Positions 1 to 34,203 of a stretch of 34,203 nt of DNA are shown in pieces. The stretch lies in the IMG/VR virus record IMGVR_UViG_3300007538_000091, positions 1 through 34,203 of that record. One strand, 5' to 3'. The notes beneath the pieces are model-generated. The model worked only from the letters and a program-made list of their open reading frames with translations. It was not told the origin of the DNA and did no database searches. A program made the position numbers and the translations under genes. The stretch's first letter is position 1, and every line of letters begins with the position of its first letter. Source of the stretch: a virus.

Positions 1-3000
1 ACAGCTAGAGCCGAAGAAGCGTTCCGAGAGCGCATCCGGGCAGGCATGGCCAACCCATTCAATGATCAAGAGGCCGCCAAGCTACTAGAGAAGCTGAATC
101 AGCTTGAACTCGAAGGAAAGCGGAAGGCCGCTCAGAACGCCCGTAAGCGCCTCGAAGAGCGCTTGGGCGGCTTGGGTGTCAATCCAGAACAAACGGCTGA
201 CCTGCTGGCCGCCACGCCCTCTCAGCGCGAACAATTAAAAATGTTCTCACAGCGAGCTGGAGCACAGGCCGCACTAGACACTCGAGAGACCGCGAAGAAA
301 GCCTACGACTCCGTCACAACCAGTCAGTTTAATCAAGCTACCGAGAGGGTTCGTAAAACGCTTCAGCGCGAATTACGCAGACTAGGGCTGGGTGATGTCG
401 CCTTGAGAATGGACAATGTGATCCGGCCCCAGCCGGGGACATTGGCCGAAGGGGTGACCGAACAAACAGCCGCAGGGAAAGTGATTATTGCCCTGTCCTC
501 TAAGATCTATTCACCGGACATGACAGACGCACAGCTTAAAGCAAAGCTGGGCGAAGTGATGAATCATGAAATGATTCACGCGATGAAGACGCTGGGCTTG
601 TTCACTGACGCCGAGTACCAGTCATTAGTGAATGCCGCTCGTGAGCAGAAGTTCGTAGATAAGACCGGCAAGGAACGGCTGTTCTCTTACTTCGATCGGG
701 CTGAAAAGTTGTATAAAAATGACTCGCCCGAAATAAAACAAGAAGAGGCTGTTGCCGAGTTGTTTAGGGACTGGGCGGCAGGCCGTAAGACGATTGGTGG
801 TAAACCACCTACCTTATTCCAGAAGATTATCAAGTTCATTAAGACACTTGGCGGTCTGTTAAACAAGGAAGGGTTCGATGACCCTTCCAAGATCTTCGAA
901 GCAATCCAAGCTGGCGAGATTGGACGCCGTGAGCGAGGACCAGTTGGCGAGCAGATGCAAATGTATTCTCGCAAAGCCACAGCCGACAGCCCTGCGTTTT
1001 ACAGTGTCACAGAGCGACAGATTGAGCAACTCATAGGTCGCTATTCGTACCCACTAGGCACAACAGGGTATGCAGTTCGGATGCCAATCGAGGACTTCAT
1101 GTCTTTGACATTCAGCATGGGTAAGATCGACAAAAAAAATGTCATTACCACGGCGAAAGAGTTTCTGAAGAATATGCCAAGCAATGATGGATCTGTGTTC
1201 ACTATTGATGAAGATAATAACCAGTATGCCGCATTCGATCCAGAGATAGTTGACAGTCAAAACTACATGGGTGTTCCATTTATTGACCTTGAGATTGATG
1301 AGGAATTTGGAACCATCAGGGCAGTTGGCCATGAAGGCAGGCATCGTACATCGATAGCCGCAATCGATGGTGCCGAGACGATTCCTGTGCAGGTTCGGTT
1401 CAAGCAGTTCTACACAAATTACGATACTGATAGGTTGTTTGGAAACATCCCGAGAGATCAGCGCTTCAATTACTACGAGTTCGCTAAGAAGCGAGAAGTC
1501 GAAGCGCAGTTCAAGGACTACTCGCCATCAGCCCGTGCAAAGGACTCAATCACATACGAGGTTGAGATCCCTGCTGGCGTGCCGATTGATTACTCATTTA
1601 AGGAGGATCTAAACCGCGTCATTGGACCAAAGTCTGATCCGCTTGGCATCGCCGAAGAATCAGGAACTCCAAGTGGTACTCAGCGGTTCTCTCGCCGTGC
1701 CATGGCAAACCCGTACAACGTGAACATTGATGAAACCATTGTTCCGATTTACCCGGGTACAGAGAATGCACTAAACCGCAAGCAAGGCTCCGTTAAGAAA
1801 GAGGTGTTTGCCCGGGAGATGCTGGAGCGCTCAGGGCTAACCGACCTCATTCCTTACAACGAAGACACCCAAGAACAAGTCGCCCGAAAGATGGCGACCG
1901 AAGCACTTATGGCGCTTGAGTTCGATAATAACGCCATCGGCTGGTATGACGAGAAGCTCAGACAGGCTAAGAATATTCTTAACCTTGTCGAGCCTTCCAT
2001 CTTCGAAAATGAAACGAACGAAACAACATTCGATTACGCCCTTGCTGTGACATCCAATGGCACAGCAGTCATTGATAACTTCCCATACGCCCTTCAGGCG
2101 TATCGGTTCTATCAAGAAAACGGAAGGCTTCCTGTTGCTGAATGGAAACAGGGTGGTAAACGTAACAAAGAAATGAAGCGGGCCTTCAAATTCTTTAATG
2201 ATTATCAAACTTTATACAACGAAGGACAAATCGATCTTCCGCTTTCTTCTTTCCTTGATAGTCAGTATCAGGTCAGGGACCTGAAAAAAGTGATCCGTGA
2301 CATGCGGGATAAGTACAACATCAAGATTAGCGTTCCAAGCGGAGAAGGTGCAAATGCACTTATTCGCGGAAGCTTAATTCTTGGCCCGAAGATTGGCCAA
2401 GGGTTTTACCAGAATCTACGTGGCAACTTCAATGAGTTAACCGCAGATCAGTGGTGGATGCGGATGTGGAATCGAATGGTTGGCAACCCATTCAAACCAC
2501 CTCCTACAAAAGAAGTCATGCAAGAGCGCAGAACTAAACTGCGTGAATTGATTCGGGCCCCTGAGGGGCCCATCGAAAAGCAGATCATTCAACAGGCGTT
2601 TGACCGCTCTGGCTTGCGCCCTTCCGATCTTCGCTCCAACAAGAACCTTGACGAATTCTCTGTTGAGATTAGGTCTCGGTGGAATTCTTATTTCCGAAAC
2701 TTCCAGAAAACAGAAGGAAGAAACCCTAACAAACCTAAGTTTTTCCAATTTATTGACACCTATGTTGGCGGCTTAAGTGACCAGCTTATGGATGCTCCGC
2801 GCGGTTCCGCAGAACGGCAGTTCATGCGCGACACAACCTCCAGAGCAAGGGAACTTCTTGCCCAAGAAGGGGTGGATATAAATACAGCAGACTTCCAAGC
2901 ACTGCTGTGGTACCCTGAGAAGCGTTTGTGGTTGTCTGGTGGTGTTGCCCCGGGGCGCGGGTCTGATAATGACTACGCGGATGCCGCAATTGAAACAGCA

Positions 3001-6000
3001 AGACAGGAAGGTATTGCGAATGAAAGAATCGAAGAAGCACTCGCCGATAGTGGACGAGTCGGAATCTCTTCTGGAAGATATTCCAGAAGAGCTGTACCCG
3101 GAATTGATCAAGGAACTGGTCAAAATGCAGAAAAGAGGGGAGCCAGAGATGCCACAAGGGCTGTCGCGAACAGTGCAGGACCTAATGGGCAGGTATGGAA
3201 TGTCTCAAGAAGAAGCGGAACAATACGCGAAGCTAATGTAATTGCGTCCTATCGTGTCGCTCCTGAATATGAATCAGAGTATGCAAGCGGGGGTGTATCT
3301 ACCCCCGAGATGTTTGAATTAGAACAATCTCCAAAGTCAGCGGAAGCATTCGAGACAGCAATCACCGAAGCAACATCCGGATCGCCATACGCACCCGCAG
3401 TCTACGTCTACTCAAGGGAAAAATACGCAGACATGCGTTTGTTCCTGAACGGTGATTCGAATGCCGGCTTCGCTGTCAAGGGTGATGACATCGTCAGCGT
3501 CTTTAACGGCCCTACAAGCGGTCTCAAGAACGTGACAAACTCAATGCTACGCCTTGCCTTCGAGCAAGGCGGAAGAAGGCTTGATGCATTCGACACGGTC
3601 CTCCCTGATCTTTACAGCAACAACCTATTTAAGGCGATTGTCCGCTTACCTTGGGACGAAAAAGAAGCCCCAAATGGCTGGGATAAAGAGCTGTTTTCCC
3701 GCTGGAAAAACGGCGAACCCGATGTTGTCTTTATGGCTTATGACCCGACTGCCAAGCCGTACAAAGATGGCGATGGTGAATATGCAAATAGCTATGATGA
3801 GGCCGTTCAAATACAGCAAGCGGCCGCTTCTAGATTCTCGCGTAGATACAGCGCTACAGCACCTTCAGGGCAATTCAACCTAGACGACATGGTTGATCGT
3901 CTTGTTTCCCAAGAGCCCGAAACAAGCCCTATTATGAAAATATGGGATAAGTTCTTTTTGGGAAGACTGGAAGGTGAGACAAGATGGCAGGCGTTCACAA
4001 GGAACGCCGTTAACCGCTTCTTGCCCGGTTACCTGCTAGATAACTATGTCAATGGAGAGATTGCCGACCCAGCCAACAGCGTGGGTCGGGCGATGGAACT
4101 TTCGCAGAGTATGACTGGGCGCCTTTGGGCGCTGGCCGAGCTGGGAGCAATGAAGTTCAACCCAGATACAGGCACCCCTGAGGTGATTGACGCACCTGAC
4201 AACATGGGTCTTCGTCAGATATTTGAGCCAATTGGCGAAAAATACATGCGCGAATATTATGCATATGCCATTGCCAAGCGGGAACTAAAATTGGGCGGAC
4301 AGGGGCGCAAAGGCTTTAAAAATTTAAATAAGCAAGACGCCGCTAAAATTATTAGCGAGTCCGAAGCAAAGTACCCGTTCTTTAGGGAAGTGCATAACAA
4401 CTATGCTCTTTTCAATAGGCGTATGGTTCAGATGGCGGTTGACTCAGGCCTGATCACAAAAGATCAGGGCGATAACTTTATGGACATGGACTATGTCCCC
4501 TATTATCGGTACGCCGAATCAGCAACTGACCCGTCAGAATTTTCCAAAGCAATGGCCGCCAAAGCCCATCAGTCTTTGAAAGACCCGAACGTGTTCGAGA
4601 AAGAGCTAGAAGGCGGAACCATCAAGCTTGGTGACATGTATGAAAACATCACCAAGAACGCCGGGTTAATTGTGTCAGCTTCATTGAAGAATTATGCAAT
4701 GCAGAAAACAGCAGATGCGCTAGACAAAGCATCAGCAATGAATGGCCCGAAATCATGGGGACGCAAAGCCAAGGAAGGTGAGACAGGGCAAATGATCACC
4801 TTCTACCGCAACGGCGAGAAGGTTCGGTATAAGATTGATGACCCAGCATTATGGACCGCTGTTGCGGGACTCACCGCAAAGCAAAAGGAAAGCTTTATCA
4901 AAGGTCTTGAAATGGTAGGCGGCATTCTTCGGTCAGGTGTAACATTGACCCCGGGATTCCAATTAGCCAACCTCTGGCGAGGCAAGATTGATGCTTATGT
5001 TAAGACAGGGATTCCAGTGTACCGCTTTGACCAAACAGTCAAAGCGATGCGTGATGTCTATGCGAACGAGAAAGACACTCAGCAGTTTAAAATTCTAACG
5101 GGGATGGGTGGGTTCCTGTACGGGGCTGACGCCGAATCACTTGCCAGTACATTAAAGAGAGGATACCGGCTCAAGGAGCCGGGCGGCCCAATCATGCAAC
5201 AGATTGGAGACCGACTGAATCAAGCGGTTACGGCGCTTGAGAAAACAGGCGAGGCCTCTGAAATGGCCGAGCGGATTGTGATCATGCGGAAGCTCATGGC
5301 CGAAGGCATGAGCGAGCGAGAGGCGGCGTTCCAAGGTTTGAACTTAATTAACTTCGGGCGGCGTGGGGCTGGTGGATCTCCCGTGCTGAATTTCCTTGTC
5401 AACTTCCTGATCCCCACTATCCCGTTCTTAAATGCGCGTATCCAAGGTCTTGCTCGCTTGGTCGAAGACCCAAAAACCCCGGGCACAGTCAAAGCTGAGG
5501 CGTTCAAAGAGATTTTTGCCAGAGGGATGATCATCACCGCTGGTTCTGTGACACTCGGATTACTTGCCATGCAAGACGACCGATGGGAAGACGAGCCAGT
5601 CATTGAGAAAGTGACCAATGACATCATTTATATTGGCGATGTGAAGATCCGAATCCCTAAGGCGTTCGAGATTGGTGCGTTGTTCGGTACCATCCCCGTG
5701 ATGGCACTTGACGCGATCCGTCAGGAGAGCGCCAATGACTTGGCGCAAGCTGTTGGACACATCCTCATCAGTACATTCTCGTTTAGCATAGTGCCTCAAG
5801 GGCTCTTGCCTGTTCTGGAAGTGATTGGAAATTACGACTCATTCCGTGGCGCCCCTATTGAAGGTATCTCTTTACAAAGATTGCCGACTGAGCTGAGGGC
5901 GTATGAATCAACGCCCGAAATATATAAGTTCCTTTCCCGCAATGGTGGTTCTTTTATTGGCCTTTCCCCACTCGAAATACAGCAGTTGATTGAAGGGTAT

Positions 6001-6486
6001 ATGGGAACTATGGCCACCAACGTGGTGGCCACAACAGATACCTTGCTGAGCGCCACAGGCGCGATTCCAGAAAAGCCATCTGGCGTATTCGGGAATCCTT
6101 TTGTGAGTTCAACCGCAAGCATTCTTGGTCTGAACCGATTTGTTCGAGAGGATGGTGCGGGTGCGTCACGTTTTGTTTCTGAGTTCTATGAGATGCGCCG
6201 CGATCTTGACCAAACATACACAGCCATGAGAGACGCGGCAGAACGCGGTCAAACAGAGCGCGTGAATGAATTGATGCAGGAAAAAGGAAAGGCATTGTCT
6301 TACCGGACCTACTTCAATAATGTCGCAAGACAATTGAGTGAGGTAAACAAAGCTATTGATACTGTTCGTTTCAGTCAGATGGATTCAGATGCAAAGAATG
6401 AACGGTTAAAGGAGTTGCGTAAAACGAAGGTTCGCCTTACGCAACAGATCGTGACATCAGCCAGATCAAGTGGATACTTTGATTAG
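1..6486 (+). CDS. Giant phage polyvalent virion protein (partial, N-terminus outside window)
   Basis: The frame is open from base 1, and the first in-window ATG (46) has no convincing ribosome binding site, so the protein probably starts upstream; 2146 residues follow that ATG (numbering below counts from it). HEMIH at 174-178, followed by an E-rich helix (EEAVAELF), is a zinc metallopeptidase signature. Residues about 315-540 form a globular domain around GHEGRHR. Residues about 1060-1250 resemble the GNAT-like domain of polyvalent proteins (RRLDAFDTVLPDLY, LPWDE). The C-terminal 850 residues resemble LPD38, with hydrophobic stretches near 1780-1800 and 1830-1890. Four linkers carry [YF]SR[RK], at 307, 548, 1012 and 1264. 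Proteins of this kind are thought to ride in the virion and enter the host with the DNA. It ends in convergence with the minus-strand block. Domain names are from memory; the metallopeptidase motif is clear. Confidence 0.88.
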   Translation, partial: TARAEEAFRERIRAGMANPFNDQEAAKLLEKLNQLELEGKRKAAQNARKRLEERLGGLGVNPEQTADLLAATPSQREQLKMFSQRAGAQAALDTRETAKKAYDSVTTSQFNQATERVRKTLQRELRRLGLGDVALRMDNVIRPQPGTLAEGVTEQTAAGKVIIALSSKIYSPDMTDAQLKAKLGEVMNHEMIHAMKTLGLFTDAEYQSLVNAAREQKFVDKTGKERLFSYFDRAEKLYKNDSPEIKQEEAVAELFRDWAAGRKTIGGKPPTLFQKIIKFIKTLGGLLNKEGFDDPSKIFEAIQAGEIGRRERGPVGEQMQMYSRKATADSPAFYSVTERQIEQLIGRYSYPLGTTGYAVRMPIEDFMSLTFSMGKIDKKNVITTAKEFLKNMPSNDGSVFTIDEDNNQYAAFDPEIVDSQNYMGVPFIDLEIDEEFGTIRAVGHEGRHRTSIAAIDGAETIPVQVRFKQFYTNYDTDRLFGNIPRDQRFNYYEFAKKREVEAQFKDYSPSARAKDSITYEVEIPAGVPIDYSFKEDLNRVIGPKSDPLGIAEESGTPSGTQRFSRRAMANPYNVNIDETIVPIYPGTENALNRKQGSVKKEVFAREMLERSGLTDLIPYNEDTQEQVARKMATEALMALEFDNNAIGWYDEKLRQAKNILNLVEPSIFENETNETTFDYALAVTSNGTAVIDNFPYALQAYRFYQENGRLPVAEWKQGGKRNKEMKRAFKFFNDYQTLYNEGQIDLPLSSFLDSQYQVRDLKKVIRDMRDKYNIKISVPSGEGANALIRGSLILGPKIGQGFYQNLRGNFNELTADQWWMRMWNRMVGNPFKPPPTKEVMQERRTKLRELIRAPEGPIEKQIIQQAFDRSGLRPSDLRSNKNLDEFSVEIRSRWNSYFRNFQKTEGRNPNKPKFFQFIDTYVGGLSDQLMDAPRGSAERQFMRDTTSRARELLAQEGVDINTADFQALLWYPEKRLWLSGGVAPGRGSDNDYADAAIETARQEGIANERIEEALADSGRVGISSGRYSRRAVPGIDQGTGQNAEKRGARDATRAVANSAGPNGQVWNVSRRSGTIREANVIASYRVAPEYESEYASGGVSTPEMFELEQSPKSAEAFETAITEATSGSPYAPAVYVYSREKYADMRLFLNGDSNAGFAVKGDDIVSVFNGPTSGLKNVTNSMLRLAFEQGGRRLDAFDTVLPDLYSNNLFKAIVRLPWDEKEAPNGWDKELFSRWKNGEPDVVFMAYDPTAKPYKDGDGEYANSYDEAVQIQQAAASRFSRRYSATAPSGQFNLDDMVDRLVSQEPETSPIMKIWDKFFLGRLEGETRWQAFTRNAVNRFLPGYLLDNYVNGEIADPANSVGRAMELSQSMTGRLWALAELGAMKFNPDTGTPEVIDAPDNMGLRQIFEPIGEKYMREYYAYAIAKRELKLGGQGRKGFKNLNKQDAAKIISESEAKYPFFREVHNNYALFNRRMVQMAVDSGLITKDQGDNFMDMDYVPYYRYAESATDPSEFSKAMAAKAHQSLKDPNVFEKELEGGTIKLGDMYENITKNAGLIVSASLKNYAMQKTADALDKASAMNGPKSWGRKAKEGETGQMITFYRNGEKVRYKIDDPALWTAVAGLTAKQKESFIKGLEMVGGILRSGVTLTPGFQLANLWRGKIDAYVKTGIPVYRFDQTVKAMRDVYANEKDTQQFKILTGMGGFLYGADAESLASTLKRGYRLKEPGGPIMQQIGDRLNQAVTALEKTGEASEMAERIVIMRKLMAEGMSEREAAFQGLNLINFGRRGAGGSPVLNFLVNFLIPTIPFLNARIQGLARLVEDPKTPGTVKAEAFKEIFARGMIITAGSVTLGLLAMQDDRWEDEPVIEKVTNDIIYIGDVKIRIPKAFEIGALFGTIPVMALDAIRQESANDLAQAVGHILISTFSFSIVPQGLLPVLEVIGNYDSFRGAPIEGISLQRLPTELRAYESTPEIYKFLSRNGGSFIGLSPLEIQQLIEGYMGTMATNVVATTDTLLSATGAIPEKPSGVFGNPFVSSTASILGLNRFVREDGAGASRFVSEFYEMRRDLDQTYTAMRDAAERGQTERVNELMQEKGKALSYRTYFNNVARQLSEVNKAIDTVRFSQMDSDAKNERLKELRKTKVRLTQQIVTSARSSGYFD
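3020..3241 (+). CDS. Possible nested gene inside the polyvalent protein gene
   Basis: A 73-residue frame lies inside the giant gene in another reading frame. Its ATG is preceded by AGGAAGG at 8 nt, a better ribosome binding site than most real genes here have. The product is acidic and helical (ESLLEDIPEELYPELIKEL, then GRYGMSQEEAEQYAKLM) and reads like a genuine small phage protein. The main frame here is only a low-complexity linker with a YSRRA motif, so it could tolerate an overlapping gene. No family is recognised. It could still be a chance frame. Confidence 0.4.
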   Translation: MKESKKHSPIVDESESLLEDIPEELYPELIKELVKMQKRGEPEMPQGLSRTVQDLMGRYGMSQEEAEQYAKLM

Positions 6487-6498
6487 TGCATTTGCACT
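6485..6498 (+). repeat. Near-palindrome copy 1 (AGTGCATTTGCACT)
   Basis: First of nine copies of a 14-bp near-palindrome. It overlaps the TAG stop of the giant gene, is followed by TTTT, and lies exactly between two convergent genes. Arms AGTGCA/TGCACT flank a central TT. As RNA it could form a 5-bp stem with a 4-nt loop, so a weak terminator is possible, but the other copies sit mainly in gene leaders, which fits a protein-binding site better. Confidence 0.7.
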
Positions 6499-6499
6499 T

Positions 6500-6691
6500 T
6501 TATTCACTGTCTGACTGCTCTCTTTTTTCGATCAGCATCTTGGCCAAATCTGCATAGTTCATCTCGCAGATACTAAGAAGAAGTGCCAGCTTTACACCTT
6601 CTTTTGCCATGATGTTCATCTCTTCCTTGGTCATGTCGAAGACGTAGGTTGCCCCTCCGTCTTCATGCTCCCTCACTTCAGTAATATCCAT
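6500..6691 (-). CDS. Small hypothetical phage protein
   Basis: 63 residues, acidic, no membrane segment. The ATG follows AGGGAG at a good distance. The pattern (short beta N-terminus, FDMTKEEMNIMAKEGVKLAL, then a charged tail) is common among small phage proteins of unknown role. It is the last gene of the leftward 12.5-6.5 kb block and ends in convergence with the giant plus-strand gene. No function can be assigned. Confidence 0.75.
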   Translation of the reverse strand: MDITEVREHEDGGATYVFDMTKEEMNIMAKEGVKLALLLSICEMNYADLAKMLIEKREQSDSE

Positions 6692-6709
6692 TCCATTCTC
6701 CCTGATATA

Positions 6710-7291
6710 TCAGTCCCATAGGGCTTCGTAATACTTTCCAAACAAGCGAAAGCCGTTGCTGATTCGCTCTTGCTCCACTTTAAGTTTATCTATTTCTTCT
6801 GGTATTTTAAACCGCATATACAAAGCTTCTTCGCTCAACTTGTATTCGAAAGCATAGATCATCTCGTTCATTACCCAATCCCATCGGGCATGAAAATGCA
6901 TATCGGTTTCTCCAATTTCTTTGTAGTATTCGATCTCTGCTTCACTTGGCCGCAAGTCTTTGGGGACATCTTCTTGGTCTACAAAAGGCGATCCGTGCTT
7001 TGTCTCCTTTAATTGCTTGAGCATTGGCAGGATGATTGGTGCTAGGGTGTCATCCATTGACCATGTGTCCCACGGGTCAATGGATATATTGACTTTTTGC
7101 TTGTCTTTGTCAACGATTATGTTGACTGTATGGTCGAGAATCCACTGCGCGAAGTCCTCAATTTTTTCGAGCGCTCGCTCGGAGCGAGTGTATGTTAATG
7201 GCCAGCCAACATATCCATACTTGCGGTTCATGTAATCAGAAAAAATTCTGCAAGACAATCTGCTTGGGGGTTTGCCGATGACAACTTTCAT
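6710..7291 (-). CDS. Conserved hypothetical phage protein
   Basis: 193 residues from the ATG at 7291, chosen because AAAGGA lies 8 nt upstream; an ATG 18 nt further upstream has no such site. The core (IDPWDTWSMDDTLAPIILPM, then KHGSPFVDQEDVP and RWDWVMNEMIYAFE) belongs to a conserved family of tailed-phage proteins of unknown function that I recognise by pattern. No catalytic motif is evident, and the Trp/Asp/His-rich surface suggests a soluble protein. It stands alone, with a 128-base AT-rich gap upstream, so it may have its own promoter. Confidence 0.88.
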   Translation of the reverse strand: MKVVIGKPPSRLSCRIFSDYMNRKYGYVGWPLTYTRSERALEKIEDFAQWILDHTVNIIVDKDKQKVNISIDPWDTWSMDDTLAPIILPMLKQLKETKHGSPFVDQEDVPKDLRPSEAEIEYYKEIGETDMHFHARWDWVMNEMIYAFEYKLSEEALYMRFKIPEEIDKLKVEQERISNGFRLFGKYYEALWD

Positions 7292-7364
7292 TTCGCGTAT
7301 CCTTTGCATGTTATGCGTTTATACGCACTTATATGCAGATATAGGTACTTATAATGGGTAATGT

Positions 7365-7393
7365 ATTATACAAATAGGGTAGTGAAGCCCATA
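7365..7393 (-). promoter_or_regulatory. Weak candidate promoter upstream of the 7291 gene
   Basis: On the minus strand the AT-rich gap 7310-7419 holds a perfect TATAAT at 7370-7365. The -35 position 17 nt upstream reads TATGGG, which is poor. The gap also has a small GCGT/ACGC hairpin near the downstream gene. It is the only gap over 100 bases in the 12.5-6.5 kb leftward block, which is the main reason to suspect a promoter. Confidence 0.25.
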
Positions 7394-7419
7394 ATGTTTC
7401 ATATATTGTACATTGCGAC

Positions 7420-7656
7420 TTATAGTATACAATTGTTCTTCGCCTTAAGCTTGGCTTCAATGGCATCAGCTAGTGGCATTCCGTACGTGTCTACAATGTC
7501 TAACATCTCTTCCTCTGTCAGATACACCCACTTACTTTTATTCGCCGCTTCCTCTAATGCCCCCACCATGAATGCAACATCATCTGGCCGCAGAGTGCCT
7601 CCGTGTAGCACATGATGATAGTAACGCCTTGCTTGTGCTAATACCTCTGGCTTCAT
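7420..7656 (-). CDS. Small hypothetical protein
   Basis: 78 residues, mostly helical, ending in a basic tail (EAKLKAKNNCIL). The ATG overlaps the upstream stop as ATGA, and GGAG lies 8 nt upstream, so translation is probably coupled. The middle (YLTEEEMLDIVDTYGM) is acidic. No family is recognised. Confidence 0.7.
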   Translation of the reverse strand: MKPEVLAQARRYYHHVLHGGTLRPDDVAFMVGALEEAANKSKWVYLTEEEMLDIVDTYGMPLADAIEAKLKAKNNCIL

Positions 7657-7880
7657 TCACATTTCTCCATAAAATCTGGTGGGCTTCGCTTCAAAAACTC
7701 CATCGCTGTTGCCATCTCCAAATCAGACAGCTCCGCCCTGTCCACCAATTCTGCACCCACAAACACCCATTCATCAACATCAATGTCTCGTTCACAACGC
7801 CACTCCCACGTGACGTAGAATTCGTACTCGTTGTCATCTGCGTCTGTCCAATAGTCGAGGCCACTGTATCTCTTGTTCAT
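7653..7880 (-). CDS. Small acidic hypothetical protein
   Basis: 75 residues, rich in Asp, Glu and aromatics (YWTDADDNEYEFYVTWEW), with a two-stranded then helical pattern. AGGTGG precedes the ATG, and the stop overlaps the next ATG by 4 nt. The composition suggests a small soluble inhibitor or adaptor, but that is a guess. No family is recognised. Confidence 0.7.
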   Translation of the reverse strand: MNKRYSGLDYWTDADDNEYEFYVTWEWRCERDIDVDEWVFVGAELVDRAELSDLEMATAMEFLKRSPPDFMEKCE

Positions 7881-7890
7881 CCTTTACCAC

Positions 7891-8316
7891 CTATGATGCA
7901 TGGATGTCTTTAAGGCGCCCAGTTTCATAATGAAAGACAATCTCGGTGTCTTGCATGTCTCCCCTGTCTGTCCGCCCTCCAACGCCAATAGAGTCCGGCT
8001 CTTCGGAAAAACTGATGAACCTCAACCCATCCTCATACTTCACAACCAACAGCGCTGGAACACCAAGCATCTTTGAATACTGCAATCCAGCCAGTCGTTT
8101 GGAAGCTGAGATAATGAGTGTGCCGTAGTGGTCAGAGACCACATTGCGGACCTTTATTTCACACAACGCACAGATCTTGCCCTCCCGAAGGAGGGCATAG
8201 TCCAGTTGATAAGACATCGGAAGTTTCTGGTAATCACACATCCAATGGGCGCTCAATTCTTTCACCACCCCTTCCTCTCTTTTGAGGTCTGATTGGCTCT
8301 CGTACATGGGTCTCAT
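7891..8316 (-). CDS. PD-(D/E)XK-like nuclease domain protein
   Basis: 141 residues. The stretch around residues 38-57 (LDYALLREGKICALCEIKVR) has the spacing of a PD-(D/E)XK core: an Asp on one strand, then E-x-K on the next, followed by a helix with YSKMLGVPALLVVKY, as in restriction-like nucleases. This would be a small soluble endonuclease acting on DNA, in a block of replication and recombination genes. The ATG overlaps the upstream stop (ATGTAATG) and follows AGGGGG. The fold call is by motif only; an inactive relative cannot be excluded. Confidence 0.72.
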   Translation of the reverse strand: MRPMYESQSDLKREEGVVKELSAHWMCDYQKLPMSYQLDYALLREGKICALCEIKVRNVVSDHYGTLIISASKRLAGLQYSKMLGVPALLVVKYEDGLRFISFSEEPDSIGVGGRTDRGDMQDTEIVFHYETGRLKDIHAS

Positions 8317-8447
8317 TACATCCCCCTTAGTTTGAACTCAAGCATCATAATCTTGGACTCAAGCTTTGCGGCTTTCCTTGAATGCCTCTTGCATTCAGCC
8401 TTTAAAAGCTTTAAGTAAAGCTGTTTAATTTTCTGTATCGTTTTCAT
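8316..8447 (-). CDS. 43-residue basic peptide
   Basis: A short gene of 43 codons that begins inside the end of the preceding gene and ends with TAA overlapping the next ATG (ATGTAATG). GAGAGG lies 7 nt upstream of its ATG. The peptide is strongly basic and helical (IKQLYLKLLKAECKRHSRKA, then LESKIMMLEFKLRGM), compatible with a short nucleic-acid-binding coiled coil. The tight overlaps on both sides are the best evidence that it is real. Confidence 0.6.
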   Translation of the reverse strand: MKTIQKIKQLYLKLLKAECKRHSRKAAKLESKIMMLEFKLRGM

Positions 8448-8580
8448 TAACCAACCTCTCAAGAAGTTCAATTGCACTTTTTAATTCCGCAAGCGCCTCC
8501 ACATAATCCCCCTTCTGAAGTTGCAGATCAGCCATCCTAATGGTTCGCTTGCAACGATCAATCTGATGAAAGTCAGCCAT
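8425..8580 (-). CDS. Small helical hypothetical protein
   Basis: 51 residues from the ATG at 8580, selected because GGGAG lies 7 nt upstream and the start overlaps the preceding stop by 8 nt. The upstream in-frame ATG lies inside the previous gene and lacks a binding site. The protein is two helices (QIDRCKRTIRMADLQLQKGD, then ALAELKSAIELLERL), TPR-like in look. It contains palindrome copy 2 within its coding sequence. Confidence 0.68.
   Translation of the reverse strand: MADFHQIDRCKRTIRMADLQLQKGDYVEALAELKSAIELLERLVNENDTEN
8465..8478 (+). repeat. Near-palindrome copy 2 (AGTTCAATTGCACT)
   Basis: The AGTTCA-type variant with T-rich right flank. Unusually it lies inside a small minus-strand gene, where it encodes KSAIEL. 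It is about 20 bases ahead of the start of the 43-residue gene, so it still lies close to a gene start. Confidence 0.6.
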
Positions 8581-8860
8581 TGTTAATCTCCCATCCCAAG
8601 CCGGCATAGCCGGCGATATCAACCCAACTGTCCTCGTGGTTTGCCTTGTGGCGTAACCTTGCCAACTTTGTCCCGATCATCATCATGACAACCATCTCTG
8701 GGGTGAACTTGTATCCAGTGATTGCTGACCAGATGTCTGCTATTCGTTGGTGATTGTCCCGAGGACTCCCGTAGGAGTCCTCCCTTGGTCCGTTGATCAC
8801 CTCCTTTGCTCGATCAAGGACACGGTTCCTTTTCATTAACCCATCTTGGATCGAATCCAT
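8573..8860 (-). CDS. DUF6378-like phage protein
   Basis: 95 residues from the ATG at 8860, which has a near-perfect AGGAGG 6 nt upstream. The sequence (RAKEVINGPREDSYGSPRDN, RIADIWSAITGYKFTP, HEDSWVDIAGYAGLGW) matches the pattern I know as DUF6378, a common phage family whose helical arrangement and acidic residues recall MazG-like nucleotide pyrophosphohydrolases, though catalysis is not established. Its start overlaps the preceding gene by 25 nt and its end overlaps the next by 8. Family call fairly secure; function open. Confidence 0.85.
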   Translation of the reverse strand: MDSIQDGLMKRNRVLDRAKEVINGPREDSYGSPRDNHQRIADIWSAITGYKFTPEMVVMMMIGTKLARLRHKANHEDSWVDIAGYAGLGWEINNG

Positions 8861-9003
8861 GAATCCACCTCCTGACGTTTCCAATATCTCTTCCCCTTTG
8901 GGTGCAAAGAAAAGCCGGGCGGAAAGGTACTATCATTCTTTGTTATCGAATAAATGTACCCTCTACTTTTGTTTAGGTATCGGGCAATCTGGGAAACAGA
9001 CAT
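8836..9003 (-). CDS. Excisionase/AlpA-like winged HTH protein
   Basis: 55 residues starting at 9003, where the ATG overlaps the preceding stop as TAATG and GAGAGG lies upstream. The order (SVSQIARYLNKSRGYIYSIT, then FPPGFSLHPKGKRYWKRQEV, DSWIRSKM) is the MerR-type winged helix-turn-helix of Xis and AlpA proteins: recognition helix, hairpin wing, then a tryptophan-containing helix. In phages such proteins bind DNA as excision factors or regulators. No integrase is in the window, so regulation is equally likely. Confidence 0.8.
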   Translation of the reverse strand: MSVSQIARYLNKSRGYIYSITKNDSTFPPGFSLHPKGKRYWKRQEVDSWIRSKMG

Positions 9004-9455
9004 TACTTCCTCTCCACAGATTGTCTCGAACTGGCCCTTAACCATTCTTGAAACTCCTCTCTCATATCATTAAACGCTCGGCGCGCATTTGGATCCGTGT
9101 CAAATTCAGATCTGCTCTTTATCCCTAAAGACGCCCGAAGAAACGCAACCGCATTTGCTTCTGTCACCTCTTCTCCAGTCCCAGAAAGAATCCATTCCTG
9201 AAACTTACGGTTCCGGCATAACGCACCGGCAGAAGATTTTAATTTTTCAATCTCCCTCTTGTCTGTCATTGCAACAGGCTGGTCATGGTCATCCAACTTG
9301 ACCATCGCAACCATGTAGCGGGACCCCGCCCAATCTTGAAAAAGAATGGACGGACAGTCCTCTGGGTGAATCCCCAGTCTCAAGACGGTGCCATCTGAAT
9401 TTTGTGTGATGGCAATCTTGACCGCTTCAAAGTGGACAGCATCAATCTCCGACAC
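9003..9455 (-). CDS. Conserved hypothetical phage protein
   Basis: 150 residues starting at GTG (9455) with GGGAG 10 nt upstream. The N-terminal part is beta-rich (VLRLGIHPEDCPSILFQDWA, GSRYMVAMVKLDD) and the C-terminal half is helical (ANAVAFLRASLGI and EEFQEWLRAS). The N-terminal pattern recurs in recombination clusters of other phages but has no assigned role. It overlaps its neighbours at both ends. A part in recombination is inferred from position only. Confidence 0.75.
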   Translation of the reverse strand: MSEIDAVHFEAVKIAITQNSDGTVLRLGIHPEDCPSILFQDWAGSRYMVAMVKLDDHDQPVAMTDKREIEKLKSSAGALCRNRKFQEWILSGTGEEVTEANAVAFLRASLGIKSRSEFDTDPNARRAFNDMREEFQEWLRASSRQSVERK

Positions 9456-9729
9456 TGTAAATGCGCTCCCTCTCTCTGAGTATCGGGTAAGTGCTCGGGA
9501 TCAGTCCCTTTGATCCCTTCTGCACCCGATCATCAACCGCTGTTGCTTCGCCGTCACGGCTTGACTCGATCACATCAATGTCACCAATGATGTAACCCAT
9601 TCGTCTTAGTGTTTTCTGATGATCACTCTCTGCACACAACGCCAACTTGATTGCCTCTTCAGCGTTCTCAGCGGAGACCGCTTTGCATTTAAAGAAGTCA
9701 ATGTTGTAGCTGACGTAATATTTATGCAC
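9442..9729 (-). CDS. Hypothetical protein
   Basis: 95 residues beginning at GTG with AGGAGG 8 nt upstream. The start is the first frame position consistent with overlap of the preceding stop. The N-terminal half (YYVSYNIDFFKCKAVSAENA, EEAIKLAL) resembles short ferredoxin-like domains in phage proteins. The C-terminal 40 residues are polar and probably disordered. Function unknown. Confidence 0.7.
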   Translation of the reverse strand: MHKYYVSYNIDFFKCKAVSAENAEEAIKLALCAESDHQKTLRRMGYIIGDIDVIESSRDGEATAVDDRVQKGSKGLIPSTYPILRERERIYSVGD

Positions 9730-10036
9730 CGGGGCGACCTCCTAAACGAGAGGCCATCTTGTAGAGATGATCGACAGATCCCTTGATGAATGATTGCGTC
9801 GCAGGAGAGGCTGTTGTTGAAAGCAACATGCCATCCTTGGACGCCCGAATCAAGACAGACAAACGCGCGTTATACAACGCGCTCATCAACTCAGTAATAT
9901 CAGAGAAGTCCAAGTTATCAATCACCCTATCCCCATCGATACGAGCAGAAACTCGACCGCCGTGAGATCCGTTCTGAGATATCTCATACTCGGCATTGAT
10001 ATCACCGAAGCTTTCTTTAAATGTCATCTTAACCAT
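9722..10036 (-). CDS. Hypothetical protein
   Basis: 104 residues from the ATG at 10036, which follows GAGGAG at 7 nt and overlaps the preceding stop by 8 nt. A beta-rich N-terminus (MTFKESFGDINAEYEIS, RVSARIDGDRVIDNLDF) leads into helices. A polar, Gly/Arg-rich tail ends the protein. No family is recognised. Confidence 0.7.
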   Translation of the reverse strand: MVKMTFKESFGDINAEYEISQNGSHGGRVSARIDGDRVIDNLDFSDITELMSALYNARLSVLIRASKDGMLLSTTASPATQSFIKGSVDHLYKMASRLGGRPGA

Positions 10037-10298
10037 TGGTGTACTCCTCGTACATTGTTCGGGCAACCTCTAGTGGATCCACCCCTTGCAACGCCCACCA
10101 AAGCTCTTCATCGCCGAAACCATGAAGCTCCATGTGGTGGGCATGGCACATGGGGACAACCCAGTTGTCACCAACCTTTAAACCCATTCCGTTTGGTTCT
10201 GCGTAGGTTACGTGGTGGGCCTCCCCCTCCTGTTGACAGATCAGGCAAGGCTTCCCACGAACCGACCACAGATACTTCTCAGAACGGTATCTTGTCAT
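10029..10298 (-). CDS. HNH-type endonuclease-like zinc protein
   Basis: 89 residues. CLICQQ, then EAHHVTYAEPN, then VPMCHAHHMELHG is the arrangement of a treble-clef HNH domain: one Cys pair, an HH motif, then C-x2-HH. The tail (GFGDEELWWALQGVDPLEVA) is like that of DUF968/Rap-type phage recombination nucleases. Such enzymes cut branched DNA, and the neighbours (SSB-like and Sak-like proteins, RecB-type nuclease) fit. The start could be GTG 10301 or ATG 10298; neither has a well-spaced binding site, so coupling to the upstream gene is likely. Confidence 0.78.
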   Translation of the reverse strand: MTRYRSEKYLWSVRGKPCLICQQEGEAHHVTYAEPNGMGLKVGDNWVVPMCHAHHMELHGFGDEELWWALQGVDPLEVARTMYEEYTNG

Positions 10299-10608
10299 CA
10301 CTCACCGCGCCACGGTTCATCGCCATAGGCGCCGGTCTCATCGGCGCCACACTCACCGAAGCGGACTCGTCTTTAACATACGGCTTGCTGGCTGACAGTG
10401 AGATGAAGTCCCCGGCTTTCTCCGTTTGTTTTGCCCAGCCTGAGATATCTGCCTTGGCAAACTTCTCTCCGCCGTTAATCTGCTCGGCCAGATTTCGGAC
10501 CAGCTCTGCATCAAACTCAACACTTCCTTTATAGTCAGGTTGATTTGTTCCTTGCACTTTGCGGTTGTTGAAAAACAAAGCGCCGCGTGGCTTGTCGTAC
10601 TGTGTCAT
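10279..10608 (-). CDS. SSB-like protein (DUF736-type fold, SSB-like tail)
   Basis: 109 residues. RGALFFNNRKVQGTNQPDYK, then SGWAKQTEKAGDFISLSASK has the strand pattern of DUF736-like OB-fold proteins. The protein ends in SDDKIPF, close to the D-D-D-I-P-F tip with which bacterial SSB recruits partner enzymes. An Ala/Met/Pro-rich linker joins fold and tail, also as in SSB. It probably coats single-stranded DNA for the recombination proteins encoded alongside. GGAGA precedes the ATG, which overlaps the upstream stop as ATGA. Confidence 0.78.
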   Translation of the reverse strand: MTQYDKPRGALFFNNRKVQGTNQPDYKGSVEFDAELVRNLAEQINGGEKFAKADISGWAKQTEKAGDFISLSASKPYVKDESASVSVAPMRPAPMAMNRGAVSDDKIPF

Positions 10609-11246
10609 GCTGTTTTCTCCTTGAGCCCTTCAGCTTTTTTCATGAATGCGTCATACACCGACTTGTAACTTTCAGGATCTAGTCGTTCCATCTGTTCGAG
10701 AGGTGTCTTGTTAATCGCCCAAAACTGACGCAGGTTATTGAGCGTGGTTGTCCCGTCAGGGCCAACCATAAACTTCAGCATGACCTCCTTCAGGCCGCTG
10801 AGATCTTCTGTTTTTTCTGACTCGCCCGAAACACTCTTCACTTCAAACTGCAAAGGAGCGTTCTGGTTGATAGTTTCCCCTTGGTATATGTACATACCAA
10901 GCCCCATGTAGGCCATGCACTTGACTAAACAGCGTTGATACGCTGAGTTAATGTCGAAGCAGTTCGGATTAGCGACCGGCTTATTCTTGTAATCAAGAAC
11001 CGGCAAGAACTCAGTCACGCTTTCAATGCGCGACCCTTCCTCGCCATCAATCCAAACATGCACGCACGCCAGTGCGGTGCTGTCTTCAAGGTACTGGACC
11101 CCAGTCTTCTCAAAGCGCGCGTTCGGGTAATGCTTTTTCAATGTTGACCACGCCCACGCCCAAGAGAGATAGGTGAACCCGTTCTTCTCTTCGGTGTGGC
11201 CGTTACAGTCAATCGCTGACAGTGTTTCCCAAACAGACTTAGACAT
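10605..11246 (-). CDS. Sak-type single-strand annealing protein (DUF1071)
   Basis: 213 residues from the ATG at 11246 (AAAGG upstream, 8-nt overlap with the preceding stop). The N-terminal SVWETLSAIDCNGHTEEKNG, followed by FTYLSWAWAWSTLKKHYP, is the hallmark of the DUF1071/Sak family of phage recombinases, and the AYQRCLVKCMAYMGLGMYIY block is also typical. These proteins bind single strands and anneal complementary DNA, working with an exonuclease and SSB, both of which are neighbours here. The C-terminal 60 residues are a variable helical region. Confidence 0.86.
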   Translation of the reverse strand: MSKSVWETLSAIDCNGHTEEKNGFTYLSWAWAWSTLKKHYPNARFEKTGVQYLEDSTALACVHVWIDGEEGSRIESVTEFLPVLDYKNKPVANPNCFDINSAYQRCLVKCMAYMGLGMYIYQGETINQNAPLQFEVKSVSGESEKTEDLSGLKEVMLKFMVGPDGTTTLNNLRQFWAINKTPLEQMERLDPESYKSVYDAFMKKAEGLKEKTA

Positions 11247-11619
11247 ACTTTGTGCCTTTGAAGATCTCGTCATGGAGTTCTCTCCCTAATGTGGTTGGCG
11301 ATAGAAGGGGCGAGCAGTTTTTGAGTTGCCCATCGGTCAACTGCCCTGCGTCGTGAAGCACTCTGGCCCAGTATTTTTTTGTCTTGCCGTGCTTGCGGAT
11401 CATCGTTGCAATTTCCCTTGCGGCAGGCTCCATAGATATCGTGTTCGCCGATAACGGGGCAGGCTTGTGGACAGGTGGAATCACTTCGATCCGCCCTGTA
11501 TCGCGGTCAATCTCATTGAGAAGGCTCCGTAAAATTTCCACATGGAGCGCATGGTACTTCAGCGTCTCCTCAAGGCTGTAAATTTTATCTTCAACTAATT
11601 GTTTAATATTGCTAGACAT
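11239..11619 (-). CDS. Hypothetical protein with coiled-coil N-terminus
   Basis: 126 residues from the ATG at 11619, chosen for GGGAG at 7 nt and the 8-nt overlap with the exonuclease stop; the longer frame runs back into that gene. Residues 5-45 look coiled coil (DKIYSLEETLKYHALHVEIL). A Pro-rich linker follows, then a helical domain. Being between the exonuclease and annealing protein, it may be an accessory factor, but no family is recognised. Confidence 0.72.
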   Translation of the reverse strand: MSSNIKQLVEDKIYSLEETLKYHALHVEILRSLLNEIDRDTGRIEVIPPVHKPAPLSANTISMEPAAREIATMIRKHGKTKKYWARVLHDAGQLTDGQLKNCSPLLSPTTLGRELHDEIFKGTKYV

Positions 11620-12496
11620 TGCTATCTCCCTTGTATTGATCACAAAATTCTGCGACACCGCAGAAGTTTCCCTCGCATCGGGTGAACTCACCCTTGCGAT
11701 GTTCTATAAACAGTGCGTCACCATCTTTAGCAGTCTGTTTATAGAGCATGGCTTCCATCTCCGAATCAAATAACTTGACCGCAGACTTCCGTCCATCCTT
11801 CATGAGCGCCCACTTACTGGGCTTCATCCACCGCTCCTGATCGTTACAGAGTGGCAGTGGATCCTCAAATTCAAAGCGTTGCTGTGCGTCTTGATGCGCC
11901 CAGACTCGACCGAGCACGTACTCGTCCGCACGATCCTGATCCCATAGTTGTACCGGAATAACCATCACTGGTGACTTGGGATAGGCTGACTCGAACTCTG
12001 CCTTACGCCGGTTCCAGTCCCGGACAAACGCACACACCTCCAGCTTGGAGACCGGAACTTGTTTCACCTTCCTGATCAACCATGCGTAGCAGTTCAACTG
12101 TTGCTCCCATTCGGGCTTGTCGTTCATCACCGCCCACGCAGAGCAAACCTTGTAGTCCATTACCTGAATGGACCCATCGGCTTCGTACTTCTGAATATCA
12201 ACAGCGCCCGAAATAGTCCACCCGTTCAGCCGGGCAAACAAACGCTCCTCATGCACCGTGTCAGGCGTCTCACCGGCCGCATCAAGGATGTGGTGTACGG
12301 CAGTACCGAACAATGACCAGACGCGCTCAGACGCGTCTATGGTGAGTTCATCCTTGTAAATTTCTCTAAGCTTCTGTATACGGGGCGGAGAGATCAAGGT
12401 TGTGACACTGATATCCGCATCACCCTTTGAGTATTTGTCGGATCGAGCGAACCGAAGGATCGGTTCTGGAATGTTGTAATGATTTGTGATCTTCAC
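11612..12496 (-). CDS. RecB/Cas4-family PD-(D/E)XK exonuclease
   Basis: 294 residues from GTG 12496, which has GGGAGG 5 nt upstream; an ATG seven codons further up lacks a site. All RecB-family motifs are visible: GTAVHHIL (His 68-69), GAVD (Asp 100), MDYK (Asp 114, Lys 116) and QxxxY in EQQLNCYAW. The C-terminus has three cysteines (CEGNFCGVAEFC), as in Cas4/AddB iron-sulfur nucleases, though a fourth N-terminal ligand is not obvious. It probably resects DNA ends to feed the annealing protein. First gene of the leftward block, divergent from RusA. Confidence 0.87.
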   Translation of the reverse strand: MKITNHYNIPEPILRFARSDKYSKGDADISVTTLISPPRIQKLREIYKDELTIDASERVWSLFGTAVHHILDAAGETPDTVHEERLFARLNGWTISGAVDIQKYEADGSIQVMDYKVCSAWAVMNDKPEWEQQLNCYAWLIRKVKQVPVSKLEVCAFVRDWNRRKAEFESAYPKSPVMVIPVQLWDQDRADEYVLGRVWAHQDAQQRFEFEDPLPLCNDQERWMKPSKWALMKDGRKSAVKLFDSEMEAMLYKQTAKDGDALFIEHRKGEFTRCEGNFCGVAEFCDQYKGDSNV

Positions 12497-12510
12497 GACT
12501 GCCTCCCAAC

Positions 12511-12537
12511 AGTACAAATGCGAGTGATCAATGTACT
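12511..12537. promoter_or_regulatory. Inverted repeat in the divergent spacer
   Basis: Only 63 bases separate the exonuclease and RusA starts. An inverted repeat, AGTACA and TGTACT with a 15-nt spacer, fills the centre, about 15 nt from one start and 23 nt from the other. The left arm continues AGTACAAATGC, which recalls the nine-copy near-palindrome. A shared operator is the simplest reading. No clear -10 or -35 boxes are visible, so promoters may lie in the flanking coding sequence. Confidence 0.4.
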
Positions 12538-12559
12538 ACAGCGAACAGGAGAATGCAAC

Positions 12560-12958
12560 ATGTTTCAAGAAAACAATAAACGAGCATCAATTACGTTTGT
12601 GATCGAGGGCGAACCTGCGTCAAAAGCAAATTCGCGTAGAATGGTAACCATCAAAGGAAGCCCTCGACTGATCAAGTCAAAAAAGGCGCTGGACTACTGC
12701 AAGAATTTTCAGTTACAGTGCCCTGTACTAGAGGAGCCCTTTGAGGTTGATGTTGTTGTCACATTGCATATTTACTATGCAACAAGAAGGCCAGATCTGG
12801 ATGAGTCCATTGTCCTTGACGAGATGCAAGATCGCATCTACAAAAACGATAGGCAGGTGAAAGAGAAACATGTTTACTGGCATCTCGATCGAGATAGACC
12901 ACGAGCAGAAATCTGCGTTGAGGTTATGGAGAGCGGTCATCAATCAAGCTGTGGCTGA
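12560..12958 (+). CDS. RusA-like Holliday junction resolvase
   Basis: 132 residues from the ATG at 12560, with AGGAG 8 nt upstream. The sequence opens with FVIEGEPASKANSRRM and carries RRPDLDESIVLDEMQDRIYK, followed by NDRQVKEKH: the RusA pattern of several acidic residues on a small alpha/beta fold, where N-D replaces the usual D-D. RusA enzymes are dimeric and cut four-way junctions to resolve replication and recombination intermediates. First gene of the rightward 12.6-15.3 kb group. The tail overlaps the next gene by about 90 nt. Confidence 0.88.
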   Translation: MFQENNKRASITFVIEGEPASKANSRRMVTIKGSPRLIKSKKALDYCKNFQLQCPVLEEPFEVDVVVTLHIYYATRRPDLDESIVLDEMQDRIYKNDRQVKEKHVYWHLDRDRPRAEICVEVMESGHQSSCG

Positions 12959-13157
12959 TGCTTTCAGTGAGAAACGACATGATCGAGTCGGCGTAAGTCG
13001 TTGGTTATTAAGCAAAGATTTCGAAACTGTTTGTGATTTTGCATCTTTCGACCCGCGTGTCATCAAGCGATGTATCGCAGAAATCCTGCTGGAAAATGGT
13101 TCGGTCAGGGCAGAGGTGCTCGGTAAGAGAATGATTACCGAGCTTGAGGAAGTTTAA
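12870..13157 (+). CDS. Small hypothetical phage protein
   Basis: 95 residues if started at ATG 12870 (AGGTGA upstream); a TTG at 12918 would give 79 and reduce the overlap with RusA. The body (LWRAVINQAVADAFSEK, then SRWLLSKDFETVCDFASFDP) is of a type common in phage replication regions and helical throughout, with a possible helix-turn-helix. It precedes the primase-helicase by 11 nt. Function unknown. Confidence 0.72.
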   Translation: MFTGISIEIDHEQKSALRLWRAVINQAVADAFSEKRHDRVGVSRWLLSKDFETVCDFASFDPRVIKRCIAEILLENGSVRAEVLGKRMITELEEV

Positions 13158-13168
13158 CGGGAGGATTC

Positions 13169-14920
13169 ATGACTCATGAATTCGTAACCGCGTCCTATGC
13201 AAGGACGCTATCGATCGGTCAGCACAAAAAGAAATGTCCAGCGTGTTCTCCAACCCGCAAAAAAAAGGGAGACCTGTCCCTGTCTATTCAGGTTACGACC
13301 GAGTTCATGGTGTACAACTGTCATCACTGTGGATTTTCTGGGCGCCATGATTATCCGGAGAAAAAAGTGCAAATGAACAATTTAACTGCCACTAAAAAGC
13401 CTGCACCAATTAAGCATGAACCCCTGACAGAAGAGGCTATGAGCTGGCTGTCTTTAAGAGGGATCTCAAAGGAGACCGCGACCGAAGCAGGACTTCTTTC
13501 ATGCATGCACTACATCAATTCAGAGGGCGCAGAGATCCCTTGTATTGCATTCCCATATGTAGTCAACGGGAAGGGTGTCGGGCACAAGATTCGTGGTATC
13601 AAGACCAAGGGATTCTCTTGCACCGCGCCACTGAGAAGCTTCTTCAACCTTGATCGAGTAGACCGAGGAGACTTCTTGTATATCGTTGAAGGCGAGATGG
13701 ATGCCCTCTCTTTGATTGAGTGCGGAATGACATCCGTTATCAGCGTCCCCAACGGGGCGCTGGGGAAGGTTAAGGATAGGGTTCCAGATAAAGAAGACGA
13801 CCTAGCATTTCAGTTTCTCTGGGACGCAAAGGGTCTTCTGGATGAGTGCTCAAGAATTATTATTGCCACTGATAATGATTCTGCTGGGCAAGCGATGGCA
13901 GAAGAACTCGCTCGTCGTATCGGTAAAGATAGATGTTGGAAGGTGAACTGGCCCGAAGGATACAAGGACGCAAACGAAATCCTTATTGCCACGGGCAAAG
14001 ATAATCTCGAGAGGATTTTAAAGAACCATAGTCCTTGGCCTGTTGCTGGCATCTATGATGCCAAGCATTTCTATGATCAGGTGATGAACGTCTATGAGCA
14101 GGGGCTAGGAAAAGGATTATCTACTGGGTACATGGATGTTGATGAGATTTACACGATCGCCATGGGCCAGCTCACTGTTGTAACCGGGATCCCGGGGCAC
14201 GGTAAGTCAGAATTTATTGACCAAGTCATGATGAATCTCGCGAAGAATCATGACTACAAGTTTGCTGTATGCTCGTTTGAGAACGAGCCCAGATTGCACA
14301 TTCCAAAACTGATGAGCAAGCATTGCGGCAAGCCATTTTTTACTGGCCCAAACGATCGCATGAGCCCATCCGAAATGGATCAGTCTCTCCAGTTTGTTAA
14401 CGACCACTTCACATTCTTGTATCAAGCAGATGGATCTCAGGCGACACTGGATGACATTATTTCAAGGCTGAAGATTGCTGTCATGCGCCATGGTATCTCG
14501 GGCGCAGTGATTGACCCGTACAACTACATTGAGAAGCCACGAGACATGGCTGAGACAGACTGGATCAGCGATCTACTGACCAGACTGCGGATGTTCGCGC
14601 AGGCGCACGACATCCACCTATGGTTCGTCGCTCACCCCACCAAACAGCAGAAAGAAAACGGCACTATCCCGCCGCCAAAGGGGTATGACATTGCTGGTTC
14701 TGCGGCTTGGTTTGCGAAAGCGGACTTTGGCCTGACCGTCCACCGCCCAGAGCCAACCAGCCCACGCTCTGAGATCCATGTTTGGAAATGCAGGTTCTCA
14801 TGGCTTGGGCAATGCGGAAAAGCGGATCTCATCTTCGACAAGGTGACATCTCGATACAATCCAATGCCGACCTATTATTACTCAAAGCCAGAAGAGATCG
14901 TTGTGAATGCCCCTTTCTGA
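13169..14920 (+). CDS. T7 gp4-type primase-helicase
   Basis: 583 residues, close to T7 gp4. The ATG has GGGAGG 4 nt upstream. Zinc-finger cysteines lie at 23, 26, 51 and 54. The Toprim domain has EGEMDALS (Glu 174) and DND at 235-237. The RecA-like helicase has a Walker A, GIPGHGKS, at 340-347, an Asp-containing strand before PYNYIEKP, and a C-terminal HPTKQQKENG/GSAAWFAKAD region typical of gp4/DnaB helicases. It would unwind DNA as a hexamer and lay primers. No DNA polymerase is in the window. Confidence 0.95.
   Translation: MTHEFVTASYARTLSIGQHKKKCPACSPTRKKKGDLSLSIQVTTEFMVYNCHHCGFSGRHDYPEKKVQMNNLTATKKPAPIKHEPLTEEAMSWLSLRGISKETATEAGLLSCMHYINSEGAEIPCIAFPYVVNGKGVGHKIRGIKTKGFSCTAPLRSFFNLDRVDRGDFLYIVEGEMDALSLIECGMTSVISVPNGALGKVKDRVPDKEDDLAFQFLWDAKGLLDECSRIIIATDNDSAGQAMAEELARRIGKDRCWKVNWPEGYKDANEILIATGKDNLERILKNHSPWPVAGIYDAKHFYDQVMNVYEQGLGKGLSTGYMDVDEIYTIAMGQLTVVTGIPGHGKSEFIDQVMMNLAKNHDYKFAVCSFENEPRLHIPKLMSKHCGKPFFTGPNDRMSPSEMDQSLQFVNDHFTFLYQADGSQATLDDIISRLKIAVMRHGISGAVIDPYNYIEKPRDMAETDWISDLLTRLRMFAQAHDIHLWFVAHPTKQQKENGTIPPPKGYDIAGSAAWFAKADFGLTVHRPEPTSPRSEIHVWKCRFSWLGQCGKADLIFDKVTSRYNPMPTYYYSKPEEIVVNAPF
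13366..13379 (-). repeat. Near-palindrome copy 3, degenerate
   Basis: AGTGCAAATGAACA on the plus strand, 12 of 14 positions of the family pattern, preceded by an A-run (T-run on the minus strand). It lies inside the primase coding sequence near the zinc finger, so it may be chance. Confidence 0.35.
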
Positions 14921-15278
14921 ACCAAAGCGCAAGGATGACATGTGGGAGATCGACCGCATGTTAATCCGTGACGATATTGACATGGACCAGCATGTGACAC
15001 TTGAGCAGTTCATCCATGATATCCACAATGTTCGGTTGTTCAGTCTGCCTCCTCAAACTTTTGAGGTGAAATCGCATTCTGGACTGCCGTCATCAGGAAC
15101 GCTGAGAGAAGCAGTTGCTTGGAAAAAATTGACTGGGATCCGGAAAAGATTCAAGGCTGTATCGCTTGATGTGGATCGAGAGATGATGGATTTGGGGCTG
15201 GATGTTCCGCGTCATTACAACGCGGAACTGATTAAGGTTGGGGCGCAATGCCTTAACGAGTTCTATGAAGACTGGTAG
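14907..15278 (+). CDS. Hypothetical protein downstream of primase-helicase
   Basis: 123 residues, overlapping the primase-helicase end by 14 nt, so probably coupled. Acidic N-terminus (MWEIDRMLIRDDIDMDQHVT), mixed middle, then helices (LREAVAWKKLTGIRKRFK). No known motif. It is the last gene of the rightward group and converges with the next gene across a strong hairpin. An accessory replication role would be a guess. Confidence 0.7.
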   Translation: MPLSEPKRKDDMWEIDRMLIRDDIDMDQHVTLEQFIHDIHNVRLFSLPPQTFEVKSHSGLPSSGTLREAVAWKKLTGIRKRFKAVSLDVDREMMDLGLDVPRHYNAELIKVGAQCLNEFYEDW

Positions 15279-15305
15279 GAGCTGAGACGACCACGTTTCA
15301 GTTCC
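15278..15305. terminator. Hairpin spanning two convergent stop codons
   Basis: A 12-bp stem with two G-T pairs (GGAGCTGAGACG with CGTTTCAGTTCC) and an ACCA loop. The left arm starts on the last base of one stop codon and the right arm contains the other gene's stop. There is no T-run on either side, so it is not a classical intrinsic terminator. It more likely protects both transcript ends or acts as a bidirectional pause. Confidence 0.6.
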
Positions 15306-15567
15306 TCAACTCCCAAGAACCACAGTCGTTTTTAAAGAGATTGATCTCGCCATTTTTTAGGATGTCGTTATATTCAAGCTGGTTCTTCACATCAAACAGC
15401 CAGTGATGGGTGGGCATCCTCAGCATGACGCCCGAATCAGAGATGCGCTTTATCTCAGAGGCAACCTCAAAGACATCCGCTAAACCCATTTGTATTTTCA
15501 GCAACGCCACGAGGTCAGGGTAACCCTCAATGGGTGGTGTCGCATACAACTCACCATCGCCTTTCAT
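15298..15567 (-). CDS. Hypothetical protein
   Basis: 89 residues. AGGAGG stands 6 nt before the ATG, the strongest site in this area. The protein has an amphipathic helical middle (LVALLKIQMGLADVFEVASE) and an aromatic stretch (PTHHWLFDVKNQLEY). No family is recognised. Unlike its upstream neighbours it follows a terminator, so it probably has its own promoter, perhaps controlled by palindrome copy 4. Confidence 0.72.
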   Translation of the reverse strand: MKGDGELYATPPIEGYPDLVALLKIQMGLADVFEVASEIKRISDSGVMLRMPTHHWLFDVKNQLEYNDILKNGEINLFKNDCGSWELRN

Positions 15568-15584
15568 AAAAATCCTCCTGAGTC

Positions 15585-15615
15585 ATTATAACATTAAGTG
15601 CATTTGCACTTTTTT
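15585..15615 (-). promoter_or_regulatory. Candidate extended -10 promoter with palindrome copy 4
   Basis: On the minus strand, TGTTATAAT (extended -10, TATAAT at 15590-15585) lies just before the binding site of the 15567 gene. The exact AGTGCATTTGCACT palindrome at 15597-15610 covers the spacer and the -35 position, where an operator would sit. The -35 itself (AAAAGT) is poor and the leader would be very short, which lowers confidence in the promoter. The palindrome itself is certain. Confidence 0.4.
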
Positions 15616-15620
15616 GCCAC

Positions 15621-15644
15621 AAAAAAAGCCCCCGAAGGGGCTTT
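15621..15644 (-). terminator. Rho-independent terminator (leftward)
   Basis: Read on the minus strand: AAAGCCCC, loop TTCG, GGGGCTTT, then a continuing T-run of seven. It is an 8-bp stem with the stable UUCG tetraloop, a textbook intrinsic terminator. It ends leftward transcription from the 16.5-18.9 kb genes before the next gene. Confidence 0.88.
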
Positions 15645-15799
15645 GAAATGAGGGGCCGATTCCCATGATTTCCGCACTATGAATTAAGGCGGCACGGTTG
15701 ATCAGGGCAGACTGCCAAACTCATCAGGGGGACAGTCTGTCTGACATCATGGGCATAGAGCGAGGCTATCCGCACATTTGGAGTAACGCCGCCACCCCT
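15645..15799 (-). other. Structured non-coding stretch before the terminator
   Basis: 155 bases without a supported gene, ending at the terminator. An 8-bp perfect pairing (CCCATGAT/ATCATGGG, 15746-15753 with 15662-15669) encloses the segment. Inside, CAGACTGTC pairs with GGCAGTCTG (one wobble), exposing a 14-nt loop that contains CTGATGA. That loop is the hammerhead core heptamer, but no matching GAAA or cleavage site fits. It may be a structured 3' untranslated region, a small RNA or a decayed ribozyme. Confidence 0.4.
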
Positions 15800-16561
15800 T
15801 CAATCTTGTAAACGCTTGAGCACCTCTGCCTTCAGCCTGCGATTCAATAGTGATAGAGCCGCACTAGGATCTTTGCCATGGGCGAAGACCCCTGTTTCAT
15901 GCTCCACTAGATAATGTGAATACACTGTGGGCTCATAATAATTCTGCTCAGTCCCGAAGCAGGTCAACCGATACACCTCGATTCGCCTCTCATTAAACGC
16001 GTGGTCTGGGATCACCTCTGCGCCTATCACGAACTGGACTTCACCATTCACGATAAAGCGAGACCATTGATCGTCCACTTGATTCACAGTTGACGGTGAG
16101 CAATTTAGTAAGACAGATCGTGTCACTATATTTTTTGATCTAACTACAGAGATTCTTTTGCCTGTGATTTGCACAGAAAGAGGGAGACCAAAACCAACCT
16201 TAATCGAAAAATCATATTTGAATCCTTCATAAGGAAAGATACGGCTTCCTAATGTAGTGCGGGCCTTACGTATGACGCTATCCTTTTTTTGCGAGAAACT
16301 AACTTCATCTCTATGCTGAATACTCTTCCTGTATTCCCGAATGTCGTCTAGCGCAGAATCGAGCCTCCGAAAAGAAGAACGAATGGTCTCCGCATCCAAA
16401 TGAGGGTTGGCGCTTTCAAGCAAAACCTTGCAAGTAGATCCGCAACCTTTTTCAAGATTGCCCCACACATCATTAGGGATGTTCATGAGACTAGACATAT
16501 TGCTTAGATCGCTCAGGTGAAACCTGAGCGAGTTGTACTGCCTTACAAGTGCAGAATTCAT
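15800..16561 (-). CDS. Hypothetical protein
   Basis: 253 residues; AAGGAG 6 nt before the ATG. The N-terminal 120 residues are helical and basic; the C-terminal half is beta-rich (SIKVGFGLPLSVQITGKRIS, RFIVNGEVQFVIGAEV) and ends in a basic helix (SLLNRRLKAEVLKRL). It follows the VWA protein by 2 nt and so probably shares its transcript. It could be a substrate or partner of the MoxR/VWA pair, by position only. No family is recognised. Confidence 0.78.
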   Translation of the reverse strand: MNSALVRQYNSLRFHLSDLSNMSSLMNIPNDVWGNLEKGCGSTCKVLLESANPHLDAETIRSSFRRLDSALDDIREYRKSIQHRDEVSFSQKKDSVIRKARTTLGSRIFPYEGFKYDFSIKVGFGLPLSVQITGKRISVVRSKNIVTRSVLLNCSPSTVNQVDDQWSRFIVNGEVQFVIGAEVIPDHAFNERRIEVYRLTCFGTEQNYYEPTVYSHYLVEHETGVFAHGKDPSAALSLLNRRLKAEVLKRLQD

Positions 16562-16563
16562 AG

Positions 16564-17682
16564 TCAGCTCCTTGCCATGACAACGTCACCAAAGGGGGCG
16601 TCGGACTGCCCAGTGGACACCCAGAGGACTGGGTAGTCAGGCTCTTCTGGGAAGTCCCAGACCTCGAGATCGGTGAAATAGATGAATGAATCAACGGGCA
16701 AGTTGTGATCCCTGACGTAGTTGAACGCTGGAGTCACGCGCGTACCACCACGACCTTTCGCGTCTAGCATCTCGATGGGGTCACCTTGCTCGTAATGATG
16801 GACAGCCTGCACCTTGGTATCGCAACTGATCACAGTCACGCTGAGTGGTTTCATGTCCTGAGATATTGCATTCAGCTCACCCAGAAACTGAGCCAGCATC
16901 TCCGTATTCACGGATGCTGATGTGTCCGCAACAGCAACCACATGACCGGCTCCGAAGTGGTTTACAGCGGGCATGTAGATGCCATGCTGGATCCACTTAC
17001 GGTTACACCTGCTGAAGGTGTAGTCATCTGGCTGGTCTCCACCCACGAACAGATGCATCTTGTCACGCCAGTCAACGCGGGGTGACGAGATATCTTTGAT
17101 CATGTCCTCAATGCCAGCAGGAGCCTTGCCTGCCTGCTTGGCGGCCTGATAAGCCTGAAGCACGTTGATCCTGATATCCTCCTCAATCTGCTTCGCCTCC
17201 TCATCTGAGAGGGCTTCGCCGCTCTCAGACGAGGCTTGAATGACCCCGCCGAAATCCCAACCCTCAGAAGGGTCTGGGGGGTTTTCTTGATTGATCAGTC
17301 GCTGATAAATCATTTCAGACGACATACCAGCAAACTCTGACTCAAACAGATTATTTTCTGGAAGCTTCATGCCAGCATTCAGGATGATCGGGTTGATGGC
17401 ATAATCGGTTGCCATGTTCCAGATCTTGTGGTTGTACTCGCCACGGCGAGTCATGTGGCAAAGAGCGACATGCATCACCTCATGGGCAACCACACCCAAG
17501 ATCTCATCAAAAGAGTGCATTTGCACAAATTCTGGATTGTATCGGATGGACTTACCGTCAGTGCACATGGTTCTGATCGAGTCATCCTCGATCATTTTAA
17601 GGGTCATTGCCATGGCCCCGAAGAACGGCTGTTCAAGCATTAGGCGAGTTCTCGCCTTCGAAATAATCGTTGAAGTTTCCAT
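16564..17682 (-). CDS. VWA-domain protein with metallopeptidase-like N-terminus (DUF2201-type)
   Basis: 372 residues from the ATG at 17682 (GGGAGG 9 nt upstream). HEVMH at residues 67-71 with ATDYAIN soon after matches the metallopeptidase-like half of DUF2201 proteins. The C-terminal half has DTSAS, a VWA metal-adhesion motif, then RGGTRVTPAF and FIYFTDLEVW in the right order. Such proteins work with MoxR-type AAA+ ATPases as chaperone or metal-insertion machines, and the partner ATPase is two genes upstream. It carries palindrome copy 5 near the HEVMH codons. What it remodels in a phage is unknown. Confidence 0.86.
   Translation of the reverse strand: METSTIISKARTRLMLEQPFFGAMAMTLKMIEDDSIRTMCTDGKSIRYNPEFVQMHSFDEILGVVAHEVMHVALCHMTRRGEYNHKIWNMATDYAINPIILNAGMKLPENNLFESEFAGMSSEMIYQRLINQENPPDPSEGWDFGGVIQASSESGEALSDEEAKQIEEDIRINVLQAYQAAKQAGKAPAGIEDMIKDISSPRVDWRDKMHLFVGGDQPDDYTFSRCNRKWIQHGIYMPAVNHFGAGHVVAVADTSASVNTEMLAQFLGELNAISQDMKPLSVTVISCDTKVQAVHHYEQGDPIEMLDAKGRGGTRVTPAFNYVRDHNLPVDSFIYFTDLEVWDFPEEPDYPVLWVSTGQSDAPFGDVVMARS
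17514..17527 (+). repeat. Near-palindrome copy 5 (inside a gene)
   Basis: AGTGCATTTGCACA, 13 of 14 positions, within the VWA-protein coding sequence. It lacks the T-run. It may be chance or a site within the transcribed region. Confidence 0.45.
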
Positions 17683-17872
17683 TGAAGAGTTCCTCCCTCC
17701 CAATTTTATTCAAAGCGAAGGCAATGTACCGCGCATGATTGCGGTCCACTGCCTCGCACCATAGGACTGGCGGATCTGAGTAGACGTTCCCGTCACTCGC
17801 CTGTATGCGCTCAATCCACATGACCAGATTCCGCTCAGCCATAAAGCAACTCAGATCACCGACAGGCTTCAC
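17633..17872 (-). CDS. Small hypothetical protein between ATPase and VWA genes
   Basis: 79 residues from GTG 17872, chosen because it overlaps the ATPase stop as GTGA and has GGAG 8 nt upstream; a TTG further up and an ATG 30 nt further down fit less well. The middle (WIERIQASDGNVYSDPPVLW, CEAVDRNHARYIAFAL) is a mixed alpha/beta pattern. Its last 50 nt overlap the VWA gene. It is probably translated with both neighbours. No family is recognised. Confidence 0.7.
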   Translation of the reverse strand: MKPVGDLSCFMAERNLVMWIERIQASDGNVYSDPPVLWCEAVDRNHARYIAFALNKIGREELFNGNFNDYFEGENSPNA

Positions 17873-18879
17873 AGGATCAGCTCCGCTCCACGGTTCAATA
17901 CCCAATCGCGGAAAGCAGGATCCTTCTTGAGATCAGGAAAGCGCGACAGCGCATCCTTGATCGCGAAGGCCTCGTACTCTCTCTCAGTAAAGCGCTTGAG
18001 GTACTTCATAAAGTTCCCAGCGTTGGACTTGTTAACCCGATAGGCAAGACCGGAACACACCGCATGCAATACAGTGGGGCTATCCGGAATCGGCGCGTTG
18101 TCTGGATCCCTCAAGGGAAGCTCTGGATCAGGGAGTTCCCGATACACCTGCTGGAACGCCTTGAACATAGCAGAGGATCCAACTCCAACCTGCCCAGCAA
18201 TCGCCTCTGATTCGGCGAGCGAATCAAGACCCCAACCTAGAATATTCGAGACCTTCTCCCACGAGCGTGGCGATGGACACGCCTTGGCATCCTTGTCGAA
18301 ATCAGACAGGTGCTTGGGTGAGAAACGCAAGAAACCTGTGACCTCTGGGCGCACACCCTTGGCGTTCATATAGGACAGCGCATCGTCTAGATTTGGCTCA
18401 ACCTCCAAATGCAGGAGCCGATCCTTGAGGTGAGTCGGCATTGCGTTAGTGCCTGCGCGGTGCGATAGATCGTTACCGGCGCAGACGATGGACCAGCCAG
18501 AACCAAGGTGGTGCTCGCCAATCCGACGCTCATTCACAAGCTGGGCGGCGATATTCTGGTTTGCCACAGGAGACTGGGGCAATTCATCGAGAAACAAGAT
18601 CCCGCGTCCCTCTGTGGGGAACCAGTGAGGACGAGCCCGAACGAATGTGTCGTCCTGAAGGTACGGAAAACCACCCAGCTCACCGGCATCATACTGAGCC
18701 AGAATCACCACGCGGCATTCCATGTCCAACTCACCGGCAATGTCGTGGACCAGTGTGGTCTTCCCTAAACCAGCAACACCCCACAGCATGGGGGTGGTGT
18801 ACTCGCTGGTATTGCCAGACAGTTTCAGATTGGCCTCGACAGAGGCCTGAATGATATTCTTCGCGATTGATAAGCGCAT
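17869..18879 (-). CDS. MoxR-like AAA+ ATPase
   Basis: 336 residues; GGGAG 7 nt before the ATG. Walker A is GVAGLGKT (34-41), Walker B is ILFLDEL (94-100), and the sensor-1 asparagine lies in SIVCAGN. The AGELGG loop and the block ending HLKDRLLHLEVEPN are typical of MoxR/RavA-like ATPases. These hexamers remodel proteins together with a VWA partner, here encoded just downstream. It is the first gene after an internal promoter and a hammerhead ribozyme (18902-18950). Confidence 0.9.
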   Translation of the reverse strand: MRLSIAKNIIQASVEANLKLSGNTSEYTTPMLWGVAGLGKTTLVHDIAGELDMECRVVILAQYDAGELGGFPYLQDDTFVRARPHWFPTEGRGILFLDELPQSPVANQNIAAQLVNERRIGEHHLGSGWSIVCAGNDLSHRAGTNAMPTHLKDRLLHLEVEPNLDDALSYMNAKGVRPEVTGFLRFSPKHLSDFDKDAKACPSPRSWEKVSNILGWGLDSLAESEAIAGQVGVGSSAMFKAFQQVYRELPDPELPLRDPDNAPIPDSPTVLHAVCSGLAYRVNKSNAGNFMKYLKRFTEREYEAFAIKDALSRFPDLKKDPAFRDWVLNRGAELIL

Positions 18880-18901
18880 AGTCTTTCTCCCAAAAGATTA
18901 A

Positions 18902-18950
18902 GCTGTTTCGGCCCGCGAAGGCCTCATCAGTCGGGACACCCCGATACAGC
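18902..18950 (-). ncRNA. Hammerhead ribozyme E (type III)
   Basis: Minus strand. Stem III GCTG/CAGC (4 bp); cleavage triplet GUA, cut between 18945 and 18944; stem I TCGGG/CCCGA with GTGT loop; core CTGATGA at 18930-18924; stem II GGCC/GGCC with a six-base loop; core GAAA at 18909-18906. All invariant positions are present, including the G-C pair closing stem II. GUA is a permitted but less usual cleavage triplet. The predicted start of the 18958-18986 promoter falls right at its 5' edge. The next ATG is 22 bases beyond. Confidence 0.82.
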
Positions 18951-18957
18951 ACAGGAC

Positions 18958-18986
18958 ATTATACGACAGTAAAGGGCGCCCATCAA
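18958..18986 (-). promoter_or_regulatory. Sigma70-like promoter for the AAA+/VWA genes
   Basis: Minus strand: TTGATG (18986-18981), 17-nt spacer, TATAAT (18963-18958). Predicted start near 18951-18952, so the RNA would begin at or just before ribozyme E. It overlaps the terminator of the preceding genes (18974-18994). Confidence 0.7.
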
Positions 18987-18994
18987 GGGCGCCC
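18974..18994 (-). terminator. GC-rich terminator hairpin (leftward)
   Basis: GGGCGCCC on both arms with a 5-nt loop (TTGAT on the minus strand), followed by only TTTACT. The stem is very stable but the T-run is short. It separates the 19-21 kb genes from the ATPase group, and its loop is the -35 box of the next promoter. Confidence 0.65.
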
Positions 18995-19001
18995 AGATAA
19001 G

Positions 19002-19058
19002 CTAGAGCAAAGCATGGATCAAGAAGTTGATTGCTAAATAGCAGATCACCATTTCCAT
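19002..19058 (-). CDS. 18-residue hydrophobic peptide
   Basis: A tiny frame (MEMVICYLAINFLIHALL) whose ATG follows GGAGGGG at 7 nt and overlaps the preceding gene by 13 nt. It is almost wholly a membrane helix. The strong binding site is the only positive evidence; it could be a chance frame. Confidence 0.35.
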   Translation of the reverse strand: MEMVICYLAINFLIHALL

Positions 19059-19150
19059 TTGTCATCCCCTCCGAAAAAGATTAAACAGGCAAGCAGAACC
19101 GACATGACTCCGCCCATGAAAACCAAGCTGTTCACAACAGTGTACTCCAT
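19046..19150 (-). CDS. 34-residue single-pass membrane peptide
   Basis: Starts on TGATG, sharing one base with the preceding stop, so it is probably translated by reinitiation. Residues 8-27 (SLVFMGGVMSVLLACLIFFG) form one membrane segment, followed by a short charged end (DDKWKW). It could assist lysis or sit in the host membrane; no family is recognised. Confidence 0.55.
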   Translation of the reverse strand: MEYTVVNSLVFMGGVMSVLLACLIFFGGDDKWKW

Positions 19151-19317
19151 CAGTCTTTATCCTCCGGTACTGCGTCCGCCTTTCGGCGGGCGCGTTCCAC
19201 TTCCTCATCTGACCAAGGCTTGAGGCCCTCAGCGAGCCAGACGCCAAGGCCAACGAGCGCGAAAAAAGCAGTCATGAAAACCAACAGCAAGAACCCATTC
19301 ACGACAGCGTCACTCAT
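19150..19317 (-). CDS. 55-residue single-pass membrane protein
   Basis: The ATG overlaps the preceding stop by 8 nt. Residues 7-30 (NGFLLLVFMTAFFALVGLGV and on) form a membrane helix; the remainder is charged (EEVERARRKADAVPEDKD). Together with the next one or two peptides it forms a run of tiny membrane proteins. A holin or spanin-like role is possible but not shown. Confidence 0.62.
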   Translation of the reverse strand: MSDAVVNGFLLLVFMTAFFALVGLGVWLAEGLKPWSDEEVERARRKADAVPEDKD

Positions 19318-19489
19318 CTTTGAACTCCATTCCAGAAAGGACGCGCAGTGCTTCGGAAAGCTTGCTGATGTCCTCCGCCAAAGAGGACATGGTCTCAGAG
19401 TCAGACGCTATCCTTCCCATGTGTTGCAGGAAATCCAGATCGGATTGGATCTGGGACTCGATTACTCGCCATGCTTCACGCTGATTCAT
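19310..19489 (-). CDS. Small helical hypothetical protein
   Basis: 59 residues from the ATG at 19489 (GAGGTGAGC just upstream). Two amphipathic helices (EAWRVIESQIQSDLDFLQHM and LAEDISKLSEALRVL) suggest a helical hairpin or coiled-coil dimer. It follows the 197-residue gene by 7 nt. No family is recognised. Confidence 0.68.
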   Translation of the reverse strand: MNQREAWRVIESQIQSDLDFLQHMGRIASDSETMSSLAEDISKLSEALRVLSGMEFKDE

Positions 19490-19496
19490 GCTCACC

Positions 19497-20090
19497 TCAC
19501 AACCCGAAACGCTTTTTACAGATGGGGCCAATCCCCTGCTTGACTGATTCTGGATCAGTCAGCTCCCGTCCGCAACAGGCGCACTCGCCTGTCTCAAGAC
19601 CATGCCGAATGGCAGTGCCCAGAGGATCGGACGCAAGATCAAGGACAGGCTTGATGGATTCATCAGACACATCACGCGCCCGAAAAAATTCACCTTGAGG
19701 AGTCACCTTACCAAGGTACTCCCCCCATCTGTCCTTGACGTACAGACAGCCGACATTGGTTGAATTCTCACCGGCTGGGTACACCTTGGTTTTGCCCGAA
19801 CGAATAATCGGGCGCTTCAATCCATTACTCTTCGCTGTCTGGAAGGCAACGAATAGAGACTGGAACGCATTGCCCACAGACGCATCCGCCTGAGGCGCTG
19901 GCCGGTTCACAATCCGCTCGACTGCCGAAACCTGACGCTCCGTCAGGGACCCGTACTGGGCCAATGACTTACGCAACGACATGCGGAAATCATTTTTCTC
20001 CTGAACCTTGAGCCACTCCCACACTGGGCGATTGGAGTCACGCAAGTTTGCGAACGCAGGGACATCATTGAAAAGTTGATCAATGTTCAT
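19497..20090 (-). CDS. DUF6011-like zinc protein
   Basis: 197 residues from the ATG at 20090, preceded by TTTTGGAGG. The frame extends upstream through the palindrome and part of ribozyme D, so the shorter start is clear. The C-terminus (CACCGRELTDPESVKQGIGP, then ICKKRFG) matches the small zinc motif I know as DUF6011, with Cys 170, 172/173 and 191. The N-terminal 60 residues are helical and contain SLTERQVSAVERI. Such proteins occur near phage DNA-handling genes; the role is unknown. Confidence 0.8.
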   Translation of the reverse strand: MNIDQLFNDVPAFANLRDSNRPVWEWLKVQEKNDFRMSLRKSLAQYGSLTERQVSAVERIVNRPAPQADASVGNAFQSLFVAFQTAKSNGLKRPIIRSGKTKVYPAGENSTNVGCLYVKDRWGEYLGKVTPQGEFFRARDVSDESIKPVLDLASDPLGTAIRHGLETGECACCGRELTDPESVKQGIGPICKKRFGL

Positions 20091-20106
20091 AGGGTCCTCC
20101 AAAAAA

Positions 20107-20120
20107 AGTGCAATTGAACT
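20107..20120 (-). repeat. Near-palindrome copy 6 (leader)
   Basis: On the minus strand AGTTCAATTGCACT, then a T-run and GGAGG. It lies exactly between ribozyme D and the ribosome binding site of the 20090 gene. With flanks it is a 20-bp palindrome with one mismatched pair. Confidence 0.75.
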
Positions 20121-20128
20121 TTTGACCT

Positions 20129-20181
20129 GTCTCATCAGTGGCGGTAGGTCATCCCCGCCAGACGCCCGAAGGCGTTTCGAC
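20129..20181 (-). ncRNA. Hammerhead ribozyme D (type II)
   Basis: Minus strand, circularly permuted order: stem II GTC, core GAAA (20178-20175), stem III CGCC-TTCG-GGCG with a UUCG loop, cleavage GUC (cut between 20161 and 20160), stem I TGGCGG/CCGCCA with a 10-nt loop, core CTGATGA (20138-20132), stem II GAC. Stem II is only 3 bp, as in ribozyme A. It begins 6 nt after the preceding stop codon. The cut leaves about 70 nt before the ATG of the 197-residue gene. Confidence 0.88.
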
Positions 20182-20187
20182 TATTCA

Positions 20188-20415
20188 CTAAGGTGTTGGA
20201 GTAAAGGGCTTGTATTCCGTCTCCTCAGTAAACTCAACAATCGTGTCGGCCACCCCTTTGAGATACGCCTCCAGATCTTCTTCCGAATCAAATGAAGGCG
20301 TCCCATTTGTCACCGCATTGACCCCCGACACATCAGTGATCTTCGCGTGATACCGCATGTCCTCGTGATAACAATTGAGGATTCTCAACAAGTCACTCCG
20401 CAGTTGTCTGTTCAT
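20188..20415 (-). CDS. Hypothetical protein downstream of ribozyme C
   Basis: 75 residues; GGAG 9 nt before the ATG, directly after ribozyme C. Helical N-terminus (RQLRSDLLRILNCYHEDMRY), then an acidic helix (SEEDLEAYLKGVADTIVEF) and a Pro/Thr tail. No family is recognised. The gene is enclosed by ribozymes on both sides, so its message would be an isolated monocistronic piece of about 300 nt. Confidence 0.7.
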   Translation of the reverse strand: MNRQLRSDLLRILNCYHEDMRYHAKITDVSGVNAVTNGTPSFDSEEDLEAYLKGVADTIVEFTEETEYKPFTPTP

Positions 20416-20436
20416 CTTTAATTCTCCAGTGTGTTT

Positions 20437-20488
20437 GGGTTTCGCCCTGCTGTGGGCTCATCAGTGGACCAGCATCAGGTCCAGACCC
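20437..20488 (-). ncRNA. Hammerhead ribozyme C (type III)
   Basis: Minus strand: stem III GGG/CCC, cleavage GUC (cut between 20484 and 20483), stem I TGGACC/GGTCCA, core CTGATGA (20464-20458), stem II GCCC/GGGC with a six-base loop, core GAAA (20443-20440). Stem III is short, and its 5' arm can instead pair in a CCCC-TTCG-GGGG hairpin just upstream, so folding may be switchable. It lies in an 85-base gap ahead of the 75-residue gene. Confidence 0.82.
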
Positions 20489-20500
20489 CGAAGGGGCGGC

Positions 20501-21073
20501 TTACGCCGCCGCCTCCAGTGCTTCCAGTGTGGCCGCAATTGATGCGGCGTTGGCGTTTGCCTGAGCCTCCTTCTCAGCCTCGATCTCCTTGGCCTCAAGG
20601 ATTGCGCGGACCAGCTCATCAAGGCGGATCCGGTCAGACTCATCCAGCTTGGCGACAGCCTTGGCCAGCTTGGCCACCGCGTCCTCCTCGCCGAATGCGC
20701 GGGCCTTGATCTTGGCCTCAGTGGTCAGCCCTTCACTATCAAAGACCATCAGCACATCGCCGACATTGGTTAGGCCGCTCAGTTCATCAACCGCCCGAAC
20801 AACACCAGTGGTGTTCTCCACATAACGCTTGATGCAAGCATCAGAAACCCCAGCCTCAATCAGATCAGCCTTCAAGGCCTTGCTGACGTTGGTTGGCAGT
20901 TTGCCCTTGTTGGTCAACCGAACGCCCTGAGCGTTCAGGTCAGCAACCAGCAACGCGTAGGATTCGATCTTCTTGGTGTTGACCTCAGAGGTCAGGCCCT
21001 TGCGAGACTCTTTCAAACCAGCAATGGCTTGTTCGTTACGGGCGATTTCAGAAACAGAAATAAAAGTTGTCAT
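20501..21073 (-). CDS. Hypothetical protein downstream of ribozyme A
   Basis: 190 residues; TAGGAGG 9 nt before the ATG. The N-terminal half mixes helices and strands (SVSEIARNEQAIAGLKESRK, RLTNKGKLPTNVSKALKADL). The last 60 residues are an Ala/Glu-rich coiled coil ending in EALEAAA. Its stop codon is in the loop of a GGCGGC-GTAA-GCCGCC hairpin. No family is recognised. Its message would be freed by ribozymes A and C. Confidence 0.75.
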   Translation of the reverse strand: MTTFISVSEIARNEQAIAGLKESRKGLTSEVNTKKIESYALLVADLNAQGVRLTNKGKLPTNVSKALKADLIEAGVSDACIKRYVENTTGVVRAVDELSGLTNVGDVLMVFDSEGLTTEAKIKARAFGEEDAVAKLAKAVAKLDESDRIRLDELVRAILEAKEIEAEKEAQANANAASIAATLEALEAAA

Positions 21074-21101
21074 AGTTGGTCCCTCCTAGGGATTGTGAGA
21101 T

Positions 21102-21157
21102 GGCTCATCAGACCGTGGTCTCTCACACCACAGTGACCCGCCTGAGCGGGTTTCGCC
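21102..21157 (-). ncRNA. Hammerhead ribozyme A (type II)
   Basis: Minus strand, permuted order: stem II GGC directly after a TAA stop, core GAAA (21154-21151), stem III CCCGC-TCAG-GCGGG, cleavage GUC (cut between 21135 and 21134), stem I ACTGTGGT/ACCACGGT (8 bp, one G-U) with loop GTGAGAG, core CTGATGA (21111-21105), stem II GCC. All conserved positions are met. It occupies most of the 84-base gap before the 190-residue gene. Confidence 0.9.
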
Positions 21158-21475
21158 TTAGTTGATGTAGCCTTGCTGTACAAGGTGATTACGCACCAGT
21201 TGGTGAGGCACAAAGAACAGATCGTGGCGCAGTGTGGTGTGGCGCTCAGAGACAAAGCGGCGAGTGCCCTTGGCGTCCTTGAACGATGCACCGTTGAGGC
21301 GGCAGGACCAAAGTGTCATGGGCTTGCCAGTGGCCTTGTTATCAATGACCTCAGCTTGGAACAGGAAGCCGACAGAGTAATTGCGGCCATTGATATGCTC
21401 CACAGTCGCTCTCGCAAGCAAAAAGCCGTTGTTGCGTCCATCCATTTGAATTTGGATTGTGTTTTCAAAGCTCAT
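21158..21475 (-). CDS. Hypothetical protein downstream of ribozyme B
   Basis: 105 residues from the ATG at 21475, with GGAG 7 nt upstream. The frame stays open further upstream, but that part runs through ribozyme B and its structured leader and reads like non-coding sequence. The protein is beta-rich (IQIQMDGRNNGFLLARATVE, RNYSVGFLFQAEVIDNKA), then basic and helical. No family is recognised. It is the first gene of the leftward block from promoter 21755-21782, which may hint at an early role. Confidence 0.75.
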   Translation of the reverse strand: MSFENTIQIQMDGRNNGFLLARATVEHINGRNYSVGFLFQAEVIDNKATGKPMTLWSCRLNGASFKDAKGTRRFVSERHTTLRHDLFFVPHQLVRNHLVQQGYIN

Positions 21476-21482
21476 AGTGATT

Positions 21483-21545
21483 CTCCAATGTGTTTCGAGC
21501 GATCTCATCAGAGCAGGCTCGCTACTGCCTGCTGACACATCTGAG
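21483..21545 (-). ncRNA. Hammerhead ribozyme B (type III)
   Basis: Minus strand: stem III ATGTG/CACAT, extended by a G-U pair and CTC/GAG after one mismatch; cleavage GUC (cut between 21534 and 21533); stem I AGCAGGC/GCCTGCT (7 bp) with an 8-nt loop; core CTGATGA (21511-21505); a short stem II in GATCGCTC; core GAAA (21496-21493). The outer stem III pairs with GGAG (21486-21483), which is the ribosome binding site of the 21475 gene. Confidence 0.88.
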
Positions 21546-21748
21546 CCCCAACGTAGGTCACATCGCGCGACATACGTTCGACTCTTTCCGGCACAGCTCG
21601 CACTCGCCAGTCTTACGGTATCGACTGGGTCAAAGCGGTCTTCGCGGTGTCCGATATGCCCGCTGGGCTGTCGGCTCAACCACTCCCCAGAATAGGGGGC
21701 CCCCAGAAGGAGGCGAGGATCGAATCTCAGAATGAGTAGGGATCCATA
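21546..21748 (-). other. Structured leader upstream of ribozyme B
   Basis: About 200 bases of predicted leader with no convincing gene. Minus-strand hairpins visible by eye: AACGTA/TACGTT (21578-21550), CCAGTC/GACTGG (21628-21607), and a two-tier CCGA/TCGG with inner GCCC/GGGC (21674-21651). A GGGGGCCCCC palindrome lies near 21700. It could be a regulatory RNA, a riboswitch-like domain or a packaging-related structure. No known class is recognised. Confidence 0.5.
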
Positions 21749-21754
21749 TCTGCG

Positions 21755-21782
21755 ATTTTAATCAACTGAAAACAGGAGTCAA
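21755..21782 (-). promoter_or_regulatory. Strong sigma70-like leftward promoter
   Basis: Minus strand: TTGACT (21782-21777), 16-nt spacer, TAAAAT (21760-21755). Start predicted near 21747. It drives leftward transcription through the structured leader and ribozyme B and lies back to back with the packaging genes. Confidence 0.72.
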
Positions 21783-21850
21783 CACCCTTGAACAAAAAAG
21801 TACAAAATAATTTAGACGCTGGTAAGTAAAATTGAGAGAGGACAGAAAAG

Positions 21851-21864
21851 AGTGCATTTGCACT
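21851..21864 (+). repeat. Near-palindrome copy 7 (leader of small terminase)
   Basis: Exact AGTGCATTTGCACT with T-run, 27 bases before the small terminase ATG. The AT-rich stretch 21783-21835 upstream may hold a rightward promoter (TTGAAC at 21788), but no convincing -10 at the right distance was found. Confidence 0.75.
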
Positions 21865-21891
21865 TTTTCAAACGCCCGAAACAGGACAGAT

Positions 21892-22344
21892 ATGGAAACC
21901 AATAGATTACAGGTAGTGGCAGGACAATCAGTGAAAGGTGGACTGACAGCCAAACAAGAAGCTTTCGCACAGGGTGTCGCACAGGGCAAGACCCTGAGTG
22001 AGGCTTACCGGCTTGCCTATGATTGCCAGCGGATGAAGGATGCCTCCATCTGGACAGAGGCCAGTCAACTGATGGACAACCCGAAGGTTGTCCAGAGGGT
22101 CCATGCGCTACAGGAGGCGAAAGAGGAGCGGGTACTGCTTGATCACGCTCGCTTGAAGAGGCTGGTTCTTGAGAAACTCCACAAGGAAGCCACTACCGCC
22201 GAATCTGACAGTGCCCGCATCAGGGCCCTCGAACTCCTAGGCAAATCCATTGCCATGTTCACCGACAAGGTTGAACAGGAGACCACCCACAAATCGGCAA
22301 AAGAGATCGAAGAGGAGCTGATCGCCCGTCTCTCCAGACTATGA
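21892..22344 (+). CDS. terS: Terminase small subunit
   Basis: 150 residues from the ATG at 21892 (AGGACAG upstream); the frame extends upstream through the palindrome, which is unlikely to be coding. LTAKQEAFAQGVAQGKTLSE, then AYRLAYDCQRMKD and EASQLMDNPKVVQRVHAL, is the Terminase_2-like N-terminal helix-turn-helix pattern. The rest is helical for oligomer formation. It recognises the packaging site and hands DNA to the large subunit. The large subunit is 1.3 kb downstream, separated by small genes and a C-rich gap. Confidence 0.85.
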   Translation: METNRLQVVAGQSVKGGLTAKQEAFAQGVAQGKTLSEAYRLAYDCQRMKDASIWTEASQLMDNPKVVQRVHALQEAKEERVLLDHARLKRLVLEKLHKEATTAESDSARIRALELLGKSIAMFTDKVEQETTHKSAKEIEEELIARLSRL

Positions 22345-22711
22345 CCGTGTCGTATAACGTCCATTATGTTAAATCGGGCGAGGGCTATCGGATCTGGCTG
22401 AGAGCCTTAGTGGCTCTGGCTTTGGCCAAGATCTGGCCCTCCCCTTTTTCGATCCGGCCATCCCTCCGACCCCACCCACCCGGGCCCCCCGGCGTCAGGC
22501 AGACGGCACCGGCATGCATACACACACTATTCCACACACCCCATCACCAAATTTTAACAGCCCCTATCCCCTTCTTGCCCTGTCAGTAATACTTACCCCC
22601 CACCCCTTCTGTTAAAATCGCGTAGAGAGCCTTAGAATGCGTTTTAGAGCCGTTCTAGGAATCGGTGGTGGGTCCCCAGACCCACCCGGGATATATTTTT
22701 GAGAAAATGAG
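22345..22711 (+). other. C-rich, G-poor non-coding stretch with 10-bp inverted repeat
   Basis: 367 bases between terS and the next small gene. From about 22440 to 22608 the plus strand is rich in C and poor in G, with the look of a Rho-loading site. ATTTTAACAG (22551-22560) and CTGTTAAAAT (22609-22618) form a perfect inverted repeat round its last part. The 11-mer GAGAGCCTTAG occurs twice, near 22400 and 22625, each time after GTTAAA. A hairpin GGTGGGTC-CCCA-GACCCACC (22667-22686) closes the stretch. Packaging site, Rho-dependent terminator or both are possible. Confidence 0.5.
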
Positions 22712-22855
22712 ATGGCGAAAACCAAGAAGACCGAACAAGTGTGGAGACCTGAACCAATTGCCAAGCGAACCAAGATTGGCCGTGGCAAGAACAAAACCTC
22801 ATCCATGAACAAACATGAACGAAGGTCTTACAAAAAATATCGCGGACAAGGTTGA
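22712..22855 (+). CDS. 47-residue basic protein next to terminase
   Basis: A very basic protein ending SSMNKHERRSYKKYRGQG. I recognise this ending from a small family of phage proteins encoded next to terminase genes in aquatic phages. GAG-rich sequence precedes the ATG. Charge and position suggest nucleic-acid binding during packaging, but no function is known. Confidence 0.72.
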   Translation: MAKTKKTEQVWRPEPIAKRTKIGRGKNKTSSMNKHERRSYKKYRGQG

Positions 22856-22940
22856 TTCTTGCCCTGAAGTGTGGTATATAATATTTCTATGCCTATAGAT
22901 TACTACTTACAGTAATCTAGCACCCCCTTTAGGGGGGTGC
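22852..22940 (+). promoter_or_regulatory. Candidate promoter followed by two hairpins
   Basis: TTGATT (22852-22857), 17-nt spacer, TATATA/TATAAT (22875-22882). Downstream lie GATTACT-ACTTAC-AGTAATC (22898-22917) and GCACCCCC-TTTAG-GGGGGTGC (22920-22940). The second hairpin looks like a terminator without a T-run. This could be a short (about 55 nt) RNA, or an attenuator ahead of the next gene. Confidence 0.4.
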
Positions 22941-22990
22941 TTAGTAGTATATGTATAGTATATATACTGACTATAGAGAGAGGGCAAACC

Positions 22991-23176
22991 ATGACAACTT
23001 GGTTGCTAATCCTCCTTCTCGGGGCTGAGGGCGGGTTTTATGTTCGGCACGAGGCCACCTTCATGACAGAACAAGACTGTCTTCGGGCGCGTGAACTTCT
23101 CATTGGCCAGATAGGCCAACCTGTCGTTAACTACCAGCTCACTTGTTTAGGTGTCAGCCTAGGACAAGGGACATAA
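22991..23176 (+). CDS. Small membrane or exported hypothetical protein
   Basis: 61 residues from the ATG at 22991, with GAGGG 7 nt upstream; a frame extension upstream enters the hairpin region. The N-terminus (MTTWLLILLLGAEGGFYV) is a membrane anchor or uncleaved signal. The rest has two Cys (QDCLRARELLIGQ, NYQLTCLG), possibly a disulfide in the periplasm. A lysis accessory protein is possible but unproven. A terminator follows. Confidence 0.65.
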   Translation: MTTWLLILLLGAEGGFYVRHEATFMTEQDCLRARELLIGQIGQPVVNYQLTCLGVSLGQGT

Positions 23177-23221
23177 CCTGTGGTAGAATACAAATGCATG
23201 CTTTCCTCCCAACTGCAATGC

Positions 23222-23243
23222 AGGGGCCTTTGGGCCCCTTTTT
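23222..23243 (+). terminator. Rho-independent terminator (rightward)
   Basis: AGGGGCC-TTTG-GGCCCCT followed by TTTT. A 7-bp GC-rich stem with a T-run, ending just before the binding site of the next gene. Confidence 0.85.
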
Positions 23244-23256
23244 CCTAGGAGCCCAC

Positions 23257-23445
23257 ATGTACTTCTCAATTCATTATGAAAACGGCCCGTACAGTTACGA
23301 GGTCACCATCAATACAGAGTCTAATGCAGAACAGGTGTTAACCATTCTTGATCAGTTCGCCAGTTCTGTCTTGAAAGAAATGGACGAATCTGGTCCTGAG
23401 GCCTGCCCCGATTCTCGAGATGAAGGGCAAGAAACCGATGAGTAA
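23257..23445 (+). CDS. Small acidic hypothetical protein
   Basis: 62 residues from the ATG at 23257 (TAGGAG 5 nt upstream); the upstream extension passes through a terminator and is rejected. The N-terminal half (MYFSIHYENGPYSYEVTINT) is two strands; a helix (NAEQVLTILDQFASSVLKEM) and a disordered acidic tail follow. No family is recognised. Confidence 0.68.
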   Translation: MYFSIHYENGPYSYEVTINTESNAEQVLTILDQFASSVLKEMDESGPEACPDSRDEGQETDE

Positions 23446-23659
23446 TGTGATTCAGTTTCCGGGCGAGACCTCAATGGACATCGATCCAAAGGAAATGCTG
23501 ACAAATATCAGCGAGCAGATTGAGTTTAGCGGTCTTGTGCTGGTTGGCTGGGCAGAGGGTGAAGACCGTTTGATTGTGTGTTCTTCGATGGGGTCGGTCG
23601 CGGAGATCGTGTTTGCCTTAGAAACCGGCAAAAAGGCCATCATGGATGCCACAGACTGA
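23438..23659 (+). CDS. Small hypothetical protein upstream of terL
   Basis: 73 residues from the ATG at 23438, overlapping the preceding stop by 8 nt. The middle (LVLVGWAEGEDRLIVCSSMG, SVAEIVFALETGKKAIM) is an alpha/beta pattern; the opening SNVIQFPG resembles small phage proteins that start with a VIxFP motif. It overlaps terL by 14 nt and so is probably translated with it. Function unknown. Confidence 0.72.
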   Translation: MSNVIQFPGETSMDIDPKEMLTNISEQIEFSGLVLVGWAEGEDRLIVCSSMGSVAEIVFALETGKKAIMDATD

Positions 23660-25160
23660 TCTATCTAACTACATTGGCAAGATTAAAAAACTCCCGCCCG
23701 AAGAACAACGGGAGATTCTTGCCCTTGTTGAACAAATGTCAATGGCCCGAACACGTGAAAACGCCCGTGTCGATTTCTTAGACTTTGTTCGGCATGTCTG
23801 GCCCGCGTTTATCGCGGGCGATCACCACAAGATTATGGCAAATGCCTTCGAGAGGGTGGCAAAAGGGGAACTCAAGCGCCTGATTATCAATATGCCACCC
23901 CGGCATACCAAGTCTGAGTTCGCATCCTATCTGTTCCCGGCATGGTTCCTAGGCAACCACCCAGAAAAGAAGGTGATTCAGACAGCACACACCGCTGAAC
24001 TGGCTGTTGGTTTCGGCCGAAAGGTCCGAAACCTGTTTGAAAACCCGGACTTCACTGAAGTTTTCCCAAATATATCCCTATCAGCAGACTCCAAAGCCGC
24101 AGGACGGTGGTCTACCTCAAAGAATGGGGACTATTTTGCGATCGGTGTGGGTGGTGCGGTCACCGGTAAGGGTGCCGATATCCTGATTATTGACGACCCC
24201 CACTCCGAACAAGAGGCCGCCATGGGCGCCTACAACCCAGATGTCTACGACAAGGTCTATGAATGGTATACATCAGGCCCGAGACAGCGGTTACAGCCCG
24301 GCGGGTCTATCATTGTGGTGATGACCAGATGGTCAACCCGAGATCTCACAGGACAAATCATTAAGTCATCAACCCAGAAGGTTGGCGCGGATGAATGGGA
24401 AGTGATTGAGTTGCCCGCGATCCTTCCTTCGGGCAAACCTTTATGGCCAGAGTTCTGGCCGATCGAGCAACTCGAGGCCCTCAAGGCCGAGTTGCCGGTT
24501 TCAAAATGGAACGCGCAGTACCAACAGAATCCAACTTCTGAGGAAGGCGCTCTAATCAAACGGGAATGGTGGAATGTTTGGGAGGATGAAGAACCTCCCA
24601 CCTGCACCGCGATTATCCAAAGCTGGGACACCGCATTTTTAAAGACACAGCGCTCTGACTACTCTGCCTGTACCACATGGGGTGTGTTTTATCACCCTGA
24701 CTCGACAGGCAATGAGGTCCCAAATTTGATATTATTGGATAGCCTGAAAGATAAATACGAGTTCCCCGAACTCAAGAAAGTGGCCTACGAGCATTATTGG
24801 CAGTGGGAGCCGGACCAGATGATCGTCGAAAAGAAGGCGTCCGGTGCCCCACTGATTTTTGAATTACGTGCGATGGGGATCCCGGTCACGGAATTTACCC
24901 CGTCTCGAGGGCAAGATAAAATTGCCCGAGTGAATGCCGTGACAGATCTGTTTGCATCTGGCATGGTGTGGGCTCCACCCACCAGATGGGCAGATGAATT
25001 GATTGAGGAATGTGCCGCTTTTCCGGCAGGTGACCACGATGACCTCGTGGACTCTATGACGCAGGCTCTTCTGCGTTTCCGCCAAGGCGGCTGGTTACGG
25101 ACGGACATGGATGAACGGGACGAAGAAGTCTCCTATAAGCGAAGGGTTGAGTATTACTGA
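23646..25160 (+). CDS. terL: Terminase large subunit
   Basis: 504 residues. ATPase: Walker A-like MPPRHTKS (83-90), Walker B ILIIDD (179-184), followed by MTRWSTRDLTGQI as coupling motif. Nuclease: QSWDTAF (Asp 328), a second acidic position in MIVEKKASG, and GDHDDLVDSMTQAL at the end, which together form the RNase H-like metal site. It powers DNA entry into the prohead and cuts the concatemer. It is followed at once by the portal gene (ATG overlapping the TGA). Confidence 0.96.
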   Translation: MPQTDLSNYIGKIKKLPPEEQREILALVEQMSMARTRENARVDFLDFVRHVWPAFIAGDHHKIMANAFERVAKGELKRLIINMPPRHTKSEFASYLFPAWFLGNHPEKKVIQTAHTAELAVGFGRKVRNLFENPDFTEVFPNISLSADSKAAGRWSTSKNGDYFAIGVGGAVTGKGADILIIDDPHSEQEAAMGAYNPDVYDKVYEWYTSGPRQRLQPGGSIIVVMTRWSTRDLTGQIIKSSTQKVGADEWEVIELPAILPSGKPLWPEFWPIEQLEALKAELPVSKWNAQYQQNPTSEEGALIKREWWNVWEDEEPPTCTAIIQSWDTAFLKTQRSDYSACTTWGVFYHPDSTGNEVPNLILLDSLKDKYEFPELKKVAYEHYWQWEPDQMIVEKKASGAPLIFELRAMGIPVTEFTPSRGQDKIARVNAVTDLFASGMVWAPPTRWADELIEECAAFPAGDHDDLVDSMTQALLRFRQGGWLRTDMDERDEEVSYKRRVEYY

Positions 25161-27613
25161 TGGCCATTGACAAGCCCATGACACCGAGTCTAATCCCAGA
25201 AATGATGGATGATTTCGAGGATGAAGAAGTTCTTGAAATTGAAGTGGTGAACCCAGACGCGATCACGATCGAAGAAGACGATGGGTCGGTCACAGTCATC
25301 ATGGACCCGGATATGCAGGAAGATATTATGGGTCCTGAACATAATTCAAACTTTGCTGAGTTTCTTGATGAAGATGAACTGGATTCGATTGGATCCGAAC
25401 TAGTAGACCAGTTCAACAGTGATCGGGAGAGTCGGAAAGACTGGGCCCGAGTCTACATGAAAGGACTCGATCTTCTGGGTCTTAAAATCGAAGACCGAGA
25501 TCAACCATGGCCGGGCGCATGTGGCGTGTATCATCCCGTCCTCATAGAAGCGGTTGTCCGCTTTCAAGCGCAGGCAATCACAGAGTTATTCCCTGCTGGT
25601 GGCCCCGTCCGCACAAAAATCATGGGCCATGTCAACGAAGAAAAAATTAAACAAGCATCCCGTGTTGAACATGAGATGAATTATCAGCTCACTGAAAACA
25701 TGTCTGAGTACCGAGATGAAATGGAACAAATGTTGTTCCGCGTTCCAATGGCTGGTTCCGCGTTCAAGAAAGCCTACTTTGACCCTATGCTTGAGCGCCC
25801 TGTCTCTATGTTCGTTCCTGCCGAAGACTTCGTGGTGTCTTACGGTGCGGCTGACCTGCTGACGGCAGATAGATATACCCACGTCATGAAGAAAAGTCAG
25901 AATGATGTCAGAAAACTGATGGTCAATGGGTTCTACCGCGATACTGAATTGCCCGAACCAGCACCTGAATTCTCAGACATCGAGGAGAAGTACAATGAGC
26001 TGGAAGGGGAGTCTTCGGTTGGCATTGAGGACGATGACCGCCATACCATCCTTGAGATGCACGTTGATTATGATTTACCAGAACCATACAGTGATCCTGA
26101 TGGCATTGCCCGCCCTTACGTTATCACGATAGATAAGTCATCAAGAACAGTTCTTTCAATCCGAAAGAACTGGTTTGAGGATGATACGAAAAAACAAAAG
26201 CGCGAACATTTCGTGCATTACCGCTACCTCCCCGGGCTTGGATTTTATGGGATTGGTTTAATCCATTTGATTGGCGGACTGGCAAAGTCCGCCACATCTA
26301 TCCTTAGACAGCTTGTAGACGCCGGCACGCTTTCAAATCTACCCGCTGGACTCAAGGCTCGAGGTCTTCGTATTAAAGGGGACGACAGCCCTCTCAGCCC
26401 GGGCGAGTGGAGAGATGTCGATATCCCCGGAGGAGCGATCCGAGACAATATTTACCCTCTTCCATACAAGGAACCATCTGGTGTTCTGTATAACTTGCTT
26501 GGCAATATTGTTGATGAAGGACGCAGGATTGGGTCAGTGGCTGATGTGGACATTTCATCGGCAAACCAGAACGCGCCCGTTGGAACCACGCTTGCCCTTT
26601 TAGAGCGATCCCTCAAAGTAATGAGCGGGGTCCAAGCCCGAATCCACCATTCGTTTAAGAAAGAACTGAAGATACTGGCACAGATCATCCATGATCACAT
26701 GCCAGCAACATATGACTATGATCTCGATGGTCAGTTTTCAAGGGTTGATGATTTTGATCGACGCGTGGATGTCACGCCCGTATCAGATCCAAACTCTGCG
26801 ACCACATCACAACGGATCATTGCGTATCAAGCGGCCCTTCAGTTGGCGCAACAAGCGCCACAGTTGTACAACTTGGGAATGCTTCATCGGCAAATGCTCG
26901 AGACATTGTCAATCCCGAACGCAGATGAGATCGTCAAGTTACCAGAAGACATCAAGCCAAACGATCCAGTGACCGAAAACATGATGATCCTCAAGCAAGA
27001 GCCGACAAAGGCCTTTGCATATCAGGATCACGAAGCACACATTGCCACACACATGGCAATGATGAACGATCCAAAGATCCGCGAAATTGTTGGACAGTCA
27101 CCCTTTGCCGGTGCGATACAGGGGGCAATCGTTGAACACGTCACAGAACACGTCGCCCTCCAGTACCGAAAAGAAGTCGAGAAGCAATTGGGTGTTCCTC
27201 TTCCCGAATCGGAAGTTCTTCTCCCTGAAGATGTGGAGCGCGATCTTGCTCCACTTATTGCTCAAGCCGCTGAAAAGGTGCTACAGAAGGATCAAGCTGA
27301 GGCGGCACAAAAACAGTCTCAAGAAGAACAGCAGAACCCGCTTACACAAATTCAACAGCGGGAAATCGCGCTTAAAGAAGCCGAATTCAATCACAAGCGT
27401 GAGATGGATATGGCAAAGCTCCAAGCGGAAATCCAGAACAAAGAGGCGAGTCGCGAAGTTGAACTCGAACGCATTTCGTCACAGGAGCGCCAAGAAGGGG
27501 CGCGACTGGGTGTGAGAGTGGCGTCCGAAAAAGACAGGCTTGACAGAGAAGAGCAAATGGAAGGCGTGAAACTTGGGGTTGAAATTGCCAAGTCAATCTC
27601 TCAGAATACATAA
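25160..27613 (+). CDS. Portal protein
   Basis: 817 residues. Acidic N-terminal arm (EVVNPDAITIEEDDGSVTVI), then the portal core (DLLGLKIEDRDQPWPGACGV, MSGVQARIHHSFKKELKILA, PVSDPNSATTSQRIIAYQAA), a pattern I know from portal proteins of large podovirus-type and aquatic phages. The last 130 residues are a Gln/Glu/Lys-rich coiled coil. The ring forms the DNA channel and the motor's docking site. Longer than P22 portal because of the arm and tail. It is followed directly by palindrome copy 8. Confidence 0.9.
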   Translation: MAIDKPMTPSLIPEMMDDFEDEEVLEIEVVNPDAITIEEDDGSVTVIMDPDMQEDIMGPEHNSNFAEFLDEDELDSIGSELVDQFNSDRESRKDWARVYMKGLDLLGLKIEDRDQPWPGACGVYHPVLIEAVVRFQAQAITELFPAGGPVRTKIMGHVNEEKIKQASRVEHEMNYQLTENMSEYRDEMEQMLFRVPMAGSAFKKAYFDPMLERPVSMFVPAEDFVVSYGAADLLTADRYTHVMKKSQNDVRKLMVNGFYRDTELPEPAPEFSDIEEKYNELEGESSVGIEDDDRHTILEMHVDYDLPEPYSDPDGIARPYVITIDKSSRTVLSIRKNWFEDDTKKQKREHFVHYRYLPGLGFYGIGLIHLIGGLAKSATSILRQLVDAGTLSNLPAGLKARGLRIKGDDSPLSPGEWRDVDIPGGAIRDNIYPLPYKEPSGVLYNLLGNIVDEGRRIGSVADVDISSANQNAPVGTTLALLERSLKVMSGVQARIHHSFKKELKILAQIIHDHMPATYDYDLDGQFSRVDDFDRRVDVTPVSDPNSATTSQRIIAYQAALQLAQQAPQLYNLGMLHRQMLETLSIPNADEIVKLPEDIKPNDPVTENMMILKQEPTKAFAYQDHEAHIATHMAMMNDPKIREIVGQSPFAGAIQGAIVEHVTEHVALQYRKEVEKQLGVPLPESEVLLPEDVERDLAPLIAQAAEKVLQKDQAEAAQKQSQEEQQNPLTQIQQREIALKEAEFNHKREMDMAKLQAEIQNKEASREVELERISSQERQEGARLGVRVASEKDRLDREEQMEGVKLGVEIAKSISQNT

Positions 27614-27627
27614 AGTTCAATTGCACT
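27614..27627 (+). repeat. Near-palindrome copy 8 (after portal)
   Basis: AGTTCAATTGCACT starting immediately after the portal TAA stop, followed by a T-run and then GGAG of the next gene. The arrangement matches copy 6 almost base for base, TTTTGGAG included. Confidence 0.75.
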
Positions 27628-27642
27628 TTTTTGGAGAACAGC

Positions 27643-27825
27643 ATGGGCGAACTTGAGTACATTCAAGAGAAGATCCGTAGCAACATGAATGATGTGGCTG
27701 ATTACTTAGCAACAGGCGGTTGCCAAAGTTGGGAGCATTACCAGTACATGACCGGTATGGTAAAGGCATTTGCCATCATTGAGCGTGACGTGGTGGACTT
27801 GGTCGAGCGAATCAAGTCAGAATAA
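27643..27825 (+). CDS. Small helical protein after portal
   Basis: 60 residues from the ATG at 27643 (GGAG 6 nt upstream). Helical with one Cys and Trp/Tyr cluster (LATGGCQSWEHYQYMTGMV), then an acidic/basic helix. Small proteins of similar look follow the portal in other aquatic phages. Function unknown. Confidence 0.72.
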   Translation: MGELEYIQEKIRSNMNDVADYLATGGCQSWEHYQYMTGMVKAFAIIERDVVDLVERIKSE

Positions 27826-27841
27826 AACCTTTGTCAAGTCA

Positions 27842-27903
27842 TGCTATACTTTAATTGGTAAAAAATACGCCACAAAAAAGTGGTGCTGGGTACTGCGGAC
27901 CCA
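27842..27903 (+). promoter_or_regulatory. Extended -10 promoter and leader hairpins before GroES gene
   Basis: TGCTATACT (TG at 27842, -10 at 27845-27850) is an extended -10 element; no -35 is needed or clear. The leader has CCAC-AAAAAA-GTGG and TGGGT-ACTGCGG-ACCCA (27887-27903). It may give the cochaperonin and capsid genes a separate transcript. Confidence 0.4.
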
Positions 27904-27922
27904 CCTAACCGTAAGCGAGAGA

Positions 27923-28294
27923 ATGATGCAAGTTAAAGATTACGATCTTATTGAAGAGATTGCAGAACTCCTTCCAATTCCACGGGGATACAAAATCCTT
28001 GTTGCCTGCCCTCAGGTTGAAGAAAAAACGCAAGGCGGGATTATCATCGCGGAAAACACGCGCAACAAAGAATCGGTCGCATCCATCTTAGGGTACGTGA
28101 TCGAGCTTGGCGAAGATGCTTATTTTGATTCAGACAAATTCCCAACAGCCCCTTACTGTAAGCCGGGCGATTGGGTCATGTTCCGTTCCTACACCGGCAC
28201 ACGTTTCAAGGTGAAGGGACATGAGTTCCGCTTAATCAATGATGATTCAGTGGAAGCAATTGTTGAAGATCCAAGGAGCATTGAACGCGTATGA
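27923..28294 (+). CDS. GroES-like cochaperonin
   Basis: 123 residues (ATG 27923 or 27926; AGCGAGAG upstream). IPRGYKILVACPQVEEKTQG, followed by GIIIAENTRNKESVASILGY and VIELG, matches the GroES strand, mobile loop and following strands, then KPGDWVMFRSYTGTRFKVKG forms the C-terminal half. Phage cochaperonins such as T4 gp31 replace host GroES to fold the capsid protein. Its place between portal and scaffold fits this. The long acidic loop (EDAYFDSDKFPTAPYC) is an addition relative to host GroES. Confidence 0.88.
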   Translation: MMQVKDYDLIEEIAELLPIPRGYKILVACPQVEEKTQGGIIIAENTRNKESVASILGYVIELGEDAYFDSDKFPTAPYCKPGDWVMFRSYTGTRFKVKGHEFRLINDDSVEAIVEDPRSIERV

Positions 28295-29166
28295 GTCAAT
28301 TAGATCAAGATGTAGAACTGGAAACCTCAGATGATTTCGAGGTTGAGATCATTGATGATACCCCTGAACATGACCGAGGGAGACCCCGGCGTCAAGAAGG
28401 GAAAGAGCCAGAGATTCCAGAAGATGATGAAATCTCGAACTACTCAGAAAAAGTTCAAGACCGAATCAAGAAACTAAAGTTCGAATACCATGAAGAACGC
28501 CGAGCCAAAGAAGAGGCCGAGCGCATCTCTAATGAGGCGGCAAATGCCCTTAAGAGACTTCATGAAGAGAACGAAAAATTACGCCATACCCTGACAAAGG
28601 GCGAGAATGCCTTAGTCCAACAAGCAAAGGTCCGCGTTCAAGCGGAGTTGGACCGAGCCAAGTCTGCTTACAAGCAGGCGTATGAAGTTGGCGACACAGA
28701 TGCGATCATTGAAGCACAGGAAAAACTAGCGGCTTTATCCGCTCAGAAAGTCCAGTTTGATCGTTACAAGCCAAAAGAAGCACAGCCACAAAAACCTCCG
28801 GTATTACCCGTACAGCAGAACAGACCAGACCGCGAAGCGGTAGAATGGGCTGAACGGAATCAGTGGTTTGGTAAGAACAAACGAATGACGAGCTTTGCCA
28901 TGGGAGTCCATGATGAGCTGGTTTCCGAGGGCATGGACCCTCGGTCACAAGAATATTACCGTCGAATTGATCAGGAAATTCGAAACACATTCCCAGATCA
29001 GTTTGACTCACCAAGACAGAGTGCGGGCACCGTAGTGGCCCCGGCGAGTCGTTCGTCAAAAACACCACGCAAAATAACTCTGACAACAACCCAAGTCGCA
29101 CTCGCCAAGCGGCTCGGGCTCACGAACGAACAATATGCGGCGCAATTACTCAAGGAGAAGCAGTAA
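28291..29166 (+). CDS. Capsid scaffolding protein (likely)
   Basis: 291 residues, starting on an ATGA overlap. Highly charged: acidic N-terminus (LETSDDFEVEIIDDTPEH), long coiled coil over about 50-160 (IKKLKFEYHEERRAKEEAER and following), a Pro/Gln linker, and a basic C-terminus (SRSSKTPRKITLTTTQVALA) suited to binding the capsid shell. Size, composition and position between portal and capsid genes are typical of scaffolds. No protease is seen. Confidence 0.78.
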   Translation: MSQLDQDVELETSDDFEVEIIDDTPEHDRGRPRRQEGKEPEIPEDDEISNYSEKVQDRIKKLKFEYHEERRAKEEAERISNEAANALKRLHEENEKLRHTLTKGENALVQQAKVRVQAELDRAKSAYKQAYEVGDTDAIIEAQEKLAALSAQKVQFDRYKPKEAQPQKPPVLPVQQNRPDREAVEWAERNQWFGKNKRMTSFAMGVHDELVSEGMDPRSQEYYRRIDQEIRNTFPDQFDSPRQSAGTVVAPASRSSKTPRKITLTTTQVALAKRLGLTNEQYAAQLLKEKQ

Positions 29167-29618
29167 TGACTGATCGAGCCCCACGGGAATCGCAGACCCG
29201 GGAAACCACTGCGCGCAAAAAATCATGGGCCCCAGCTTCTCGCGTTCCTGAACCAATGCGAAATGATCAATACGCCTATCGGTGGATCCGAACAGCAACA
29301 CTTGGGCAAGCAGATAACACAAACGTGTCTGCAAAGTTCCGGGAAGGATGGGAACCTGTACCAGCAGGTGAGCATCCTGAACTCCAAGTAATGTCCGATA
29401 TTGATTCTCGTTTCGAAGGGAATGTTGAAGTCGGTGGTTTATTGTTGTGTCGCAACAGCAAAGAAACCGTCGAAGCCCGGAACAACTACTATGGTGACAT
29501 GGCTAAACGGCAGATGGAGTCTGTAGATAACAACTACATGCGTGAAAACGATTCACGTATGCCACTCTTGAAGCCCGAACGAACCACAAAGGTCACATTT
29601 GGTCGCGGCAACTCTTGA
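29166..29618 (+). CDS. Conserved structural-region protein
   Basis: 150 residues, TAATG overlap with the scaffold gene. Basic disordered N-terminus, then a core (QYAYRWIRTATLGQADNTNV, KFREGWEPVPAGEHPEL) and NSKETVEARNNYYGDMAKRQ, a pattern I recall from capsid-gene clusters of uncultured aquatic phages. It may be a minor head protein. No enzymatic motif. Confidence 0.78.
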   Translation: MTDRAPRESQTRETTARKKSWAPASRVPEPMRNDQYAYRWIRTATLGQADNTNVSAKFREGWEPVPAGEHPELQVMSDIDSRFEGNVEVGGLLLCRNSKETVEARNNYYGDMAKRQMESVDNNYMRENDSRMPLLKPERTTKVTFGRGNS

Positions 29619-29665
29619 TAATTGTGTCATTGGGTGCCGCATACTAGACATGTAAGGAGAATGAA

Positions 29666-30325
29666 ATGTCTTCAGTAAGCACACCCTATGGACTGGTGCC
29701 GAAGTATAAGCTCGGCTTCACGTCTTTTAATGGTGCGTTTCGCGAATTCCCAATGCAGGCAAATAACTCAGCCGCCATTTTTAATGGCGATTTGGTTGTT
29801 TTGTCAACAGCGGGTCAGCCAAGCGCTCAAGGTTCATCACCTGTCGCATTCAACGTAAGCGGTGCATCAGACGCAACAGCCGGAATTATGGGCGTTTGCG
29901 TTGGTTGCCGTTATGTCGATTCAAACGGACAGGTACAATACAACAACTACGTCCCAGCAAACTTGGTCACCGGTGGTGCATCCCAAGTGTTTGTGCGTGT
30001 TGCTGATGATCCTAATACAGTGTACCAAGTCAAAGGAACTGCCGGTCTCGGCACGTTCAACAGCGGAACAGACGGCTCTGGTTATGCAGGCGCTGTCGGC
30101 ATGAACGCCGCTCTTGGCTTTGGAACATCGGGTTCAACATCAACAGGGAAGTCCGGCGTGAATTTGGTTGTAGGTGCGAATGGCGCAAGCCTCGCGGCAA
30201 CATCCACATTGGCTGTTCGGATCCTTGAAGTGGTCCCCGGGACAGAGACGGATGATTACCCTGAGTTTCTTGTGAAACTCAACGTGGGTGTTCATTCTTA
30301 CGATAACCCGCTTGGATTAGCATAA
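29666..30325 (+). CDS. Putative head decoration or stabilising protein
   Basis: 219 residues; AAGGAG before the ATG. Gly/Ser/Ala/Val-rich beta protein (SSVSTPYGLVPKYKLGFTSF, NGDLVVLSTAGQPSAQ, GIMGVCVGCRYVDSNGQVQY). The position immediately before the major capsid gene and the lack of charge clusters fit a capsid-surface protein. It has 11 nt to the capsid gene, so it is probably expressed at a similar high level. Confidence 0.72.
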   Translation: MSSVSTPYGLVPKYKLGFTSFNGAFREFPMQANNSAAIFNGDLVVLSTAGQPSAQGSSPVAFNVSGASDATAGIMGVCVGCRYVDSNGQVQYNNYVPANLVTGGASQVFVRVADDPNTVYQVKGTAGLGTFNSGTDGSGYAGAVGMNAALGFGTSGSTSTGKSGVNLVVGANGASLAATSTLAVRILEVVPGTETDDYPEFLVKLNVGVHSYDNPLGLA

Positions 30326-30336
30326 GGAGCTAAACA

Positions 30337-31245
30337 ATGGCTATTTCACGTTCCCAGCTCCTTAAAGAGCTGTTACCCGGTCTGAATGCATTGTTCGGTT
30401 TGGAGTACGGCAAGTACGAAAACGAACATGCAGAAATTTATGAGACCGAAAACTCGGATCGTTCATTCGAGGAAGAAGTCAAGCTGTCAGGCTTTGGCGC
30501 CGCTCCTGTGAAGAACGAAGGTTCTGCAATCCAATACGACTCAGCACAAGAAGCATTCACGGCTCGTTACAGCCATGAAACAGTTGCGATGGGTTTCTCT
30601 ATCACTGAAGAAGCGATGGAAGATAACCTGTACGACTCATTGTCTGCACGGTATACAAAGGCACTTGCTCGCGCAATGGCTTATACCAAGCAAACAAAGG
30701 CCGCTTCTCTGTTGAATACAGGCTTTACCACCTTCCAGTCTGGAGATGGCGTGACATTGTTCAACGCTTCTCACCCGACTGTTGGTGGTACCCTGAACTC
30801 AAACCGTCCGTCTGTTGCGGCCGACCTCAACGAAACTTCGCTTGAGCAGGCAGTGATTGACATCGCCGGTTATACAGATGAGCGTGGGTTGTTGATTGCG
30901 GCTCGTCCTCGCAAGTTGGTTGTTCCCCCTTCATTGATGTTCGTGGCAACTCGTCTCCTTGAGACAGAACTGCGTACAGCAACGGCGGACAACGATCTGA
31001 ACGCGATCAAGAGCAATGGATCAATCCCTGAGGGATATCGTGTCAACCACTACTTGACCGATACCGATGCATGGTTCCTCATCACTGATGTACCAAACGG
31101 CATGAAGCACTTCGTGCGGACTCCGATGCAAACCTCAATGGATGGTGACTTTGACACAGGTAACGTGCGCTACAAAGCGCGTGAGCGTTATTCATTCGGT
31201 GTCTCAGATCCACTAGGCATCTACGGCTCTCCCGGAGCCGACTAA
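30337..31245 (+). CDS. Major capsid protein
   Basis: 302 residues; AAGGAG 6 nt before the ATG. AEIYETENSDRSFEEEVKLS resembles the arm/E-loop of HK97-fold capsid proteins, followed by a spine helix region (ARYTKALARAMAYTKQTKAA), NASHPTVGGTL, and a P-domain (RPRKLVVPPSLMFVATRLLE). I recognise this pattern in capsid proteins of aquatic podoviruses and Mu-like heads. A strong terminator follows directly, as expected for a high-output gene. Confidence 0.88.
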   Translation: MAISRSQLLKELLPGLNALFGLEYGKYENEHAEIYETENSDRSFEEEVKLSGFGAAPVKNEGSAIQYDSAQEAFTARYSHETVAMGFSITEEAMEDNLYDSLSARYTKALARAMAYTKQTKAASLLNTGFTTFQSGDGVTLFNASHPTVGGTLNSNRPSVAADLNETSLEQAVIDIAGYTDERGLLIAARPRKLVVPPSLMFVATRLLETELRTATADNDLNAIKSNGSIPEGYRVNHYLTDTDAWFLITDVPNGMKHFVRTPMQTSMDGDFDTGNVRYKARERYSFGVSDPLGIYGSPGAD

Positions 31246-31249
31246 ATAT

Positions 31250-31273
31250 AAGGGGCCTTCGGGCCCCTTTTTA
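31250..31273 (+). terminator. Rho-independent terminator after major capsid gene
   Basis: AAGGGGCC-TTCG-GGCCCCTTTTT: 8-bp stem, UUCG loop and T-run, 5 bases after the capsid stop codon. Confidence 0.92.
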
Positions 31274-31284
31274 TTCCTGACAAG

Positions 31285-31298
31285 GGTGCATTTGCACT
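31285..31298 (+). repeat. Near-palindrome copy 9
   Basis: GGTGCATTTGCACT with T-run, between the capsid terminator and the next gene's binding site. 13 of 14 positions. Confidence 0.7.
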
Positions 31299-31328
31299 TT
31301 TGACTCTGGCCACGACAGGAGAATCCAA

Positions 31329-31736
31329 ATGGCTAATACAACTTTCACAGGACCAGTGAACTCTAATAACGGCTTCGTTGGCGCAGTTACTGGTAACGTA
31401 ACAGGTAACGTAACAGGTAACGTAACAGGTGCCTTGACTGGTGCAATAACTGGTAGCATCCAAGCACTCTCGGGTGCCGGAGCAGTGAATCTGACCAGTT
31501 TAATTACAGAGATCACAACAACTGGCGCAGATGCTTTGACCCTTGCTAATGGGACAGCGGGACAAATCAAAATCATCACTATGGTTGTTGATGGAGGCGA
31601 CGGCACATTGACTCCGACTACATTTGCCAATGGGTCTACAATCACATTCAATGATGCTGGTGACTCAGTTATGCTCGTTTATAACTCAACTGTAGGTTGG
31701 GCTCTTGTAGCGAATACTGGCGCAACTGTTGCTTAA
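31329..31736 (+). CDS. Repeat-containing structural protein
   Basis: 135 residues; AGGAG 7 nt before the ATG. Opens with TTFTGPVNSNNGFVGAVTG, then three GNVT units and similar ALTG/AITG repeats that look like a beta-helical or collagen-like fibre stalk. The C-terminal 80 residues form a small beta domain with DGGDGTLTPTTF and VMLVYNSTVGWALV. Such proteins are usual as capsid fibres or surface decorations in aquatic phages. Role inferred. Confidence 0.72.
   Translation: MANTTFTGPVNSNNGFVGAVTGNVTGNVTGNVTGALTGAITGSIQALSGAGAVNLTSLITEITTTGADALTLANGTAGQIKIITMVVDGGDGTLTPTTFANGSTITFNDAGDSVMLVYNSTVGWALVANTGATVA
31392..31427 (+). repeat. Three tandem 12-bp repeats
   Basis: GGTAACGTAACA repeated three times without change, encoding GNVT units. 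Perfect identity suggests recent slippage expansion; the copy number may vary between relatives. Confidence 0.9.
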
Positions 31737-31745
31737 TGATTAATT

Positions 31746-31820
31746 AATGTCTCAGTCAGACATTCAATCAGCGTATACCACTGCTGATAATCCGTAATAC
31801 AAAAGGGGTCGAAAGGCCCC
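31746..31820 (+). other. Two hairpins in the 31737-31840 gap
   Basis: AATGTCT-CAGTC-AGACATT (31746-31764) and GGGGTC-GAAA-GGCCCC (31805-31820, one G-U pair and a GNRA-type loop). Neither has a T-run, so they may act as RNA processing or stability elements rather than terminators. Confidence 0.5.
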
Positions 31821-31840
31821 GCTCTTAGAGGAAAAATTTC

Positions 31841-32377
31841 GTGGACAGCTTATCTCAAGTTTTTCAAGTTAGTAAGCGCGAGAGCGGATTTGCCGTCCTC
31901 GGCCCACATCGGCTTAAAGAATTTTCGATTATTGGGACCGCTAGCGAGGGCAAGCTTACGGTTTTTGACACCGATACAGCGCCTGTCTCAGGCACTTATG
32001 GCCAGTCCGGTACAACAGTAACGGTCACCGATGTCGGTCATGGATTATCCACAGGTGATGTCGTTGGTATTTGTTTCAGCACTGGGACTGGGGGTACGGC
32101 AACTTCCGGGAATTACTCCATTACAGTGACCACCGCTGATGCCTTTACAATAACAATGCTGAACTCCGACACGATTACGAATGATCCAGCTTGTATTTAT
32201 GTCGCAAACGATGGTCCGAACCAAAAGAATCCAAAGCGCTGGTTGATGTGCAAAGGGGTTTCGGCCAATGACACCTTTGCAAATGTGTTCCCAGTTCCGA
32301 ATAGCGGATTCATCACTCGGCTTGGCGTTTATTTTGTAATGACCAACCTCCTTGAAGCTGACATGTTTTTCGAATAA
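31841..32377 (+). CDS. Hypothetical structural protein with beta-sandwich-like domain
   Basis: 178 residues starting at GTG with AGAGGA upstream. The centre (TVTVTDVGHGLSTGDVVGIC, ATSGNYSITVTTADAFTIT) is a repeat often seen in phage tail and fibre proteins that place small Ig-like or SH3-like domains on the virion. The ends are alpha/beta. Stop overlaps the next ATG as TAATG. Probably a virion component. Confidence 0.72.
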   Translation: MDSLSQVFQVSKRESGFAVLGPHRLKEFSIIGTASEGKLTVFDTDTAPVSGTYGQSGTTVTVTDVGHGLSTGDVVGICFSTGTGGTATSGNYSITVTTADAFTITMLNSDTITNDPACIYVANDGPNQKNPKRWLMCKGVSANDTFANVFPVPNSGFITRLGVYFVMTNLLEADMFFE

Positions 32378-32670
32378 TGGCCACTCCTGATCGCGTTAAA
32401 AACAAGATGAAAGAGCTTGGTCTCAGCGGCGTGAACAAGCCGAAGAGAACGCCGAGCCATAAAACAAAGTCCCATGTCGTGATGGCAAAGGAAGGCGATC
32501 AGCATAAACTAATCCGCTTTGGACAACAGGGTGTTAAAGGCGCTGGGAAGAACCCACAGACCGCAAAAGACAGAGCCCGAAAGAAATCGTATTATGCTCG
32601 TCATGACGCACAAGGGAAGCCCTCAACCAAGTTGTCTGCTAAGTATTGGTCTCATAAGGTGAAATGGTAA
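32377..32670 (+). CDS. Conserved basic phage protein
   Basis: 97 residues, very basic. LSGVNKPKRTPSHKTKSHVV, then GDQHKLIRFGQQGVKGAG and ending KLSAKYWSHKVKW is a pattern I recognise as widespread in uncultured aquatic phages, always of unknown role. It may bind nucleic acid inside the head. The TAATG overlaps on both sides point to coupled translation. Confidence 0.8.
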   Translation: MATPDRVKNKMKELGLSGVNKPKRTPSHKTKSHVVMAKEGDQHKLIRFGQQGVKGAGKNPQTAKDRARKKSYYARHDAQGKPSTKLSAKYWSHKVKW

Positions 32671-33053
32671 TGACTCCAGAAGAAAAGAAACAAGCACAAG
32701 GTTTGGTCTCCCGGCTAAAGTCAATGACATCCCGTACTTACGGCACTAATGGCAAGAAAGTAACAGACTTCGATAACTTGACCACTGCGCAAGCCGTAAA
32801 AGAATTAGAAGGTATGACCCCAGCCGAGCGTAAGCGTCAACTGGCTAAAGCGGAAGCCTTTGTTGCAAATCAGGCGACTGCTGAGAAAGATCTCCGTGCT
32901 ACTCGTGAGAAGGCCAAAGTGAATCCACAAACTGGTAAAGTAGGATTTAGTAAGGGCGGTAAGGTGACTAAGTTTAAGCCTTGCGCCGCATGTCCATCTG
33001 TTGCCAAGTGTAAGGCCGCAGGTAAGTGCCTCGCCAAAGCGAAGAAGAAGTGA
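32670..33053 (+). CDS. Basic protein with C-terminal cysteine motif
   Basis: 127 residues from the ATG at 32670, better spaced from AAGGTG than the ATG 6 nt earlier. Helical middle (TTAQAVKELEGMTPAERKRQ) and a Lys-rich end with CAACPSVAKCKAAGKC, a possible zinc site. It is between conserved small virion-region genes, so it may be a virion or DNA-condensing protein. Its stop overlaps the next ATG. Confidence 0.72.
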   Translation: MTPEEKKQAQGLVSRLKSMTSRTYGTNGKKVTDFDNLTTAQAVKELEGMTPAERKRQLAKAEAFVANQATAEKDLRATREKAKVNPQTGKVGFSKGGKVTKFKPCAACPSVAKCKAAGKCLAKAKKK

Positions 33054-33331
33054 TGGAGCGTTATTTTAGGGCCCTTCATGAATACATGAATGAAGTACAG
33101 TCTTTTCAGAAAGGCGGTCCTGTTCAAAAAGAAAACATCCCAGATGACCTTGTTCGGCAAATAGCGGCAAGCTATGGGATCTCTTTGGATCCCAAGCAAT
33201 CGAAGAACTTGACGCCCGAAGAAAGACAAGAACTTATCTCAGCAATGAACCAACTCGGTGTTAGCGTTGAGCAGTTTGCCCGAGCCATTAATCGTCCTGT
33301 AGACTACATTAGGAAGTTTATCGCAGGGTAA
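33053..33331 (+). CDS. Small hypothetical protein
   Basis: 92 residues from the ATG at 33053 (TGATG overlap). Helical; DLVRQIAASYGISLDPKQSK and SAMNQLGVSVEQFARAINRP look like two short helix-turn-helix-like units. Starts with MERYFRALHEYMNEV. No family is recognised. A regulator or a small virion protein are both possible. Confidence 0.7.
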   Translation: MERYFRALHEYMNEVQSFQKGGPVQKENIPDDLVRQIAASYGISLDPKQSKNLTPEERQELISAMNQLGVSVEQFARAINRPVDYIRKFIAG

Positions 33332-33338
33332 TTAAGAT

Positions 33339-33788
33339 ATGGAATACCGGATAGGGACAGAGGCCGATATACGGCCGATTTGCCAGCTTGGCAAGAAGAT
33401 GCATGCTGAGAGTGAGTTTCAAACCCTTCACTGGAACGAAGAGAAGGTTTTGAAATGGCTTGATATGAACGTCAAAAGCCCGAATCGATTCGTGTACTGC
33501 GCCTATGACAATGACACCCTATCGGGTGTCTTTATCGGCTCTGTATCAGAATTCTATTTTGGCAATGACCGCCTTGCATCAGATCTCCTCTGGTATGTTG
33601 GTGAAGCGTACAGAGGCACTCGAGTAGGCATTCGGCTCCTCAAAGAATTCCAAAAATGGGCGACCGAACAAAACGTGAATCGAATCCAAGTTGGCGTCTC
33701 ATCCGGAATGTCTATGGACAGAACAGGCGCTCTCCTAGAGCGCATGGGGTTTAGCCAGATAGGCGGAATATACAAGGTAGATCGATGA
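33339..33788 (+). CDS. GNAT-family N-acetyltransferase
   Basis: 149 residues. MEYRIGTEADIRPICQLG is the usual GNAT opening; the acetyl-CoA loop is YRGTRVGIRLLKEF (R-x-x-R-x-G variant of Q/R-x-x-G-x-G/A); the C-terminal GALLERMGFSQIGGIYK matches the last strand pair. It transfers an acetyl group, substrate unknown. Weak binding site (AAGAT). GNAT genes among structural genes are common in aquatic podoviruses and may modify a virion or host protein. Confidence 0.88.
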   Translation: MEYRIGTEADIRPICQLGKKMHAESEFQTLHWNEEKVLKWLDMNVKSPNRFVYCAYDNDTLSGVFIGSVSEFYFGNDRLASDLLWYVGEAYRGTRVGIRLLKEFQKWATEQNVNRIQVGVSSGMSMDRTGALLERMGFSQIGGIYKVDR

Positions 33789-34203
33789 AGTCATTTGAAG
33801 AAAAACTGCTAGGCCGCCTGTACTGCTTCTGCGGGGGTGGAGATGACGGTGGAAATTCCGGCTCTGAAGATGAGGCGGCCGCAGAGCAGAGGGGCTATGA
33901 CATGGGCGGTGGTGGCTACACCGGCGCAGACGACTTTGGATTCTCTGACGACACGATCGGCGGTTACGACGGCGCTGGGGATATTGGCGGCACGGAGCCC
34001 GGTGGTGGCGATGATGATAGATTAGCGGCAGAGGAAGCCGCCAGACAAGAAGCCGCTAGACAAGAAGCCGCTAGACAAGAAGCTCAGAGAGCGAGAGAGC
34101 AAAGAGAAGCTGAGGAAAGAGAAGCCGCCAGACTTGAGGCGGAGATGGCGGCTGAGTATGCCAGACAAGAATCCGCCAGACAAGAAGCCGTAAGACAAGA
34201 AGC
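33785..34203 (+). CDS. Repeat-rich structural protein (partial, cut by right edge)
   Basis: Starts with ATGA overlapping the GNAT stop and stays open to the window end (139 codons). After a short start with two Cys (RLYCFCGGGDDGG), it has an acidic Gly-rich region, then an Ala/Glu/Arg/Gln region of AARQE units, probably a long single helix. Its codons repeat (AGACAAGAAGC and close variants). Likely a tail-fibre, needle or internal head protein; the rest lies outside the window. Confidence 0.75.
   Translation, partial: MKSFEEKLLGRLYCFCGGGDDGGNSGSEDEAAAEQRGYDMGGGGYTGADDFGFSDDTIGGYDGAGDIGGTEPGGGDDDRLAAEEAARQEAARQEAARQEAQRAREQREAEEREAARLEAEMAAEYARQESARQEAVRQE

Follow-up and report, generated by a model that had tools for sequence, protein, structure and literature searches.

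Clusters of hammerhead ribozymes that flank single phage genes were described by Perreault et al. (2011; PMC3088659), who proposed that such clusters split mRNAs and tested three of them. Cleavage of such clusters, which are analogous to the series described below, was demonstrated in vitro and, for a triple cluster, also in E. coli cells. De la Pena et al. (2017; PMC6155905) restate the 2011 clusters and call the role of prokaryotic hammerheads an open question.

The stretch of DNA analysed here (the window) is a 34,203-nt IMG/VR fragment of a tailed phage. The plus strand carries terminase, portal, and major head genes from 23.6 kb onward, whereas a leftward region of the minus strand begins near 21.75 kb. 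Genes for recombination and a primase are present as well. Judging from the kinds of genes and their position, the leftward genes appear to be early. Between positions 21540 and 18902, five hammerheads (A to E) can be read directly from the minus strand. In the direction of transcription, the order is leader, B, a 105-aa gene, A, a 190-aa gene, C, a 75-aa gene, D, a DUF6011 gene, small genes, E, a MoxR-type ATPase gene, and a VWA protein gene (Table 1). The boundary between the ATPase and VWA genes and those inside the small-gene block (19.5-19.0 kb) are free of ribozymes. A sequence-only reading of this DNA had regarded such a series as a system not previously described, a claim that fails because the clusters, the splitting idea, and the tests were published in 2011 (PMC3088659). 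Several hammerheads close together that flank single genes or short blocks, which is how those clusters are defined, are found in the window and in its relatives. Our preferred explanation, to which we assign a probability of about 0.62, is that these are working self-cleaving hammerheads that cut the early leftward phage RNA into near single-gene messages with shielded ends.

Table 1. Positions of the features discussed in the text (numbering of the window)
Feature	Positions	Strand	Remarks
Promoter-like site TTGACT-16-TAAAAT before the leader	21755-21782	-	consensus match
Untranslated structured leader RNA, predicted to be removable by B	21541-21748	-	conserved in L003 (1850-2070) and L004 (3680-3895); fold z -1.6
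Hammerhead B, type III	21488-21540	-	predicted cut 21534/21533, parting leader RNA from first gene; orthologues L003 2067-2116, L004 3890-3943
105-aa gene between B and A	21158-21475	-	no family match
Hammerhead A, type II	21102-21157	-	predicted cut 21135/21134; directly after stop TAA 21160-21158; RF02276 38.4 bits
Pseudoknot 3' partner of A, TCTCACA	21094-21100	-	pairs with loop I TGTGAGA (21127-21121), 7 bp
190-aa gene between A and C	20501-21073	-	homologues in L003, L004, L062
Hammerhead C, type III	20437-20488	-	predicted cut 20484/20483; RF00008 40.1 bits, E=1.7e-5
75-aa gene between C and D	20188-20415	-	no homologue found in relatives
Hammerhead D, type II	20129-20181	-	predicted cut 20161/20160; upstream-gene stop ends 6 nt before stem II; RF02276 38.2 bits
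Pseudoknot 3' partner of D, AGGTCA	20123-20128	-	pairs with loop I TGACCT, 6 bp
DUF6011 protein gene after D	19497-20090	-	Pfam PF19474, 2.5e-14
Terminator-like hairpin GGGCGCCC-TTGAT-GGGCGCCC	18974-18994	-	GC-rich, weak T tail; fold z -4.98; overlaps promoter-like site before E
Promoter-like site TTGATG-17-TATAAT before E	18958-18986	-	consensus match only; same geometry in L003
Hammerhead E, type III, GUA	18902-18950	-	predicted cut 18945/18944; RF00008 38.6 bits, E=4.5e-5; orthologue L003 5389-5439 (51.8 bits, RF00008)
MoxR-type AAA ATPase gene after E	17869-18879	-	phrog_1297, 3e-73
DUF2201/VWA protein gene, without preceding ribozyme	16564-17703	-	PF13203, 3.9e-49

All five elements carry CTGATGA, GAAA, and a NUH triplet in the correct order on the minus strand. 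Hammerheads A and D are of type II, with the order stem II, GAAA, stem III hairpin, UC, stem I hairpin, CUGAUGA, and stem II, whereas B, C, and E are of type III, in which stem III is followed by UH, the stem I hairpin, CUGAUGA, the stem II hairpin, GAAA, and the other strand of stem III. The cleavage triplet is GUA in E and GUC in the other four. The 5'-hydroxyl positions predicted by the sequence-only reading (21134, 21533, 20483, 20160, and 18944) agree base for base with our re-reading, and its identification of the elements as hammerheads is supported. Its assignment of paired stems I to III to every element holds for A, C, D, and E, for which MFE folding returns a three-stem structure. 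The element B has the core and stems I and III and is probably also a hammerhead, but its proper extent is 21488-21540 rather than 21483-21545, and its stem II has just 2 bp.

A search with the Rfam models (cmscan), which had been proposed as a check, supports the elements unevenly. Hammerheads A and D score above the gathering value of 37 for the type II model RF02276, whereas C and E have low E-values with the type III model RF00008 but fall below its gathering value of 48.5, which is a database threshold and not a biochemical feature. The best match of B (20.6 bits) is to the wrong type. By eye, B has a 7-bp stem I, a good stem III, and a 4-bp pairing between loops I and II (GCGA/TCGC), and it is supported further by its orthologues, which head the same operon in the related contigs L003 and L004 and whose stem II measures 4 bp. 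The models probably miss B because of its 2-bp stem II. A covariance model that we built (R1), which by construction recognises the copies used to build it, gives 63.9 bits for A and 79.0 bits for D (E=1.6e-18 in its own record).

Just before C, the sequence CCCCTTCGGGG at 20503-20484 (minus strand) could compete with stem III of that ribozyme, and a similar CCC/GGG option precedes the C copy of L004. This segment is possibly a switch, or else what is left of the stem III hairpin of a type II ribozyme.

Chance does not account for the series. A descriptor covering the three permutations (stem I of at least 4 bp, stem III of at least 4, and stem II of at least 3, or at least 2 for type II) matches only A, C, D, and E across all 34,203 bases. 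Only three matches in total, and never more than one per shuffle, were obtained from 200 dinucleotide-preserving shuffles of the window, and one shuffle each of 1.17 Mb of loci gave none. Neither the descriptor nor Rfam nor model R1 revealed further hammerheads elsewhere in the window.

The type II ribozymes can form a pseudoknot between loop I and their flank. Among 185 type II copies, 73% can form at least five Watson-Crick pairs between loop I and the 10 nt that follow stem II, compared with 8% when flanks are swapped between copies. These copies include 91 distinct loop I-flank helices of at least 4 bp. The pseudoknots covary, those of A and D included, in the compensatory manner that an active ribozyme would be expected to show.

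A search with the ATPase identified two related viral contigs, L003 (80%) and L004 (71%), and L062 is also a relative. The 190-aa protein gave no close relatives among viral contigs, only distant homologues in these same three. Within the same operon, L003 carries six hammerheads, L062 five, and L004 four; one copy each in L062 (its fifth) and L004 (its fourth) is counted from RF00008. The 190-aa, DUF6011, and ATPase genes are common to the relatives and the series of hammerheads is kept in all three, while the small genes between the ribozymes vary, and additional small genes are accompanied by additional ribozymes. At the boundary before DUF6011, a type II hammerhead is present in the window and L003, and a type III hammerhead in L004 and L062. 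This suggests that cutting at this site has been kept while the permutation of the ribozyme changed.

Beyond these relatives, a type II DNA pattern with GTC/GAC in stem II has at least 120 matches in IMG/VR, as do each of the patterns with GGC/GCC and GCC/GGC, whereas the GTC/GAC pattern is found in only 31 stretches from 84,980 bacterial and archaeal genomes. When whole records are searched with R1, series of 6 to 8 are present in several viral contigs, and the Streptomyces phages R4, Spernnie, and Paedore carry type II series of 8, 9, and 12, each on one strand and in one region of the genome. All copies are on the same strand in 112 of the 113 viral loci with at least two copies, and likewise in the multi-copy full records from one of the R1 searches; the loci were selected for holding a hammerhead, and these numbers are not population frequencies. 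The record of Dulem virus 39 (PP511791), which has hammerheads on both strands, is an exception to this one-strand rule. One contig (NZ_BLYC01000024.1) of the genome of a Bathymodiolus methanotrophic symbiont carries a series of at least six hammerheads of type II. The R4 record annotates three tiny genes (gp60.1, gp67.1, and gp75.1) where type II hammerheads are located, and these gene calls are probably spurious.

To describe how type II copies are placed relative to stop codons, we took the longest nearby ORF (minimum 50 codons) and measured the first base of its stop relative to G12 of GAAA. This stop lies 4 to 12 nt before G12 in 136 of 168 copies (81%), 118 of 204 (58%), and 99 of 145 (68%) in three independent scans. 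The commonest single position is -5 in the first scan and -6 in the other two, such that the stop either shares the first G of a 3-bp stem II or directly precedes this stem, and it rarely falls inside the ribozyme (4, 6, and 8 cases). The stop is at -6 for hammerhead A and at -12 for D; type III copies and those of R4 are less tightly docked. These figures are raw counts, and compact gene spacing could yield part of the docking. The sequence-only reading placed every element just ahead of a gene start, which is refined here: A adjoins a stop codon and C lies about 12 nt past that of the preceding gene, whereas E and B are located beside promoter-like sites and are not clearly between cistrons.

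The promoter-like sites in the window are consensus matches whose frequency is not above that in shuffles. From the site before E, the predicted RNA start is at about 18950, which is the first base of E, and in L003 a TTGACC-17-TATACT site (5354-5382) ends 7 bases upstream of the E copy at 5389. E therefore lies where a second transcript is predicted to begin, with a terminator-like hairpin ahead of it, and the sequence-only proposal of one leftward transcription unit is doubtful. Because the geometry in L003 is the same, E probably trims the 5' end of this second RNA, with B removing the leader of the first.

The leader of about 210 nt shows 10 base pairs with two-sided changes in three sequences, clearest in its last hairpin. 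A reading of the leader as a strongly folding RNA was rejected (z only -0.7 to -1.75), and no tRNA was found in it. Different, long GC-rich leaders occupy the equivalent place in L062 and L086.

Two other elements recur or resemble known RNAs. The palindrome GTGCANNTGCAC occurs six times in the window (2348, 6486, 15598, 17515, 21852, and 31286), compared with 0.02 expected in shuffles. Its copies, often flanked by runs of A and T, resemble a family of operators or terminators belonging to this phage. Related versions are located near the leaders of L003 and L004. Directly following a major head protein gene, a match to the Rfam Mu-gpT-DE RNA (31275-31331, plus strand; 39.9 bits, E=5.7e-6, below the gathering value of 49) contains one of these palindromes.

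In our preferred explanation, A, C, and D would cut the nascent RNA shortly past one gene's stop codon, leaving about 60 nt ahead of the next start codon. B would free the first gene of its structured leader, while E would trim about 6 nt, together with the triphosphate, from what is probably a new transcript. Cleavage by a type II ribozyme would give an upstream message that ends in the stem III hairpin and carries a 2',3'-cyclic phosphate. Its downstream counterpart would begin with a 5'-hydroxyl group and the hairpin of stem I. In this way, every small gene would be placed on a near single-gene message with both ends shielded, and its stability and translation would be uncoupled from those of its neighbours. 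Cleavage, the protective effect, and the benefit to the phage are what we infer from sequence, structure, covariation, position, and recurrence. Splitting of a polycistronic RNA, as originally suggested for all five elements, is likely for A, C, and D, but leader removal and 5' trimming would better describe B and E, respectively. Cleavage by B, with its short stem II, and by E, with its GUA triplet, may be slow. Cutting may also be limited by ribosomes that terminate at a docked stop, since these should occlude GAAA together with a portion of stem III.

The contact between the upstream stop codon and stem II leads to a different explanation, in which a terminating ribosome blocks folding and the RNA is cut only when the upstream gene is not densely translated, such that the array reports or adjusts translation. 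The stop at exactly -5 or -6 in 99 of 168, 49 of 204, and 47 of 145 copies, its rarity inside the ribozyme, and the docking of A and D are consistent with this possibility. However, a compact phage genome would place any intergenic element beside a stop codon, and the looser docking of type III and R4 copies also speaks against such gating. We therefore view it as a minority possibility, although, if true, it would represent a new coupling of translation to RNA processing. Also a minority possibility is the broader proposal that stop-docked hammerheads in series are a general means of making mRNA ends gene by gene, wherein ribosome-gated, self-cutting 3' ends and monocistronic, hairpin-protected messages replace terminators and promoters across the early region.

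The ribozymes might instead be neutral or recombination-friendly linkers between swappable gene cassettes, where cutting is tolerated but not useful. Near-identical ribozymes (93-100%) do join unrelated genes, and in many pairs (for example L087/L119, L047/L050, L003/L086, and a pair in L042) homology ends where the ribozyme does, on one side or on both, but we regard ordinary phage mosaicism as sufficient for this pattern. Gene-order breaks are found at 9 of 13 boundaries with ribozymes in both phages versus 177 of 245 neighbouring ribozyme-free boundaries, and thus we rejected the ribozymes as recombination hot spots. Likewise, they are tied to neither the upstream nor the downstream gene (36 of 175 versus 33 of 200, no difference), and their cores and pseudoknots are under clear selection. 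These observations render the linker explanation improbable. Finally, that the elements are chance look-alikes or inactive remnants is barely credible despite the minimal stem II of B, its failure with Rfam, and the scores of C and E below gathering, given the shuffle control, the orthologues, the covariation of the pseudoknots, and the recurrence in dozens of phages.

The series most closely resembles the clusters of Perreault et al. (2011; PMC3088659), which also have mixed types, flank single small genes of phage origin, and include pseudoknotted type II ribozymes. Unlike those clusters, the present series is carried by a free phage contig with five copies, its relatives have 4 to 6, and cultured phages have 8 to 12. 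The text of the 2011 report (PMC3088659) makes no mention of stop codons. The hammerhead of the haloviruses HF1/HF2 (PMC3088659) is also located just before a phage early gene, and the mapped 5' end of its RNA lies no more than 3 nt from the cut, which resembles E. However, it is a single, variant hammerhead from an archaeal virus. The phages R4, Spernnie, and Paedore share the one-strand series with the window, in their case of 8, 9, and 12 type II hammerheads; in R4, the ribozymes are unannotated in the record and stop-codon docking is looser. The start-associated sequences of cluster K mycobacteriophages are likewise repeated intergenic elements before many small phage genes, but these are short DNA or translation-related motifs without a ribozyme fold.

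No report of an R4-like phage series or of stop-codon docking was found in the text of the open-access papers searched, and these two details look new. Also new here are the recurrence in relatives with gene swaps, the switch of type at one boundary, and the covarying loop I-flank pseudoknots. With long series present in cultured phages and an exact placement at stop codons, the role of prokaryotic hammerheads becomes experimentally testable.
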